Source: Marine Group I thaumarchaeote
GTDB lineage: Archaea; Thermoproteota; Nitrososphaeria; Nitrososphaerales; Nitrosopumilaceae
Direction: 5' to 3'
NCBI GenBank assembly: GCA_013390785.1
Contig: JACASW010000006.1
Span: 1 to 64,000, forward strand
DNA: 64,000 nucleotides
Part shown: in pieces, positions 1 to 64,000 of the stretch
Layout: each line of letters starts with the position of its first letter
Numbering within the stretch: the stretch's first letter is position 1
Made by a program: the position numbers and the translations under genes
Notes under the pieces: model-generated
The model's input: only the letters and a program-made list of their open reading frames with translations
Told to the model about the DNA's origin: nothing
The model's database searches: none

Positions 1-55
1 TGTTCGTTATTTTCTGACCATCTTTTTTGCCATTTTTTATCAATTGCATTCCAAT
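1..55 (-). repeat. Inverted exact copy of the leuS 5' end
   Basis: Read on the minus strand, bases 55 to 1 match bases 4400-4454 (codons 4-22 of leuS) without a mismatch, and the match runs off the window edge, so its full length is unknown. The base just before the match differs (A here, G in leuS). The copy is joined in frame to the end of the channel gene that occupies 56-659. The match is direct observation. The likely cause, an inverted amplification or assembly chimera, is inference. Confidence 0.95.
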
Positions 56-659
56 TGTATTTCATTGCAATCAATCTTAAACCAGTAGTAATTACTATTC
101 CCGAAATAGTTGCAACGTAAAGTTGGTCGCTAAACATTAAAACAAAATAAAATACTAGAGCACCGATAAAACTTGCGCTAGCATAAAATTCCTTTACAAA
201 CACTATTGGAGTTTGATTCACAAATATGTCTCTAAGTATGCCTCCTCCTATGGCAGTAAGCATTCCCGCAAGAACTATGATGAGAATATTCATTCCAAAT
301 AAGTTGTATGCAAATGTGGCACCTATTACAGTAAAAACACCAAGGCCTATCGCATCAAATTTTAAGAAAAGATTCCAATGTTTACGTAGTCTAGAATGTA
401 AAAGAAATATAATAATTCCAGTAATTACTGTAATTACAACATATGACGGATCAATCAACGAATTTGGAAGTGATTTTCCTAATATTACATCACGAATAGT
501 ACCGCCTGCAACACCAGTGATTGTAGCCAAAATGATTATGCCCACGATGTCAGCTTTGTGTTCAATTGCTTTGAATGCACCCGTTACAGCAAACGCCATA
601 GTTCCAAAAAGATCTAAAATATAGATGAACATCTCTATTGGAGTTGAAAATTCAACCAA
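1..659 (-). CDS. TRIC-type / UPF0126 membrane protein (YicG-like cation channel), 3' end replaced
   Basis: The protein shows the two-repeat architecture of the trimeric intracellular cation channel family (UPF0126), each repeat carrying a glycine-rich signature: AGGTIRD near residue 46 and GGGILRD near residue 127. Hydrophobic helices fill the rest, so it is an inner-membrane protein expected to conduct monovalent cations. The start is taken as TTG at 659, about 25 nt after a TATA-like stretch near 684; ATG at 632 is the alternative. Family members usually end shortly after a motif like the KYNW seen here. In this copy the sequence from NW onward is leuS-derived (see the repeat at 1-55), and no stop is reached before the edge, so the true C-terminus cannot be seen. 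Confidence 0.8.
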   Translation of the reverse strand, partial: MVEFSTPIEMFIYILDLFGTMAFAVTGAFKAIEHKADIVGIIILATITGVAGGTIRDVILGKSLPNSLIDPSYVVITVITGIIIFLLHSRLRKHWNLFLKFDAIGLGVFTVIGATFAYNLFGMNILIIVLAGMLTAIGGGILRDIFVNQTPIVFVKEFYASASFIGALVFYFVLMFSDQLYVATISGIVITTGLRLIAMKYNWNAIDKKWQKRWSENNE

Positions 660-731
660 TACAATTACATCAATGATCTAGTAAATAACATTGAAGATAG
701 AATAGATCTAGACTTGATTATGTTATAGAAT

Positions 732-1040
732 TTAACCGAATAAGGATGAAAGGCCTTCCATTGCTGCTTCTTCTTTCTTGCCGTCTGCCGCTTCATCTTT
801 CTTTTCTGCTTTTTTGCCTTCTCCGCCTTCTGCTGCTGGTGCTGCTGCTGGAGCGGCTGCTGCAATCGGAGCGGCTTTTATTGCTTCCTCAATATCAACG
901 TCAGCCAAAGATGCTACAAGTGATTTTACTTTTGCCTCGTTTAACTCTGCGCCAGATGCTTTTACTATTGAAGTAACATTTTCTTCAGTAATCTCCTTCT
1001 TTAGCTTATGAAGCATTAATGCAGCGTAAACATATTCCAT
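732..1040 (-). CDS. rpl12: Large ribosomal subunit protein L12 (P1/P2-type stalk protein)
   Basis: A 102-residue archaeal acidic stalk protein that binds L10/P0 and recruits translation factors to the ribosome. It has the expected helical dimerisation domain at residues 1-60 (starts MEYVYAALML), an alanine-rich hinge with a charged Lys/Glu stretch at about 60-95, and the conserved factor-binding tail GLSSLFG. A TATA-like box lies at about 1055-1066, some 20 nt before the ATG. The usual upstream partners L11, L1 and L10 are not adjacent; the gene stands between a TRIC-type protein and a gene of unknown function. Confidence 0.95.
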   Translation of the reverse strand: MEYVYAALMLHKLKKEITEENVTSIVKASGAELNEAKVKSLVASLADVDIEEAIKAAPIAAAAPAAAPAAEGGEGKKAEKKDEAADGKKEEAAMEGLSSLFG

Positions 1041-1098
1041 TGTCCCATTTTTTGAAGTGGATAATATAAAACTATGGAGAATTATAGCAAATTAAAAT

Positions 1099-1611
1099 TT
1101 AATTTAGAATTTTCAAACTTCTGCAAACTGCGTAGAGTGTCCTCTTTAATGGCTTATCAAATAATGTATCCCTCCGCTGTTTTAGAATACGTTTTGCTTC
1201 GTCCCTCTCAGATCCAGGTGGAAGAGAAAGCACAGCATTTGTCAATTCAGATATGCCCTCACGAATCCATCCCTCTAAAGTTGCATATACTCTATTTGGA
1301 AGCTCAAGAACCTGTTCTTTATCCAGATCGACAATATCATTAAAGTTCTCATGCTCAATACGATAAATTAGCAAGTGAATACAATTATCAGGATTGGGAT
1401 TTTTTAAAATTTCCATAGCTCGTGAGCCTGCCTTACCCTGCTCAACTTTGTTCTTTAGCCCAACTGGATTAATTATAATTCCGTTAACTCCAATTCTTTT
1501 CCCATCAACACCAGTAACTGCACCAAAAATTATTTTGTTATATTTACCATCTGGTCGTCTAGCAAAAACAAAATCGCCTTCTTTAAGACCTTTTTTACCT
1601 AGTCCAAACAT
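1099..1611 (-). CDS. Conserved-looking protein of unknown function
   Basis: A 170-residue soluble protein that I do not recognise. The N-terminal half is rich in Gly and Val (GDFVFARRPDG, then VTGVDGKRIGVNGIIINPVG), suggesting a beta-rich domain. The C-terminal half is helical and charged, ending with several Arg/Lys residues. There is no signal peptide or membrane segment. It is followed 58 bp later by rpl12 in the same direction and is divergent from alaS, 77 bp away, so it may be co-transcribed with rpl12. Codon usage is like that of its neighbours. A link to translation is suggested only by position. Confidence 0.75.
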   Translation of the reverse strand: MFGLGKKGLKEGDFVFARRPDGKYNKIIFGAVTGVDGKRIGVNGIIINPVGLKNKVEQGKAGSRAMEILKNPNPDNCIHLLIYRIEHENFNDIVDLDKEQVLELPNRVYATLEGWIREGISELTNAVLSLPPGSERDEAKRILKQRRDTLFDKPLKRTLYAVCRSLKILN

Positions 1612-1657
1612 GAGCTAAATCTGAATGTATTCTATTTAATTTATTGCAATCGACAAT

Positions 1658-1667
1658 TCTTAATATC
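1658..1667 (+). promoter_or_regulatory. TATA-like box of the alaS-leuS operon
   Basis: The A/T-rich core CTTAATAT is centred about 26 nt before the ATG at 1689. This is the spacing expected for an archaeal promoter producing a leaderless or nearly leaderless mRNA, and it is the main reason to prefer ATG 1689 over the upstream in-frame TTG at 1644, which would put this box inside the gene. Confidence 0.5.
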
Positions 1668-1688
1668 GGTCAGCCGAAAGCATTTCAA

Positions 1689-4385
1689 ATGGATAAAAAA
1701 GAAATTCTTTCAAAGTTTTCTGCTGACCCTGAACGATATTACATGGTAAAATTATTTGATGATGAAAAATTTGAGCGTAAGTCATGCGCAACATGTAATC
1801 GATTCTATTGGACTATAGATGGAGATCGTATAAATTGCCCTGATCATTCTGATGATACATATTCATTTATTGGAAATCCTCCAACAAAAAAAAGATTTGA
1901 TTATACACAAGCATGGAAGGAAGTTGAATCATTTTTTGTAAAAAATGGGCATACATCTGTTAATAGATATCCTGTTGTTTGCAGATGGCGTGATGATCTA
2001 TATTTTACAATTGCATCAATTGTTGACTTTCAGAGAGTGATGGGAAGTAAAGTTGTATTTGAATTCCCTGCAAACCCACTTGTAGTTCCACAGACTTGCC
2101 TTAGATTCAAAGATTTAGAAAATGTTGGTGTTACTGGGCGACACTTTTCAAGCTTTTGTATGATTGGACAGCATAGCATTCCAAATTCTCATGGATATTG
2201 GAAAGATGAATGTGTTGATTTGGATTACAGATTACTTACAGAACAATTTGGAGTTGATAAAAAGGAAGTTGTCTTTGTGGAAGATGTTTGGGAAGGTGGT
2301 GGTTCATTTGGTTCTTCTTTAGAATTTTTTGTAAATGGATTGGAACTTGGTAATGCAGTGTTCACTGAATTTCAAGGTGATCTGTCCAATTACAAGACAT
2401 TAGATCAACAAATTATTGACATGGGTGCGGGCTTAGAGAGATTTGCTTGGCTTACAATGGGAACACCAACTGCGTATGATTGTTGCTTTGGACCTATTAC
2501 TAACAATCTACTACAGCAAGTAGGAATTGATGTAAACAACGAACTCCTGGAAACATACTTTACTAAAATTGCAAAGCACATGGAGCAATTTAGTAATTTA
2601 TCTGATGTTAGAAAAAATGCAATAAAATCATCTGGTCTTTCAGATGAACAGATAAATAAAATCATAACACCGCTTGAAGGAATTTATTTAATTGTTGATC
2701 ACATTAGAACGCTGATTTTTGCAATATCAGATGGTGCTTTGCCAAGCAATGTTGGTGGTGGATATAACCTTCGGATGATGCTTCGAAGAATTATATCTAC
2801 GATGGACAGATTGTCGCTAAAATTTGATATGAATGAAATGGTTGACACACAAATTGATTATCTTAAAAATACGTATCCTGAACTGGAAAAAACACGTGAA
2901 GATATCAAGACAATAATTGGAATTGAGTCAGGTAGATATGAAAATTCAAAATTAAGGATGGAAAAAATTGTAAGCAAATTAAATCAAAAGCCTACAGTTG
3001 ACGATTTGATTAGACTTTACGAATCTGATGGCGTAACGCCTGATTACCTAAAAGAAATGAATGTGATTTCTGATATTCCATCTACATTTTATAGCAAATT
3101 ATCTGAATTACACCAATCAAAGAAGCAAAAAGGACAAGAACAAGTCTCATTAGAAGGATTGCCAGAAACTGAACTTTTGTATTATGAAGATGATCCAAAG
3201 GAGTTTGATGCAAAGGTCATAAAATCATTTGACAAGTATGTGGTATTGAATAAAACATCATTTTACGCAAGAGGTGGAGGACAAGAACCGGATCATGGAA
3301 CCATTGAAAAATTTGAGGTTGTTGACGTAAACAAACATGGTAACGTAATTGTACATGAACTGAAAAATGGTATTCCAAAAGAAGGTAGTACTGTTTCATG
3401 TGTTGTTGATTCGAAAAGAAGAGATGGAATTACAAAAAATCACACAAGTACTCATATTCTTAATTCGTCCACCCGAAGTGTTTTAGGATCATGGGTTTGG
3501 CAACATTCTGCGTTTAAAGAGGAGGATCATGCGAGGCTAGACATTACACACCATTCCGCTTTAACTAATGATGAAATTACAAAAATTGAAAGTTTAGCTA
3601 ATTCCATAGTTGAGAAAAACATGTCTGTGACAATTGATAATTTTGACAGAGGAACTGCTGAACAAAAATATGGATTTAAAATATATCAGGGAGGAATTGT
3701 TCCGGTAAAATTAGTTAGAATTGTATCAATTGAGGATTTTGATATAGAAGCATGCGGTGGAACACATGTTAAGAAGACGGGTGAGATTGAACTAATAAAA
3801 ATTACAAGAACGAAAAGGATCCAAGACGGTGTAGTCAGAATTGAATTTGTTTCGGGAGGAACTGCTCTAGATTATACCAAACAACATGATGCCAACTTGA
3901 TAAAAAAATCAGCAGAACTAAAAGAAAAAACAGAATTAAAAGAAAAAAGACGCGAACAAAAACAAGAATTAAGAGAAAAATTCCCATTTTTGGTGGATGG
4001 TATAACACAAAGTAAAATTGGTACAAACACCGTGGATGAAATAATTGTTGATATGACAGATCCTGGAAAACCAAACTTTTGCTCTACAATGAGTGATCGA
4101 TATGATGAATTTTTTCACATTAGCTTGGGAGAAAAACTAATCGAAAAGGATCCATGGATGGTTTACTGTGGTGTTTTTGAAGATGGAGACAAAGTTAGAG
4201 CAATAATTTATTCAGGTGAGCAAGCTGGAAAGGAAAAAAAAGCAGGTGATATTGCAAAAACTATGTCTGAAATACTTGGAGGAGCTGGAGGTGGAAACCA
4301 AAGGTTTGCTCAAGGAGGTGGAAGAGACAAATCTAAAAAAAATGATGCGATAGAAAAGGCAAAAACAATGGTTTTGGAAGTGTAA
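1689..4385 (+). CDS. alaS: Alanyl-tRNA synthetase, archaeal type
   Basis: Charges tRNA-Ala in the cytosol; 898 residues, normal for archaeal AlaRS. The archaeal N-terminal extension carries a Cys-rich segment (CATCNRFYW, then NCPDH). The class II catalytic core follows. The editing/zinc module has HxxxH at about residues 585-589 and CGGTH at about 689-693. A C-terminal domain ends in a Gly-rich, DHHA1-like segment (ILGGAGGG). A further in-frame TTG at 1644 is rejected because the TATA-like box lies at 1658-1667. The stop codon is only 4 bp before leuS, so the two synthetases form an operon. Confidence 0.97.
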   Translation: MDKKEILSKFSADPERYYMVKLFDDEKFERKSCATCNRFYWTIDGDRINCPDHSDDTYSFIGNPPTKKRFDYTQAWKEVESFFVKNGHTSVNRYPVVCRWRDDLYFTIASIVDFQRVMGSKVVFEFPANPLVVPQTCLRFKDLENVGVTGRHFSSFCMIGQHSIPNSHGYWKDECVDLDYRLLTEQFGVDKKEVVFVEDVWEGGGSFGSSLEFFVNGLELGNAVFTEFQGDLSNYKTLDQQIIDMGAGLERFAWLTMGTPTAYDCCFGPITNNLLQQVGIDVNNELLETYFTKIAKHMEQFSNLSDVRKNAIKSSGLSDEQINKIITPLEGIYLIVDHIRTLIFAISDGALPSNVGGGYNLRMMLRRIISTMDRLSLKFDMNEMVDTQIDYLKNTYPELEKTREDIKTIIGIESGRYENSKLRMEKIVSKLNQKPTVDDLIRLYESDGVTPDYLKEMNVISDIPSTFYSKLSELHQSKKQKGQEQVSLEGLPETELLYYEDDPKEFDAKVIKSFDKYVVLNKTSFYARGGGQEPDHGTIEKFEVVDVNKHGNVIVHELKNGIPKEGSTVSCVVDSKRRDGITKNHTSTHILNSSTRSVLGSWVWQHSAFKEEDHARLDITHHSALTNDEITKIESLANSIVEKNMSVTIDNFDRGTAEQKYGFKIYQGGIVPVKLVRIVSIEDFDIEACGGTHVKKTGEIELIKITRTKRIQDGVVRIEFVSGGTALDYTKQHDANLIKKSAELKEKTELKEKRREQKQELREKFPFLVDGITQSKIGTNTVDEIIVDMTDPGKPNFCSTMSDRYDEFFHISLGEKLIEKDPWMVYCGVFEDGDKVRAIIYSGEQAGKEKKAGDIAKTMSEILGGAGGGNQRFAQGGGRDKSKKNDAIEKAKTMVLEV

Positions 4386-4389
4386 AATT

Positions 4390-7278
4390 ATGGAAATAGA
4401 TTGGAATGCAATTGATAAAAAATGGCAAAAAAGATGGTCAGAAAATAACGAACATGAAACTGATTCTAACAATAAAGAAAAAAAATTCGTAACTGTAGCA
4501 TATCCTTATCCAAACTCACCTCAGCACATAGGACATGGTAGAACATACACCATTGCAGACGTTCATTCCAGATATTTGAGAATGAAAGGATTTAATGTGT
4601 TATTTCCAATGGGATTTCACTACACTGGTACACCCATTCTTGGCATGGCAAAAAGAGTAGAAGCGAACGATGCAGAATTAATTGAAGGATTCAAAACGTT
4701 ATACAACGTTCCTGAAGATAAAATTAAGGAATTTGTGGAGCCTGTAAAGATTGCTGATTATTTTCATGAAGAGATTAAATCAGGTATGATTGAGATGGGC
4801 TACTCTATTGATTGGAGAAGAGAATTTACTACAATTGATCCTGCTTACCAAAAATTCATAGAGTGGCAATTTAGAAATCTAAAAGAAAAAAATCTAATTG
4901 TGCAAGGTTCACATCCTGTTGGATGGTGTCCAAAGGATCAAAATCCAGTTTCACAGCATGACACACTTGGAGATGTAGAGCCTGATTTCACGGAATATAT
5001 TGTCATTAAATTTGATTTGAATGGAGTAAAAATTCCTGTCGCTACATTAAGACCTGAAACATTGTTTGGAGTAACAAATATCTGGATAAATCCTCAAGTT
5101 ATGTATCAAAAAATCAAAGTGAATGATGAAATTTGGATCACTAGTCCAGAATGTGCACGGAAACTAGAGTTCCTAGAAAAAAAAATTGAAGTGATAGAAG
5201 ATGTTTTGGGAAGTGACTTTGTTGGTCAAAGTGCTAAAGCTCCACATAGTTCTGACTCGGTGTTGATTTTACCAGCCAGTTTTGTAAAAAGTGATAATGG
5301 GACAGGAATTGTGATGTCTGTTCCTGCACATGCACCATTTGATTACCAGGCTCTATTAGATTCCAAATCTGGAAAAAATAAATCAATAAACAGTGATCTT
5401 CTAAAGAATATCCAAAATATTGAACCAATTTCTATGATAAATACAGAAGGTCTTGGTAACATACCTGCAAAAGATATTGTAGAAAAGATGGGAATTTTAC
5501 ACCAAGATGACCCAAAGCTAGAAGAGGCCACAAAAGAGATCTATTCAAAAGAATTCTATGAGGGAATTTTGGGTGATAACACAAAGCAATTTGCAGGAAA
5601 AAAAATTTCTGAAGCAAAAGATGAGATTAAAGAATGGATTACAAAAATTGGAAGTGCTGATATTCTATTAGAATTAACAAATTCGCCAGTAAAATGTCGT
5701 TGTGGAACTGAATGCGTTGTGAAATTATTGAGTAATCAATGGTTTTTAGATTATTCAAACAAAGACTGGAAACAGAAGGCTCATAGCTGCTTTGAGGGAA
5801 TGAATATTCTTCCTAATGAAATACGTTCTGAGTTTGATAAAGTTCTTGATTGGCTTAGAGAAAGAGCTTGTGCAAGGCAGCATGGATTAGGAACGAAAGT
5901 TCCATGGGATAAGGAATGGTTAGTTGAAAGTTTAGCTGATTCTGTTATTTACATGGCATTCTATATCATCTCGAAATATGTTAACAAAAAAGAAATTAAT
6001 GGGAATGATCTAACTGACGAATTTTTTGATTATGTTTTTTATGGAAAAAAAAATTCAGGAGAAATTGCAAATAAAATAAACATTACAAAAGAAAAATTAG
6101 AAGAAATTCGAAATGAATTCCTGTACTTTTATCCAGTTGATTCTAGACACTCTGGTAGGGATTTGGTTCCAAATCATCTAACATTTTTTGTTTTAAATCA
6201 TGTCGCGCTTTTTCCCGAGGAAAATTGGCCACAAGAGATTGTTGTCAATGGTTCAGTACTAATGGCAGGAAAGAAAATGTCAAAGTCAATGGGAAATATT
6301 ATTCCGCTAAGAGATGCAGTAAGAAAACATGGTGCTGATCCAATACGTCTAACAATTTTAATTTCTGCAGAATTATTACAAGATGCTGATTTTAATGTTG
6401 AAGCAATTAATGGAATTAAAAACAAACTTGAATCCATGTATGAAAATTCTACCAAAACTAAAGCGGAAGAAATTCCAGAACTAGAACCGGAAGACAAATG
6501 GATACTTAGTATGTTACAAAATTTAGCCCTTAATGTAAGTCAATCAATGGATAAGATTAGGTTTAGAGAAGCATTGCACCACATTTTGTATGATTTTGAT
6601 TCTGAACTGCAATGGTACCTTAAAAGAACAAAATCAAAACAAAGAACAAATATTTCTGGAATTCTTCACAAAATTTTGTCGTCTAGAGTTTTAATGCTCT
6701 CACCTTTTGCCCCACATATAGCAGAAGAAATATGGAAAAAATTGGGCAATTCAGAATTAGCTTCAAAATCAGCATGGCCTTCATCTATTGGAATAGAAAT
6801 TGATTCAAAATCAATTCAAACTGAAACGTTGCTAAAATCAATTATTGATGACATTAACAATATTCTAAGAGTAACCAAAATTTCGCCAAAAAAAATTACA
6901 ATTTACACCGCAGAACAATGGAAATCTAAAGCCTATAATTCAATTCTTAAAAATGTGTTAGATGGTCAAACGAACATAGGTACAATCATAAAATCATTAA
7001 TTGCAAATAAGGAAACAGAACAAATCAAAAAAGATCCTGATTTTGTAAAAAAAACACTCAAAGATATTCTATCTGAACCTGTTGAACTAAGAAATGGAAG
7101 AATGAATATTGGTCAAATTGATGAAAAGGAAATCATCAGTTCAGAATTATCATCACTTGTAAAAAATGACTATGATGTTGAACTAGGTGTTTTTTCCGAA
7201 TCAGACTCTGAAAAATATGATCCTAAAAATAAGGCAAAAGCCGCTAGGCCCTTCAAGCCAGCAATACTAATCGAATAG
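4390..7278 (+). CDS. leuS: Leucyl-tRNA synthetase, archaeal type
   Basis: A class Ia synthetase of 962 residues, full length for archaeal LeuRS. HIGH occurs at residues 46-49, and KMSKS at about 629-633. A CP1 editing insertion lies between them, including the threonine-rich LRPETLFG region that hydrolyses mischarged tRNA. An anticodon-binding domain and an archaeal-type C-terminal extension follow. It starts 4 bp after alaS and is probably co-transcribed. The first codons (4400-4454) reappear inverted at the left edge of the window, which affects interpretation of that edge rather than of this gene. Confidence 0.97.
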   Translation: MEIDWNAIDKKWQKRWSENNEHETDSNNKEKKFVTVAYPYPNSPQHIGHGRTYTIADVHSRYLRMKGFNVLFPMGFHYTGTPILGMAKRVEANDAELIEGFKTLYNVPEDKIKEFVEPVKIADYFHEEIKSGMIEMGYSIDWRREFTTIDPAYQKFIEWQFRNLKEKNLIVQGSHPVGWCPKDQNPVSQHDTLGDVEPDFTEYIVIKFDLNGVKIPVATLRPETLFGVTNIWINPQVMYQKIKVNDEIWITSPECARKLEFLEKKIEVIEDVLGSDFVGQSAKAPHSSDSVLILPASFVKSDNGTGIVMSVPAHAPFDYQALLDSKSGKNKSINSDLLKNIQNIEPISMINTEGLGNIPAKDIVEKMGILHQDDPKLEEATKEIYSKEFYEGILGDNTKQFAGKKISEAKDEIKEWITKIGSADILLELTNSPVKCRCGTECVVKLLSNQWFLDYSNKDWKQKAHSCFEGMNILPNEIRSEFDKVLDWLRERACARQHGLGTKVPWDKEWLVESLADSVIYMAFYIISKYVNKKEINGNDLTDEFFDYVFYGKKNSGEIANKINITKEKLEEIRNEFLYFYPVDSRHSGRDLVPNHLTFFVLNHVALFPEENWPQEIVVNGSVLMAGKKMSKSMGNIIPLRDAVRKHGADPIRLTILISAELLQDADFNVEAINGIKNKLESMYENSTKTKAEEIPELEPEDKWILSMLQNLALNVSQSMDKIRFREALHHILYDFDSELQWYLKRTKSKQRTNISGILHKILSSRVLMLSPFAPHIAEEIWKKLGNSELASKSAWPSSIGIEIDSKSIQTETLLKSIIDDINNILRVTKISPKKITIYTAEQWKSKAYNSILKNVLDGQTNIGTIIKSLIANKETEQIKKDPDFVKKTLKDILSEPVELRNGRMNIGQIDEKEIISSELSSLVKNDYDVELGVFSESDSEKYDPKNKAKAARPFKPAILIE
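4400..4454 (+). repeat. Source arm of the 55-bp inverted repeat inside leuS
   Basis: This stretch of leuS (codons 4-22) is identical to the reverse complement of bases 1-55. The two arms are separated by about 4.3 kb in inverted orientation. At least 55 bp match and the true length is unknown, because the other arm reaches the window edge. This copy is the genuine one: it sits in a complete, family-typical LeuRS N-terminus. Confidence 0.95.
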
Positions 7279-7316
7279 AGATAGTATTTATTTTGTTAAA
7301 ATTAGTTTGATTTAGA

Positions 7317-8327
7317 ATGAAAATTGCTGTTATGGGAATGGGAGTAGCGGGCAGTTATCTAGTTTCTAGATTGAAAAATGACCATGATGTGATAGGTTTT
7401 GAAAGAATGGATGAGATTAAGCATGACTCAATTTGTGCGTGGGGATCCATCAAATCTACTATGGTAGATTTATGCAAGAAATCAGGAATTGATTTTGAAA
7501 AATATGTTGTGCATGATGGTAAAAAAATGCATGTTGATATGAATAACCAAGAAAGATTTCAGATTGGATTACATGGACTCTGTACATATGAAAAGTTAAG
7601 TTTGATTAAGGATTTCATCAAGGATTCTGAAGTTCATTTTGGAGTAAATAAAAAACTAGAGGAATTAGAATCAGAATTTGACATTATAGTTGACTGCACA
7701 GGATTTCACCGAATTTATTTACCAAAATTAGAACAGGATTTTTGTCTACCTACATATGAATACAAAATTGAATATGAAAATGGAGTGCCATTTGATGACT
7801 TTTACATAAAACCATTTCCTCATATGTCAGGTTACTTTTGGTATTTTCCTATGGGTAAAAACCTTGCACATATTGGTGCAGGTGATTATAACAAACAACA
7901 TGTAGAAGAAACTAACAAATTCTTTAAGAAGTATGGAGGTAAGGTAACAAAAACTGTAGGTCGTCCCATAAGACTTGCTACGCCAAATATGTGTAAACCA
8001 TTTTACAAAGGAAAAGTTGTTGGAGTAGGTGAATCTATAGGAACAGTCTATCCTTTACTGGGCGAAGGAATTATTCCAAGTATGATGTGTGCAGACATTT
8101 TTGTTAAAAATCTTGGTGATAATGAAAGTTATGAAAAAGAAGTTGATGAATATTTCAAGATTTACGGAAAAGTTTTCAATTTTATAAGAACTAAATTACA
8201 CAATAAATTCAATCTATTAAGAATGATGCCTGATCTTCTTTCTATATTTAGATATATGAAAAAGAATGAAGAAAGATTTGGAATGGAAATTAATATGCGC
8301 GACTTGATGAAAGTTGCTAAAGCTTAA
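7317..8327 (+). CDS. Geranylgeranyl reductase family FAD-dependent oxidoreductase
   Basis: A 336-residue flavoprotein with an N-terminal dinucleotide-binding motif (GMGVAG, residues 7-12), a DCTG segment typical of the second FAD contact, and a YFWYFPMGK-type stretch around residue 180 characteristic of geranylgeranyl reductases. In archaea such enzymes saturate the isoprenoid chains of membrane lipids; the exact substrate here is inferred from the family only. A TATA-like box (TATTTATT) about 27 nt before the ATG suggests leaderless transcription. It converges with, and overlaps by 4 bp, the YkgJ-type gene on the other strand. Confidence 0.8.
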   Translation: MKIAVMGMGVAGSYLVSRLKNDHDVIGFERMDEIKHDSICAWGSIKSTMVDLCKKSGIDFEKYVVHDGKKMHVDMNNQERFQIGLHGLCTYEKLSLIKDFIKDSEVHFGVNKKLEELESEFDIIVDCTGFHRIYLPKLEQDFCLPTYEYKIEYENGVPFDDFYIKPFPHMSGYFWYFPMGKNLAHIGAGDYNKQHVEETNKFFKKYGGKVTKTVGRPIRLATPNMCKPFYKGKVVGVGESIGTVYPLLGEGIIPSMMCADIFVKNLGDNESYEKEVDEYFKIYGKVFNFIRTKLHNKFNLLRMMPDLLSIFRYMKKNEERFGMEINMRDLMKVAKA

Positions 8328-9028
8328 CCTAAACTTATTGAACCTAGTCCTTCACGCATAGTTCCGCTAGACTTTATGTTATAATCATGTATTATTACAG
8401 AATATTCTTGTAAAATTTCTTTCATGGAATCAATTGAATCATCAAGGTAAAAACCTGGACAGTCTCCAGTAAACTGAAAAGTAGCATGAACTCTCGCATT
8501 GCCTTTATCATTTTGCAGCCATGTTGAAAATGGATATAGATAACAAACTCCAGGTCTAGTTGGGTGAATGCCACAAGCGCCTTCTTCATCTAGAAATCTG
8601 CATTTGATGTGAGTACCATCATCTGCTTCTGTTTCATCCTCCTTTCGTTTCAAATTAATACTGGTTAACGTAGTAGAACCACCTCCAGGACTTGGTTCCT
8701 GCCAAGTTGCTATCACTGTTTCATTTTTTATGAAATCAGATGTTTTTTGATATTTCATTCCAGTCCCAATTGTTATCAAATCATCAGAAGTTAAAGGAAG
8801 TCTACCTTGCCTTGTACAACAATTTGAACAGTCTGGCCAATAACATTTCCAAAGAATAAATTTTTTTATTTTAGTTAAAAATGGGATATGGAATACAACA
8901 TCATCTATTTTTATAGAATTTTCAGAAACATCATCACGTTTTCCTAAATGAAAATCTTTTATTATTGGCTCTATATCCCAGTCCTTTTCTAAAAGTTCTA
9001 ATGATTCTGCAATCTCATTATGGGACAC
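8324..9028 (-). CDS. YkgJ-family cysteine-rich metal-binding protein
   Basis: A 234-residue protein with the CxxCC hallmark of the YkgJ / UPF0153 family (CYWPDCSNCC near residue 66) and later cysteines in CRFLDEEGACGIHPTRPGVC. The family is predicted to bind an Fe-S cluster or zinc; its biochemical role is largely unknown. The start codon is GTG at 9028. The gene is divergent from a small winged-helix protein only 30 bp away, so the two promoters overlap. Its 3' end overlaps the preceding flavoprotein gene by 4 bp. Confidence 0.8.
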   Translation of the reverse strand: MSHNEIAESLELLEKDWDIEPIIKDFHLGKRDDVSENSIKIDDVVFHIPFLTKIKKFILWKCYWPDCSNCCTRQGRLPLTSDDLITIGTGMKYQKTSDFIKNETVIATWQEPSPGGGSTTLTSINLKRKEDETEADDGTHIKCRFLDEEGACGIHPTRPGVCYLYPFSTWLQNDKGNARVHATFQFTGDCPGFYLDDSIDSMKEILQEYSVIIHDYNIKSSGTMREGLGSISLG

Positions 9029-9058
9029 GAATTATAATAGTGTAAAATCATATTATTA

Positions 9059-9379
9059 ATGTTGAGTGAAAAAGGCAAGTATGCCACAGCGACACAAAAT
9101 AGAAGAACGGTTTGGGAAAAAATTATTTGGCCATTAATTTTAGAAATTGATGACGTAACATTCAGTATAAAACAGTATCAAAAAAAACGTGATGAAATAA
9201 TACAAAAAAACAACTTAAAAATTTCAGACATATCAAGAGGACTAGCATCGTTATTGCAGAAAGGAATTATTATCAAAGAGAATAATATGTATTCAATTCA
9301 TTACAGATTAATCGCATATATGAGAGTAAAAGCATATTGTGATTATCCTACTGCCATTAATGAGTCAAGAATGATATAA
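9059..9379 (+). CDS. Small winged-helix-like protein, function unknown
   Basis: A 106-residue protein whose middle part looks like a winged-helix DNA-binding fold: helices around KQYQKKRDEI and ISDISRGLASLLQKG, followed by a short beta hairpin (IIIKENNMYSIHYR). No other domain is present. It may be a transcriptional regulator; the assignment rests on predicted secondary structure and the xxLLxKG pattern, not on a named family. The ATG lies about 25 nt after an A/T box (near 9034) in the 30-bp gap shared with the divergent YkgJ-type gene. Confidence 0.65.
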   Translation: MLSEKGKYATATQNRRTVWEKIIWPLILEIDDVTFSIKQYQKKRDEIIQKNNLKISDISRGLASLLQKGIIIKENNMYSIHYRLIAYMRVKAYCDYPTAINESRMI

Positions 9380-9409
9380 TTATATTCTAATTTTTTTACT
9401 TGTGTTTGA

Positions 9410-9481
9410 AGCCCGGTAGTGTAGTGGCAAGCATAGGGGCCCCTGGAGCCTTTGACCTCGGTTCGAGTCCGGGCCGGGCTA
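9410..9481 (+). tRNA. tRNA-Gln (anticodon CTG), with C at position 33
   Basis: A 72-nt cloverleaf. The acceptor AGCCCGG (9410-9416) pairs with CCGGGCT (9474-9480), and the discriminator is A9481. The D-stem is GTGT/GCAT. The anticodon stem GGGGC/GCCTT contains two G-T pairs and closes a 7-nt loop CCCTGGA (9441-9447), giving anticodon CTG at 9443-9445. The T-arm is CTCGG/CCGGG with loop TTCGAGT. The AGCCCGG acceptor matches archaeal tRNA-Gln. The odd point is C, not T, at position 33 (9442). No intron is seen. Confidence 0.85.
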
Positions 9482-9483
9482 AA

Positions 9484-10080
9484 TTATCTAGATGCTTGAG
9501 CTATTCGCTCCAATTCATTTTTTTTCTTAACAGAAGGAGCAGTAGGATCATTATTAGCTGAAAGAATTAGATGTTCAGCCAAAAATTCCTCGATTGCTTT
9601 TGGATTAGAAAATGTTGATTCCTTTACCCCATCAGCAATAAATCTCAATGCAAGATCAACTCTTCTTATTGGCGATACATCTACAGATACATGATATACC
9701 GTTCCACCGTATACAATTCTGGTAGTATCTTCATTTGGTGCAGAGTTTTCAACAGCACGAACTAAAATTTCAATTGGGTTTTTTCCTGTTTTTTGATAAA
9801 TTATTTCAAATGCTGCCTTTGCAACATTGTAACCATGAATTTTTTTTCCTGCCATTCTGCCAGTATTTTTAGCATATTTTTTACCGAAGTGCATCATTTT
9901 ATTTACTAATCGTTCAACAATGTTAACATCAGCTTTATTGAATCGTTTTAATGCTGAACGTCCAAAATCCATTGGGAATGTTGTTTCTTTTAGAGATATG
10001 GATGTTTTAAGACCAGGATCTTTTATTTCGATTTGAGATATATCCCATTTTCTAAAGAGCAAAATGTTTTGTTCTGTCAT
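9484..10080 (-). CDS. rps7: Small ribosomal subunit protein S7
   Basis: A 198-residue archaeal S7, which nucleates assembly of the 30S head and contacts mRNA and tRNA at the E site. The conserved region PMDFGRSALKRFNKADVNIVERL and the VSPIRRVDLALRFIADG segment are present. It is the last gene of the rpoH-rpoB-rpoA-rpl30e-nusA-rps12-rps7 series, with only 4 bp separating it from rps12. Its stop is 2 bp from the end of the convergent tRNA-Gln. Confidence 0.97.
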   Translation of the reverse strand: MTEQNILLFRKWDISQIEIKDPGLKTSISLKETTFPMDFGRSALKRFNKADVNIVERLVNKMMHFGKKYAKNTGRMAGKKIHGYNVAKAAFEIIYQKTGKNPIEILVRAVENSAPNEDTTRIVYGGTVYHVSVDVSPIRRVDLALRFIADGVKESTFSNPKAIEEFLAEHLILSANNDPTAPSVKKKNELERIAQASR

Positions 10081-10084
10081 TTTT

Positions 10085-10522
10085 CTATCTTCTTGGTTTT
10101 TCTTTCTTACCTATGACTAGTTGTTTTAGTGATGTACCGTTTACTTTGTAAACCTTGTATCGTACTCCAGGAATATCTCCCATGGCACCACCTTGGGTAG
10201 CACCCATCCCCTCAATATGTACTTCATCGTGTTCATCGATAAAATTCATTGCACCGTCTCGTGGTAAAAATGCAGTTACAGTTTTTCCATTCTTAATTAA
10301 TTGAACACGTACACATTTTCTAACGGCAGAGTTTGGTTGTTTTGCCTCAACACCAACTTTTTCCAAAACAATTCCTCTTCCTTGAGGAGCACCACCTAAT
10401 GGATTAGATTTTTTATTCAAGCCCAATTCTCTCCGCTTATATGTTGATATTGACCACCGTTGACGCTTCTTCTTCATCTTCAAAATTCTTCCCGCAAACA
10501 AACCTAGTGGTGATTTTGCCAT
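10085..10522 (-). CDS. rps12: Small ribosomal subunit protein S12
   Basis: A 145-residue archaeal/eukaryotic-type S12 (S23e-like), part of the decoding centre. The conserved [15 protein letters not shown] loop and the downstream AFLPRDG and [10 protein letters not shown] segments are visible. Short spacers (3 bp to nusA, 4 bp to rps7) indicate tight operon organisation. Confidence 0.97.
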
Positions 10523-10525
10523 GTC

Positions 10526-10990
10526 TTAGATCTCCAATTGCGTCATTTCTGGACTATTTATTAGAACATTTGAAATATTGAAATATCTTTTAGCGAACAG
10601 TCTAGCCTTCTCAGCATTACGTCCCTCACGACCAACAACTAGACCTTTCTTACCATGATCAACAATTACAATTGCATGTGATGATCCGTCTGCCTTTGTA
10701 TCAATTTTCACTTCTTTGACAAATTTAGGATTTAAAATATTTTTCAAAAATTTTACTGGATCATCAAAGTGTTCTACCAATTCAACATTACGTTTTAAAA
10801 TATTTTGTAAGGACTTTATGTTAGAACCACCCTTGCCAATAGCAAGACCCATTTTACCTTCATTTACCACAAAAATTATCCTGTCTTGCTTCTCATCATC
10901 CAAACAATCACGAGCAGTTGCCTTCGTGACATTTTGAAAAAGTGAAATCAAACGCATTTGATCTGTTGATAATTTTATTGATTGTGTCAT
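10526..10990 (-). CDS. nusA: NusA-like transcription factor, two KH domains only
   Basis: A 154-residue archaeal NusA, consisting of two KH RNA-binding domains without the N-terminal domain of bacterial NusA. The first KH loop is AIGKGGSNIK (near residue 52) and the second VVGREGRNAEKA. It is expected to bind nascent RNA and affect elongation or termination. Its position after rpl30e and before rps12 is the archaeal standard. A 92-bp gap upstream contains its own promoter-like module (see 11024-11070), so it may be transcribed separately from the RNA polymerase genes. Confidence 0.95.
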   Translation of the reverse strand: MTQSIKLSTDQMRLISLFQNVTKATARDCLDDEKQDRIIFVVNEGKMGLAIGKGGSNIKSLQNILKRNVELVEHFDDPVKFLKNILNPKFVKEVKIDTKADGSSHAIVIVDHGKKGLVVGREGRNAEKARLFAKRYFNISNVLINSPEMTQLEI

Positions 10991-11023
10991 GATATTGTAT
11001 TAGTCAAACTATTTTTTTGTCTC

Positions 11024-11060
11024 ATTTAAACCATGATTGAACATCATAACACAGTTATAG
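11024..11060 (-). promoter_or_regulatory. Promoter module upstream of nusA, shared with the ferredoxin gene
   Basis: Read on the minus strand this 37-bp block has a palindrome-like site (positions 11033-11047; arms ATGATT and ATCAT around GAA) followed directly by GGTTTAAAT, a BRE/TATA-like box centred about 37 nt before the nusA ATG. The same block, with two mismatches, lies at 55822-55858 at nearly the same distance from the ferredoxin start. A further 9-bp inverted repeat, AAACCATGA (11028-11036) and TCATGGTTT (11062-11070), brackets the site here. It is probably a regulated promoter; the binding protein is unknown. Confidence 0.65.
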
Positions 11061-11082
11061 TTCATGGTTTATTACCTCAAAA

Positions 11083-11394
11083 TTATTTTTTTTCATATTC
11101 TTTTAAAATGGCTTGTATGTTTGTATTAGATAACGAACTGAGTGAAATTGCTGATACACGAAACTGTAACCCACATAGTTTTCCTAGTGCTACAGATGTA
11201 TCATTAAAGTGCAACAAAGGTACGTTATCATTCTGTGCACTTTCCTCTATTTTTTTAGATGTTTCACCAGGGACTGATTGAGAAATTACAACTAATTTAC
11301 TATTTTTCATGGAAGAAATGATTTGCTTTGTACCAAGAGTACGTTTTCTTTCTTTAATTGCGTCTGTTAATGCTTTTTCTAATAGTTTTGCCAT
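11083..11394 (-). CDS. rpl30e: Large ribosomal subunit protein L30e
   Basis: A 103-residue member of the L7Ae/L30e/S12e family of RNA-binding proteins. The family core is visible (KLVVISQSVP, then LLHFNDTSVALGKLCG). It lies between rpoA and nusA, as in other archaeal RNA polymerase operons, 6 bp after the rpoA stop. Confidence 0.93.
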   Translation of the reverse strand: MAKLLEKALTDAIKERKRTLGTKQIISSMKNSKLVVISQSVPGETSKKIEESAQNDNVPLLHFNDTSVALGKLCGLQFRVSAISLSSLSNTNIQAILKEYEKK

Positions 11395-11400
11395 ACCAGA

Positions 11401-14400
11401 TCATTTTTTTGTATTGGATTTCATAAATATATCGACTGTTCCGCTGCCAATTGGTATTTGGCTTCCAACTATTACATTCTCAGTGATTCCTTTTAATTCT
11501 TCAATTTCTCCTAGTTTTGCAGCATTTGCAATTGTAGGCACAGTTATTTCAAAAGCTGCCCTTGCAAGAACACTATTTTTTTTGCCTGCAATACCATGAC
11601 GACCAATTTGTTGAAGGTCACCCTTATGGCACATTAAATCAGCCACCAACATAAGATATCGCATGTCAACTTCTAATCCTTGGTTTTCTAGTGTTGCTTT
11701 AAGTTCATTAATCAAAGCATTTCTTGCTGCTTCGATTCCTAAGGTTTCTCCAATTTCAAACACATTATTTGTTCTAACATTATTCTTCTCAACTCCTTTA
11801 ACTGAAAGTACCTTGGCTAGATTTGAACCAGTTGTTTGAATTAACCACTCACCATTTTCTTCCTTGAGGGTTAGACGTTCTATAGTTGGTACACCTTTTA
11901 CTGTGGTTTTGAGTATCTTATTTCGTAAAGCCACCACAGTAGGAGCATCAGATTCAACTTCTAGTTGTAAAGTGATTTTGTTATTATCATGTTTTAGTTT
12001 GAATTTTTTGTTCGATTCTAAAGCAGATATTATATCTTCTAATGTACATCCTCGATTTTTTAGTCTAGCACTATCAACGTTAAGTATTATTTTAGTTTGA
12101 TAATCGGTTTCTACTGGATGAATTATCAAATCCCTAACTGCCGTTTCTAAGATTTCTTTAGCTGTTTGAATTGCCTTTTCTTTAGAAGATTTTGAATCTT
12201 TATCAAGATAAATATCCATTGAAGGAGTGGATGGTTTTTTACGTGCGTCAACCAATTCAATAATTCTTGGGAGACCAAGAGTTACATTTTTCTCAGCAAT
12301 TCCAGCAGTATGAAAAGTTCTAAGTGTCATTTGGGTACCAGGTTCTCCAATAGATTGTGCGGTAACAATACCAACCGCCTGTCCAGGTTCAACTTGTGAT
12401 TTATCATATAATTCAAGACCCTTTTTACAAACATTTTCCAATCCTGCTTTGGATAGTTTAGATGCACGTAATGCATCAGTTACCATTGAAGTCAATCTTG
12501 TGTTAAACGTCTTTGTATATTTTTTAGATATAGTATTTATCTCATCTTTGGTTGCTTTGCTACCAGTATCTATGATTGATTCAGATTCAACTAGTCGATT
12601 AATGTTAAAAGCTTCTCCATGATCACTTTTTGCTACATCTATTCCATCTTCACCATACAAAAATTGTATAATATGCCCATGAGGATCTCTGACAGTTCCA
12701 TCGTATTCTAATCTAATATGCTCAAGTGCATTGATCAGCCTTCTCTGCATATATCCACTTTGTTGCGTTCTAACTGCTGTATCAACTAGCCCCTCTCTTC
12801 CACCCATAGCATGGAAGAAAAATTCTAAGACAGAAAGACCATCACGAAAGTTAGATTTTACAAATCCATGAGAATCAGGATTTTCATCATATTCTGCAAA
12901 GTGAGCAAGAGTACGATTATCATAACCTGTATGCAACCTTTTTCCCCGTCTAGATTGTTGACCCAATGCGCCCGCCATTTGACCAACATTCAATGCAGAA
13001 CCTCTAGCACCAGTGGTTGCCATGATTTTGCCTGCGTTATCATCTGCAAGATTTGAATTTGCAGTAATGCCTGCTCTGTCTCTAGCTTTACCAAGTTCGT
13101 ATGTGATTAGTGCTTCCGCTGTTTCAGCAATAGTCATTCCTCGAATTGATGTTAGTGTTCCTTTATTTTTTTGTGCTGTAATATCGCTAACCTTATCATA
13201 TGTTTCTTTTAAATCGGTAAGAATTGCTCCCCTATCTTTCTCGGAAAGTTCCAGGTCAGAATAACCATAACTAAATCCATAATCGGTGATAAACTGTTTT
13301 ATTATGATAAGAACGGAGTTTAGAAATTTCTTTGCTTTTTCATTTCCATAGTCTTTTGCAATTCTATGCAAAACACTTTCTGGTTCTTCTGCACCAATAG
13401 ATGATTTATCTATCACGCCACTAATCAATTCACCATTTTTAATCACTATATCTTTCGATGTACCATTTGTTCCCTTTGACCATTTAGAAGTCAATATTAA
13501 ATTAAAATCAGAGGGAAGGAAAATAGAAAATAACTGCTTTCCTGTATAAAGTGAGCCATTTTTATTGTTGACTTTTGGTTCGGGTAGTTTTCCATCATAG
13601 CCACCTAGCATTGCAAGATTAGCAAATTCTTGTTTTGTTAATGTAGTATCATCTTTAGTAAGAAGATATGCGCCTGTGATGAAGTCACGAAGAGCACCAA
13701 TGATTGGACCACCAAATCTTGGAGAAATCAATTGTTCTTGCACCCGCATTAACAGTATCGCCTCAGCCCTAGCCTCTTCACTTTGTGGTATGTGTAGATT
13801 CATTTCATCACCATCAAAATCAGCATTATATGGTGGACATACAGAAGGATGTAATCGGAAAGTTTTCCCAGGCAGCACACGAACGTGGTGAGCCATTATA
13901 GACATTTGGTGAAGTGATGGTTGTCTATTAAACAATACAACATCACCATGATTCAGATGTCTTTCCACCAAGTATCCAATCTCAAGAGAATCTGCGATGA
14001 TTGAACGGTCTTCTACAAAATCTAGTCTGATTTTAACTCCATCAGGTCTTACAATATAATTAACTCCAGGCCACGTACTAGGTCCATTGATAACTAATTT
14101 TTTTAGTTTTTCAATGTTCCATTCAGTGACAATTTCAGGAATTGTGAGTTTAGTTGCAACAGCTTCAGGAACACCAACTTCGCCCAAATCTAAGTTAGGA
14201 TCAGGAGAAATTACAGTTCGGCTGGAAAAATCAACTCGTTTTCCAGACAGTGATCCTCTGAAACGACCCTCTTTACCTTTCAATCTTTGTGTTAATGTTT
14301 TCAGAGGTCTGCCAGAACGGTGATGAGCCTGTGGAATACCTGAAACCTCATTATCAAAATAAGTTGTAGTATGATATTGAAGTAGATCAACAAGGTCTTG

Positions 14401-15195
14401 CACTATTAGTGGAGGTGTTCCAGCCTCTTTGCTTTCTTTAAGTCGCTGATTTACTCTAATAATATCTACCATTTTATGAGTTAGATCATCTTCAGATCTT
14501 ATCCCAGTTTCAAGTATGATAGAAGGTCTAACAGTAACAGGTGGTACAGGCATTGCTTGTAAAATAAACCATTCAGGTCTTGCAGTTGCAATATTATAAT
14601 TTAACAAATCAAGATCTGCATCAATAATTTGAGAAAATCGTTCTCTGATTGTAACTGGTAGTAATCTGTTTTCTCCAAGGTCAGTTTTTTCTATGAATAT
14701 TGTTGGCTTTGTGAAAATAAGTTCGTATTGTGATTTTCCACAATGCGGACATTCTTTTGCTTTTTTTGCTTTTTCAAGTATTTGTTCCGGAATACGTTTC
14801 TGTGATACCACAGTATATGATGCACGATTTGTTTTAATTTTTAAGAATACGTCAAGAGCTTCCTGAGGAACTTTTAATCTTGAACAAGATCTGCATGTCG
14901 CAACCAACAGCTTGTGAATATTATCAATAAATGCGATATGTAATATAGGTTCTGCAAGTTCTATATGTCCAAAATGACCTGGACATCGAGCAGAAGTATT
15001 GCCACAAGTTAGACATTTTTGTCCAGGTTCTAAGGTTCCAAGACGTCCATCCATCAATCCACCCTGTACTGCCATACCATCTTCATCATAAGTCTCAGGA
15101 GCAGTAATTTCGGCAACTGAATATTTTCTAACCTCATTTGGTGACCAAACACAAAATTTAATCCCGGCAATAGTTTTTACTGTTTGAATAGACAT
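11401..15195 (-). CDS. rpoA: DNA-directed RNA polymerase subunit A, undivided (A'+A'')
   Basis: The largest RNA polymerase subunit, 1264 residues in one gene. A zinc site is formed by C61, C64, C71 and H74. The catalytic NADFDGD motif sits at residues 457-463, with Mg-binding D459, D461 and D463. The A'' part follows at about 880 onward, with the trigger-loop region QSIGEPGTQMTLRTFH. Most archaea split this subunit into two genes; an intact one is a recognised thaumarchaeal trait and the best taxonomic marker here. The ATG overlaps the last base of the rpoB stop. No frameshift is seen. Confidence 0.98.
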   Translation of the reverse strand: MSIQTVKTIAGIKFCVWSPNEVRKYSVAEITAPETYDEDGMAVQGGLMDGRLGTLEPGQKCLTCGNTSARCPGHFGHIELAEPILHIAFIDNIHKLLVATCRSCSRLKVPQEALDVFLKIKTNRASYTVVSQKRIPEQILEKAKKAKECPHCGKSQYELIFTKPTIFIEKTDLGENRLLPVTIRERFSQIIDADLDLLNYNIATARPEWFILQAMPVPPVTVRPSIILETGIRSEDDLTHKMVDIIRVNQRLKESKEAGTPPLIVQDLVDLLQYHTTTYFDNEVSGIPQAHHRSGRPLKTLTQRLKGKEGRFRGSLSGKRVDFSSRTVISPDPNLDLGEVGVPEAVATKLTIPEIVTEWNIEKLKKLVINGPSTWPGVNYIVRPDGVKIRLDFVEDRSIIADSLEIGYLVERHLNHGDVVLFNRQPSLHQMSIMAHHVRVLPGKTFRLHPSVCPPYNADFDGDEMNLHIPQSEEARAEAILLMRVQEQLISPRFGGPIIGALRDFITGAYLLTKDDTTLTKQEFANLAMLGGYDGKLPEPKVNNKNGSLYTGKQLFSIFLPSDFNLILTSKWSKGTNGTSKDIVIKNGELISGVIDKSSIGAEEPESVLHRIAKDYGNEKAKKFLNSVLIIIKQFITDYGFSYGYSDLELSEKDRGAILTDLKETYDKVSDITAQKNKGTLTSIRGMTIAETAEALITYELGKARDRAGITANSNLADDNAGKIMATTGARGSALNVGQMAGALGQQSRRGKRLHTGYDNRTLAHFAEYDENPDSHGFVKSNFRDGLSVLEFFFHAMGGREGLVDTAVRTQQSGYMQRRLINALEHIRLEYDGTVRDPHGHIIQFLYGEDGIDVAKSDHGEAFNINRLVESESIIDTGSKATKDEINTISKKYTKTFNTRLTSMVTDALRASKLSKAGLENVCKKGLELYDKSQVEPGQAVGIVTAQSIGEPGTQMTLRTFHTAGIAEKNVTLGLPRIIELVDARKKPSTPSMDIYLDKDSKSSKEKAIQTAKEILETAVRDLIIHPVETDYQTKIILNVDSARLKNRGCTLEDIISALESNKKFKLKHDNNKITLQLEVESDAPTVVALRNKILKTTVKGVPTIERLTLKEENGEWLIQTTGSNLAKVLSVKGVEKNNVRTNNVFEIGETLGIEAARNALINELKATLENQGLEVDMRYLMLVADLMCHKGDLQQIGRHGIAGKKNSVLARAAFEITVPTIANAAKLGEIEELKGITENVIVGSQIPIGSGTVDIFMKSNTKK

Positions 15196-18100
15196 TACAC
15201 TTTCTCCTTAATCAACAAACGTGGTGCAATATTGAGACTGGACATTTCCTGTAATAATAGTTTGAATGCATATGCTACAGATACAGAACTGACTTTTCCC
15301 TTATCACCACAAATTCTGCAATAATATCTTCTTTGCTTAACATCATGATATGCCACAACACCACATCGTTCGCATACAAATATGTCAGATTTATCAGATT
15401 CGTCAAGCAATCTATCTTTGAGAATCATAGAAGCACCATAGGCGATTAGACAATCCCTTTCCATTTCTCCAAATCTTAAACCACCTCCACGTGCTCTACC
15501 TTCAGTAGGTTGTTTAGTTAACATCTGAACTTGTCCACGTGCACGTGCATGTATCTTATCTGCAACCATATGATGTAATTTTTGATAATAAACCACCCCA
15601 AGAAACACCTCGACTGGAAAACGTTTACCTGTTCTACCATCATACATTATTTCCTTACCAGAATACTTGAATCCTGCATCCTCCATCACACCCTTTACAT
15701 CTTCCATCTTCTCACCAACAAAAGCAGATGCATCGACCTTTTTGCCTCGTATTGCAGCTGCCTTACCAGTTATTGATTCCATCATCATGCCAACCGTCAT
15801 TCTTGATGGAAATGCATGAGGGTTAATCAGAACGTCAGGTGATATTCCATCAGCAGTGTATGGCAAGTCTTCAGCTTTAGCTAGTAAACCTATTACACCT
15901 TTCTGACCATGTCGTGAAGCAAATTTATCTCCTATTTCGGGAAGACGCATATCTCTAATTCTGACTTTGAACATTTTTCCACCTTCAGTTGATTGAGTTA
16001 AAACAGTAGTATCAACAACTCCTGATTCAGAAGGTCGTACTCCTATAGAGGTATCTCTTCTATATGGTCCCCTAGATTCTTGATCGCGGTATTCTTCCAT
16101 AAATCTAGGTGGACTAGTTTTACCTATGAGAATGTCACCACCAGATACACTAGATTCTGTTGCAACAATACCATCATCTTCCAACAAACGATATGATTTT
16201 TCACCTTTGTATCCACGAAGATTATCATCAGCGTTTGGAATCTCAAAATTATCGCGCATTCCGCCAGGGTATTGTTTTGATTCTGCTTCATAAATTCTAT
16301 AAAAAAACGTGCGTCCTAACCCTCTATCTACTGATGATTTACTCAAAACAATAGCGTCCTCAATATTGTATCCATCAAAAGGTAACACTGCAACCACACA
16401 ATTTTGTCCTGCAGGTCTTTTCTCTAGACCTAGAAGTCCCATAGCCTTTGTGGTAACAATAGGAGTTTGAGGATAGAGCATAGAGTGCTGTCTCACATAA
16501 GTACTAGTATTCATCATTGGTGTTGAAAAACCAAGACTCTGTTTGGCCATTGCAGACTCGTATGTATTACGTGGAGATTGATTATGTTCAGGATATGGTA
16601 TTATTGATGCACCAGCTCCTAAAATTGCTGAAGGGAAAATTTCGAGATGAGTATGCTTCTTAACGTGTTTTTCCTCAAATGTGATAAAGCAATTCTCTTC
16701 TTCATTTGCGTCTACAAGTTCAATTACACCCATACGAATTAAATCAGTCCACGAAACAAGCTTCTTTGTTATTTTATCAAGAAGATCTGGTGAAAATGTT
16801 GATTTGCCATCTTTTATTATAATAAGTGGACGCAAAACACGTCCAGCGTTACAGTTCACATATAGTCTCTTTGTGGCGTCTTCTTGTTCTGGTTGATGTA
16901 TAGATATCCCAATATGCGGATGAACTTTCGAGGATCTACGTAATTCACGTAAAGAATATGCCAATTTTTCTCCATCTTTATGAAAACCAATTAATTTTCC
17001 ATCAACAAAAACTCTAGTACCATCTTTTTTTGTCGAATCTTTAACTTCTGAGAAATGGGATGTTCCAATCTCATATAGTTTTTCAACAACCTCTTCTGAA
17101 GATACACTTACAGAAATTATTGCAGATAAAGCCAAATTCTTAACTAGACCACAATTAGATCCTTCTGGTGTTTCGCTGGGACAAAGTCTTCCAAAATGTG
17201 TAGAATGCAAATCTCTTGCTTCAAAATTGGGTTGAGTTCTGCTTAATGGTGACTGCACACGTCGTAGATGACTTATGGTAGACAAGTAATTTGTTCTATC
17301 AAGTAATTGTGTAACTCCAACTCTTCCACGTCCCCAATTCCCTGTTGCAATAGCATTGTTTAGCTTGTCAGTTATTATACCAGGACGAATTGCCGCACTA
17401 ACAGCATTGATTCCTCTTTTCTGACCAGAACGTTCAAGTTGATACTTCATATCTCGGACTAGATTTCTAAATGCAGTTCTAAATAAATCAGCCAACATCT
17501 GTCCTGCAAACTTGACAACCTTGTTACCGTAATGATCTTTGTCATCTGGTCGTATCCAACCTAGCTTTAATTCTAATAATTTACAAACAGCCTCACCCAA
17601 AAACTGTGTTTTCTCTTTTCTGTTTTCGGGTTGTTTACCTAAATGTGGAAGTAAGCCCCAATCCAGAAGTGTTTCCGCTCGCTTGATTTGAAATTCTTCT
17701 AACATACCAGGTGCTATTCTTTTACTGATGTATACAATCGCATCTTTTGATGTTGTAACATCTGTTTTTTCAAAAGAACTCTCTAATTCATTTTGTATGT
17801 CATCTACCATAGATACTGCTGATGCAATTTCTTTATCTGATTCTAGTCCAAGAGCACGCATTAAAGTAACTACTGGAATATCAACAGGTGAACCTGGTAT
17901 TCTTGCAACTACAAGTCCATCCTCTTTTAGTACTAATTCTAATTTTGCACGATAACCAACAATAGAAGAATAAACTTTTGCCTTGAATACTTTTTTGCCA
18001 CCTACTTTTTCAGCATCTACAATAATTTTATTGTATGACAAATCTTCTAATCCAACTATCACACGTTCAGATCCGTTTATGATGAAGTAGCCTCCAGGAT

Positions 18101-18539
18101 CATATGGATCTTCTGCATGATCAATTAGTTTTTGTTCTGAGAAATTTCGTAAAATACAAGCATCTGATTTTACCATTACTGGTATATCACCAATGTGAAT
18201 GAATCTAGTTTCAAGAGTTTTTCCATCTTCAATAACATTTGCTTCCAGCATCAAAGGTGCAATATATGAGACATTGCGCATACGTGCTTCTGCAGGAGTG
18301 ATGTGTGTGACAGAGCCATCAAGCTCCATCATTCTTGGCTGCTTGAATTGAATTCTACCTAATTGAATTTTGTATGGATATTCAGCATTTTCAATATCTA
18401 TATGATTAATCTCATCGATAATTTCCTGTAAACCTTTTTTCAAAAATTCGTCAAATGATGTAAGATGTTGTTTAGCAACCCCATCCCTAGTTAGAATATC
18501 ATTAATTATAACCCAACGCTTGTTTGTAGAATCAGTCAT
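15195..18539 (-). CDS. rpoB: DNA-directed RNA polymerase subunit B, undivided
   Basis: The second-largest catalytic subunit, 1114 residues as a single gene rather than the B'/B'' split of many euryarchaea. Landmarks are the fork/active-site segments CPSETPEGSNCGLVKN and RHGQKGVIG, and the C-terminal zinc site C1056, C1059, C1074, C1077. It overlaps rpoH by 4 bp upstream and rpoA by 1 bp downstream, which implies coupled translation of the core subunits. Confidence 0.98.
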   Translation of the reverse strand: MTDSTNKRWVIINDILTRDGVAKQHLTSFDEFLKKGLQEIIDEINHIDIENAEYPYKIQLGRIQFKQPRMMELDGSVTHITPAEARMRNVSYIAPLMLEANVIEDGKTLETRFIHIGDIPVMVKSDACILRNFSEQKLIDHAEDPYDPGGYFIINGSERVIVGLEDLSYNKIIVDAEKVGGKKVFKAKVYSSIVGYRAKLELVLKEDGLVVARIPGSPVDIPVVTLMRALGLESDKEIASAVSMVDDIQNELESSFEKTDVTTSKDAIVYISKRIAPGMLEEFQIKRAETLLDWGLLPHLGKQPENRKEKTQFLGEAVCKLLELKLGWIRPDDKDHYGNKVVKFAGQMLADLFRTAFRNLVRDMKYQLERSGQKRGINAVSAAIRPGIITDKLNNAIATGNWGRGRVGVTQLLDRTNYLSTISHLRRVQSPLSRTQPNFEARDLHSTHFGRLCPSETPEGSNCGLVKNLALSAIISVSVSSEEVVEKLYEIGTSHFSEVKDSTKKDGTRVFVDGKLIGFHKDGEKLAYSLRELRRSSKVHPHIGISIHQPEQEDATKRLYVNCNAGRVLRPLIIIKDGKSTFSPDLLDKITKKLVSWTDLIRMGVIELVDANEEENCFITFEEKHVKKHTHLEIFPSAILGAGASIIPYPEHNQSPRNTYESAMAKQSLGFSTPMMNTSTYVRQHSMLYPQTPIVTTKAMGLLGLEKRPAGQNCVVAVLPFDGYNIEDAIVLSKSSVDRGLGRTFFYRIYEAESKQYPGGMRDNFEIPNADDNLRGYKGEKSYRLLEDDGIVATESSVSGGDILIGKTSPPRFMEEYRDQESRGPYRRDTSIGVRPSESGVVDTTVLTQSTEGGKMFKVRIRDMRLPEIGDKFASRHGQKGVIGLLAKAEDLPYTADGISPDVLINPHAFPSRMTVGMMMESITGKAAAIRGKKVDASAFVGEKMEDVKGVMEDAGFKYSGKEIMYDGRTGKRFPVEVFLGVVYYQKLHHMVADKIHARARGQVQMLTKQPTEGRARGGGLRFGEMERDCLIAYGASMILKDRLLDESDKSDIFVCERCGVVAYHDVKQRRYYCRICGDKGKVSSVSVAYAFKLLLQEMSSLNIAPRLLIKEKV

Positions 18540-18787
18540 ACCTCAATCACATATCTATAATAGAAACTCTCTCCGGCAGTTGCACTTTTTCTGGTAATTT
18601 TTATCATATCACCAGGTTTTACACCAAGTCCAACAATAGCTGGATCATTAACAAAAATTAATGGTAATTCAATTGCTTTACAATGATATTTTTCTAACAC
18701 TTGTTCAGCTTCTTCTTTTATCATTATCTCATGTTTTGGGACTAGTATGTGATGAGGTGCTAGATTCATCTCCTTTTTAGTTACCAT
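18536..18787 (-). CDS. rpoH: DNA-directed RNA polymerase subunit H (RPB5-like)
   Basis: An 83-residue archaeal RpoH, equivalent to the C-terminal domain of eukaryotic RPB5. Conserved features include HHILVPKHEIM at about residues 12-22 and the GVKPGDMIKITRKS stretch. It is the first gene of the RNA polymerase operon; its TGA overlaps the rpoB start. The operon promoter lies in the 267-bp gap upstream. Confidence 0.96.
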   Translation of the reverse strand: MVTKKEMNLAPHHILVPKHEIMIKEEAEQVLEKYHCKAIELPLIFVNDPAIVGLGVKPGDMIKITRKSATAGESFYYRYVIEV

Positions 18788-18795
18788 TCCAAATC

Positions 18796-18878
18796 TCCGA
18801 GTATAATGTCAATTGGGGATGAGAATAAACAACACAAACAGCAAAAACCGGCCTTAGGTTAATATATATTTACTCGGA
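18796..18878. promoter_or_regulatory. RNA polymerase operon promoter with flanking inverted repeat
   Basis: On the minus strand a TATA-like stretch (AAATATATATT, about 18861-18873) lies roughly 80 nt before the rpoH start, giving an estimated leader near 50 nt. A perfect 8-bp inverted repeat, TCCGAGTA at 18796-18803 and TACTCGGA at 18871-18878, brackets the core promoter and leader. The remainder of the gap to the divergent PEFG gene at 19055 is A/T rich and holds that gene's own TATA-like box (ACATAAATAG, about 19022-19031); I see no other gene in it. Confidence 0.45.
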
Positions 18879-19054
18879 ATTTTTTGGAAAAATTATCAGT
18901 TTTTTGATTTACTCGATCTGTTTTTGGACATAATTAAATCTCTGGAAATGAGATTTATGAAAAAATCACATGATTACGACTTTTCCAGTTTCATTGTTTG
19001 GAATAAACTCATGAATGAAGAAACATAAATAGGACTCATTCTAAGGCTAGAATA

Positions 19055-19888
19055 ATGAATTCTCGTAGACATACGATCACATCACTTTCGATCGTTCTTC
19101 TTGCAGTAACTATTATGTCTGTTTCTGCCATAGGTCAAAATGCCTATGCTGGCGGAGCTGGCATGTCACTGTCTGCGGATTGTTCTGGTTCAAGTTGTGA
19201 CATAAGTGGAACAACTGACAGAAGTGATCAAGATGCAACAATGGTTGTAACAGCACCTAACGGCAACATAGTTACAGTTGGCCAATTAAGTACATCAGGT
19301 GGTAGCTATTCTACATCAATTAATGTAAGCAATCTAGATGATGGTAGTTACACAGTCGCAGTAAACCAAGGTAGTTCTTCAAAGTACAATCTATCAGTTA
19401 GCGTTGATGTTTCAGATGGAAGTTCAGATTCATCTGCATCAGTAAGCAATCAAATAGCTGCATCAGAAGAGGAAGCAGCAGCATCAGTAGCATCTCCAGT
19501 AGGTGGATTCACCATAACAGCTGGTGGAATGGAAGGTTCTACTACAATTGACGTAAGCGGAACAACTGACAGAAGTGGAGACATTACACTTACCGTTACA
19601 GCACCAAATGGAAACATTGTAACAGTATCTCAGATATCTCCTTCAGGTGGTAGCTTTGCAACAACAATCGAAACAGGTGGACCAATGTGGAGCCAAGATG
19701 GAATGTATACAATCAAAGCAGTTCAAGGAGCAGCTTCAAGTCATCAGAAAACTGCTCAAGTTGAAGTTATAGATGGTCATGTTATTCCAGAATTTGGTGT
19801 TATTGCTGCAATGATACTCGCAGTTGCAATTGTATCAATAATTGTGGTCACTGCAAAGACAAAACTCAGTTTGGTACCAAGGTACTAA
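19055..19888 (+). CDS. PEFG-CTERM surface protein with two similar repeats
   Basis: A 277-residue secreted protein. There is an N-terminal signal peptide (about residues 1-32, ending near AYA), then two related domains containing SGTTDRSG/SDQ and TVTAPNGNIVTV, suggesting internal duplication (about 40-115 and 150-235). A Ser/Ala-rich linker separates them. The protein ends with the PEFG-CTERM sorting signal: IPEFG, a hydrophobic helix, and a basic tail. It is predicted to be an extracellular surface protein typical of marine thaumarchaea; the function is unknown. It is the first of three PEFG genes, and its 3' end is copied exactly in the second. Confidence 0.88.
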   Translation: MNSRRHTITSLSIVLLAVTIMSVSAIGQNAYAGGAGMSLSADCSGSSCDISGTTDRSDQDATMVVTAPNGNIVTVGQLSTSGGSYSTSINVSNLDDGSYTVAVNQGSSSKYNLSVSVDVSDGSSDSSASVSNQIAASEEEAAASVASPVGGFTITAGGMEGSTTIDVSGTTDRSGDITLTVTAPNGNIVTVSQISPSGGSFATTIETGGPMWSQDGMYTIKAVQGAASSHQKTAQVEVIDGHVIPEFGVIAAMILAVAIVSIIVVTAKTKLSLVPRY

Positions 19889-19902
19889 AATTCATCTTTT
19901 TA
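19784..19902 (+). repeat. 119-bp perfect direct repeat, copy 1 (PEFG tail)
   Basis: Identical base for base to 20717-20835. It covers the last 34 codons of the gene (from the I of IPEFG to the end), the stop codon and 14 bp beyond it. The rest of the two genes is clearly diverged, so the identity is local. Confidence 0.97.
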
Positions 19903-19954
19903 TTTTGTTTATTAGACTTACTAGATAATTAGCAATATCATATCTTCAAATAAC

Positions 19955-20821
19955 ATGAATAAGCACGTGATGCCCGTATTAGTTGCTATTTTAATTCTAT
20001 CCACAACTGGTCTCGCATCACAAGCATTTGCTGCAACTACTATTACAATTAATACAGACAAGGATGTTTATGATCACACTGACATTGTTACTATAACAGG
20101 AACTGTTGACCCTGTTGATGAAAATGAAATACCAATATCTATTTTGTTTGTAAATCAATATGACAGCATTGTTAGTATAGACCAACTTTTCGTGAACAGT
20201 GATGGTAGTTGGTCAGGTCAAATTGTACTTAATCCTAAAAATAATTTACAGAGTGAAGATGGTGTCTACGAGATTAGAGCGAGTTATGGCAACTTTGCTT
20301 CAATAGCCTTGTCAATCGAACTGACTAATGCTGTTGAAACATCTGAAGCAGAAGGAACAGAAGTTGGAACAGCTGTAACTGGAACAGCTGTAATCGGAAC
20401 AGACGTAACTGGACCTAGTGGTGAATCATTCTACAAATTAGCTGGAGGACAAGTAGACTATGATGAAACATGTAATTCTAATCCTGCTTTTTTTGCCAAT
20501 GCGGATGATGATAGTATTGTAATATACCTTGATCCAGTCAATGATGGAATACTAACAGTTACTTTGCACGAAGATCTAATCAAACCTTTTGAAGATGGAA
20601 CCTTTGCAGTCATAGTAAATAATCAAGAAATGCAAGATTTCACACAGGTTGGAAATACACTAACAATTCCATGTGTTGTAGGAACTGAAAAAATTGAAAT
20701 TCATGGTAGTTGGGCGATTCCAGAATTTGGTGTTATTGCTGCAATGATACTCGCAGTTGCAATTGTATCAATAATTGTGGTCACTGCAAAGACAAAACTC
20801 AGTTTGGTACCAAGGTACTAA
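19955..20821 (+). CDS. PEFG-CTERM surface protein
   Basis: A 288-residue secreted protein. It has a signal peptide (about 1-26, ending AFA) and an N-terminal beta-sandwich-like domain (about 30-125: VYDHTDIVTITGTVDP, then DGSWSGQI). A short threonine/glycine repeat (TAVTGTAVIGTDVTG, about 142-156) follows, then a second domain rich in acidic residues, and the PEFG-CTERM tail. It lies 66 bp after the first PEFG gene, in the same direction. The tail is nucleotide-identical to that of the first gene. The function is unknown; it probably sits at the cell surface. Confidence 0.88.
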   Translation: MNKHVMPVLVAILILSTTGLASQAFAATTITINTDKDVYDHTDIVTITGTVDPVDENEIPISILFVNQYDSIVSIDQLFVNSDGSWSGQIVLNPKNNLQSEDGVYEIRASYGNFASIALSIELTNAVETSEAEGTEVGTAVTGTAVIGTDVTGPSGESFYKLAGGQVDYDETCNSNPAFFANADDDSIVIYLDPVNDGILTVTLHEDLIKPFEDGTFAVIVNNQEMQDFTQVGNTLTIPCVVGTEKIEIHGSWAIPEFGVIAAMILAVAIVSIIVVTAKTKLSLVPRY

Positions 20822-20835
20822 AATTCATCTTTTTA
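20717..20835 (+). repeat. 119-bp perfect direct repeat, copy 2 (PEFG tail)
   Basis: The exact counterpart of 19784-19902, offset by 933 bp. It includes the complete PEFG anchor, stop codon and the first bases of the 3' untranslated region. It points to recent gene conversion or transfer of the anchor cassette. Confidence 0.97.
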
Positions 20836-20887
20836 CTGTCATAATTAAATCAGTAAAGGAAATATAGAATCCGAATTTAAATTGGTT

Positions 20888-21721
20888 ATGCATAATAGAA
20901 GAATTTTTTGTGTTATACTTACTCTGACGCTTGCTATTGGTATGATCTTTCAGGCTGCAGAAGCAGTTGATGAAGTAGCACTATCCACTTCCAACGACAT
21001 ATACTATAATGGAGATCATGTAGTGATTTTTGGTAATGTTAACACGTTTTTTGAAAATCTGCCTATAACTATACAAATTTACCATGAAACAAATCTGGTT
21101 AGTGTTGACCAAGTTCCTGTTGCAAAAGATGGAACGTTTGTTTCAAGTTTCTATGCTACGGGATCTAAATGGAAAGATGAGGGTACTTATACGATCAGGG
21201 CACAGTATACTCCAACTCAAATCGCAGAAACAACCTTTGAGTTTTTTGGTCAAGCGATTGACAAAAGTTCTGCAGTTTTTCCTGTTGATATTCCCAATTC
21301 AGGAACTTTTGATGTGGGATATACGGTTAGAGGTGGTGAAGTCAAAAATATAATCATGAACCAAGAACGCTATTCACTTATTATTGAAACCATCATGACT
21401 TCCAATGGTAACCTAGTTTTGAAATTACCTAGAGACAGTTTTGATGCTCAAAATGATGATGCAGATACAACTTTCATAATTTTGATCAGTAAACAAAATA
21501 ACATGGCAGCAGATTTTACGCAGGTTGAATATGAGGAAATTGCTGTCAGCCCTGATTATAGAACTATACGTATCCCATTAGAAGAAGGTGACAAATGGGT
21601 TGAGGTAATAGGTACGTATGTAATTCCTGAATTTGGAAGTATGGTAGCTATAATTTTGGTTGTAGCGGTATCATCGGCAATTATAGTGTCTAAAAGCAAA
21701 TTTTCTGTTAGATATAATTAG
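20888..21721 (+). CDS. PEFG-CTERM surface protein, diverged third member
   Basis: A 277-residue secreted protein. It has a signal peptide (about 1-24, ending AEA), a domain similar to the N-terminus of the preceding gene (DIYYNGDHVVIFGNV, then VAKDGTFVSSF), a second beta-rich domain, and a C-terminal IPEFG plus hydrophobic helix plus KSKF tail. Unlike the other two, its anchor is diverged in sequence. ATG 20888 is preferred over the in-frame TTG at 20882. It is the last of the three tandem PEFG genes; function unknown. Confidence 0.85.
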   Translation: MHNRRIFCVILTLTLAIGMIFQAAEAVDEVALSTSNDIYYNGDHVVIFGNVNTFFENLPITIQIYHETNLVSVDQVPVAKDGTFVSSFYATGSKWKDEGTYTIRAQYTPTQIAETTFEFFGQAIDKSSAVFPVDIPNSGTFDVGYTVRGGEVKNIIMNQERYSLIIETIMTSNGNLVLKLPRDSFDAQNDDADTTFIILISKQNNMAADFTQVEYEEIAVSPDYRTIRIPLEEGDKWVEVIGTYVIPEFGSMVAIILVVAVSSAIIVSKSKFSVRYN

Positions 21722-21723
21722 AT

Positions 21724-22893
21724 TCAAAAATTATATTTTGTTTTGTAAGGAGAAACACTTCGTAGTTCCGCTACAATTTTTTTTAAAACTTCTACCGTCT
21801 GATCTACTTCATCCAATGTATTCATATATCCAAACGATATACGTAACGAACCAGTTATTTGCTCATGATTAAAACCCATTGCTTTCAATACATGTGATGC
21901 TTTTTGAGTGTGCACAGAACATGCAGAACCAGTTGAAGCAGCAATGCCATGTTCATCCAACTTTATGATCAAATCTTCACCATTTACTCCAAGAAATGTT
22001 AAATGAATATTATTGAAAATTCTTTTTTCTGTATTGCCATTAAGTTTTACATGAGGTATTTCTTTGACTATTTTTGAGAGCATTGAAGAGTAAAGTGTTT
22101 GAAAGTGAGAAATGTTTTCGTTTAATCTTTCTTTTGCAATCTCACATGCCTTTCCAAATCCTACTATACTAGCAACATTTTCAGTGCCTGACCGCATCCC
22201 ATTTTCTTGACCACCCCCTAAAATTTCAGGAGCTATTGTCAAACCTTTTTTTATAAATAATGCACCAACACCCTTAGGACCATTAATTTTATGTGAAGAA
22301 ATTGATAATGCATCAACGCCTAATTCTTCTACATTGATTGGAACCTTACCTACTGCTTGTACAGCGTCCGTATGTAATGGTATTTGATATTTGTTACAAA
22401 TTTTTGATATTTCTTTAATGGGTTGTATTGTACCGACTTCATTGTTTGCAAACATGACACTAACAATAACTGTTTGTGGGTTTATTGAATTTGTAATATC
22501 ATTAGGATTGATAATTCCATGTTCATCAACTGATAGATATGTGACCTTCACTCCATTTTTTTCTAGATCTCTACAAGGTTCTAAGATTGCTTCATGCTCT
22601 ATTGATGACGTTATGATGTGATTCAGCACAAACTTTGGTCCTTGGGATTTTGGAATACCATACAAAATGGTGTTATTTGATTCAGTCCCACCTGATGTAA
22701 ATAGAATTTCGTCTGGTTCGGCGCCAATAAGTGCGGCTACCTGTTTTCGTGCTTTTTGTATTGCACTCTTTGCTTTCCTGCCAAATTGATGAATTGATGA
22801 GGGATTACCATACTGTATGTCAAAATATGGTATCATTTCTTTAACTACTTCCGGATGTACTGCGGTTGAAGCAGCATTATCAAAATAAATCAA
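21724..22893 (-). CDS. Cysteine desulfurase (NifS/IscS type)
   Basis: A 389-residue PLP enzyme that removes sulfur from cysteine as a persulfide. The PLP lysine is in SSHKINGPKG (about residue 203), and the catalytic cysteine lies on the mobile loop STGSACS (about 327). Its start overlaps the larE stop by 4 bp, so it is translationally coupled to the lar genes. The context suggests that it feeds sulfur to LarE, although a general Fe-S role is also possible. Confidence 0.93.
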   Translation of the reverse strand: MIYFDNAASTAVHPEVVKEMIPYFDIQYGNPSSIHQFGRKAKSAIQKARKQVAALIGAEPDEILFTSGGTESNNTILYGIPKSQGPKFVLNHIITSSIEHEAILEPCRDLEKNGVKVTYLSVDEHGIINPNDITNSINPQTVIVSVMFANNEVGTIQPIKEISKICNKYQIPLHTDAVQAVGKVPINVEELGVDALSISSHKINGPKGVGALFIKKGLTIAPEILGGGQENGMRSGTENVASIVGFGKACEIAKERLNENISHFQTLYSSMLSKIVKEIPHVKLNGNTEKRIFNNIHLTFLGVNGEDLIIKLDEHGIAASTGSACSVHTQKASHVLKAMGFNHEQITGSLRISFGYMNTLDEVDQTVEVLKKIVAELRSVSPYKTKYNF

Positions 22894-23693
22894 TTAGTTA
22901 TCACATTAATTTTTCCAGGTCTGTAGCCTTCTGGATCTACAGAAACATCCTCAAAGCTTATCAGTTTTAATTGGTTCTTGATTTTTTGTAATACCAAATT
23001 GTTTTCAAGCAAATACAAATCATCTACACCAACCTCAATTTTCGCTATACCATCCATATCTCTAACACGTACCTGTTTAGCTCCCGTGAGTTGCTTGACA
23101 ATTTTTTCACCAATTTCAATTCTGGCTAGTCTTTGAGCAGTTACACTTTGGCCCCAAGGAATACGCGAAGCAAGGCACGAGTTAGAGGGTTTATCATAAA
23201 CTGACAGACCAACGCTTTTAGCTGTTTCTCTTACTATTTTCTTGGAGAATCCAATTTCTGCTAATGGACTTCTAATTCCATTTTCATGCAGTGCTAATAC
23301 ACCTGGACGGTAATCTCCCAAGTCATCAATATTGGTACCGTCTACAATCATATTAGATTCAAATTTCTTTGCTATTTCTAAGAGATGTTCTGAAAGTTCG
23401 CTTCTGCAATAAAAGCAACGATTGTTATCATTTTTAACAAAACTTTCGTTATCAAGCTCATTGTATTCTATTACTATATGCTTGATTCCAATCTCTGAAG
23501 ATATTTTTGTTGCATATTCTAATTCTTCTTGTGCAAGTGTCTTATAATCAGCAGTAACCGCTATTGCCGATTTGCCTAATCTAGCATAAGCGGCATAAGC
23601 AACTAAAGCACTATCAACACCACCTGAAAGGGCCACAAGTACACTGTTTTTGTCATCAAACCAATTCAGTAGTTTAGTAAGTTGTGTTTTCAT
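22890..23693 (-). CDS. larE: LarE-type sulfur transferase for the nickel-pincer cofactor, three-cysteine form
   Basis: A 267-residue PP-loop ATPase (SGGVDS, residues 23-28) of the LarE family, which converts the carboxylates of the pyridinium precursor to thiocarboxylates during nickel-pincer nucleotide synthesis. Three cysteines stand out: C93 and C96 in RCFYCRS, and C173 in SCLASR. LarE proteins with only the last cysteine sacrifice it as the sulfur donor. Forms with all three are known to carry a [4Fe-4S] cluster that passes on external sulfur. Overlaps of 4 bp with both larC and the desulfurase gene support one operon. Confidence 0.88.
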   Translation of the reverse strand: MKTQLTKLLNWFDDKNSVLVALSGGVDSALVAYAAYARLGKSAIAVTADYKTLAQEELEYATKISSEIGIKHIVIEYNELDNESFVKNDNNRCFYCRSELSEHLLEIAKKFESNMIVDGTNIDDLGDYRPGVLALHENGIRSPLAEIGFSKKIVRETAKSVGLSVYDKPSNSCLASRIPWGQSVTAQRLARIEIGEKIVKQLTGAKQVRVRDMDGIAKIEVGVDDLYLLENNLVLQKIKNQLKLISFEDVSVDPEGYRPGKINVITN

Positions 23694-24910
23694 ATTTCTT
23701 TTCTCACTTCTTGATTTAGTAATTCTTCTGTATCTTTAAATGAAATACTAAGAGCGCTAGAGATTTCTCTGATATCATCAGATTCAATTTTGAAATGAGA
23801 ACCATTGCTTAGATCTCTGGTTTTATACCTGACATCAAAACTTTGTCCCTGAATATTCACAGAAACTATCTTAACAGATCTAGGAACAATGTATCGTTCA
23901 GAAGTTCTTATTCTTACACCAAGTGTTCCAGTTTCAGTTACTAACAGATCCATGATAGAATTCATAGTATCAGAATCACAGATAACAGACACTAAATTTG
24001 TAGGGCGGCCTTTTTTTGTGATTGCCGAAGATATTGTTACATCCTTTGCACCCTGTGCCATTATTTTTTCAATCATATTTCCAAGAACTTCACCAGATAC
24101 ATCATCAACATTTGTTTCAAGTATTTTCACTGTATCCAGTTGAAGTTTAGTTGACGCGATTCCTCTAACTATTTTTAATACGTTTGAAAATCCTTCAAAA
24201 TCTTTTTGGCCTGCACCGTAACCAATAGATTGAATTTTCATAGGTGGATAAAACTCAGAGCATTCTTTAATCAGATTAACTAACATGCTAGCTCCCGTAG
24301 GTGTTGTAAGTTCCTCTTTTACATTTCCGCCTACTGTAATAATTCCTGATTCTCTAAATATTTCTAAAATTGCATAGGCAGGATTAGAACTAGTACCATG
24401 AGAAAAAGTTACTGTACCACCACCAATAGCTACAGGTGTGACAACTATGTCATCATCAAAACAACCCAAGTCATCTAGAGCAATAGCAGTTCCTAATAGA
24501 TCTACAACTGTATCAAAACTTGCTGCCTCATGAAAATGCACTGAATCCTCTGGTTCGCCATGAAGTTTTGATTCTGCACGTATGAGAGTTTCAATTGATT
24601 TTATTGCAAAAGTTTTTGCACTTTCAGAAATTGTTAATTTTTCTGTAGATTTTTCAATTATTTCCTTTATCTCTATACCTTTTCTTTCATGTACGTCATC
24701 ATCTATTTCTAATAGTAATTCAGTTGCTTGTAACGAATTTTTTTTCACTTCTACAAAATCTATCTTTTTTATTTTAACATCTTTACATAATGATTCAGCA
24801 CTACGAATGCCATCTATGATCTTTGATCGGTTTGCACCAATATTTACAAGACTCGAAAGTAGCATATCACCGGAAACACCAGCAACCTGAGCATCAATAA
24901 CAAATACCAT
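23690..24910 (-). CDS. larC: LarC-type nickel insertion protein
   Basis: A 406-residue LarC, the CTP-dependent enzyme that inserts nickel into the pincer nucleotide. The family N-terminus AGVSGDMLLSSLVNIGA is clear, as are HFHEA near residue 127 and the TPTGA segment. In Lactiplantibacillus the protein is made by a programmed frameshift (LarC1/LarC2); here it is one uninterrupted gene. It is the first gene of larC-larE-desulfurase and is divergent from the malate dehydrogenase gene across an 85-bp A/T-rich gap that holds both promoters. Confidence 0.9.
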   Translation of the reverse strand: MVFVIDAQVAGVSGDMLLSSLVNIGANRSKIIDGIRSAESLCKDVKIKKIDFVEVKKNSLQATELLLEIDDDVHERKGIEIKEIIEKSTEKLTISESAKTFAIKSIETLIRAESKLHGEPEDSVHFHEAASFDTVVDLLGTAIALDDLGCFDDDIVVTPVAIGGGTVTFSHGTSSNPAYAILEIFRESGIITVGGNVKEELTTPTGASMLVNLIKECSEFYPPMKIQSIGYGAGQKDFEGFSNVLKIVRGIASTKLQLDTVKILETNVDDVSGEVLGNMIEKIMAQGAKDVTISSAITKKGRPTNLVSVICDSDTMNSIMDLLVTETGTLGVRIRTSERYIVPRSVKIVSVNIQGQSFDVRYKTRDLSNGSHFKIESDDIREISSALSISFKDTEELLNQEVRKEI

Positions 24911-24995
24911 AAAACTAAATTCTTTAAAATGCTTATAAATTCTGTTTAATGCTTATTCGCCTAAGATTTAATTATCAAAAATCTAAGTGCAGAGT

Positions 24996-25910
24996 ATGAT
25001 AACTATAATTGGTGCAGGAAAAGTGGGTGGATCTGCTGCACTACATTCTGCAATAAAGCAATTAGATGATCAAATTCTTCTCTTGGATATTGCAGAAGGA
25101 CTCCCACAAGGAGAAGCAATGGATCTAAATCATTTGTTATCTGAACAGGGAATAGATGTTGAAATCAGTGGTTCTAACAATTATGAAGATATGAAGGGTT
25201 CCGACATTGTTGTTGTAGTAGCTGGTGCTGGCAGGAAACCAGGAATGACTAGAATGGATTTACTGAAGATCAATGCGGGAGTTGTAAAAGATGTTGTGGG
25301 AAATATAAAAAAATATGCAGATAATTCATTGATAATTCCGGTAACTAACCCGCTGGATCCTATGGCATACATTACATACAAAAGTTCAGGTTTTGAAAAA
25401 AATAGAGTGTTTGGAATGGGTGGAATGTTAGACTTGTCGAGATTTAAACAATTCATTCACGAATCTACTGGTGGTTCACGAAAAGAGATTGATGCAATAG
25501 TAATAGGGGAACATGGGGAAAACATGCTACCACTGACTAGATTTGCACAAGTATCTGGAAAACCCTTACCAACAATCCTTTCTCAAGAGAAATTAGATGA
25601 GATTTTTACACTGACAAAAAATGTTGCAGCCGAAGTGATAAAACTAAAAGGTGCTACTGTACATGCACCTGGAAATGCAATCTCCTCTATGATTCAAAGT
25701 GTTGTAAAAGACACAAAGCAAGTAATGCCAGTTTCAACATACTTGGATGGAGAATATGGTCATTCAGATGTAACAATTGGTGTCCCTGCGGTAATAGGAA
25801 AGAATGGTGTAGAAAAAATCAATGAACTTGATTTGGACCAAGACGAAAAAGAATGGTTCGATAAAGGAGTAAGTAGTATTAAAAATGCCCTAGTGGGGAT
25901 AGACACCTGA
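24996..25910 (+). CDS. mdh: Malate dehydrogenase (LDH-like family)
   Basis: A 304-residue NAD-dependent enzyme with the Rossmann motif GAGKVG (residues 6-11), an Asp at the end of the second strand (LLLDIAEG), which favours NAD over NADP, and the active-site loop [10 protein letters not shown]. An arginine at the position equivalent to LDH residue 102 marks oxaloacetate specificity. Catalytic His is in IGEHGENM. It interconverts malate and oxaloacetate. ATG 24996 fits the family N-terminus better than GTG 24987. It is embedded among lar genes, being divergent from larC and 34 bp before larB. Confidence 0.92.
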
Positions 25911-25944
25911 TCATTTTTTAAACTAATCAAATTTAATGTAATAA

Positions 25945-26718
25945 TTGAACGTAGAACAAATTTTCCAATCGTTACAAAAAGGAAAGATTTCGCCATCAAA
26001 GGCTAAAAAATTATTATCTCTATATTCAATTGAAAAGATAGGAAATATTGCCCAGATTGATACTGGAAGAAAAAACAGAAAGGGAATACCTGAGGTTATT
26101 TTCGCTGAAAAAAAACAACTTACTGATTTAAAAAAGATAATTACAAAAACTCTATCAAAAAATAATGAAGTACTTGTTTCTAGAATAAAACAAAAGGACT
26201 ATCCTAAAGTTTTAGAATTTTCTAGAAAAAACAAATACAAAATGAAAAAAGGAAAAAACACAACTGCGGTTCTGATTTACAAAAAAAATATTAAAAAAAC
26301 TGGTGGTAAGGTCGGAATAATTGCTGCTGGGACATCTGACATTGGTATAGCTGAGGAGGCTAGACTTGTATGTGAATCGATGAATTGTGATTCTATTTCC
26401 AGTTATGATGTTGGAATTGCGGGATTACATAGAATTTTTCCTGTTCTTAAGCAATTTGTTGAAGCGGAAGTTGACGTTATCATTGTAGTTGCTGGTATGG
26501 AAGGTGCATTAGCATCTATTGTATCATCAATAGCTGATGTTCCAGTAATTGGAGTACCAACTTCAATTGGATACGGATATGGCGAAAAAGGAGTTGCTGC
26601 ACTTGCATCAATGTTGCAAAGTTGTTCACTCGGTCTCACTGTAGTCAATATAGATAATGGTGTTGGTGCTGGTGCTGCTGCTGCAAATATAGCAAGCAGG
26701 ATAAAAACTAAATGTTAA
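25945..26718 (+). CDS. larB: LarB-type pyridinium-3,5-biscarboxylate mononucleotide synthase
   Basis: A 257-residue LarB, which carboxylates and hydrolyses nicotinic acid adenine dinucleotide to start nickel-pincer nucleotide synthesis. The C-terminal PurE-like domain is obvious (GIIAAGTSDIGIAEEA, then VVAGMEGALASIVSSIADVPVIGVPTS, and GVGAGAAAANIA). An N-terminal helical region precedes it. The start is a TTG at 25945. It follows mdh in the same direction and completes the larB/larC/larE set; its last 11 bp overlap the convergent VIT1-like gene. Confidence 0.9.
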   Translation: MNVEQIFQSLQKGKISPSKAKKLLSLYSIEKIGNIAQIDTGRKNRKGIPEVIFAEKKQLTDLKKIITKTLSKNNEVLVSRIKQKDYPKVLEFSRKNKYKMKKGKNTTAVLIYKKNIKKTGGKVGIIAAGTSDIGIAEEARLVCESMNCDSISSYDVGIAGLHRIFPVLKQFVEAEVDVIIVVAGMEGALASIVSSIADVPVIGVPTSIGYGYGEKGVAALASMLQSCSLGLTVVNIDNGVGAGAAAANIASRIKTKC

Positions 26719-27430
26719 TTATTCCCAAACTTGCAAGTTCATTGCCAATACCAAACCCAATTAACGCAACTCCAGTTCCAAGTCCAGCCATTTCTAAACC
26801 ACCCTTTACTATACCAGTTTGTGCCATTCTCGATTTTACAGCGCCAACAATGAATGAAGCAGTTACACTGATTCCTACTGCGATTGCTAGTGCACTATAA
26901 CCACTGCCAAAAAAGAACGGAATTATAGGAAGCATACCGCCAGCCAAAAAAGAAACAAACATTATCAGTGCGCTTTTTAGTGGACTTCCAACAACGTCTA
27001 CATTCAATCTTAGTTCTTCAGTAAGCATTGTATCTAGCCAGACTTTTTTATCAGAAGTAACTTTATTCACAATCATTTCAAGATCTTTACCAGTAAACCC
27101 TTTGGCTTTGTAAATATCCTCAATCTCTTTACGTTCAGCATCAGGTTTATTTTCTATCTCCCACTTCTCTCTGGCTATTTCAGATTCTAATAATTGTCTA
27201 TGTGATTTTACAGCAAGATAATTTTGTACAGCCATTGCTTTTGCGCCAGTAAACATTCCGACTAATGCCGCTAAAATTACAATATCAGATGCAACATTTG
27301 CTCCACCAACACCAGCCGCAATTCCAAGTGAAGTATTTATTCCATCACCAAACCCAAAAACAAAATCTCTCATCGTGCTGGATTCAGTCATGTGTGGTTC
27401 AGCGTGTCTAGGTTCACTAACTTCTTTCAT
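26708..27430 (-). CDS. VIT1/CCC1-family metal transporter
   Basis: A 240-residue membrane protein of the vacuolar iron/manganese transporter family. The first helix carries FGFGDGINTSLGIAAGVGGA, a hallmark of the family. A charged cytosolic segment with many Glu/Lys (about 85-140) follows, as in ferritin-like or linker regions, then three more hydrophobic helices. It is expected to move Fe2+ or Mn2+ across the membrane. It sits convergent to larB and divergent from the radical SAM gene, 48 bp away. Confidence 0.85.
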   Translation of the reverse strand: MKEVSEPRHAEPHMTESSTMRDFVFGFGDGINTSLGIAAGVGGANVASDIVILAALVGMFTGAKAMAVQNYLAVKSHRQLLESEIAREKWEIENKPDAERKEIEDIYKAKGFTGKDLEMIVNKVTSDKKVWLDTMLTEELRLNVDVVGSPLKSALIMFVSFLAGGMLPIIPFFFGSGYSALAIAVGISVTASFIVGAVKSRMAQTGIVKGGLEMAGLGTGVALIGFGIGNELASLGIINI

Positions 27431-27478
27431 TCTATTCTCCCTTTTTGATGATTGAATTTTTGGTGAATATTAGGTGTC

Positions 27479-29089
27479 TTGTCGCAAAAATTTTATACTA
27501 TCGACAAGGTCAAGCTTACATTGGCTGGTAAAAGAATAGTCCTTACAGCAGATCGTAGTTTAATGACTAATTATAGAGGTAATTTTCTTTATGGCTTCAT
27601 AGCATGTGGTCCTTATGAGGTTCTTCCAGAATGGGTTTTTGATAAAGTCTTTTGCCCTCCAATTGAAACTGACCCAAACACTGGAGAAGCAAAAGTTGCG
27701 CAAGTTGGATTAAGAAGAGTAGAAGGTGCGCTCTTACAAGGTTACAAAAGAGATGAAATTCTAACTGTAAATCCTGATTATATTAAAAAATCAATAGGTT
27801 CTGACACTAAGATAGTAGGAATCAATGTAATGGATCCACTTGGAATGGCACCAGTTACAACTACTATGTCACCTGAAAAACTCTCTTACGTTGCGATGAA
27901 ATTCAAAAAGATGTGTGCAGATATCATACAATTAAAGAAAAAATATGATTTCAAAGTTGTTGTTGGGGGAAATGGTGCTTGGGAACTTGCAAAGTCAGAT
28001 AGAATGAGAATTCATGGTATTGATACTGTAGTTGTCGGTGAAGCAGATGAACTTGCTTTGGATTTATTCAATGACTTGGAAAAAGGAGATGCACCAGAAT
28101 TAATGCATTGTTTTGTTAGAAACATACAAAACATTCCAGAGATTACTAAACCAACTGTAAATTCCTTAATAGAAGCAATGAGAGGGTGTGGAAGAGGTTG
28201 TGACTTTTGTGATGTTAACAAACGATCCAAAAAGGATCTTCCCGTTGACAGACTACAACGTGAAGCGAAGGTAAACCTTGATTATGGATTTGATTCTGTT
28301 TGGTTGCACTCTGATGAGATGCTACTATATGGTTGCGACAATAAAGACTTCTATCCAAACTATGATGCAATTACTTCACTATGGAAAGGACTAAAAGATC
28401 AGGGTGCAAATTTTGTTGGAACTACACATATGACATTCTCAGCTGTTGTTGCTGATCCAAAGCTAATGCATGACATTTCTGAAATCAATGATATGCACAA
28501 GAATGGAAGATGGATATCAACAAATCTAGGAATTGAAACTGTTGCTCCTAGTATGGTGAAAAAACATTTAGGAATTAAAGCAAAACCATTTTCACCAGAA
28601 GAGTGGGGATGGGTAGTAAGAGAAGGAGCAAAAATACTTAACAAAAATCATTGGTTCCCAGCAGCTACCATAATCATTGGCTGGCCTGATGAAACTCCTG
28701 ATGAAGTTCAATATACAATTGATATGATGAGTGACTTTAGAGCGTTTAACTTTAGAGGATTAGTAGCTCCACTACTCTACCAAGACTTTAGCGAGAAGAA
28801 TTCTATGCACTTTGGTAACCTAAATGAAGCACAGTTTACATTGTTTTGGAAATGTTGGGAAAATAATCTTCGTGTTATCAATGATATCATACCAATTATT
28901 CTTAGAAACAAAACGTATGGACCTCCAATGAAAATTTTCATGTATGGTTTGATTAAGGCTGGAACGTGGGCAATAATGAGATATTTGCGTGGATTGTGTA
29001 AGGACTTGTTTAATGGAAGAATGCCTGATGAAATTGTTGAAAAATATGCAAGAAGTAGATCCGTTACTGCTCCTGTTTATACAAAATAA
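27479..29089 (+). CDS. B12-binding-type radical SAM protein, candidate GDGT ring synthase (Grs-like)
   Basis: A 536-residue enzyme. The N-terminal part (about 1-195) resembles a cobalamin-binding Rossmann domain with VVVGGNGAWELA and VVVGEADELA. A radical SAM domain follows with the cluster motif C-x3-C-x2-C in RGCGRGCDFCDV (about residue 235-245). The C-terminal part is partly hydrophobic. The layout and length resemble the archaeal GDGT ring synthases that place cyclopentane rings in membrane lipids, and thaumarchaea make ringed GDGTs including crenarchaeol. That assignment is inference; a different B12-radical SAM activity is possible. The start is TTG 27479. Confidence 0.7.
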   Translation: MSQKFYTIDKVKLTLAGKRIVLTADRSLMTNYRGNFLYGFIACGPYEVLPEWVFDKVFCPPIETDPNTGEAKVAQVGLRRVEGALLQGYKRDEILTVNPDYIKKSIGSDTKIVGINVMDPLGMAPVTTTMSPEKLSYVAMKFKKMCADIIQLKKKYDFKVVVGGNGAWELAKSDRMRIHGIDTVVVGEADELALDLFNDLEKGDAPELMHCFVRNIQNIPEITKPTVNSLIEAMRGCGRGCDFCDVNKRSKKDLPVDRLQREAKVNLDYGFDSVWLHSDEMLLYGCDNKDFYPNYDAITSLWKGLKDQGANFVGTTHMTFSAVVADPKLMHDISEINDMHKNGRWISTNLGIETVAPSMVKKHLGIKAKPFSPEEWGWVVREGAKILNKNHWFPAATIIIGWPDETPDEVQYTIDMMSDFRAFNFRGLVAPLLYQDFSEKNSMHFGNLNEAQFTLFWKCWENNLRVINDIIPIILRNKTYGPPMKIFMYGLIKAGTWAIMRYLRGLCKDLFNGRMPDEIVEKYARSRSVTAPVYTK

Positions 29090-29093
29090 TAGA

Positions 29094-29417
29094 TTATAAT
29101 TTTTCTATTGCTGCATCTGCTATAGTATTTCTTTTTGGAGACATAATTACGAAATAGTTTTTATCAGATCTTTCTATGGATTCAACCTTTTTGTAAGTTT
29201 TGGTATTCACGTCAAATTCTAAAATTCCATTTTCTAACGTGCCCTTTGTGTAAATCATTAGATAGGTCTCTTTTTCTGAATGGCTTAGTGGTATAATAGA
29301 GCAAATATATCCTTTGTAAGAATTAATTGGCAAGATATTTTTCATTGGTGTTGCAACACAAGCCATATACAGGAATACTTCTTCAATGGAATTAAATTCC
29401 TCATATTCTACATTCAT
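29094..29417 (-). CDS. Small protein of unknown function
   Basis: A 107-residue soluble protein, not recognised. It has alternating beta-like stretches (GYICSIIPLSH, TYLMIYTKG, YFVIMSPKR) and ends in a short helix. The start is ATG 29417, with TTG 29420 directly in front of it. It is convergent with the radical SAM gene (4 bp apart) and 38 bp downstream of the CFI-box protein in the same direction. No membrane segment. Confidence 0.65.
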   Translation of the reverse strand: MNVEYEEFNSIEEVFLYMACVATPMKNILPINSYKGYICSIIPLSHSEKETYLMIYTKGTLENGILEFDVNTKTYKKVESIERSDKNYFVIMSPKRNTIADAAIEKL

Positions 29418-29455
29418 CAAGTTTCATGAATTTGATAAACTATAAGAACGTAGAG

Positions 29456-30385
29456 TTATTTCCTATTTCTTATTTTAAATATAACAACTGCTGGTGCTAC
29501 AAAGTACATTCCAATGTTAAGAAGTATAATTCCAATTCCATATCCTAACATTTCCTCTTCCGAGTCTATATCAACATAGTTTAGAATTGCCAGTGAGGTA
29601 AGCATTGGAGTTATTGCAATTTTTACAGCTTCCTTGAATGCTGGGTTCTCCCTTTCATAATCAGCTACTACTGGACTAAATGAATAATAGAATTGATTGA
29701 AACCTGTCATGAATGATGTTCCTGATTCTGTTTGCAATACAGTGTTGTCACGAATCTCCCTTAGGAACTGAACCTGTGGCGCCATTTCAGAACCAAATGC
29801 TGCAGTTGCAATCAAGCATCCACCACCTTTCTTTTTATCGTCAACTACACAAACTCCATTTTTTAATACAGTACCTGTTCCACAAACAGGCTCAACTGAT
29901 TGCATAACTGGTTCTTCATCTACATATGGCTCTTCATCTATTTCTATTACTTCTGTTTGTGTTTGCTCTGGTACTTCATCCACTACAGGTGGTGCACCAG
30001 AACTACCACCATACTTAAACTCAGTTTGGTTTGCTTGTGCGCCCCACTTTGCTTTAATAGTATAATCACCTTCAACGTTAATCATACCACCAGCAACCAT
30101 AGTAGTAGAATAATTTCCATCCGAATTAGGTGATACCTGAGCAACCGTTACAAGATTACCATTTGGTGCTATAACCATAATTGTAACATCCATACTTCTC
30201 ATATCATCTGATGTGTCAAAATCTTTTACAAGTCCTGAAATAGTAATTGTTGCGCCTTCCGTATAAAATTCCTTATTTGTTGTAACAGAAAGAGGCTCTA
30301 CTGCTGCAAACGCTGCACCAGATATTCCATAGGATAAAAGTGAAAGAGTTAAGATTGCCAAGAAGGATTTTCCCCAAAGTTTCAT
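29456..30385 (-). CDS. Secreted CFI-box-CTERM protein
   Basis: A 309-residue surface protein: signal peptide (about 1-27, ending AFA); an immunoglobulin-like or macroglobulin-like beta domain at about 30-125, similar in style to the PEFG proteins (APNGNLVTVAQVSP); an acidic linker rich in Glu/Val/Pro; a short cysteine pair (CGTGTVLKNGVC); then the CFI-box signature GGGCLIATAAFGSE, followed by a helical region and one C-terminal membrane helix with basic tail. The CFI-box C-terminus recurs in archaeal exported proteins; its function is unknown. Confidence 0.85.
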   Translation of the reverse strand: MKLWGKSFLAILTLSLLSYGISGAAFAAVEPLSVTTNKEFYTEGATITISGLVKDFDTSDDMRSMDVTIMVIAPNGNLVTVAQVSPNSDGNYSTTMVAGGMINVEGDYTIKAKWGAQANQTEFKYGGSSGAPPVVDEVPEQTQTEVIEIDEEPYVDEEPVMQSVEPVCGTGTVLKNGVCVVDDKKKGGGCLIATAAFGSEMAPQVQFLREIRDNTVLQTESGTSFMTGFNQFYYSFSPVVADYERENPAFKEAVKIAITPMLTSLAILNYVDIDSEEEMLGYGIGIILLNIGMYFVAPAVVIFKIRNRK

Positions 30386-30471
30386 AGTAATAGTGCTACG
30401 ACATTTTTAGAGTATTTATGTATTAGTCAGAAAAAAAAGTAACTTTTTTTGTTAATTTGATCACTACACTA

Positions 30472-30828
30472 CTAGTTAAGGAAACTATCAAGTTTTGCTA
30501 AACCATCATCAATATTTTTGAAATTATCTTCATTTTCTAATATTTCTGATAACCTATCAACATCAAGCGAATAAAAAATTTCGTTGTCTTTTTCATTTTT
30601 GCTTAGAAATCCCTTCTCTATTAAAAATGAAAGTCTTTCATCGAGTTCTTCCTTCGAGACTGTGATTTTTTTGGTAAGAACTGATAGCGGTTTTGGACCA
30701 TCCTTTAATTCTACCAGAATTTCAGCGTTATCAGGCTCGAATAATAATTCAAGAATTTTCTCGCTTTCATTTGAAGTATCATCTGGCATGACATTCATCT
30801 TAGTATGCGAAATTATAATTCTATCCAT
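30472..30828 (-). CDS. ArsR-like winged-helix regulator
   Basis: A 118-residue protein with a winged-helix core: helices around ESEKILELLFEP, NAEILVELKDG and SKEELDERLSFLIEKGFL, then a wing (EKDNEIFYSLDVD). It lacks obvious metal-binding cysteines. It is probably a DNA-binding regulator. It lies between the CFI-box gene and rps13, divergent from rps13 with a 66-bp gap. Methionine at residue 14 (MPDD) could be an alternative start. Confidence 0.72.
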   Translation of the reverse strand: MDRIIISHTKMNVMPDDTSNESEKILELLFEPDNAEILVELKDGPKPLSVLTKKITVSKEELDERLSFLIEKGFLSKNEKDNEIFYSLDVDRLSEILENEDNFKNIDDGLAKLDSFLN

Positions 30829-30894
30829 AAATTATGTCAAAATAATTCATATACTCAGTATGGTTTTTAATGGGGACACTTAAAATCCTGATAC

Positions 30895-31515
30895 TTGACT
30901 GTTGAATACCAGTATATAGTAAGGATCGTTGGGAATGATATTCCTGGAGAAAGGAAAATGATAGTAGGACTGACGCAAATAAGAGGTGTTGGTTACATGT
31001 TTGCAAATACAATCTTAAATGTTTTAAAAATAAATCCTAATCAAAGAATTGGTAATTTGTCACCAGAGCAAGTTAATTCAATTGAAAGTATTATAAAAAA
31101 TCCATCAGGGTCTAATTTTCCATCTTGGTTCTTAAACAGAAGAAAAGATGTTGAAACTGGTGAAGATAAACATTTGCTAACTTCTGATATTGCATTTACA
31201 GTAAGAAATGATATTGAAAGAGAGAAAACAAGTGGCAGCTGGCGAGGGATTCGTCATATGTTTGGATTAAAAGTTAGAGGTCAACGTACTAGATGTACTG
31301 GTAGAAAGGGTGGTGCAGTCGGTGTTGCTAAAGGTGGCAAGGTAATGCCAACACGAGAAGGAGCACCTGCAGCTGGTGCAGAAGGAGCAGCTGGTGCAGA
31401 AGGAGCACCTGCAGCTGGTGCAGAAGGAGCACCTGCAGCTGGTGCAGAAGGAGCAGCTAAAACTAAAGAAAGTTCAGGAAAGAAGGAAGCACCTGCAGCT
31501 GATAAAAAGAAATAG
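30895..31515 (+). CDS. rps13: Small ribosomal subunit protein S13 with repetitive C-terminal tail
   Basis: A 206-residue S13. Residues 1-150 are the normal archaeal protein of the 30S head ([14 protein letters not shown], then [12 protein letters not shown]). Residues 155 onward are an added low-complexity tail of Glu-Gly-Ala-Pro-Ala repeats ending in a lysine-rich segment; typical archaeal S13 stops near 150. The start is TTG 30895. It is followed 9 bp later by rps4, the usual archaeal order; rps11 and rpoD do not follow. Confidence 0.94.
31357..31458 (+). repeat. In-frame tandem repeat in the rps13 tail
   Basis: Two related units alternate: a 24-bp unit coding EGAPAAGA (31357-31380, 31399-31422, 31423-31446) and an 18-bp unit coding EGAAGA (31381-31398), ending with a partial unit at 31447-31458. 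The units are near-identical at nucleotide level, so the array is young and probably variable in copy number between strains. Confidence 0.9.
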
Positions 31516-31524
31516 ATGATTTAG

Positions 31525-32145
31525 ATGGGAGATCCTAAAACATCAAGAAGAGTTTGGCAGAAACCTAAACGTCCACTTAATTATGATCTTATGATGGATG
31601 AATTAAAAACTCTTGGTACATTTGGACTGAAAACAAAAAGAGAGTTATGGAAAACACAAACAGAGTTATCAAGAGTAAGGTTACAAGCACGTTCTTTACT
31701 TGCATTAAGACAAGATGAACGAGAAAGAAAAGAACCAATACTAATGCAATCACTTTCAAAAATTGGACTAGTGAATGAAGATTCAACTTTGGATGATGTG
31801 TTAAACCTACAAGTTACTGATTTGCTATCACGTCGTTTACAAACTATCGCACAGAGAAAACTCTATTTTAAAACTCCATATCAAGCACGACAGGCAATTG
31901 TGCATGGACATATAATGATTGGAGATAGCGTTGTTACAATTCCATCATATATTGTTAAAACTGAGGAAGAAGCAAAAATTCACTTAATACCTGAATCACG
32001 CTTTAACGAAACATTATCTAAACCAGAATCAGATTTAGGGAGTCCTGAAACAGAGAACCTAGAGTCTGAGACCGGTGTTCAATCTGAAAATGAAGAACCA
32101 CCAGTTAAACAAGATGCAGAGAAAGTATCAACTGTACAATCATAA
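31525..32145 (+). CDS. rps4: Small ribosomal subunit protein S4
   Basis: A 206-residue archaeal S4, which binds the 16S rRNA 5' domain. An S4 RNA-binding domain is at about 108-150 (RRLQTIAQRKLYFKTPYQA, then GHIMIGDSVVTIPSY). The last 40 residues are an acidic, probably disordered extension rich in Glu, Ser and Pro, parallel to the extension on S13. Nine base pairs separate it from rps13. Confidence 0.95.
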   Translation: MGDPKTSRRVWQKPKRPLNYDLMMDELKTLGTFGLKTKRELWKTQTELSRVRLQARSLLALRQDERERKEPILMQSLSKIGLVNEDSTLDDVLNLQVTDLLSRRLQTIAQRKLYFKTPYQARQAIVHGHIMIGDSVVTIPSYIVKTEEEAKIHLIPESRFNETLSKPESDLGSPETENLESETGVQSENEEPPVKQDAEKVSTVQS

Positions 32146-32190
32146 GTTAAGCTTATCAATATACAAAAATCTAATTTCTTAAGAATCAAA

Positions 32191-33945
32191 ATGTGTTCAA
32201 TTATAGGTTACCGTGGGAAGAATTCTGCAGCACCAATCCTGGTCAATGGATTACAAAGGATGGAGTATAGAGGTTATGATAGCGTAGGTATTGCAACAAA
32301 ATCAAAAAATCAAATTCTGCTTAGAAAAGGAATTGGAAAGGTTGTTGAGGTAAATAATGCTATACAACTTGACGAGCTTCCTGGTAACATTGGTATAGGT
32401 CATACACGATGGGCAACACACGGTAAAGTAACTGAAAAAAATGCACACCCACACCCAAGTAATTCTGGTAAAATTGCGGTTGTTCATAACGGAATCATTG
32501 AAAATTTTGAAGAATTAAAATCAAATTTACAAAAAAAAGGTTTTGATTTTCATAGTGAAACTGACACAGAAGTTATTGCTAATCTGATTCAACTAAATTT
32601 TGATGAATCTCCAGATATCAAGCAGGCAATTATTAAAACAGTTACACAACTGAAGGGACATTATTCTTTCGTTGTAATTTTTGAGGATGGTACTATTGCT
32701 GGTGCACGATTTCACGAACCGCTAATTATAGGAGTAGGAAAGAATAGCTACTATTTGTCCAGTGATGTGTTAGGTTTCATAGAAAAAACAGATGATGCAA
32801 TTTATCTGGATAATGAAGATTTTGTAATTCTGAATGACGCTGGAATACATATTTTTGGTTTTGATGGCTCATCCGTCAAATATCAAATCACAAAAGTTTC
32901 AAAAGAATTTGCAGATGTTTACAAGGGAGATTATGCACATTTTACTCTAAAGGAAATTTCAGAACAGCCTGATTCAATATCACGAGCGGGAAATAACGAC
33001 CAAATTGAACAATTCGTTGACTCTATCAAGCAGGCAAAAAATTTGTACATTACTGGAAGTGGAACCAGTTACAATGCAGCTGAAATAGCAAAATATCTAA
33101 TGTCAAAATTTGCAAAAATTAAGATAAATACTGTGATTGCAAGTGAATTACCATTTTCGCCAGATGATATTGAACGTAATTCTACACTTGTTGCTATTTC
33201 ACAAAGTGGTGAAAGTGCTGATGTGTTAGAGGCTGTCAAAATTGCTAAAGAATCAAATGCAAATATTTTATCGGTTGTAAATCACCTAAACTCATCACTT
33301 TCGCAAGAATCATCATTAGTAATGGGATTAAACTGTGGGCCGGAAATTGGAGTTGCTGCAACAAAAAGCTTTACGTCACAACTTGCAATACTATACAAAA
33401 TCGCTGATAAACTATGTAATGGTTGTATTAATCCTGACTGGAAAAAAATATCATCTACAGTTTCTCAGATTCTATCCAATAATTCAAAGATAAAAGAAAT
33501 ATCTAAAGATCTTAAGGACGTAACAGACATCTATGTTCTTGGGAGAGGTATTCATCTTCCAATTGCTAAAGAAGCTGCCCTAAAACTAAAAGAACTTTCA
33601 TACATTCATGCAGAAGGTATAGCAGGAGGAGAGTTAAAGCATGGACCATTAGCTTTAATGGATTCAAATGTATATGTGATAATAATTAATCCTAATGATT
33701 CAACCTATAATGACACACTGAATAGTGCAAATGAAATTAAAGCCAGAGGTGCAAAAATTATTGGAATATCAGATAAAGAAAGCGATGTCTATGATTATTG
33801 GATTAAGATTCCTCCAATTGATGAACCGTTATACCCAATAATTGAAATTATCCCCATTCAACTTTTGGCATATTATTCTGCATTAGAAAAGAAAACTAAT
33901 CCTGACTACCCAAGAAATCTAGCAAAGTCTGTTACTGTGAAGTAG
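32191..33945 (+). CDS. glmS: Glutamine--fructose-6-phosphate aminotransferase (isomerizing)
   Basis: A 584-residue enzyme that makes glucosamine-6-phosphate, the entry to UDP-GlcNAc for surface glycans. The class II glutamine amidotransferase domain (about 1-220) begins with the nucleophile Cys2 (MCSIIGYRG) and has GHTRWATHG. Two SIS sugar-binding domains follow (about 270-400 with ITGSGTSYNAAE, and 430-580 with HAEGIAGGELKHGP). The stop overlaps the convergent cobT-type gene by 14 bp. Confidence 0.96.
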   Translation: MCSIIGYRGKNSAAPILVNGLQRMEYRGYDSVGIATKSKNQILLRKGIGKVVEVNNAIQLDELPGNIGIGHTRWATHGKVTEKNAHPHPSNSGKIAVVHNGIIENFEELKSNLQKKGFDFHSETDTEVIANLIQLNFDESPDIKQAIIKTVTQLKGHYSFVVIFEDGTIAGARFHEPLIIGVGKNSYYLSSDVLGFIEKTDDAIYLDNEDFVILNDAGIHIFGFDGSSVKYQITKVSKEFADVYKGDYAHFTLKEISEQPDSISRAGNNDQIEQFVDSIKQAKNLYITGSGTSYNAAEIAKYLMSKFAKIKINTVIASELPFSPDDIERNSTLVAISQSGESADVLEAVKIAKESNANILSVVNHLNSSLSQESSLVMGLNCGPEIGVAATKSFTSQLAILYKIADKLCNGCINPDWKKISSTVSQILSNNSKIKEISKDLKDVTDIYVLGRGIHLPIAKEAALKLKELSYIHAEGIAGGELKHGPLALMDSNVYVIIINPNDSTYNDTLNSANEIKARGAKIIGISDKESDVYDYWIKIPPIDEPLYPIIEIIPIQLLAYYSALEKKTNPDYPRNLAKSVTVK

Positions 33946-34999
33946 TAACTCGCGAGTACTCTTTATCAATCAATTCTAACAACTTTTTTGAATCTATACT
34001 GGTTTTGAGAATCGAAGCAATCATGCTTCCACCAGCTCCAACTCCTTCCTTTACAAATCCTTTAGAATAAGCATGTAAACCATCAAACTTTGAATCCTCC
34101 AGTTTTGGATTAATAGATAATACAGGAATGTCAGAAATTGATTTTACCATATCCAACAAGTTAGCATCTTTATCATTAACTATGTATGATGTAGTTCCTA
34201 GTGCAACTCTGCTTTCATCATACCCTGTTGATTTTGCTATAGCAAGAACAGCAGCCATCTGTGTTCCTCCTGCCAGAATTACGTTTGTGATCTCTGAGGC
34301 GGTGCTTAACATGCCTGCAACAAATGGTATCATTGGATCACCTGCATTTGCAATTACTTCGTATGGTTCTTTAGAATCAGAGCGTGTCAGTACTTTTTCA
34401 ACAACACTATTCTTTAGCGATTGAGGATTTTTTGGCATGCTTGAACTTACATGTGCATCTATTCCTAAACTTTTCAGAACAGCAAGAGCAGTTGTTGTTC
34501 CTGCAGGAATACTTTCACCAATTACAAGGCAATCAGTGCACGAAGCCAGCGTTCTGCCAAGTATTCTGCCACAGTCAATTGCATGTACAACATTAGACTG
34601 TTCAAGTCCAGGTTCTATGGCTATATTTTTACCATGAGCAATATCAGTTTGAAAATATGGGAGTTTTGGAGGAATTTTACTTCCAGCATTAATAATTACT
34701 TGTGGAATGCTTGCTGATTCCAAAGCTGCTTTTGTTAGAAGTGCAGGTGTAGGTTTTCCATCAGGTGTCATTGGAATCACATCTATGCTTTTGCAAGATC
34801 CGTAGTGAAGAAATTCTGCGTCTGCAGGAGGAGTGAATTTAATGAAGTCGGCATCAGCGCCAGCAACTGTGATTCCAGGAATTTCACATGTTTCTGTATA
34901 GGAAATTACAAATGAAAAAAGAAAATGTTTCTGACTAACAGCATCTATGAATTTTTGTCCCCTTTCCTCATTGCAATGAATCTTGATGTCAGACGTAAT
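33932..34999 (-). CDS. cobT: CobT-type nicotinate mononucleotide phosphoribosyltransferase, apparent ATT start
   Basis: A member of the archaeal CobT family (about 350 residues), which activates the lower-ligand base of cobalamin. LAGGTQMAAVLA, VGESIPAGTTTALAVL and EGVGAGGSMIAS match the family. Reading is open from 34999 and family-like sequence (FVISYTETCEIPG, FIKFTPPADAEF) begins well before the first GTG at 34780. No ATG, GTG or TTG occurs between the upstream in-frame stop and 34780. An ATT at 34999-34997, overlapping the TAA of the upstream hydrolase gene, gives a 355-residue protein of correct length. Starting at 34780 would delete about 70 conserved residues. Confidence 0.82.
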   Translation of the reverse strand: MTSDIKIHCNEERGQKFIDAVSQKHFLFSFVISYTETCEIPGITVAGADADFIKFTPPADAEFLHYGSCKSIDVIPMTPDGKPTPALLTKAALESASIPQVIINAGSKIPPKLPYFQTDIAHGKNIAIEPGLEQSNVVHAIDCGRILGRTLASCTDCLVIGESIPAGTTTALAVLKSLGIDAHVSSSMPKNPQSLKNSVVEKVLTRSDSKEPYEVIANAGDPMIPFVAGMLSTASEITNVILAGGTQMAAVLAIAKSTGYDESRVALGTTSYIVNDKDANLLDMVKSISDIPVLSINPKLEDSKFDGLHAYSKGFVKEGVGAGGSMIASILKTSIDSKKLLELIDKEYSRVTTSQ

Positions 35000-35610
35000 T
35001 AGCCACCCATTCGTTCAATAAATTCACCCTCAGATATCTTTTGCATTACAGGATTTGTTTGCTTTTCCTTTCCAACAGTGGATGTTGGAGATGAACCATA
35101 ATCATGACCTGGATACAAAACCAAGTCATCACTAAGATTTGCAATAACATCAAACAAACCATGATAAAGTTCTTTAGCGCTACCCCCCGGCAAATCAATC
35201 CGTCCACAGTTTCCTACAAACAAAGTGTCACCTGAAAAAATTTTTCCATCACCTACTAGACAAATACTGTCCTTTGAATGTCCAGGTGTATGATACACAG
35301 CAAGTTCAGAACAACCAAATTTTATAGAATCTCCATCTGAAACTGTCAAGTCATTTTTTAGTTGTGATGCATCATGCTGAACAATCTTTACACTGAGCTC
35401 TCTTGCCAGTTCCTCATTTCCTCTGGTATGATCATCATGCCAATGAGTATTAACGATATACTTGGGATTGAGATTTTGTTCGCTGATAATTTCAGTTAAC
35501 TTTGCTAAATCCCACGACGGATCAATCACTATCGCCTCATGTGTAGATTCATCTTCAACAATGTATGAAAAATTTTGCATTGGTCCAACTGGAATTTGAT
35601 ACACCTTCAT
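34999..35610 (-). CDS. MBL-fold hydrolase (glyoxalase II-like)
   Basis: A 203-residue metallo-beta-lactamase-fold protein with the zinc motif THWHDDH (about residues 55-61), GHSKDSIC later and a final YPGHD. These are glyoxalase II/persulfide dioxygenase-type features, and the substrate is uncertain. Its start overlaps the nnrE stop by 4 bp and its stop overlaps the inferred cobT start, so three leftward genes are translationally linked. Confidence 0.88.
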   Translation of the reverse strand: MKVYQIPVGPMQNFSYIVEDESTHEAIVIDPSWDLAKLTEIISEQNLNPKYIVNTHWHDDHTRGNEELARELSVKIVQHDASQLKNDLTVSDGDSIKFGCSELAVYHTPGHSKDSICLVGDGKIFSGDTLFVGNCGRIDLPGGSAKELYHGLFDVIANLSDDLVLYPGHDYGSSPTSTVGKEKQTNPVMQKISEGEFIERMGG

Positions 35611-36260
35611 AGAACACCAATCTCTGCCTCTGTCGGAATGCCAATTTTTTCAACGAAAATTTCTCCGCACGTGTCTTTTCTTTTTGGCATGCCAACTTTC
35701 ATTCTGTGAAATGTTACTGTCATGTCTGCTGTAACATGTGGTGAATTTTTATTTCCAGTATCCGGATCTACGCCAGAAGGAACATCAACAGCTAGCTTGA
35801 ATGCATTTGATTTGTTGACATATGTAATGGCAGATGCATGGGGCTCTCTTATTTCACCTGAAATACCAGTTCCCAAAATTCCATCTATTGTTATATCAAA
35901 TTCTAAATTGTTAAGATCCTCAAGATTTCCACCAGTAAGTAATTTTATTGATTCCATTTTTTCTAACAAATTCCAGTTCCAAGAACATTCTTCTGATCTA
36001 ATGTTATCTACTTCACCCAAAAGAAAAACAGTCACATTTGATCCATATCCTGCCAAATGTCGTGCAATTACTAAACCATCACCGCCGTTATTCCCAAGTC
36101 CAGCAAAAACCAGAACATTTTTTGATTTAACATCTCCGAATTTTTCTACTAGTCTTTTTGTTGCTGCCGCACCAGCATTTTCCATCATAAATTTTCTCAA
36201 AAATCCCATCTGATGACCATTTTCCTCAATCTGCATCATTTGCTTGACGGTTATGCACAT
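35607..36260 (-). CDS. nnrE: NAD(P)H-hydrate epimerase (YjeF N-terminal domain)
   Basis: A 217-residue protein containing only the epimerase (YjeF_N) domain of the NAD(P)HX repair system. AGLGNNGGDGLVIARHL at about 54-70 is the nucleotide-binding signature, and DVPSGVDPDTG lies at about 160. Many archaea fuse this to the dehydratase NnrD; here NnrD is absent from the gene and from the neighbourhood. It is first in a three-gene leftward unit with the MBL hydrolase and cobT. Confidence 0.9.
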   Translation of the reverse strand: MCITVKQMMQIEENGHQMGFLRKFMMENAGAAATKRLVEKFGDVKSKNVLVFAGLGNNGGDGLVIARHLAGYGSNVTVFLLGEVDNIRSEECSWNWNLLEKMESIKLLTGGNLEDLNNLEFDITIDGILGTGISGEIREPHASAITYVNKSNAFKLAVDVPSGVDPDTGNKNSPHVTADMTVTFHRMKVGMPKRKDTCGEIFVEKIGIPTEAEIGVL

Positions 36261-36293
36261 GCCTAAACCAAATTAATAAGACAATTAAGCGCT

Positions 36294-36941
36294 TTGGCAA
36301 ACGACTTTATCTCAGTTTTTTTAAAACAAGTCATGACATTAAAGAACGTAAAAACATCGTTACCGAGAATTTCAAAGTCTCTACAAGCTTCAAATGCATC
36401 AAGAGAATTTTTGATAAAAAATACAAGAGATGTTGTAATCTTATGCAGTCATTCCATCATAGCAGCTCATAAAGGTGATCTTAGATTAGCAAGAGAAAAA
36501 ATCAAGAAAGCGGAAGCAGTTTTAAAAGTGAACCAAAAAAAAGCGAAGAATAACTTTAAAAAATATCTTATCACACCTGAACAGGAATTTGTTGAGGCTC
36601 ATTCATTTTTAGCGATTGTAGAAAATAAGGAAATTCCTTCACTAAAATCTCTAAAAGTTTCAGAGGAATCATACATTTTGGGATTACTTGATTGTATTGG
36701 TGAGCTTAAAAGATTTGTATTAGATAATATCAGAAATGACCAACTGAAGAAAGCTGATAGAATTTTTAATGTTATGGAAAATCTCTATCATGCTCTTTAT
36801 CCATTTGCCATGTATGACAAAATAGTAAAGGAAACAAGAAGAAAATTGGATGTCAATCGTATTCTTGTAGAAGAAACAAGAGCTGTAATTACTGAAGAGA
36901 TTAGAAGAAATCATTTCGTCAAAGCTTTGACAAAAAAATAA
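36294..36941 (+). CDS. Translin-family protein
   Basis: A 215-residue, nearly all-helical protein. NTRDVVILCSHSIIAAHKGD and the later GELKRFVLDNIRNDQL, ALYPFAMYD match archaeal translin homologues, which bind RNA or single-stranded DNA and assemble into ring oligomers. The start is TTG 36294, about 22 nt after a TATA-like stretch; ATG 36330 is an alternative. It is divergent from nnrE, with a 33-bp gap, and followed by the convergent tRNA-Leu. Confidence 0.8.
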   Translation: MANDFISVFLKQVMTLKNVKTSLPRISKSLQASNASREFLIKNTRDVVILCSHSIIAAHKGDLRLAREKIKKAEAVLKVNQKKAKNNFKKYLITPEQEFVEAHSFLAIVENKEIPSLKSLKVSEESYILGLLDCIGELKRFVLDNIRNDQLKKADRIFNVMENLYHALYPFAMYDKIVKETRRKLDVNRILVEETRAVITEEIRRNHFVKALTKK

Positions 36942-36959
36942 TACTATAATTTTTAGAAA

Positions 36960-37044
36960 TGCGGGCGATGGGATTTGAACCCACGAACTCCTGAGAGACT
37001 AGCCCCTCAAGCTAGCGCCTTTGGCCAGGCTGGGCGACACCCGC
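36960..37044 (-). tRNA. tRNA-Leu (anticodon GAG)
   Basis: An 85-nt class II tRNA on the minus strand. The acceptor GCGGGTG pairs with CGCCCGC, with discriminator A. The anticodon stem CTAGC/GCTAG closes a loop TTGAGGG giving anticodon GAG. A long variable arm (TCTCTCAGGAGTT region) and T-arm GTGGG/CCCAT-type pairing follow. No intron. It lies between translin and rpoN. Confidence 0.93.
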
Positions 37045-37094
37045 AAATAATTCCCGTGCAGGGTTTTTATAATCCTTAACTCCTTTTTGAAAAT

Positions 37095-37331
37095 GTGCTA
37101 GTGCCAGTAAGATGTTTTACTTGTGGTAATCTCGTTGCTGATAAATTTGATGAATATCAGAACAGGGTAAAATCAGGTGAGGAACCTGCAAAAATATTAG
37201 ATTCATTAGGGATCGAAAGATATTGCTGCAGAAGAATGATGTTAACCACACTTGAGACAATACAACAAGTAATTCCGTTTTATGAGGCTATGTACAAAAG
37301 AAATATAGAAATTCAGTCAGAGTTAGAATAG
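37095..37331 (+). CDS. rpoN: DNA-directed RNA polymerase subunit N (RPB10-like)
   Basis: A 78-residue zinc-binding subunit with the N-terminal RCFTCG motif and the CCRRM pair (about residues 44-48), the family signature. The start is GTG 37095; the ATG at 37093 is immediately followed by a stop in its own frame. It is directly followed by eno with no spacer (stop then ATG), and heads the rpoN-eno-rps2-isoprenoid gene series common in archaea. Confidence 0.95.
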   Translation: MLVPVRCFTCGNLVADKFDEYQNRVKSGEEPAKILDSLGIERYCCRRMMLTTLETIQQVIPFYEAMYKRNIEIQSELE

Positions 37332-38570
37332 ATGGCTAGAATTACATCAATTAATGCTAGAATAATTCATAACAGTAGAGGTAGTAAGACGATAGAAGTA
37401 GATGTTATTTCTGACAACCAATATCTAGGCAGAACATCTGCACCATCTGGAGCAAGTGTTGGAAAATATGAGGCTGTTAGCTTCCCAAAAAACGGTCCTG
37501 AACAAAGTCTTCGTATTTTAAACGAAAACTCGGAGAAATTTCTTGAATTTGAGTCAAGTGACCTGAAATCAATTGATGAAACATTAAAGTCGATAGATAA
37601 AACATCTGATTACTCTAAAATTGGTGGCTCATTAGCTTATGCTGTTACAATTGCTTCAATGGAATCAGCATCAAAAGCATCTGGAAAGCAACTTTTTGAA
37701 TTAATTTCAGAGCAAAATGAATACAGGTTTCCTATACCGATAGGAAATATTTTAGGTGGTGGAGCACATGCAGGGCCTGGAACCCCAGACATACAAGAAA
37801 TTCTAATTTCTGCTCCAAGCGCTAAAACGATTAGGGACGCTATTGAAACAAATTTTGCAGTACATAGTGAATTACGTAATGTGATAGAAAAAACTGATCC
37901 CAGTTTTACAAATGGAAGAGGAGATGAAGGTGGATGGGCTCCAAAATGTGATAATGAAAAAGCTTTGGAGCTTTGCGCAAAAGCATGTGAAAATTTGGGA
38001 TATACCTTAGGAAATGAAGTGTCATTGGGAGTAGACTTTGCATCATCAACTCAATGGAATGAAGAAAAACATGTATACGAATATGACAGGGCAGGGTTTC
38101 AGAACACTCCAGAAGAGCAAATTCAATTTGCTGCGGATATTATTGAAAAATACAAATTAATTTATGCAGAAGATACGGTACATGAAGAAGCATTTGGCAA
38201 TATGTCAGAGCTAGTATCAAAATTCCCTAAAACTATGATTGTCGGTGATGATCTAACTGTAACCAACAAAGGCATATTGGAAAAAGCGATTGAAAACAAG
38301 TCATGCAATGCTGCAATTTTAAAAGTAAATCAGGCTGGAAGCTTGTATGATGCACTAGAATTTGCTAAAGTGGCAGATAACAACGACATTAAACTGATCA
38401 CATCACACCGCTCTGGGGAATCAATTGATTCTCATATTTCTCATATTGGAATAGGAACTAATTCCAAGATGTTAAAAGTGGGTGTTGTTGGTGGAGAAAG
38501 AATCGCAAAATTAAACGAGTTGATCCGCCTTTCAGAGCATGATTTAATACGAGGCATGGCTGAGGTTTAA
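37332..38570 (+). CDS. eno: Enolase
   Basis: A 412-residue phosphopyruvate hydratase, interconverting 2-phosphoglycerate and phosphoenolpyruvate. N-terminal lid SAPSGASVGKYEA (about 36-48), metal-binding VDFASSTQW, EDTV and VGDDLTVTN (about 235-315), and the catalytic SHRSGES loop (about 357) are all present. Start follows the rpoN stop immediately; rps2 begins 7 bp after its stop. Confidence 0.96.
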   Translation: MARITSINARIIHNSRGSKTIEVDVISDNQYLGRTSAPSGASVGKYEAVSFPKNGPEQSLRILNENSEKFLEFESSDLKSIDETLKSIDKTSDYSKIGGSLAYAVTIASMESASKASGKQLFELISEQNEYRFPIPIGNILGGGAHAGPGTPDIQEILISAPSAKTIRDAIETNFAVHSELRNVIEKTDPSFTNGRGDEGGWAPKCDNEKALELCAKACENLGYTLGNEVSLGVDFASSTQWNEEKHVYEYDRAGFQNTPEEQIQFAADIIEKYKLIYAEDTVHEEAFGNMSELVSKFPKTMIVGDDLTVTNKGILEKAIENKSCNAAILKVNQAGSLYDALEFAKVADNNDIKLITSHRSGESIDSHISHIGIGTNSKMLKVGVVGGERIAKLNELIRLSEHDLIRGMAEV

Positions 38571-38577
38571 AAATCCA

Positions 38578-39186
38578 ATGAGCCAACAAGCAGAGCACGA
38601 AGAAATTAAAAAGAAAATTCTTACAACTGGAATAAGGGTAGGGACAGAAGTGAAAACAAAATTCATGATTCCATATATTACACAGGCCAGCCCTGAGGGT
38701 CTTTACCTATTTGATTTAGACATCACTTTAAACAGAATTCAAACTGCTGCCAGATTTATCAAAAAATTTGACATTAAGAAAGTAATTGTATATTCAGGAA
38801 GAACTTATGCAACCACACCAATTGAAAAATTCTGCCAATTAACTGGCGCAAAAAAAATGTTAGGACGATTCATGCCTGGAACTCTCACAAATCCATCATT
38901 GCCATATTATTCAGAACCAAAACTAATCGTAGTCTCTGATCCACAAGTTGATGCTCAAGCTGTTACTGAAGCTACAAATGCAGGAATTCCGGTAATAGGA
39001 ATTGCCAATACTGATAATGTCACGTCAGAACTTGACCTGGTTATTCCAGCTAATAACAGAGGACGAAAAGCCTTAGCAACAATTTATTGGCTGTTGGCTA
39101 GTGAAATTCTTCAAGATTCAAAAGCAATGAAATATGAAATTGATGACTTTGAAACCAAGACTGCCGAAGTGGAAGAAGAATTATAG
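38578..39186 (+). CDS. rps2: Small ribosomal subunit protein S2
   Basis: A 202-residue archaeal S2 with the family segments GTEVKTKFMIPYITQ, LFDLDITLNRI, RFMPGTLTNP (near residue 98) and LIVVSDPQVDAQAV. The tail is acidic. It lies between eno and mevalonate kinase, in the usual archaeal order. Confidence 0.96.
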   Translation: MSQQAEHEEIKKKILTTGIRVGTEVKTKFMIPYITQASPEGLYLFDLDITLNRIQTAARFIKKFDIKKVIVYSGRTYATTPIEKFCQLTGAKKMLGRFMPGTLTNPSLPYYSEPKLIVVSDPQVDAQAVTEATNAGIPVIGIANTDNVTSELDLVIPANNRGRKALATIYWLLASEILQDSKAMKYEIDDFETKTAEVEEEL

Positions 39187-39207
39187 AGCATACCTTAAAC
39201 CAAAATA

Positions 39208-40155
39208 TTGAAATCAATAGCATCAGCACCGGCAAAAATAATTCTGTTTGGAGAACATTTTGTTGTTCATGGAACTAAAGCAATTCTTGCTGCAATAGAC
39301 AAAAGGGTAACAGTCACGTCAACTTTTACGAATGATAATACCATAAAGGTAAATTCACAGTTGGGAACACTTGAAATACCTATTTCATCTTCATACGAAG
39401 AAGCTAAGAGTGAATTCAGACCATTTATTTTTCTAGCAAATAAAATGATTAACTCTAATCAAAATGTCAGTGGATTAGAAATTACAATAGATTCTGACAT
39501 TCCCATTGGAGTAGGACTTGGATCATCCTCTGCCTGTTGTATTGCTGCTGCTGCTTCAATCTCTGAATTATTTAAGAAACTATCATCTGAGAAGATCCTA
39601 AATCTAGCAATAGAGGCTGAAAAAACAATCTTTCCTGATACATCTGGTGCAGATTGTACTGTCTGTACTTATGGTGGAATGATTGAATATCCTAGCATCG
39701 AAAAAATTAGTAATACTTTTGATCTTAATCTTCTAATAGCGAATTCCATGATTCCACACAACACTAAGAATAGTGTTGAGAAAGTCAACAAATTCAAGGA
39801 AAATGATGAAGATAGGTTTTCACAATTATGTAATCTTGAAAACAGATTAATCGATGAAGTAATTATAGCCATGAAAAATAATGATACTACTACACTTGGA
39901 TCAAAAATGTCAGAGAATCAGAAATACCTTGAGGAAATCCAAGTTTCAAACAATACGTTACGTAACATGATAAATTCATTAAATGAGATATCTTTGGGTT
40001 CAAAAATTACTGGAGCTGGAGATGGTGGCTGCGTTATTGCGCTAGTTGAGGATGAAAATATGGACAAAGTGCCTGCACTTTTACCAAAAGATAAGGAATA
40101 TTTTTCAGCAAAAATTGATACAAAGGGAGTTGTGTGGAGTACGATAGAAGAATGA
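39208..40155 (+). CDS. mvk: Mevalonate kinase
   Basis: A 315-residue GHMP kinase that phosphorylates mevalonate. APAKIILFGEHFVVHG is at the N-terminus, the phosphate loop IGVGLGSSSACCIAA at about 104-118, and the third motif KITGAGDGGCVIAL at about 268-281. The start is TTG 39208. Its TGA overlaps the ATG of the isopentenyl phosphate kinase gene (ATGA), showing coupling within the archaeal mevalonate pathway cluster. Confidence 0.95.
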   Translation: MKSIASAPAKIILFGEHFVVHGTKAILAAIDKRVTVTSTFTNDNTIKVNSQLGTLEIPISSSYEEAKSEFRPFIFLANKMINSNQNVSGLEITIDSDIPIGVGLGSSSACCIAAAASISELFKKLSSEKILNLAIEAEKTIFPDTSGADCTVCTYGGMIEYPSIEKISNTFDLNLLIANSMIPHNTKNSVEKVNKFKENDEDRFSQLCNLENRLIDEVIIAMKNNDTTTLGSKMSENQKYLEEIQVSNNTLRNMINSLNEISLGSKITGAGDGGCVIALVEDENMDKVPALLPKDKEYFSAKIDTKGVVWSTIEE

Positions 40156-40889
40156 TTCTAATAAAATTGGGGGGTTCAATTATCACAAATAAGGGAAAGC
40201 CCCAGTCAGCAAGAAGAAAAACAATAGACAGTATTCTAAAACAGATCAAGCGGATTGACGAACCAAAGGTTTTGGTTCATGGCGGTGGCTCTTACGGTCA
40301 TTACTGGTCTGTGAAATATGGCATGCACACAAAACCTGCAAGATACAGCTTGAAAGGACTATCAGTAGTAAAAAATTCCATGATAGAACTGGACAAAATT
40401 ATCTTGGACAGCGCCACAAAAAACAGACTAAACACATACTCTATTCCACCTACTGATTTTATGAACGGAAACAAGACTATTAGAAGCAAGATTCAGAAGA
40501 TTGGCGAAATTGCAAAGTCTGGGCTTGTCCCGGTAACATATGGAGATGCATTGTGGTATGGTCAGAAAAAATCTTACATTTTATCTGGAGATGTTATAAT
40601 GACTACAATTGGAAAAATTTTGAAGCCAAGACTGTCAATTTTTGTTCTAGATGTGGATGGAGTGTACTCTAATACAAAATCAAAAAAATTGATTTATGAC
40701 TTCAAAAAGGAAAAACCTACAATAAGTAAAAACAAGATGGATGTAACTGGAGGAATGGCTCGAAAAATTACAGAGGCAACAAAGATGTCAAAGTATGGCC
40801 TGAAAGTATTTTTCGTAAACGGTAACAAGCCTCAAAGAATTATTGGTGCTGTCTCTGGAAAAAAGTTTGAAGGTACACTATTCAGGTGA
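40152..40889 (+). CDS. ipk: Isopentenyl phosphate kinase
   Basis: A 245-residue amino-acid-kinase-fold enzyme making IPP from isopentenyl phosphate, the last step of the archaeal alternative mevalonate pathway. The N-terminal LIKLGGSIITNKGK and the HGGGSYGHYW segment with the family's catalytic histidine are clear, as is the ADP-side LDVDGVYSN and DVTGGMARKI. Start ATG 40152 overlaps the mvk stop by 4 bp. Confidence 0.95.
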   Translation: MILIKLGGSIITNKGKPQSARRKTIDSILKQIKRIDEPKVLVHGGGSYGHYWSVKYGMHTKPARYSLKGLSVVKNSMIELDKIILDSATKNRLNTYSIPPTDFMNGNKTIRSKIQKIGEIAKSGLVPVTYGDALWYGQKKSYILSGDVIMTTIGKILKPRLSIFVLDVDGVYSNTKSKKLIYDFKKEKPTISKNKMDVTGGMARKITEATKMSKYGLKVFFVNGNKPQRIIGAVSGKKFEGTLFR

Positions 40890-40893
40890 TACA

Positions 40894-41532
40894 ATGGAAG
40901 AGTATGTTATTCTGGTAGATCAAAACGATAATCCTATTGGAAAAGAAGATAAAGTAAAATGCCATCTACCAAACGGAAAACTTCACAGGGCGTTTACTGC
41001 GCTGATATTCAATGGAGAAGGAAAATTACTGTTAACAAAAAGGAGTGAAGGCAAAATGCTTTGGCCAAATGATTGGGACGGAACTGTCGCAAGTCATCCA
41101 AGGGAGTCTGAAACCTATGTGTCATCTGCCGAACGTAGAATGCCTGAAGAGATCGGAATCGACTGTAAGATGAACTATGTTAACAAATTCGAGTATCATG
41201 TTCCATACAAGGACATTGGTTCCGAAAATGAAATTTGTGGTACATTGATTGGTACAATAGATAGTTTTGATGAATCGTCTATGATTAAAGATGAAATTTC
41301 TGAAATAAAATGGATTAATCCAGACGAATTGAAAAATGAACTTGAACAAAATAGAGATACATATTGCCCATGGATGGTAATTGCGCTTTATTTTCTTGCA
41401 GATTCTGACTATAATATACTAGAAAAATTCAATTCTTTAATTACAAAATGGGCTTCAGATGATTTAAAACGTGTATATCAAAATGCAATTAAACATTACA
41501 TACCTGATAATAATTGGAGATTAGTACATTGA
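40894..41532 (+). CDS. idi: Type I (Nudix) isopentenyl-diphosphate isomerase-like protein, catalytic Cys replaced
   Basis: A 212-residue Nudix protein, placed exactly where IPP isomerase belongs (after ipk, before prenyl synthase). Family landmarks are HRAFTALIFN, LWPNDWDGTVASHP (about 56-69), AERRMPEEIG and the ENEIC glutamate region. In E. coli Idi the active-site cysteine (Cys67) is in the block just before the HP pair; here that position is Ala66. Whether it still isomerises IPP is uncertain. ATG 40894 is chosen; the TGA overlaps the TTG start of the next gene. Confidence 0.82.
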   Translation: MEEYVILVDQNDNPIGKEDKVKCHLPNGKLHRAFTALIFNGEGKLLLTKRSEGKMLWPNDWDGTVASHPRESETYVSSAERRMPEEIGIDCKMNYVNKFEYHVPYKDIGSENEICGTLIGTIDSFDESSMIKDEISEIKWINPDELKNELEQNRDTYCPWMVIALYFLADSDYNILEKFNSLITKWASDDLKRVYQNAIKHYIPDNNWRLVH

Positions 41533-42512
41533 AAGCTTCAAATTCTATTAAGAAAAATGCGGGATTTGTCAACAAGTTCCTAAAAAAAGAGCTCAAAGGA
41601 AATCCAAAACAGCTGTATGATGCAGCTTCCCATCTAATACTTCATGGTGGTAAGCGTCTAAGACCATTTTTGGTTTTGAAAAGTTGTCAAATGCTTGGTG
41701 GAAAGCAATCTGATGCAATGGCTGCTGCTAGTGCAGTTGAGATGATCCATAATTTTACACTAGTACATGATGACATCATGGATAATGATGAAATGAGACA
41801 CGGGGTACCAACTACCCATAAAAAATTTGATATGCCTTTAGCAATTCTTGCAGGGGATGTTTTGTATTCAAAAGCATACCACACTATTTCATCTAAATCA
41901 AAACTATCTTCCAATTATACGACACAGCTGGTATCGAAACTATCCAAAACATGCGTTGAAATTTGTGAGGGGCAAGTTAATGACATTAAATTTGCTGAAA
42001 ACAAGAGAATTCCAACAGAAAAAGAATACATCAAAATGATTGAAAAGAAAACAGCAGTACTTTTTGAGGTTTCGTGTGCAATGGGTGCAATTTGTGCAAA
42101 AAGAAAACAGAAGGATGTGAAAAATCTATCATCGTTTGGAAGGAATTTAGGAATAGTGTTCCAAATTACAGACGATCTTATTGGAATTATTGGAGACAGT
42201 AAAGTCACAAAAAAACCGGTAGGAAACGACATACGCGAAGGTAAAAAATCACTTCCAATCATTCTTGCAATTAAGAAGGCAAAGGGCAAGAACAGGAAAA
42301 TGATAATGCGTGTTTTTGGAAATTCCAAAGCTTCAAAACAACAAATCAATCTGGCAGTGAATGTCATTCGTTCATTGGGTGTAGAAGATGAAGTTAGAAG
42401 CATGACATTGAAATATGCACAGCAGGCTGAAAAATCACTTGGGGCATATATTGGTACAGCTAAAAACGAAATAATTTCATTATTGGATTTTGTTATCAAA
42501 AGGCGTTTGTAG
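41529..42512 (+). CDS. idsA: Polyprenyl (geranylgeranyl) diphosphate synthase
   Basis: A 327-residue trans-prenyltransferase elongating DMAPP with IPP to the chains used for archaeal ether lipids. First aspartate-rich motif DDIMDND is at about 85-91, preceded by LRPFLVLK; second is DDLIGIIGD at about 218-226. Start TTG 41529 overlaps the idi stop (TTGA). Product chain length (C20 or shorter) cannot be decided by eye. Confidence 0.93.
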   Translation: MKASNSIKKNAGFVNKFLKKELKGNPKQLYDAASHLILHGGKRLRPFLVLKSCQMLGGKQSDAMAAASAVEMIHNFTLVHDDIMDNDEMRHGVPTTHKKFDMPLAILAGDVLYSKAYHTISSKSKLSSNYTTQLVSKLSKTCVEICEGQVNDIKFAENKRIPTEKEYIKMIEKKTAVLFEVSCAMGAICAKRKQKDVKNLSSFGRNLGIVFQITDDLIGIIGDSKVTKKPVGNDIREGKKSLPIILAIKKAKGKNRKMIMRVFGNSKASKQQINLAVNVIRSLGVEDEVRSMTLKYAQQAEKSLGAYIGTAKNEIISLLDFVIKRRL

Positions 42513-42513
42513 C

Positions 42514-44226
42514 TTGGATGATAATTTAAAGAAAGAGATCAGAAAAATAGCTTTACAGAATGCGGTTGAGCATGATGGTAAGACAAATGACAAAGTTGTA
42601 CTGTCAAAATCTTTAGGAACAATACCTGAACTTAGAAACAATGTAAAAGGTGCTATTCCAGAAATCACATCAATTGTTTCTCAAGTTAATGGTATGTCAA
42701 TTGAGGAACAGAAAACTGAGATACAAAATAATTTCCCTGAAATCCTTAATGTAAAAGAAAAGCCAAAAGAGGAAAGAGTAGGCTTACCACCACTGGAAGG
42801 GGCTGAACATGGTAAGGTTGTAACTAGATTTACGCCCGCACCTAATGGCTATCCTCACATTGGTCACGCAAAGGCCGCTATAATCAGCGAGGAATACACC
42901 AAAATGTATGGTGGAAAAATAGTTTTAAGATTTGATGATACTAACCCAGATGATACAAGATTAGAGTATTGGGCTGCCATAAAGGTGGGACTGGATTGGC
43001 TTGGAATAAAATTCGATGAGGAAAAAAATACCTCTGATGACATAGAGTTACTTTATGATAAATGCACGAAGATGTTAAAGGAAAATTCTGCATATGTATG
43101 TACATGCAAGCGTGACACCATAAGCAAAAACAGGAAAGAGATGGTATCTTGTAAATGTAGTAATGGAGATGTCAAGCAAAATGAAGATAGGTGGGAAAAA
43201 ATGTTTAACAAATACAAACCAGGAGAAGCAATTGTTAGATTTCGTGGAGACATGGAATCTAAGAACACTGTAATGCGAGACCCTATACTCTTCAGGATCA
43301 ATGATGAGAGACATGCACGTTTGGAAAAAAAATACAGAGTCTGGCCAAGTTATGATTTTGCAGTTGCTGTTGAAGATTATACAGATGGTATAACTCATGC
43401 GTTAAGAAGTAAGGAATATGAATTAAGAAATGAATTGTATCATGCAATACTGGATGCTCTTGATATGAAACATCCTAAGATGATGGAATTTTCAAGGTTA
43501 GAGTTTAAGGGCATGCCAGTCTCAAAAAGAGTTTTAAGACCTTTGATAGACGAAGGAAAGGTTTCTGGGTATGATGATCCAAGATTACCAACATTAGAAG
43601 CTCTAAAACGTCGTGGTATAACCCCGGAGGCAATTAGAAAATTCACGTTGTCATTAAGCCTTACAAAGGCGGATACTTTGGCACCATTTGATTCACTCGA
43701 AGCATTTAACCGAAAAATTGTTGATGAGAATAGCATTAGGCTATTCATGGTAAAAGATCCTCGAACACTGAAAATTAGAAATCTGCCCAATTCTACTGTA
43801 GAACTTCCTAACCATCCATCCAATAAAATGGGAACAAGAAAAGTTATGATAGAAGATAGTGTTTTTTTATCATCTGAAGATGTCAGAGATCTTAAGACTG
43901 GTGATCAACTGCGCTTAATGGGACTAGGCAATGTAAAAATCACATCAATAAATTCAGAAATAATTGGAGAGTTTACAGATGATGAACGTAACGTAAATTT
44001 CATGAAATTGCAATGGGTTTCTCAAAAAAATGCACATGAATTAAAAATTCTCATACCACAACAGTTGTTTGTGGATGATAAATTTAATGAAGAAAGCTTA
44101 GAAGAAATTCATGTGTATACAGAACCTCATTATTTAGAATTAAAGAATGGAGAAGAAATACAGTTTGTTCGATTTGGATATTGTCGAAAAGATTCATCTA
44201 AACATGCCATTTTTACCCATAAGTGA
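42514..44226 (+). CDS. gltX: Glutamyl-tRNA synthetase, archaeal type
   Basis: A 570-residue class Ib synthetase. An N-terminal helical domain (1-100) precedes RFTPAPNGYPHIGHAKAA, whose HIGH is the first signature. The second signature is the KGMPVSKR stretch near residue 330. The beta-barrel C-terminal domain is of the archaeal/eukaryotic GlnRS-like type, typical of GluRS that also charges tRNA-Gln in archaea lacking GlnRS. Start TTG 42514 lies 2 bp after the prenyl synthase stop. Confidence 0.94.
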   Translation: MDDNLKKEIRKIALQNAVEHDGKTNDKVVLSKSLGTIPELRNNVKGAIPEITSIVSQVNGMSIEEQKTEIQNNFPEILNVKEKPKEERVGLPPLEGAEHGKVVTRFTPAPNGYPHIGHAKAAIISEEYTKMYGGKIVLRFDDTNPDDTRLEYWAAIKVGLDWLGIKFDEEKNTSDDIELLYDKCTKMLKENSAYVCTCKRDTISKNRKEMVSCKCSNGDVKQNEDRWEKMFNKYKPGEAIVRFRGDMESKNTVMRDPILFRINDERHARLEKKYRVWPSYDFAVAVEDYTDGITHALRSKEYELRNELYHAILDALDMKHPKMMEFSRLEFKGMPVSKRVLRPLIDEGKVSGYDDPRLPTLEALKRRGITPEAIRKFTLSLSLTKADTLAPFDSLEAFNRKIVDENSIRLFMVKDPRTLKIRNLPNSTVELPNHPSNKMGTRKVMIEDSVFLSSEDVRDLKTGDQLRLMGLGNVKITSINSEIIGEFTDDERNVNFMKLQWVSQKNAHELKILIPQQLFVDDKFNEESLEEIHVYTEPHYLELKNGEEIQFVRFGYCRKDSSKHAIFTHK

Positions 44227-44231
44227 TTAAC

Positions 44232-45095
44232 ATGAAAATTGCAAGATTGATGCAGGATGGTAATGAAACCTACGGTTTGATAAAAGATGGTAACGTTGCA
44301 ACAAAAGATAGTATGATACACGAAACCAGTGTTCCACTTCCATTAAACATTATGGATTTTCTATTTGAAGGATGGTATGATGAAATAAAGGATAAAATAT
44401 CTTCTACATCATTTCAAGATGATCTTAAAAAATTTAGATTGCTTGATCCACTTCCAAATCCATCAAAAATAATCTGCCTTACATTTAACTATCCCAAACA
44501 TGCGAAAGAACAGAATTACGTGTCTACAAAAGAACCTGTGATATTTATCAAACCACGAACAACATTATGTGGAACTGGCTCAGAAATTTTATGCCCAAAT
44601 TTTGTCAAACAACTTGATTATGAGATAGAGCTTGCTGTTATAATTGGTAAGACATGCAAAAACATAGATGAAATTTCAGCAAAAGACTACATTTTTGGTT
44701 ATATGATTTTCAATGATGTTTCTGCGAGAGATGTACAAATGGAAGATAAACAATTTACACGTGGTAAATCGTTTGATACTTTTGCTCCTTGTGGTCCATG
44801 GATAACGAGTATGGAAGAAATAACGAATGTTGATGAATTACAAATGACAACAAGGGTAAATGGAGAGATTAGACAGAATTCATCAACAAATAACATGTTC
44901 ATCAAAATACCATCTATTGTGTCTAAACTTAGCAGGGTAATGACATTAGAAAAGGGAGATATAATTGCAACAGGAACACCAGAAGGCGTAGCATTGAATA
45001 ATCCAGATACACCATTTCTTAAAGATGGAGACAGGATTGATATGGAGATAGAAAAACTAGGAAAAATTCAAAACACTGTTAAATTTATTGACTAG
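44232..45095 (+). CDS. Fumarylacetoacetate hydrolase family protein
   Basis: A 287-residue FAH-fold enzyme. Metal-binding acids appear in LDYEIELAVIIGK, GYMIFNDVSARDVQ, and GDIIATGTPEGVA closes the active site. Family members hydrolyse or decarboxylate 2-oxo acids such as fumarylpyruvate or oxaloacetate; substrate here is not determined. Starts 5 bp after gltX and precedes a Rieske ferredoxin gene. Confidence 0.88.
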   Translation: MKIARLMQDGNETYGLIKDGNVATKDSMIHETSVPLPLNIMDFLFEGWYDEIKDKISSTSFQDDLKKFRLLDPLPNPSKIICLTFNYPKHAKEQNYVSTKEPVIFIKPRTTLCGTGSEILCPNFVKQLDYEIELAVIIGKTCKNIDEISAKDYIFGYMIFNDVSARDVQMEDKQFTRGKSFDTFAPCGPWITSMEEITNVDELQMTTRVNGEIRQNSSTNNMFIKIPSIVSKLSRVMTLEKGDIIATGTPEGVALNNPDTPFLKDGDRIDMEIEKLGKIQNTVKFID

Positions 45096-45129
45096 GAATA
45101 ATTTAAAAATAATTAAACTAAATCCATTT

Positions 45130-45438
45130 ATGGTAAGAATTCTTGTAGGTAAAACAACTGAAGTCATGCCAGGTCAGATGAAAAAAGTTTTGGTTGATGA
45201 AAACGAAGTAGTTGTTATTAACATTGATGGAAATTATTTTGCAATCAATGATACATGTAGTCATGCAGGTGGAAGTCTTTCAGAAGGGAAACTTGATGGT
45301 CATACAATAACTTGTGACTGGCATGGCGCACAATTTGAATGCAGGAGTGGAAAATTAATAAAATTTCCAGTAGAAATCAATGATTTAAGATCGTATGATG
45401 TAGTAATTGAATCAGATAGCATATTTGTGGAGACGTAG
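45130..45438 (+). CDS. Rieske-type ferredoxin
   Basis: A 102-residue soluble [2Fe-2S] Rieske protein with CSHAGG (about 43-48) and CDWHGAQF (about 62-69), supplying two Cys and two His ligands. No signal or membrane helix, so it is a cytosolic electron carrier similar to those paired with oxygenases or to NirD-like proteins. The partner is not evident. ATG 45130 is favoured over an in-frame TTG at 45088, which would overlap the preceding gene. Confidence 0.9.
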   Translation: MVRILVGKTTEVMPGQMKKVLVDENEVVVINIDGNYFAINDTCSHAGGSLSEGKLDGHTITCDWHGAQFECRSGKLIKFPVEINDLRSYDVVIESDSIFVET

Positions 45439-45466
45439 ACTTAAAATTACGACAAAATAGCATTAA

Positions 45467-45745
45467 ATGAGAAAAATGGCAACTAAAGAACAAAATCTTG
45501 GATTTCTTAATAATGCTACGTCTACATTGAATCAAATAGCTACTAATCCATCAACCCCAAAAAACATTCGAAAAAATATTGCAGATATAATTGAAGAATT
45601 AAAATCAGATGAATATTCATTATCCGTACGTGCAGCAAATACAATTAGCTTACTTGATGACGTAACTCAAGATCCTAATTTGCCATCTTACGTCAGAACC
45701 TCATTATGGCAGGCTGTATCAACATTAGAAAGTATAAGAGAATAA
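45467..45745 (+). CDS. UPF0147 family protein
   Basis: A 92-residue all-helical protein matching the archaeal UPF0147 family (NPSTPKNIRKNIADIIEEL, then SVRAANTISLLDDV, PNLPSYVRTSLWQAVS). The function is unknown; homologues occur throughout archaea. ATG 45467 or 45476 may be used. Confidence 0.85.
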   Translation: MRKMATKEQNLGFLNNATSTLNQIATNPSTPKNIRKNIADIIEELKSDEYSLSVRAANTISLLDDVTQDPNLPSYVRTSLWQAVSTLESIRE

Positions 45746-45764
45746 ATCTCTAAAATGTTTACAA

Positions 45765-46547
45765 TTGACTGTGAAGATTGAAGATTATATTAAATCTCTA
45801 CCAAGTGATATAATTTCTGGTAATGATGTTCAGCTCACGGAGCATTCCATTACGAAAATCTTTGAATTTTTAAATCTTAATGAAAACGATATTTTTTATC
45901 ATCTGGGTTGTGGTGATGGTAAAGGAATCAGGATAGCATTACAAAAATTTCATGTAAAAAAAGCAGTAGGTGTAGATAATAACGTGGAAAAAATCCAACA
46001 AGCAAAAAAACTTGTGGAAGAGAATGATTTGGAGCATGGAAAATTTTTGTGTGAAGATGTTGTGACAACAAAAATTGATGATGCCACTGCAATTTTATTT
46101 TGGTTTACAGATATGGAAATAATTGAAAAAATGAAGAAAAAATTCCAAAATCTACAAGACGGATCTAGAATAGTTACAATTTGGGGTCCACTTCCTGAAT
46201 GCTTACCCACTCAAGTAGATTTTCCGTATATTATGAACCAAATACCTTTCAAGCATGCTGATCTAAAGGAACAGACCCTAGCAATTTTTGGTGTAAAGTG
46301 CGTTGATTTTGTAACTGCTTGGGAATATGCGGAGAGGTACACGAAAGCAATTGCGTCCCACAATGTGGACAATGATAGATTCTTAACTATTTTACAGTCA
46401 TTAATAATCTGGATTAACGCAAAAAATCTTGGTATTGCGTGTGAGGATGATATTCCAGATCCTATTAAAAATTATATGGAAATTTTAAAAAAGTTTTTTG
46501 GTATTGAAGTAGATCATCTACTAAATGACGCCAACCTTAAATTTTAA
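45765..46547 (+). CDS. Class I SAM-dependent methyltransferase-like protein
   Basis: A 260-residue protein. The first 150 residues have the Rossmann-like methyltransferase fold: motif I is FYHLGCGDGKGIRIAL (about 42-57), followed by AVGVDNNVEKI (motif II acidic residue) and CEDVVT. This resembles the archaeal methyltransferases related to DOT1-like folds. The C-terminal 100 residues are helical and unfamiliar. Substrate is unknown. TTG 45765 is the likely start, GTG 45771 also possible. Confidence 0.72.
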   Translation: MTVKIEDYIKSLPSDIISGNDVQLTEHSITKIFEFLNLNENDIFYHLGCGDGKGIRIALQKFHVKKAVGVDNNVEKIQQAKKLVEENDLEHGKFLCEDVVTTKIDDATAILFWFTDMEIIEKMKKKFQNLQDGSRIVTIWGPLPECLPTQVDFPYIMNQIPFKHADLKEQTLAIFGVKCVDFVTAWEYAERYTKAIASHNVDNDRFLTILQSLIIWINAKNLGIACEDDIPDPIKNYMEILKKFFGIEVDHLLNDANLKF

Positions 46548-46564
46548 TTCAAACTTAATTGATT

Positions 46565-46912
46565 ATGGAAGAACGTATTAACATTAACGTATCTGCAACA
46601 GATTACGAAAAATCAAGTAATGGCATAAGATCTATACTCACAAAGCTTGAAGAAATGGTGCATGAGGAAAATTGTTTTGTGATTACAGATTCAGAATTTG
46701 CATTTGGCTGGCACTTCTATATTGTTTCAGTGAATAAGATGTTAGTTGATAAATTAGCTGACCAGATTGGTGAGAGATTTCAAAAATTGAAGGGAAAGGG
46801 TTTGGAAAAGAAGTTTCTAACTTGGTTTTCACAGCAAATTCAAGAAAAAAACCTAAAGGCAAAATTGGCAATCAAGGAAGAGATGGAATCTAGCAAATAC
46901 GGAATTTTTTAA
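46565..46912 (+). CDS. Small protein of unknown function
   Basis: A 115-residue soluble protein, unrecognised. It looks alpha/beta: ININVSATDYEKSSNGIRS, then CFVITDSEFAFGWHFYIVS and a Lys-rich helical C-terminus (KGKGLEKKFLTWFSQQIQ). ATG 46565 is taken rather than the upstream TTG 46559. It lies between the methyltransferase-like gene and the convergent tRNA-His. Confidence 0.68.
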   Translation: MEERININVSATDYEKSSNGIRSILTKLEEMVHEENCFVITDSEFAFGWHFYIVSVNKMLVDKLADQIGERFQKLKGKGLEKKFLTWFSQQIQEKNLKAKLAIKEEMESSKYGIF

Positions 46913-46923
46913 CAAAAAACAAG

Positions 46924-46996
46924 GGCCCTCGAGGGGAATCGAACTCCTGTCCGGGGATCCACAATCCCCTATACTAACCACTGTACTACGAAGGCC
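46924..46996 (-). tRNA. tRNA-His (anticodon GTG), G-1 encoded
   Basis: Acceptor GCCTTCG (46995-46989) pairs with CGAGGGC (46931-46925); discriminator is C (46924) and a genomically encoded G-1 (46996) faces it, the tRNA-His identity pair. The anticodon stem GGGGA/TCCCC closes loop TTGTGGA. The T-stem AGGAG/CCCCT contains one A-C mismatch; other stems are regular. Confidence 0.92.
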
Positions 46997-47104
46997 ACAA
47001 AAAACATACTCTTCTTTCTTCTAATAATCTTAACTTACTGCGACTAATTGGTTAGACCAAAAATAACCTTTAGATTTATTATCACCTAGTAAAAAAATTA
47101 GATT

Positions 47105-47185
47105 ATGAAATGGTGGTGGTTTAGCATGGCATTAACTGTAGCACTAGTTTACACTGGCTTTGTACACCTAATTCCCTGGTACTAG
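47105..47185 (+). CDS. 26-residue tryptophan-rich single-pass membrane microprotein
   Basis: An uninterrupted 26-codon frame, starting MKWWWFS and ending LIPWY, with one hydrophobic helix (about residues 8-24). It is preceded by a TATA-like box (TTTATTAT at about 47076-47083) some 25 nt before the ATG, as expected for a leaderless transcript. The stop lies 2 bp before the stop of the convergent CorA-like gene. Four aromatic residues near the N-terminus and a Pro-Trp-Tyr end suggest anchoring at the membrane interface. It could be a small subunit of a membrane complex; no family is recognised. Confidence 0.55.
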   Translation: MKWWWFSMALTVALVYTGFVHLIPWY

Positions 47186-47187
47186 AT

Positions 47188-48234
47188 CTATTTTCTTCTA
47201 AACTTCTTTCCAATACTTTTGAGTCTTTTTGATCCAAATGGATTTACACTAAACTGCTTTGTAAAGCGATAAGTCACAATGGCTGATATTACAGTTGAAA
47301 TAATCAATATTGGAGCAACCCAACTCCATGAAAGCTGGAGGTCTGGAATTCCAAAAATAGTAGCTACTGTGTTGGGTACCAAAACAGCCGTTGCCGCAAC
47401 TGTTAGCCAGACAATTAATTTTGTTAACTTGTTGGAAGTTTCAGTTTGTATAATAGTTATTCCTGTAGAAATTATGTCCATAACATTTTCAGCCATCTGG
47501 ATTTGTCTGTCAAGTCTACCTAAAATTACCTCAAACTTTTCCAGAATATCATCATCATCAGTTAGCATGTCAGGATCGCCAAATTTGACACTTCTAACTG
47601 TGTCATGAGTAGCCCAAACAGCGTTAAGAAATGTCAATAATGATCTTTTCATGTTAGATATTTCAAAACCAATGTCACGTTCAGTTTGTCTTGAACCAGC
47701 AAGATCTATTTCTAGCTGTTCTGCCTGCTCAACAATTGTTCTTAAACTGGAAAAGTTTGTCTCACTGACTTCATCCATTAATCTGAATAGCAAAATGGTT
47801 TGTCTATCTGCCCATTGTTCTGGTTCTCTTGGAAGTTTTCTCATCAATGAGGTAGAATAATTGTAAAGTTTTGTGATTTTTCCTCCATAGTCGTCATGAA
47901 TAGTTACTATTAGATCTTTTTTCATAAAAATCAAAACGGGTGATGTTTGTGTTCTACTATCTCCCGTAACAATAAATGGTAACATTATACCTAGAGTATC
48001 ACCAATATCTTCGTATGCTGAAACATATCCTGAAAGCAAAATCTTAGGATCCATTTGTATGTCAAGTTTTTCAAGAATCTTTGGTGCCTCACTAACAATA
48101 TCATCTACGACGCATTCAATCCACGTAAGATTTCCAATGGAAAGTGTTTGCGCAGCCTCTTCAAGCTTAATGCTTTCTTTCTTATATGGAACTCCCTGTT
48201 CCGCAATGCCTGCTATACTGACTGTTTTGAGCAT
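47188..48234 (-). CDS. CorA-like magnesium transporter family protein lacking GMN
   Basis: A 348-residue protein with the CorA layout: an N-terminal alpha/beta cytosolic domain, a long helix, and two C-terminal membrane helices (about 275-295 and 305-325). The hallmark GMN after the first membrane helix, which forms the selectivity filter, reads GIP (residues 295-297). This indicates altered ion selectivity or a non-Mg role. ATG 48234 is preferred to the GTG at 48264. The tail is strongly basic. Confidence 0.75.
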   Translation of the reverse strand: MLKTVSIAGIAEQGVPYKKESIKLEEAAQTLSIGNLTWIECVVDDIVSEAPKILEKLDIQMDPKILLSGYVSAYEDIGDTLGIMLPFIVTGDSRTQTSPVLIFMKKDLIVTIHDDYGGKITKLYNYSTSLMRKLPREPEQWADRQTILLFRLMDEVSETNFSSLRTIVEQAEQLEIDLAGSRQTERDIGFEISNMKRSLLTFLNAVWATHDTVRSVKFGDPDMLTDDDDILEKFEVILGRLDRQIQMAENVMDIISTGITIIQTETSNKLTKLIVWLTVAATAVLVPNTVATIFGIPDLQLSWSWVAPILIISTVISAIVTYRFTKQFSVNPFGSKRLKSIGKKFRRK

Positions 48235-48345
48235 GCATGAGTGACTGAAATATCCAATATACACCTTTCAGAGAAAAGTCTCTAGCATGTTTCCATCATA
48301 TGGTAGTATATGCAAATTTAAGTAAGTTAGCACGTGATTTGCAAT

Positions 48346-49365
48346 ATGAGTTGTTCTGGAGAAGTTGTAGAAAAAGAGCCAGAACTAATTCAAATCAGAC
48401 CTTCTATTGTAAAACAGCTCAAGAAGGCAAAATATGGTGTATCTGATCATTCTACTGTAGAATTGTGCCATTGGACAAAAAAATCATTTAGGGGTGAAGG
48501 GACATGCTACAAGCACAAGTTTTATGGAATTAGCACGCATCGGTGTATGGAATTTTCTCCTGCTGGAATGTATTGTGAGAATAGATGTGTGTACTGTTGG
48601 CGACCGATGGAATTTTACGAGTCGATGGAAATGAAACCAGAAAATGTCGCTGAACCAGAAGAAATCATGACCAACTTGATGGCAGAAAGAAGAAAATTGA
48701 TTATGGGACATTATGGTGATCCAAATCAAGACAAAAAGAAATTAGATGAATCATTACTTCCAAGCCATTATGCAATTTCACTTTCTGGAGAACCTACAAT
48801 GTATCCGAAATTACCAGAACTTATCAAACATTTGAAATCCCTTGAAGCAACAAAATCAATTTTTTTGGTCACAAATGGTCAGGAACCAGACATGATACAG
48901 AAACTTGGAGATGAAAATGCCCTTCCAACTCAGCTTTATCTTTCAACCAACGCGGCAGATTATGAATCATTTTTGAAAATCAATAGACCTAGATATGATG
49001 ATTCTTGGGAAAGATGGAATAAAACTCTAAAGATGTTATCAACTCTTGATACTAGAACTGTTCTTCGACTTACTTTGATTAGGGGTTATAACGATAATGA
49101 AAAAATGATTCCCGCTTTTGCATCACTGCTACGACAATCAAACGCACATTTTGTGGAGATAAAATCATACATGCATATTGGAAGATCCACCAACAGACTC
49201 GAACATTCAGATATGCTTGAAATGGATGAAGTTAGATCTTTTGCAAATAAACTAGTTCAAGAAAATAATGCCTTTACAGTTATGGATGAAAGTGAAATAT
49301 CAAGAATAGTAATATTACAAAATAAAAAACGATTCATAGATCGTTTCATCCCTGCTTATTCTTAA
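48346..49365 (+). CDS. taw1: 4-demethylwyosine synthase (TYW1/Taw1)
   Basis: A 339-residue radical SAM enzyme that builds the tricyclic base of wyosine at position 37 of tRNA-Phe. The cluster motif is CENRCVYC (about 82-89); a second cysteine cluster (CHWTKKSFRGEGTC) contributes the additional Fe-S site of the family, and CMEFSPAG is conserved. It is convergent with the XTPase gene and overlaps it by 20 bp. Confidence 0.93.
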   Translation: MSCSGEVVEKEPELIQIRPSIVKQLKKAKYGVSDHSTVELCHWTKKSFRGEGTCYKHKFYGISTHRCMEFSPAGMYCENRCVYCWRPMEFYESMEMKPENVAEPEEIMTNLMAERRKLIMGHYGDPNQDKKKLDESLLPSHYAISLSGEPTMYPKLPELIKHLKSLEATKSIFLVTNGQEPDMIQKLGDENALPTQLYLSTNAADYESFLKINRPRYDDSWERWNKTLKMLSTLDTRTVLRLTLIRGYNDNEKMIPAFASLLRQSNAHFVEIKSYMHIGRSTNRLEHSDMLEMDEVRSFANKLVQENNAFTVMDESEISRIVILQNKKRFIDRFIPAYS

Positions 49366-49903
49366 ACCAACTAGCAAATTTTTTCAAAGATTCGTATCTA
49401 TGAGAAAGTTTGTTTTTGTTGTCTAGTTCGGCGTAAGTCTTGTTTTGTTTTCCTGGAATAAAGATTGGATCATAACCCCAACCTCCATCCTGAATATTTT
49501 TCGAAATTGTTCCTGTCACACTAGATTCAAACAAAGTAGGTTCGTTACTAGAATCACAGAAAGCAATTATCGCTACAAATTGTGCATCTCTATTATCTCC
49601 TAGCAGTTTTAAAATTCCATTATTTCCAATTGTGTCGAAAATATAAGATGAATATGGACCTGGAAAACCAGATAATGAATTGATGAAAAGGCCATCATCC
49701 TCAACTATAACCGGCTTTTTGCATTTTTCGTAGGCATTCAATACCTTCTGTAATGCAATTTTCGACAGTGAATCGTCTTGAATTTCTACTAATTCTGTTT
49801 GGAAAAAACCTAATTCAATGTCAAATTCTGCCAGAATTTTTTCCGCTTCTTCGTACTTGTGAGTGTTCGATGAAGCAAAAAGCACATCATACGACTTTGG
49901 CAT
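49346..49903 (-). CDS. rdgB: XTP/dITP diphosphatase (RdgB/Ham1)
   Basis: A 185-residue house-cleaning pyrophosphatase that removes non-canonical purine nucleotides. ASSNTHKYEEAEKIL at the N-terminus, VEDDGLFINSLSGFPGPYSS and GGWGYDPIFIP, plus the final SHRYES stretch, match the family. ATG 49903 lies inside the end of bud32 (17-bp overlap), so it is coupled to that gene. The 3' end overlaps taw1 on the other strand. Confidence 0.94.
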   Translation of the reverse strand: MPKSYDVLFASSNTHKYEEAEKILAEFDIELGFFQTELVEIQDDSLSKIALQKVLNAYEKCKKPVIVEDDGLFINSLSGFPGPYSSYIFDTIGNNGILKLLGDNRDAQFVAIIAFCDSSNEPTLFESSVTGTISKNIQDGGWGYDPIFIPGKQNKTYAELDNKNKLSHRYESLKKFASWFKNKQG

Positions 49904-50507
49904 ATCTCCCACGACTTTCAATTATCATAACTTTGTTTGTGATCTTTGCAAAACGCTCTTTTCCAACTGATGACTTGTAACCGGATAGAAAATTAGACCA
50001 TGCTTTTTCAAAAACATCTGCATGTGCACTATTTAGAATCTCTTTGAATAATCTTAGATCAACTGCATGATCGTCAGATTTGACAGTTCTATTTGCAAGA
50101 CCAAAGTCAATTATGAAAATATTATTGCCAGATTCAATAAAATTTGAGGTAGTCAAATCACCATGTGCAATTCCATTTTTATGCATAATACCAACTAATT
50201 TACCAATTTTTTTACAGGCATTTACCAATTTAATATTTGATAAGTCACCAACCAAAACACCATCAATTTTTTGCATTATGATATCACAGTTTTTTATATC
50301 AACGAAATGAATTAACGGTGTACGAATTCCAAATTCTTTTACCTCACACATAATCTGAGATTCCCTTATGGTTCTCTGCTTTCGAAGTCGATAATCAAGG
50401 GATGAATTACGATAATCTTTCTTCTTTCTTGATTTTAAAACAGCCACTTGACCATTCCATGTAGTAGAAAATACGTCTCCCTCAGCTCCTTTTCTAATTA
50501 ATTTCAT
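49887..50507 (-). CDS. bud32: Bud32/PRPK kinase of the KEOPS complex
   Basis: A 206-residue atypical kinase/ATPase that supports Kae1 in making t6A at position 37 of ANN-decoding tRNAs. KGAEGDVF (glycine loop), GIAHGDLTTSNF (catalytic loop) and IIDFGLA (metal site) are present. In many archaea it is fused to Kae1; here it is separate, with Kae1 encoded about 0.6 kb away. ATG 50507 begins 14 bp from the divergent next gene. Confidence 0.93.
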   Translation of the reverse strand: MKLIRKGAEGDVFSTTWNGQVAVLKSRKKKDYRNSSLDYRLRKQRTIRESQIMCEVKEFGIRTPLIHFVDIKNCDIIMQKIDGVLVGDLSNIKLVNACKKIGKLVGIMHKNGIAHGDLTTSNFIESGNNIFIIDFGLANRTVKSDDHAVDLRLFKEILNSAHADVFEKAWSNFLSGYKSSVGKERFAKITNKVMIIESRGRYAKVV

Positions 50508-50521
50508 TAATATTATATTCA

Positions 50522-50878
50522 ATGACTAACAGATTAAAATCTATCATGGATCCTGATGAAAAGAGAATTAGGCAGGAGGACTGTAATGAGGATACTATGG
50601 GGGTTGGAATTTTAACTCTTACAAACAAACGAGTTGCATTTGATAAAAAACACGCCAGAGTTATGGATTTTTCAGGTACAATAGGGGATACAATATTAGA
50701 TGTACCGCTAGAAAATATCACAAAAGTTTGGAAAGAAGGTTTGTTGATGAAAAAAGTGTGTTTCACTGCAAAAACAAATGATGGTGAAAAGACATACAAG
50801 TTTGGTGTATTTAGCAACGGAAGCTGGCGAAAAACATTTGAAAAGACTCTAGAAAACTTTTTAGAGAGTAAAAAATAG
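50522..50878 (+). CDS. GRAM/PH-like domain protein
   Basis: A 118-residue protein resembling a single PH-like/GRAM domain: GVGILTLTNKRVAFDKK, DVPLENITKVWKEG, and a C-terminal helix (SWRKTFEKTLENFL). No transmembrane segment. The role is unknown; GRAM-type domains often bind lipids or proteins. Only 14 bp separate its ATG from that of divergent bud32, so each promoter must overlap the other's 5' coding region. Confidence 0.7.
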   Translation: MTNRLKSIMDPDEKRIRQEDCNEDTMGVGILTLTNKRVAFDKKHARVMDFSGTIGDTILDVPLENITKVWKEGLLMKKVCFTAKTNDGEKTYKFGVFSNGSWRKTFEKTLENFLESKK

Positions 50879-50898
50879 AGTTGTGAATAGGTGAAAAA

Positions 50899-51105
50899 AT
50901 GAGTGACGATGATGATAGTGTTTTAGTTGAGACAGAAGATTTTCAATCATGGTTTGATGGTGATCAAGTTGGAATTGAATTTCTTGCTGATGGGGTAACA
51001 AAAGTAATTAACAAAGAAGATTTTCGTGACTTTTGCAAGTTTGTGTCACAAACTGAGAATGAATTTATCCTAGCAGAAGATCAAGATAACGGCGAAGAAG
51101 ATTAA
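50899..51105 (+). CDS. Small acidic protein of unknown function
   Basis: A 68-residue, strongly acidic protein (starts MSDDDDS, ends NGEED), not recognised. The middle has a hydrophobic pattern (QVGIEFLADGVTKVI), suggesting a small folded core. It is 20 bp after the GRAM-like gene and convergent with kae1, 6 bp away. The placement between the two KEOPS genes may be coincidental. Confidence 0.65.
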   Translation: MSDDDDSVLVETEDFQSWFDGDQVGIEFLADGVTKVINKEDFRDFCKFVSQTENEFILAEDQDNGEED

Positions 51106-51111
51106 GGTAAT

Positions 51112-52095
51112 TTAATAAGTAATTTCTACCGTATCAAGTCTCCAAGATTGTTTAACGAAAGTGTTTTCAAGTTTAGCTCCTTTTTTCACTGAAGCCTCAA
51201 GCAATCCCTGCCAAGCAATCTGAGACCCACAATCACCGGCAAATGTTAGTGGAACTACAAAAAACTTGCATTTTTGTCTTTTACACACACTTTGCAGCAT
51301 AGCTGACAATCTTTTGTTTGCTGCAACGCCACCAACTATCATTAGCTCTTTTTTCTTGGTAAAAGCTAAAGCACGTTCTGTGGCTTCGCAGATCATCGCA
51401 AATGAAGTTTCTTGGAGTGAATAACATGCATCCTCCACACCACCGCTGGCAATGTCTTTTGTAGCTGATAGAAGTCCTGAGAATGATACATCATTTCCTT
51501 TTACTGAATAAGGAAGTGGTATGTAATTGGATTTTTTTTCAGCCAGCTCCTCAATTTTTTTTCCGCATGGAGATGCAAATCCAATAGACCTTCCAAATTG
51601 GTCTAGTAGTTGACCCAAAGTAATATCCAGTGTTTCACCAAAAACTCTCCATTTTTTATTCAAAAAAGCTAGTAACATAGTATGTCCACCAGATACTAAC
51701 AGTACTAGAGGATTTTTTGCACCTGTCAGCATTTTTCCAAGTTCAATATGACCAAGAGCGTGGTTTACAGGAAAAATTGGGATTTTATAATAAGATGCAA
51801 GCGCTCTGGATACCACTGCACCAACACGCAGACATGGTCCAAGTCCAGGACCAGCAGCGTATGAAATTATGTCAAGGTCAGTTACGGACACTTTTGCTTT
51901 CTGCAACGCTTCAACCAATGCTATAGTGCTATTTTCAACATGATGTCTAGAAGCCTCTCTAGGATGAATCCCCTCACCATCAGGTGGAGCATAAATTTTA
52001 CGAACATCTGAAAGAATTTCGCCACGTTTTCCCTTTCTTTCGAGTACAGCACATGAAAAGGTATGAGCCGTACTTTCAATTCCAAGACACTTCAT
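51112..52095 (-). CDS. kae1: Kae1/TsaD, tRNA t6A transferase subunit
   Basis: A 327-residue ASKHA-fold protein, the catalytic subunit of KEOPS that transfers threonylcarbamoyl to A37. The metal-binding NHALGHIELG (about residues 107-116), SGGHTML, and the C-terminal GDCGSQIAW with acidic metal ligand fit the family. It stands alone (not fused to Bud32). The start is 1 bp from the YchF-like gene stop upstream, suggesting an operon. Confidence 0.95.
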   Translation of the reverse strand: MKCLGIESTAHTFSCAVLERKGKRGEILSDVRKIYAPPDGEGIHPREASRHHVENSTIALVEALQKAKVSVTDLDIISYAAGPGLGPCLRVGAVVSRALASYYKIPIFPVNHALGHIELGKMLTGAKNPLVLLVSGGHTMLLAFLNKKWRVFGETLDITLGQLLDQFGRSIGFASPCGKKIEELAEKKSNYIPLPYSVKGNDVSFSGLLSATKDIASGGVEDACYSLQETSFAMICEATERALAFTKKKELMIVGGVAANKRLSAMLQSVCKRQKCKFFVVPLTFAGDCGSQIAWQGLLEASVKKGAKLENTFVKQSWRLDTVEITY

Positions 52096-52096
52096 G

Positions 52097-53293
52097 CTAT
52101 CCTCTGCTTAAACTTGACACAATTTTAATCACATCACCATTTTTCAATTGATGATCAGCACCTATCCTCTGCTTCGTTTTGGCATCAATAGCAAACAGAA
52201 ATCCCTTTGCAATATCCTGATGTATAGTTTCTGCAAGGTTTTTCGCAGTTGCATTTTCAGGTAAGAGTTTAGCGTCTGGAAGTACTTGGCCATCTTTGTT
52301 TGATAGTTTTGTCTCATCTTCAACAGGAAATACAACGATTAGTTTTAGCACCCTGAATGCCGCAGAATTTAAAGCAGTTTCAATTCCAGTGGAGTTTAAT
52401 TTTGACAAAACATCTTCTACTATATTCAATGCGTTCTTTTGTTGTGCAGATATGTCCACATTTTTGTTTATTACAAACTTTTCATTTCCTGGAATATAAT
52501 CAATCAAATTTGCCTTGGTAGCCTTTTTCAATATTAACTCAGTTTCCGCACTGCAATTTACAATTTCACGGTCTTTGTGTATTTCGTTTGTAATTTCCAA
52601 ATCCTTACACAAATCAGCCTTATTTGCAGCGATTAACATAGGCTTTGTCTTTTTCCTTAACATTTGTGCAAATTTAGTTATGTCAGAATCATCCCATTCA
52701 GTGGGTTTTTTGTTTAGCAGACCTAAACTTTGTAAAACTTCATGAACATCATTATCTTTAACTCCAAGACCACTAAAGCGAGTTGTAATTTCATCCGCTA
52801 ATTTTGTTGATTTTTTTGTTATGTCTCGGGAGAGTTTTTGCCATTCACGTTCCAGTATTTGTTTAAACCAATAATCAAACTCTTCCTCAACAAATTTGAT
52901 ATCTTCTCTAGGATCATGCGTTCCCACGTTTACATGCTGACCCTGTATGTCAGTTGACCCCGAGATGTCTACAACATGGATTAGCATATCTGCCTGTCTA
53001 GCATCATCTAGAAATTGATTGCCTAATCCTTTGCCTTCATGTGCTCCGGGAACAAGACCTGCAACATCAATGAGTTTGATGGGTATGAATCTAATTCCAG
53101 ATACGCATAAAGGATTGTTATGATTTATTTGAAAATGCTTGCAAGCACACGTGGTGCTAACATATGCAATTCCAACGTTAGGCTGAATAGTTGTAAATGG
53201 AAAGTCTCCTATCTGAGCCTTGAAGTCTTCAGTTGCCGCTGAAAAAAATGTTGATTTGCCAACATTGGCTTTGCCAAAAAGGCCAATCTGCAT
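52097..53293 (-). CDS. Obg-like GTPase/ATPase (YchF/OLA1 family) with TGS domain
   Basis: A 398-residue P-loop NTPase of the archaeal OBG/YchF family. G1 is GKANVGKST (about 7-15), G3 is DVAGLVPGAHEGKGLGNQF, and G4-like ANKADL is near residue 220. The C-terminus carries a TGS domain (ADHQLKNGDVIKIVS). Family members act in translation-linked quality control; the exact role is not known. It is followed at 1 bp by kae1. Confidence 0.9.
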   Translation of the reverse strand: MQIGLFGKANVGKSTFFSAATEDFKAQIGDFPFTTIQPNVGIAYVSTTCACKHFQINHNNPLCVSGIRFIPIKLIDVAGLVPGAHEGKGLGNQFLDDARQADMLIHVVDISGSTDIQGQHVNVGTHDPREDIKFVEEEFDYWFKQILEREWQKLSRDITKKSTKLADEITTRFSGLGVKDNDVHEVLQSLGLLNKKPTEWDDSDITKFAQMLRKKTKPMLIAANKADLCKDLEITNEIHKDREIVNCSAETELILKKATKANLIDYIPGNEKFVINKNVDISAQQKNALNIVEDVLSKLNSTGIETALNSAAFRVLKLIVVFPVEDETKLSNKDGQVLPDAKLLPENATAKNLAETIHQDIAKGFLFAIDAKTKQRIGADHQLKNGDVIKIVSSLSRG

Positions 53294-53342
53294 ATCATGT
53301 AATCAGTGCTTATACATATTAGTATTACAGAAATTTTTAACC

Positions 53343-53909
53343 ATGCATGTTTTCAGTACAGTTGTGTTAGTTTTAACAGGAAATCCTGGTGTGGGAAAAC
53401 ATACGGTATCTAAAAAACTTGCTGAAATTCTAGACTATGAAATTGTTGACGTTAACAAGGAGGCTGTCAAAGTAGGAATGCAGAAACAAAGTGATTCCAT
53501 TGATGTGGATGTTGAGAAAACACAAAAAATGTTAAAGGATAAAATTTCAGATAAATCCTTAATTGTTGGACATTTAGCGCCGTTTGTTGTTTCGAAGAAG
53601 TTAGTTTCAAAAGTGATTGTTCTTAGAAAGAATCCTTATGATCTTATTCAGATTTATGACAAAAGAAACTATTCCGATGAGAAAAAAAATGATAATCTTG
53701 GAAGTGAGATTTTAGGTGTCATTGCTTATGATTCAATTGAAAAATTTGGGAAAGATAAGACATTTCAAATCAATACAACGTCGCTTGGGACTGAAGAGGT
53801 TATCAAAAAAATTGAGAGCGTGATTAATGGAACTTCCAAGGGGGATGTAGTAGATTGGTTAACAGACATAACTAGAAAAGATGATTTAAGAAAATTTTTT
53901 CCGTATTAA
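53343..53909 (+). CDS. Adenylate kinase 6 / Fap7-like NTPase
   Basis: A 188-residue P-loop protein (GNPGVGKHT, about residues 13-21) of the Fap7/AK6 family, which in eukaryotes and archaea acts in late small-subunit maturation with S11 (uS11) and has adenylate kinase activity. The HLAPF segment (about 79) and LRKNPYDL follow the family. ATG 53343 is chosen; the frame extends upstream but overlaps the divergent GTPase gene. Confidence 0.85.
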   Translation: MHVFSTVVLVLTGNPGVGKHTVSKKLAEILDYEIVDVNKEAVKVGMQKQSDSIDVDVEKTQKMLKDKISDKSLIVGHLAPFVVSKKLVSKVIVLRKNPYDLIQIYDKRNYSDEKKNDNLGSEILGVIAYDSIEKFGKDKTFQINTTSLGTEEVIKKIESVINGTSKGDVVDWLTDITRKDDLRKFFPY

Positions 53910-53941
53910 TTTAATATAGAACAATTTAAAATTGTTATAGA

Positions 53942-55450
53942 TTGTTTGAGATAACAAAAAGTGATTTGGCAGGCAGAATAGGTATTTTGCATTCCAATCA
54001 TGGTAAGATTGAAACACCTGCTTACGTTCCAGTGATTCATCCTGTGAAGCAGTTAATTCCTACCAAAAAAATTAGGGAGATTGGTTTTGATCTTGTAATC
54101 ACAAATGCCTATATCACAATGAAAAAGTTTGGGCAAGATGCAGTTAAAAGAGGAATACATGATGTAATCGATTTTGATGGTGCTGTTATGACGGATTCAG
54201 GAGGATATCAAGTATTAGAATACGGTGATGTAGATGTAGCACCACCTGAAATGGCTAAATTTGAACAGGGGATTATGACAGATTTTGCTATACCTTTAGA
54301 CAAACCCACAGGTTATGGTCTCAGTAAAAAGAAGGCGAAATCTTATGTCAACCAAACTCTAAAAGTTTCAAAAGAAACACTTGAGAACAGTACCAACAAT
54401 GGCCAGGTTTGGATTGGTCCAATTCAGGGTGGGGAACATCAAGAATTAGTAAAAAATTCTACCAAGAATCTTGTAAAACAAGGTTTTTCAATGCTAGCAC
54501 TTGGTAGTCCTGTTGAATTTATGGAGTCATACGAGTATGCGCTCCTAGCATCAATGATAATAACTGCTAAAAAAGAGATGCCTGATACAATCCCATTACA
54601 CCTTTTTGGAGCTGGTCATCCCTTAACAATTCCTCTTGCCGTAGCACTTGGATGTGATACTTTTGATTCAGCATCGTACATACTTTATGCTAAGCATGAT
54701 AGATACATGGAAGAAGACAAAACAAGTCACCTTGCAGATATTAGATATTTTTCCTGTACTTGCGAAGTATGCACAAAATTTAGCCCTAAAGAAATCCTTT
54801 CGTTAGAATCTGAAGAAAAGATAAGCAAAATAGCACTTCATAATTTGTTTGCAATTAAAGCCGAAGTAGATAGAGTCAAAGAATCAATCCATCAGGGAAG
54901 GCTTTGGGAATATGTAATGAAGAAAATGCGAGCACATCCAAAGCTGTTTGAGGCAATAGACGTTTTTACTAAAAATTCTAATTACTTTGTAAGCAGTACA
55001 CCAAAATTCAAGGAAAGATCCATTTTCTTGTTTTCAAAAGAGGACCAATATAGACCAGAAATACTTGCATTCAAAAGCACTGTACAAAAGTTCAAAACTA
55101 GGAAAAAGATTGCAGTTCTAACTAAAAATACTGCTATCAAACCAGCTTATCTAACAAATGAATATTCTATACTTAAGGAAAAATTCAAAGATCCTGAATC
55201 TATTCAGTTTTGTTTTTATAATGAATTTCTTGGGATAATACCTTTGGAGCTATCAGACATGTATCCAGCGGCACATTATGAGATGCCAAGAAAAGAATTT
55301 GTGCCTGAAGATTTTCCAACATTTGGCAAAACATGGGATATTTTCTTTTCTAAAAATAATTTTGATATGATATATGTATCAAAAAACGATTATTTTCTTA
55401 AACCATTTCTAAAGATATTGCCAAAAAGTACAAAAAGAAAATTTTTCTAA
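53942..55450 (+). CDS. tgtA: Archaeosine tRNA-guanine transglycosylase
   Basis: A 502-residue enzyme exchanging guanine-15 for preQ0 in archaeal tRNA. The TIM-barrel catalytic domain has TDSGGYQVLEYG (catalytic Asp) and GPIQGGEHQELV; the zinc site is CTCEVC plus a later histidine (LHNLF). A C-terminal half-domain follows, without the PUA extension that some family members have in the same chain. The start is TTG 53942, about 27 nt after a TATA-like box. Confidence 0.93.
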   Translation: MFEITKSDLAGRIGILHSNHGKIETPAYVPVIHPVKQLIPTKKIREIGFDLVITNAYITMKKFGQDAVKRGIHDVIDFDGAVMTDSGGYQVLEYGDVDVAPPEMAKFEQGIMTDFAIPLDKPTGYGLSKKKAKSYVNQTLKVSKETLENSTNNGQVWIGPIQGGEHQELVKNSTKNLVKQGFSMLALGSPVEFMESYEYALLASMIITAKKEMPDTIPLHLFGAGHPLTIPLAVALGCDTFDSASYILYAKHDRYMEEDKTSHLADIRYFSCTCEVCTKFSPKEILSLESEEKISKIALHNLFAIKAEVDRVKESIHQGRLWEYVMKKMRAHPKLFEAIDVFTKNSNYFVSSTPKFKERSIFLFSKEDQYRPEILAFKSTVQKFKTRKKIAVLTKNTAIKPAYLTNEYSILKEKFKDPESIQFCFYNEFLGIIPLELSDMYPAAHYEMPRKEFVPEDFPTFGKTWDIFFSKNNFDMIYVSKNDYFLKPFLKILPKSTKRKFF

Positions 55451-55487
55451 AAATAAAATAATAAAAAAAGGTTAAAAAAGATACAGC

Positions 55488-55790
55488 TTATAGTGCTGCG
55501 TCTTCTGCCCATCCTTTAACGAATACACCGTTCTTATGAAGAGGTACAGGTTGTCCTGCAGTATAGTTCATTGGTCTCATCCAAAAGATTGACTTTGTTG
55601 GGCATACACCTATACATGCACCATCAGAAATACATCTTTCTGGATAAAATACAAATGCTTTACCTCTCTTCCAACCTTCTACAGGTTTTACACGGAGTAC
55701 GTCCGGGCCAAGAGTTGTACAGATTTCTACACATAGTGCACATCCAATACATCTCTGCTCATCTACGTCTGGTAAAATTGCTATTGGCAT
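55488..55790 (-). CDS. Ferredoxin with two [4Fe-4S] sites
   Basis: A 100-residue ferredoxin. The first site is C14-x2-C17-x2-C20-x3-C24; the second is CISDGACIGVCP, with an unusual five-residue spacing between its first two cysteines. An aromatic C-terminal segment (WMRPMNYTAGQPVP) is retained in thaumarchaeal ferredoxins by my recollection. It is a low-potential cytosolic electron carrier. Its promoter region carries the palindrome module at 55822-55858 that is shared with nusA. Confidence 0.88.
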   Translation of the reverse strand: MPIAILPDVDEQRCIGCALCVEICTTLGPDVLRVKPVEGWKRGKAFVFYPERCISDGACIGVCPTKSIFWMRPMNYTAGQPVPLHKNGVFVKGWAEDAAL

Positions 55791-55803
55791 TTCTTATTCA
55801 TAG

Positions 55804-55858
55804 AAAATCATGATTTTTCCTATTTAAACCATGATTGAAAATCATAACACGGTTATAG
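55804..55858 (-). promoter_or_regulatory. Ferredoxin promoter with palindromic module shared with nusA
   Basis: Minus strand: a palindrome ATGATT-TTC-AATCAT (55845-55831) is followed by GG and TTTAAATA, a BRE/TATA-like box centred about 36 nt before the ATG. Block 55822-55858 differs from 11024-11060 at two of 37 positions. Downstream, overlapping the expected transcription start, is a perfect 14-bp palindrome AAAATCATGATTTT (55804-55817). These look like paired operator sites; the regulator is unknown. Confidence 0.68.
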
Positions 55859-55885
55859 GAAAAACTGATCGGATAGCCATAACTA

Positions 55886-55924
55886 ACGTTAATTAAAATA
55901 AAAAGAAATACGTGGATTTCACGT
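55886..55924 (-). terminator. Possible terminator hairpin after the 70-residue gene
   Basis: On the minus strand directly after the stop at 55925, ACGTG-AAATC-CACGT (55924-55910) can form a 5-bp hairpin, followed by a T-rich run (about 55909-55893). This resembles an archaeal intrinsic terminator and would separate this gene from the ferredoxin downstream. Confidence 0.4.
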
Positions 55925-56137
55925 TTATTTTCGCATTGCTTCTATTTGACCAGAGGTTACCCAGTCCAATAACTCGGCTGAGCTAGGATTCTTATCTGCT
56001 GCTTTATTCATAAGATTCTGAACCCAAATCCAGTTAACCTGGTTTAATAGTGGTTTGTTAGCCTCATCACCTGCGCGTACTTTTGCAACAAGTGCTTTGT
56101 CTTGTGTGGCTTCCCATTCTGCATAAGTTCTTCCCAT
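55925..56137 (-). CDS. Small protein of unknown function
   Basis: A 70-residue soluble, helical protein starting MGRTYAEWEATQDK and rich in Ala, Lys and Trp (NWIWVQNLMN). ATG 56137 is about 25 nt after a TATA-like element (CTTTAATTAG), so TTG 56161 is less likely. It shares its upstream region with the divergent beta-CASP gene. No family recognised. Confidence 0.7.
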   Translation of the reverse strand: MGRTYAEWEATQDKALVAKVRAGDEANKPLLNQVNWIWVQNLMNKAADKNPSSAELLDWVTSGQIEAMRK

Positions 56138-56247
56138 GTTTGATCTGATCTTAGCTAGCACTAATTAAAGCTTGTGCAGATTTTCCGGATCGTAACATAA
56201 TCCATTTGTTTAAGAAGACTTTAAGGTGCAGGCTCGGAATTTTGATC

Positions 56248-57516
56248 GTGAAGATAAATGTCTTGGGTGCAGCTGGTGAAGTTGGCAGATCGGGATTTCT
56301 TGTAAATTGTGATGGCACAAATTTACTTTTAGATTATGGTGTTATGTTTGCTAAAAAACGTACTGACCCTCCAATATACCCACTACATGTTAAACCAAAG
56401 GACGTAGATGCTACAATAATCACTCATGCTCATTTGGACCACTCTGGATGTGTTCCGGCTTTGTTTAATGGAGGAAATACCAGTGTTTACTGTACCCCTC
56501 CAACTCTTGATCTAAGCATGTTACTAATTGAAGATATGTTAAAGATTGAAAAAAACAAGCATTCGTTTCATTATGGTCACGCTAATAGCATGCTCAGAAA
56601 TTCCAAGGAGATTAGATTTAAGGAGCCTGTAAAAGTTGGAAATGCCACATTTGAATTACGAGCGTCTGGTCATGTTATTGGTGGTAGTACAGTACTTGTT
56701 GAAGCTAACAATAAACGGCTGTTTTACACGGGAGACATCAATCCGAATGGTTCAAGAATGTTACCAAAGGCTGACTTGGAAATAGGTGATATAGATATGC
56801 TGATCACGGAAAGCACCTATTCGCAAACAGATCAAATGCCACGTGAAGAATCAGAAAATGGATTAATTGAATTTGCCAATGAAGTTATGGACAGAAAAGG
56901 AATATTGTTTATTCCTTCATTTTCTGTTGAAAGATCACAGGAGATTGCTTGTGTGTTGAAGAATGCAAATTTCAAACATCCGATAGTTATGGATGGCATG
57001 GCATTAAAGGTAAATGACATTATGCTTCGTTATCCTGAATATCTGAAAGACATGAAGACGTTCGCTGATGTAATTAATGACTCCTTTTTGGTAAGAAGCC
57101 ATGATGATAGGAAAAGAGCTATTTCAGAACCTTGTGTTGTAATTTCTCCTGCTGGTATGTTAGTAGGCGGAAATGCTGTATTTTACATGCAACAGCTTGC
57201 ATCTGATGATAAGAATGGAATTGCTATGGTCTCATATCAAGGAGAGGGTACACCTGGAAAAAAATTGCTAGAAACAGGTAAGATTTCTACTCGTGGAAAA
57301 GATATGAAGGTAAAAGCCATTGTAAAACAATTTCAATTTTCCGGTCATGGAGATAGGACTGCACTATTTGATATGATAAAAAATATCAAAGGAGATCCTA
57401 AAGTCTTAGCAGTACATGGTGATGAAAACTCTTGCACAAAATTTGCAGAAGAGATTCAAGAAAAGTTCGGTCTTGATGCGTATGCACCAAAACTTGGCGA
57501 AGAGATAGCCGTGTAA
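56248..57516 (+). CDS. MBL beta-CASP RNase (archaeal RNase J/CPSF-type)
   Basis: A 422-residue nuclease. The metallo-beta-lactamase domain has ITHAHLDHSG (HxHxDH, about residues 58-64), FYTGDIN and ITEST; the beta-CASP part carries SPAGMLVGG and the C-terminal FSGHGDRT histidine motif. It lacks N-terminal KH domains, so it is not the aCPSF1 termination factor but a smaller aCPSF2/RNase J-like enzyme processing or degrading RNA. Start is GTG 56248 or TTG 56242; the 5' end of the frame reaches 56206. Confidence 0.87.
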   Translation: MKINVLGAAGEVGRSGFLVNCDGTNLLLDYGVMFAKKRTDPPIYPLHVKPKDVDATIITHAHLDHSGCVPALFNGGNTSVYCTPPTLDLSMLLIEDMLKIEKNKHSFHYGHANSMLRNSKEIRFKEPVKVGNATFELRASGHVIGGSTVLVEANNKRLFYTGDINPNGSRMLPKADLEIGDIDMLITESTYSQTDQMPREESENGLIEFANEVMDRKGILFIPSFSVERSQEIACVLKNANFKHPIVMDGMALKVNDIMLRYPEYLKDMKTFADVINDSFLVRSHDDRKRAISEPCVVISPAGMLVGGNAVFYMQQLASDDKNGIAMVSYQGEGTPGKKLLETGKISTRGKDMKVKAIVKQFQFSGHGDRTALFDMIKNIKGDPKVLAVHGDENSCTKFAEEIQEKFGLDAYAPKLGEEIAV

Positions 57517-57517
57517 T

Positions 57518-58367
57518 ATGCCTGATCTTCATACAGATATCAACATACACGAAACTATCAACAGCGGTCAGATTTTCTTATGGGAAAATGACAGGGATGT
57601 ATGGTTTGTAATTGATGGCCAGGATATTATTATGGTAAAACAAACACCATTTGAAATTACAACATCTTCAAAAAAACCAAAAAATTTTTTCCGAGAAGAT
57701 GATAACTATGGAAAAATACTGAAAAATATTACAAAGGATAAAATTGTAAAAAAGGCAAGTAAGTACTACCCGGGACTACGTGTTACAAGACAAGATCCTT
57801 TCCAATGCTGCATTTCGTTTATTGTTTCAGCAAATTCAAATATACCAAATATCAGAATGCGACTTCAAAAACTATGTATAAAATTTGGTACTAAAGTTAG
57901 GTTCCAAAAAAAGAGAGTTTTTTCTATTTCCCGAACCTAAAAGGCTCGCTAATGCTACATTGCAGGAGCTAAAGGAATGTAAGCTGGGATATAGAGCAAA
58001 ATATGTTTTAGATACATCTCGCATTATTGCCTCAGGAAAAATTGATTTTGACAAATTAAAAAAAGCCGATTACCAACAAACCAAAGAATTGCTTTTAAAA
58101 TTGCCTGGAATTGGGAATAAAGTTGCAGATTGTGTCATGTTGTTTTCTCTTGAAAAACTTGACGCATTCCCCTTGGATACATGGATGCTGAAAATTCTAC
58201 AAAAATATTATTCTAACAACTTTTGTATCGATAAAAAAACCATATCAAAAAAAAGATATGAAGATATACATCAGAAGGTTTTAGAACATTTTGGGAAGCA
58301 TGCCGGCTACTCTCAACAATTTCTCTTTAAAATGGAAAGAGATTTGAACGAAAAAAAGTGGCTGTAA
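57518..58367 (+). pseudogene. OGG1-like 8-oxoguanine DNA glycosylase, single-base frameshift
   Basis: Two frames together encode one glycosylase of the OGG1 type: the N-terminal part in 57518-57940 (DPFQCCISFIVSANSNI) and the C-terminal part, whose frame covers 57885-58367, with EFFLFPEPKRLANATL, the helix-hairpin-helix LPGIGNKVADC (catalytic Lys) and FPLDTW (catalytic Asp). The frames change at an A7 run (57906-57912); with six A's the reading would be continuous through this block. This may be a real inactivating mutation, a sequencing error or slippage-tolerant expression. It starts 1 bp after the nuclease gene. Confidence 0.85.
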
Positions 58368-58401
58368 AACCCTTAATAAAGTAAAAAATTTTTTGGTTCT
58401 T

Positions 58402-58476
58402 GGGCTCATAGCTCAGCTTGGATAGAGTGTTGGACTTCTAATCCAATGGTCAAGGGATCGAAGCCCTTTGGGCCCA
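58402..58476 (+). tRNA. tRNA-Arg (anticodon TCT)
   Basis: A 75-nt cloverleaf: acceptor GGGCTCA/TGGGCCC, D-stem GCTC/GAGT, anticodon stem TTGGA/TCCAA with loop CTTCTAA giving anticodon TCT (58437-58439), and T-stem AAGGG/CCCTT. Discriminator A. The T-loop is ATCGAAG, with A rather than T at position 54. No intron. Confidence 0.93.
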
Positions 58477-58523
58477 TTATTATCTTGACAAATTATTTAT
58501 TAAATCTAAATTTAATATTTTAT

Positions 58524-59015
58524 GTGAAAAATTTTTCAAAGGTAATATTAGGTTGTATCTTTACAGTATTAATTGCCTGTTCTGTTCAACCTGTTCTTGC
58601 CCAAGATATAACTGATATACTTAAACCAGTTCCAATAAAAGATGCGGAATACCAGTTTCATCTACAAATGATACTTAGAGATTCAGATGGTAGATTGATT
58701 AGTGTTACAGAATCTACAAATGGATATTATATTCCACATGCTGTAACAGATGAAGCATTTGATATTCATTTTGGTAAAAAAGAAATTGTCACTATTGATA
58801 ATATAAAATATGAAAAAGTTCAGTATAGGGAAAAATATAGTTTAGACTTACCCTTCAAGTTGATGTTCTTTATACCAGCTATACTTGAAGTATCTTATGG
58901 ACCGGAAACAGTAACAGTTGATGCAAAAATTTTTCAATCCTTCGTTCCACTTGTGTATTTAGCAGATGATGATGAGATTAATACTAAATGGACTATATTT
59001 AGAAAGCTTAACTAA
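58524..59015 (+). CDS. Secreted protein of unknown function, first of a paralogous pair
   Basis: A 163-residue protein with a signal peptide (about 1-29: VKNFSKVILGCIF, ending near VLAQ). The mature part shares YQ-HL, a Gly-Arg/Gln-Leu segment, IPH, and KIEIVTxDNIKYE with the next gene. The start is GTG 58524; upstream in-frame sequence runs back into the tRNA and is not used. Function unknown. Confidence 0.75.
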   Translation: MKNFSKVILGCIFTVLIACSVQPVLAQDITDILKPVPIKDAEYQFHLQMILRDSDGRLISVTESTNGYYIPHAVTDEAFDIHFGKKEIVTIDNIKYEKVQYREKYSLDLPFKLMFFIPAILEVSYGPETVTVDAKIFQSFVPLVYLADDDEINTKWTIFRKLN

Positions 59016-59035
59016 TTCTAAATTCAATATTTTAC

Positions 59036-59569
59036 GTGAAAAATTCTTCAAAAATAGTTTTGGGCTGTATACTTACAATACTAATTACCTGTTCTGTTAA
59101 GTCAGTAGATGCAGATCATCATCTTTCCGGTAATTCAATCTTTAAAGATCTAACCCATGTGAATCTTGTTGATGAATGGGATTCAGAATATCAGATACAC
59201 CTACATGTAGAAGTTCGAAATGCACAAGGTCAGTTGGTTAGCATTTCAGAAGATTCTATTGGTAGACTTATACCACATGAATTAACAGATCATGTATTCA
59301 ATGAAAAGTTGGGTAAAATCGAAATCGTTACTACTGATAACATAAAGTATGAAAGAGTTCAGTATGCAAATTACATACCGGTGGAAGAATTAATGCCAAA
59401 TTCTCAAACTTCACATTTTATTGGATTATGGAGAATCATAATGTGTGGAGAAGTAGTAGGACATGGACATCCATGTTTACCTATCTTTCAGGTCAACACT
59501 CCACATGTTTTTATAACTGAAGGAGATGTTGTCACATTGCATTGGACTATTTTAAGAATTATTAACTAA
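59036..59569 (+). CDS. Secreted protein of unknown function, second of a paralogous pair
   Basis: A 177-residue protein with the same start (GTG, KNSSKIVLGCIL signal peptide to about residue 26) and mature-domain pattern as the gene upstream (58524), from which it was probably duplicated. It adds a histidine-rich N-terminal segment (DADHHLSG) and cysteines with His near the end (CGEVVGHGHPCLP), possible metal ligands. Function unknown. Confidence 0.75.
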   Translation: MKNSSKIVLGCILTILITCSVKSVDADHHLSGNSIFKDLTHVNLVDEWDSEYQIHLHVEVRNAQGQLVSISEDSIGRLIPHELTDHVFNEKLGKIEIVTTDNIKYERVQYANYIPVEELMPNSQTSHFIGLWRIIMCGEVVGHGHPCLPIFQVNTPHVFITEGDVVTLHWTILRIIN

Positions 59570-59589
59570 TCCTAAATTATCTAATAGTA

Positions 59590-59940
59590 ATGAAATACAT
59601 CAAACTAGTATTAGAAAATCTTGACATAAAACCTAACTCTGAAATTAAAGGGCATGTTACAGTAGACTATCCTGGTACATATGATGGAATTGTTATCAAT
59701 ACTCTGATTATGAATTCAAATGAACTGATAGTTTACAAGTCATATAATGATGAAAAAATTTCTGATAATGTTTCACGGCTATTTATCAGCAAGGATGTAA
59801 TGCCAGATAATAAAGCACAGTTTACTGCAGCAATTGAATTTGAACCAGAACAGTCACATGATGTAAAGTTTCGTGCTTCAATTATAGAGCAACACAAGGA
59901 AGTAGAAAGCGATCAGCTGTTTGCAAAGTTTTCAGCCTAA
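59590..59940 (+). CDS. Small beta-rich protein of unknown function
   Basis: A 116-residue soluble protein with alternating hydrophobic strands (YIKLVLENLDIKPNSEIKG, GIVINTLIMNSNELIVY, FTAAIEFEPEQSHDVKFRA). The pattern and the LxPxSxIxGxVxV opening resemble an arrestin-like or Spo0M-like beta-sandwich, but I cannot assign a family. It is convergent with the cupredoxin gene, overlapping by 4 bp. Confidence 0.65.
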   Translation: MKYIKLVLENLDIKPNSEIKGHVTVDYPGTYDGIVINTLIMNSNELIVYKSYNDEKISDNVSRLFISKDVMPDNKAQFTAAIEFEPEQSHDVKFRASIIEQHKEVESDQLFAKFSA

Positions 59941-60413
59941 AATCTAGCGTGTCCTATTACAAGAGTTCCAGTCATCCAAGGATGTGGATCACAATGATAC
60001 TCGATGGTTACCGGTATGTTTGGTGGTGCCTCTGTGAATAAGAATTCATATGTTTCTCCGGGTTTAATAACGCCTGTAGAACCAAAGTCTCCGCTATAGC
60101 CATCAGTATAGCGATGGTCGGGTGTGACTGTATGTGCAGTATCATCTACATTATCCCATATGATATGATTGTCAATGCTTAACTGTATGTTGACCAGTTT
60201 TGGTAGAAAATTGTCCTGCTGGTCAGCATTTGCAGATCCTAAAATCATCTCAATTATAGTGGATTTAACTGGATGTAAAACATGCTCATCAACATCTGGT
60301 GTTGCAAGCTGTTCTGGTAGGTAAAACATTTGGTAGTAACCAATTCCTATTGATGATGCAACCAAAAGCGTAATCAGACCTACTCCATACTGACTGCCCG
60401 AAACTGTACTCAT
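59937..60413 (-). CDS. Membrane-anchored cupredoxin (plastocyanin-like)
   Basis: A 158-residue protein with one N-terminal membrane helix (about 10-32) and a blue-copper domain. Ligands are visible: His in DTAHTV (about 94) and the Cys-His-Met set in EYHCDPHPWM (about 141-149). It is a likely electron carrier working with the Rieske/cytochrome b complex. Its ATG overlaps the cytochrome b stop by 4 bp, so it is translationally coupled. Copper electron carriers are a hallmark of thaumarchaeal respiration. Confidence 0.9.
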   Translation of the reverse strand: MSTVSGSQYGVGLITLLVASSIGIGYYQMFYLPEQLATPDVDEHVLHPVKSTIIEMILGSANADQQDNFLPKLVNIQLSIDNHIIWDNVDDTAHTVTPDHRYTDGYSGDFGSTGVIKPGETYEFLFTEAPPNIPVTIEYHCDPHPWMTGTLVIGHARF

Positions 60414-61873
60414 GGTTTTTCCTCAGGTGATTTTTGTGCTTCATCTTCTTTTGGTAATGATTCTTGTGTAGTTTTTATCCGCTTTGTAGTAGGAAATTTT
60501 GGTGGTTTTGGTATATTTTTTGATTGAGCCATAGCATATCGGTATAGATGGAAGAACCCAGCAAATGTAATCAAGATCACGCCTGTTATCCATAGATTAA
60601 CGTTGTTCATGCCAGACAAGAACGCGTTGTATGCAGCAATATTAAGGAAAACTTGGAATGCAAGTAGAGCAACTAGCATCCAGTTTGTCCATTTTACTGA
60701 TAGATTGATTTCTGACACCTTCTTTGGTCCATTTGCCTTTGCAAGCTTTGCCTTTCTTTCAGCATCCTTTGCAAGATGAATCATCATTAAGGTGAATCCA
60801 AAGCTGAGTGGTACAAGCAATATCATAACCAGATACAAGTTAATTGGATCAATTACCAGCCTTTCAACTAGTGGGATTGTGGTGTCTGGTGGAATGTAAA
60901 ATCCCCAGTATGTGGTTACCAATATCTGGGCAATTCCTGTAATACCAAATGCAGTAATCCAGGGACGGTCTTTCCATGAGAACTTTTTGTATCTGTCTAA
61001 AAATGGCGTAAGTAATAATATACCAATGAACAGTGCAGGCCACAACACTCCAGTAAGGAACTTATCGTATTGTGTCCTCAAAAATGCATAAAGTCCTGTT
61101 AGATACCATTCTGGAACAGTAATTCCAGGTGGTACAGTCGGCTCAAACTTGAAGCCAAGGTCAACAGGAAATACACCTCCAGCCAAACACATCGCACCAC
61201 ATATTGCCATAACCATTGGTACATCAAACACCAAGAATCTTGGGAAATGAACTGCCATTAGTCCGAGCATGACGATGGGTAAAATGAAAACATGTTGTGC
61301 ATAGAATCGAAGCACAAAGTCATGAAAACCAGCACCAAACGCCAGTTCACGAATCATGGGTCCAGCTACAGGTATCGAGTTGGTAAGCGATGCAGCTATA
61401 CTGATTGCAAGCTCAGCTCTTTCACTGAAGATTATATCATATCCAGTAAATGCTTCAAGGATTGTCACAGTGCCGAGTATGACACCCGTTACCCACAAAA
61501 TTTCATTTCTTATTTTGTATCTTCCACTAAAGTATTGGTAATACATGTGAAGAATGGCTAACATTACCATGGCGTTTGAACCATGATAATGGAGATTCCT
61601 AATATGAAATCCAAAAGGCACTTCGTTGTTAATGAACGCAACACTGTCCCATGATCTTGTCATGATTGGTTCGTAATAGAACATTAGTAACGCACCAGTT
61701 ACACCCAGAGTGATGAACATGATGAACGTGAGCATTCCCAAAAATCCAAATGGGCTTACAAACCTAGATGGGAACGAAAACTTGATTGCAGTGAAGATAG
61801 TTCTATCTAACTCATTCCAAATCCAGTAAATGAACGTGAGTAAACCGTTCTGTCTCTCAAGTGAAACGGCCAT
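60410..61873 (-). CDS. Cytochrome b of the Rieske/cytochrome b complex
   Basis: A 487-residue, multi-helix membrane protein. Haem-ligand histidine pairs appear in FHIRNLHYHGSN...LHMYY and in QHVFILPIVMLGLMAVHF; the quinol-site PEWY is conserved (VPEWYLTGLYA). The C-terminal part has extra helices (WMLVALLAFQVFL, LWITGVILITFA) and ends in a charged tail with PKP/PKE repeats. It overlaps the Rieske gene by 17 bp and the cupredoxin gene by 4 bp. It oxidises quinol in the respiratory chain. Confidence 0.94.
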   Translation of the reverse strand: MAVSLERQNGLLTFIYWIWNELDRTIFTAIKFSFPSRFVSPFGFLGMLTFIMFITLGVTGALLMFYYEPIMTRSWDSVAFINNEVPFGFHIRNLHYHGSNAMVMLAILHMYYQYFSGRYKIRNEILWVTGVILGTVTILEAFTGYDIIFSERAELAISIAASLTNSIPVAGPMIRELAFGAGFHDFVLRFYAQHVFILPIVMLGLMAVHFPRFLVFDVPMVMAICGAMCLAGGVFPVDLGFKFEPTVPPGITVPEWYLTGLYAFLRTQYDKFLTGVLWPALFIGILLLTPFLDRYKKFSWKDRPWITAFGITGIAQILVTTYWGFYIPPDTTIPLVERLVIDPINLYLVMILLVPLSFGFTLMMIHLAKDAERKAKLAKANGPKKVSEINLSVKWTNWMLVALLAFQVFLNIAAYNAFLSGMNNVNLWITGVILITFAGFFHLYRYAMAQSKNIPKPPKFPTTKRIKTTQESLPKEDEAQKSPEEKP

Positions 61874-62459
61874 ATCCTACAACTCCATTATCATTAACGC
61901 CCCACTTTGGTGGAGAAATAAACATAAACCCATCAGAATCAGCCTCAAAATTAAGTTGAGGAAGTGTGTTTGAAGGAGCTGCCTGTACAGATGCAGGTCC
62001 TGCAAATGACGTGCCAGTCTTAACATCATACATACTTCCATGACATGGACACTCTCCCCTCATTCTTCCCTCATCTGGCCAGTACTTCCACAAACACCAC
62101 AGATGAAGACATACCATACTATATGCTCTAAATGAAGATACATCTTTTCTTCCCCCACCAAATTTTTCGGGAAGCCTGATAAACTGCCATTTTCTAAAAG
62201 CCTCCTCATTCAGAACTTCATCTGCAGTTTCTGGATAAGTGATTACCTCAGCATGATTTATTGGAAAAGTGTTAAGATTCGCCTGCGTACCGTCAGGCAA
62301 TATTACAGGTACTTTTGCAAGAGTCACAGATGATGGATTGGGCATGAATTTGCCCCAAGGGACAAAAGGCGCAAAAGCCACAGATGTCCCTGCAGCCCCC
62401 ATAAGCTTGAGAAAATCTCTTCTGGACATTACGCCAGGTCTTTTTTCCTGCTCAGACAT
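61857..62459 (-). CDS. Rieske iron-sulfur protein, Tat-exported
   Basis: A 200-residue subunit. The Tat motif SRRDFLKLMG is near residue 12 and a hydrophobic segment follows, so it is exported folded and anchored. The [2Fe-2S] ligands are CLHLWC and CPCHGS, with an insertion (LWKYWPDEGRMR) between them. First gene of the Rieske-cytochrome b-cupredoxin operon. A TATA-like element at about 62480-62487 lies inside the end of the upstream gene. Confidence 0.92.
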   Translation of the reverse strand: MSEQEKRPGVMSRRDFLKLMGAAGTSVAFAPFVPWGKFMPNPSSVTLAKVPVILPDGTQANLNTFPINHAEVITYPETADEVLNEEAFRKWQFIRLPEKFGGGRKDVSSFRAYSMVCLHLWCLWKYWPDEGRMRGECPCHGSMYDVKTGTSFAGPASVQAAPSNTLPQLNFEADSDGFMFISPPKWGVNDNGVVGYGRFT

Positions 62460-62483
62460 TCAAGCTCACATTCGTCAAATTGG

Positions 62484-64000
62484 TTATAAATCTTCTTTCA
62501 AAATTTTATTTTCTTTAGAAGTTTTTCTAATTCTCTTGACAATAACTGAGATCACTATTATCGCAACGATAATGGAGCTAATTATAATTAGCAGATTGTT
62601 TCCAGCGGATGGTTCCTTTTCTTCGGAAATAATAGACGTTTCCTGAACAAACGCATGATCAACATTAAATGATAACATCTTTGCCTGTTCATTTTCAGCC
62701 AGATCTACAGCCATAATCTTCAAATCATAAACCCCATCATCAATTTCAGTTACATTAAATGAATGAAATGTTATATCATCCAAAGATTCACCGTTTGGCA
62801 ACAAAATTGTGATCGACCCATCCTCAGCCAAATTTTCATCCTTTACTTTGAAATCAATATTTAGTGAGTGTGATACGGTTGTGCCGTTTGTTGGTGATTT
62901 TATCAAGATTTCTGGGGGTGTATTATCAACGGTAAAAGAAAATGTCTTATCAATATCATTGCCAATTATGTCACTCGCATGTATTCTCAAGTTATGCTCC
63001 CCGTCTGGCAACATTCCAAATATTAAAGGTAATTGCTCTTGCTCGCGTTCTTCCCCATCAAGATAATATTTCACAAAATCGGGATTTTTCTCAATTATCT
63101 CCGGCAGTATGTCAAATTTCTTGTTTATTAATTCGGGAACTTCAAATGTTATTTCAGGAGGCTTGTCATCAGGCACGATTGTAGTAAACTTTGCAGCAAG
63201 TGAGACAGGTTCCGTTATTTCCGTGCCGTCAAATAGGGTAGAATGTACAAGTAACGTGTATGTTCCAGTCTGGTTAATTGGAGCAAACAGTACAGTGGAT
63301 GTATTATCTTTGTTTTTTAGAGGATAGAACGTACCACCGCCGCTAAATGTGGACGTACCAAGCCAATCACCAGTTGGCCAACCCAGAAACTCACCAAATA
63401 CCCCTGATGGAAAATTTGTCTGTATGATTTTTCCCTGAGGATCAATCATAAACGCAGTAAAGTTTGTGTAATCATTTTCCCATTCAAAGTTGATAGTGGC
63501 AGAATTAATCGTATTGTCCTGTATGTCAAAATAATACTGTCTCCAATCACCAGCCATGTATCTGCTTGTCATATCAAAGGCGCCCTTTACGTAACCATTT
63601 CCATACAAAATATCACCTGATGAACCAAGAATGATTGTCTGCATTACATCTTTCTCAACGGTTTCAAGTACACCATATGATACAGGTGAATTAATTTCAT
63701 GATACTTTCCTTCAAAATTTAAGAATCCTTGATAAACACCAGTATGACTATCAGGAGGTACTGAAAGTGTAACACGCACACTCGAAGAGCTGTTTGGTGG
63801 AATCGTAATTTCTTTGTCTACAGTAATCTTATCCCACAAAACATTTTGATAGTAGCTTATTGAAAGAGCATAATCCATTGCAGTTGCATTTTGGTTAGTG
63901 TTTCCCTTCCAGAAAGAAAATTTCTTTGGGACAGGATATACTCCTATAATTGGTTCGTTTTCAAATTTTTCTACAGGATCTGACAGACGAATTTCTTGAA
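62484..64000 (-). CDS. Large secreted membrane-anchored protein, C-terminal part (N-terminus beyond window)
   Basis: The frame is open from 64000 down to 62484, at least 505 residues, and the start is outside the window. The visible part has several beta-sandwich domains (for example DVTEIDDGVYDLKIMAVDLAEN; DIIGNDIDKTFSFTVDN, of the Ig-like repeat kind found in surface proteins), and a C-terminal membrane helix (LLIIISSIIVAIIVISVIV) followed by a basic tail. Similar C-terminal regions occur in thaumarchaeal subtilase-type peptidases, but no catalytic residues are in view. Its end lies 24 bp from the Rieske gene in the same direction. Confidence 0.7.
   Translation of the reverse strand, partial: QEIRLSDPVEKFENEPIIGVYPVPKKFSFWKGNTNQNATAMDYALSISYYQNVLWDKITVDKEITIPPNSSSSVRVTLSVPPDSHTGVYQGFLNFEGKYHEINSPVSYGVLETVEKDVMQTIILGSSGDILYGNGYVKGAFDMTSRYMAGDWRQYYFDIQDNTINSATINFEWENDYTNFTAFMIDPQGKIIQTNFPSGVFGEFLGWPTGDWLGTSTFSGGGTFYPLKNKDNTSTVLFAPINQTGTYTLLVHSTLFDGTEITEPVSLAAKFTTIVPDDKPPEITFEVPELINKKFDILPEIIEKNPDFVKYYLDGEEREQEQLPLIFGMLPDGEHNLRIHASDIIGNDIDKTFSFTVDNTPPEILIKSPTNGTTVSHSLNIDFKVKDENLAEDGSITILLPNGESLDDITFHSFNVTEIDDGVYDLKIMAVDLAENEQAKMLSFNVDHAFVQETSIISEEKEPSAGNNLLIIISSIIVAIIVISVIVKRIRKTSKENKILKEDL

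Follow-up and report, generated by a model that had tools for sequence, protein, structure and literature searches.

The window analysed here is a stretch of 64,000 bases comprising positions 1-64000 of contig C3 in the G000 assembly (26 contigs, 949,320 bases, about 82% complete), and its base 1 is the first base of that contig. Its left part carries, in this order, genes for a channel protein, ribosomal protein P1, a 170-residue protein (ORF170), AlaS, LeuS and a reductase—a conserved gene order whose spacing is also kept in relatives. ORF170, encoded at 1099-1611 on the minus strand, gave no Pfam match; every relative compared has it conserved in this position, flanked by the ribosomal P1 gene and alaS. 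The features of the contig edge and of its counterpart in leuS are the following:

1-47, minus strand: spurious tail derived from leuS and fused to the truncated channel gene; reverse complement of 4408-4454, with the alignments of five congeners starting at 48
48-55, minus strand: junction microhomology ATTGGAAT, 8 bp, present in the channel gene and in leuS; from a three-way comparison with the end of the G010 channel gene and the leuS of the window
1-55, no strand assigned: outermost 55-mer of the contig, at which the K=55 graph branches, and inverted copy of 4400-4454; overlaps of exactly 55 nt occur at 23 of the 46 readable contig ends
48-659, minus strand: genuine part of a UPF0126/TRIC-like channel gene, without its last codons (LPKVRG..stop); PF03458 'Gly_transporter', 1.9e-43
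4400-4454, plus strand: authentic 55-mer, within the leuS 5' end; the alaS and leuS genes of congeners align collinearly
4390-7278, plus strand: intact leuS, leucyl-tRNA synthetase of 962 aa; Pfam tRNA-synt_1, Anticodon_1 and editing domain

Bases 1-55 are the exact reverse complement of 4400-4454 (100% over 55 nt), and the two arms are separated by 4344 nt. The whole 64-kb window contains 31 overlapping inverted 25-mers, which together make up this one 55-nt repeat, and no second inverted repeat with at least 25 exact bases was found elsewhere in it; because this is the sole inverted 25-mer repeat in the window, a chance match is excluded. Within leuS, the copied segment spans gene bases 11-65. 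Read on the minus strand, it lengthens the channel ORF by leuS-derived residues joined in frame. However, both genes read ATTGGAAT in one and the same frame (N-W-N in the channel gene, D-W-N in leuS), so that an in-frame join needs no selection. A preliminary description of this DNA had reported an exact inverted 55-bp copy of the leuS start, with arms about 4.3 kb apart, fused in frame to the channel ORF through a short shared sequence. The copy, its distance and a shared stretch, here of 8 bp, were all confirmed, as was the frame, although the latter is explained by the shared bases; the copy does come from the 5' end of leuS, but the start codon itself is not included.

A different kind of repeat was observed further along the window, where two adjacent genes for secreted proteins have near-identical 3' ends (19750-19914 and 20683-20847; 88% identity over 165 nt, 119 common 25-mers). 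Both proteins end in an identical IPEFGVIAAMILAVAIVSIIVVTAKTKLSLVPRY tail, which we take to resemble the PEFG-type sorting signals described for these archaea, and the near-identity of the two 3' ends is perhaps due to recent gene conversion.

To place the length of the repeat in the context of the assembly, the ends of 23 readable contigs (46 ends, with three small masked contigs left out) were compared with sampled stretches of the same assembly, contigs longer than 24 kb being sampled over no more than the outer 12 kb at either end. An exact match of at least 20 bases elsewhere in the assembly was found for 24 of the 46 ends; the overlap was exactly 55 nt at 23 of these and 42 nt at the remaining one. 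A single overlap length of 55 nt across contig ends is what de Bruijn assembly at K=55 leaves behind, contigs ending at a branching K-mer—and the 55-mer of the window has indeed two predecessors, A in the channel gene and G in leuS, forming such a branch. K=55 occurs in the default K sets of SPAdes. As the assembly graph has a K of 55, the repeat length is not biological: it is set by the assembler and is constant across the assembly, a point that was missed in the first reading.

The window is not the only place in G000 with such a structure. Inverted self-overlaps also occur at six more ends or loop contigs, with arms 0.12-9.7 kb apart—a spread that is partly limited by the sampling of long contigs near their ends only. 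Together with the contig end of the window, they are:

C3, left end (this window): arms 4344 nt apart; 8 bp microhomology
C10: inverted self-overlap, 4676 nt apart; both ends join C18
C16: inverted self-overlap, 3607 nt apart; both ends join C23; microhomology of about 10 bp, allowing divergence
C20: inverted self-overlap, 9667 nt apart; both ends join C15; microhomology of about 7 bp
C22: inverted self-overlap, 7071 nt apart; microhomology of uncertain length, at most 6 bp
C24, left end: inverted self-overlap, 120 nt apart; 5 bp microhomology
C24, right end: 42-nt inverted arm, 2304 nt apart

Where measurable, the microhomology at these junctions amounts to 5-10 bp. When G010 and G026 served as guides, C16, C20, C22 and the left overlap of C24 each proved to have one end collinear with relatives and one chimeric end, while C10 gave only weak, partial matches to both guides. 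None of 68 contig ends in two control assemblies showed an inverted self-overlap (40 ends of the MAG G016 and 28 ends of the SAG G013); the SAG control, being devoid of such ends, indicates that the pattern is not universal among single-cell assemblies.

Two of the contigs deserve separate mention. C10, a loop contig of 4,786 bases with 28% G+C, lies next to the start of C18 and possibly represents strain-specific island DNA. C26 (37,204 bases) has identical first and last 55 bases in direct orientation, about 37 kb apart, so that the contig closes as a circle. A circular virus or plasmid was considered but is unlikely, as the genes sampled look like chromosomal housekeeping genes (by reading, IMP dehydrogenase, SAM synthetase and GMP synthase); a chimera of the direct type or a loop in the graph is the more probable origin of C26.

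On this basis, the contig very probably begins with a chimeric junction, generated when a single cell or a template of very low input was subjected to multiple displacement amplification (MDA). Among the closest relatives, several carry isolate names of a kind that, we assume, is given to single-cell genomes. A technical chimera that arose without MDA—by template switching during library preparation, by ligation or as a pure error of the assembler graph—is improbable: an assembler alone would explain the length of 55 nt, and assemblers run at K=55 serve metagenomes too, but several inverted junctions spanning less than 10 kb, with 5-10 bp of microhomology in one small genome, correspond to the profile of MDA. 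Moreover, a pure graph error would require a pre-existing common 55-mer, whereas the true loci have just 8 bp in common.

Comparison with relatives places the boundary between genuine and foreign sequence at the contig edge. Collinearity extends over window positions 48-9000 for G010, G026, G007 and G025 and over 48-5743 for G024, base 48 being the start of the alignment with each of these five congeners; bases 1-47 are thus foreign at this place, bases 48-55 are common to both loci, and the real channel gene extends from base 56 onward. We also examined 80 related channel loci, taken from searches of congeners and named genomes; the genus of G000 is the Nitrosopelagicus / Marine Group I group, and not Nitrosopumilus, which had been proposed for comparison. 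All 80 proteins contain the motif K/R-Y/F-N-W-N/H followed by L/F-P.., with a stop within 5-13 residues, and none of the 80 loci has a leuS-derived tail or fusion. The 204 residues of the channel protein in the window align to relatives, every one of which goes on to LP..stop. The suggested comparison of the channel C-terminus and its downstream sequence therefore returned a normal end throughout and the junction nowhere, and it also corrects the assumption that the family terminates at a KYNW-type end, since the family runs on for 5-13 further residues (LPKVRG.. or LPKVKS..) before the stop.

The neighbouring sequence expected beyond the channel gene was located in another contig. From 491 bases past the aligned end, the G010 sequence 3' of the channel gene matches G000:C13:21567-30523 in the expected orientation, which is the 3' end of a contig of 30,531 bases, and the comparison with G007 ends at the identical point of C13. 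The first ~490 bases downstream of the channel gene have no match in G000, pointing to a coverage gap of about 0.5 kb between C3 and C13. Judging from these alignments, the chromosome would continue from the last codons of the channel gene through this unassembled gap of ~0.5 kb into C13.

These results bear directly on the alternative, raised in the preliminary description, of a real inversion or fusion—namely a strain-specific inverted partial duplication or inversion in which the 5' end of leuS became fused to the channel gene, giving the protein a charged C-terminal tail. The ORF does remain open through the junction up to the contig end, but this reading is scarcely credible: the arrangement is absent from 80 of 80 related loci, the normal neighbour of the channel gene sits at the end of C13 in the orientation expected, the copy is exactly K bases long, free of mismatches and stops at the contig edge, and several similar junctions exist within the same assembly. 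We likewise discarded the possibility that the arms form the terminal inverted repeats of a linear element, since only one of them is terminal and the genes are chromosomal housekeeping genes in conserved order.

Within the collinear region, one segment stands apart in its divergence. Across 4550-8300, covering leuS and the next, reductase-like gene, the window shares only 61-88% identity with G010 and G026, versus 83-94% in the flanks, while these two genomes are 96-100% identical to each other in the matching region—higher than in their own flanks. The identity of leuS to G007 is still 82-89%. From the sequences compared, leuS and the adjoining gene appear to have undergone homologous replacement in one of the lineages.

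Returning to MDA as the preferred explanation, phi29 amplification is known to form such junctions when displaced 3' ends reanneal to neighbouring displaced strands (PMC1855051). In the present case, a displaced 3' end would have paired, by way of the 8 bases of ATTGGAAT, with a neighbouring single strand of the other sense at a distance of about 4.35 kb, and the channel gene would thereby have become linked to leuS in inverted orientation. The de Bruijn assembler (K=55) would then have met a junction 55-mer already present inside leuS, and the contig would end with an overlap of exactly one K-mer because that 55-mer had been placed there. Absence of the junction from 80 related loci, the true neighbour on C13, an overlap of 55 nt assembly-wide and recurrent junctions with 5-10 bp of microhomology were directly observed, and they support the MDA-type inverted chimera put forward in the preliminary description; phi29 MDA as the source of the junctions is what we infer from this pattern.

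The inverted leuS copy is almost certainly an artefact of DNA amplification that is uninformative about the organism, and no fusion gene needs explaining. We recommend trimming bases 1-47 and annotating the channel gene as cut short by the contig end. More broadly, this case carries a warning for genome scans: inverted copies at contig edges that are one assembler K long and have a few bases of microhomology are amplification chimeras, not to be taken for fusions, inversions or terminal repeats. A practical filter is to check whether the contig-end overlaps all share one length. Gene calls touching chimeric ends are wrong—here, that of the channel C-terminus.

The published record on phi29 MDA offers a close parallel. 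Inversions made up 406 of 475 junctions (85%), the segments were less than 10 kb apart in 337 of these 406, and 93.5% of the latter had at least 2 bp of complementarity (Lasken and Stockwell 2007, PMC1855051). In a larger study (PMC4595205), most overlaps measured 5-8 nt, 6 being the commonest length, and the segments lay 0-5000 nt apart; the published overlaps range up to 21, mostly 5-8 (PMC1855051, PMC4595205). Literature on hairpin-type graph structures in single-cell assembly yielded nothing specific. The C3 junction resembles the phi29 chimeras (PMC1855051; PMC4595205) in its inverted arms less than 10 kb apart (4344 nt), in its short complementarity (8 bp), in its absence from the 80 related loci and in its recurrence, with many such junctions in one genome. 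It differs in that the published chimeras were found in reads, whereas ours lie at contig ends of a finished assembly, from which we infer the amplification. Likewise, the contig-end overlaps resemble the terminal K-mer overlaps of de Bruijn assemblies in being all of one length, 55 nt, but the partner site here lies in the interior of the very contig that it ends, in inverted orientation—a branch that needs chimeric reads to arise.
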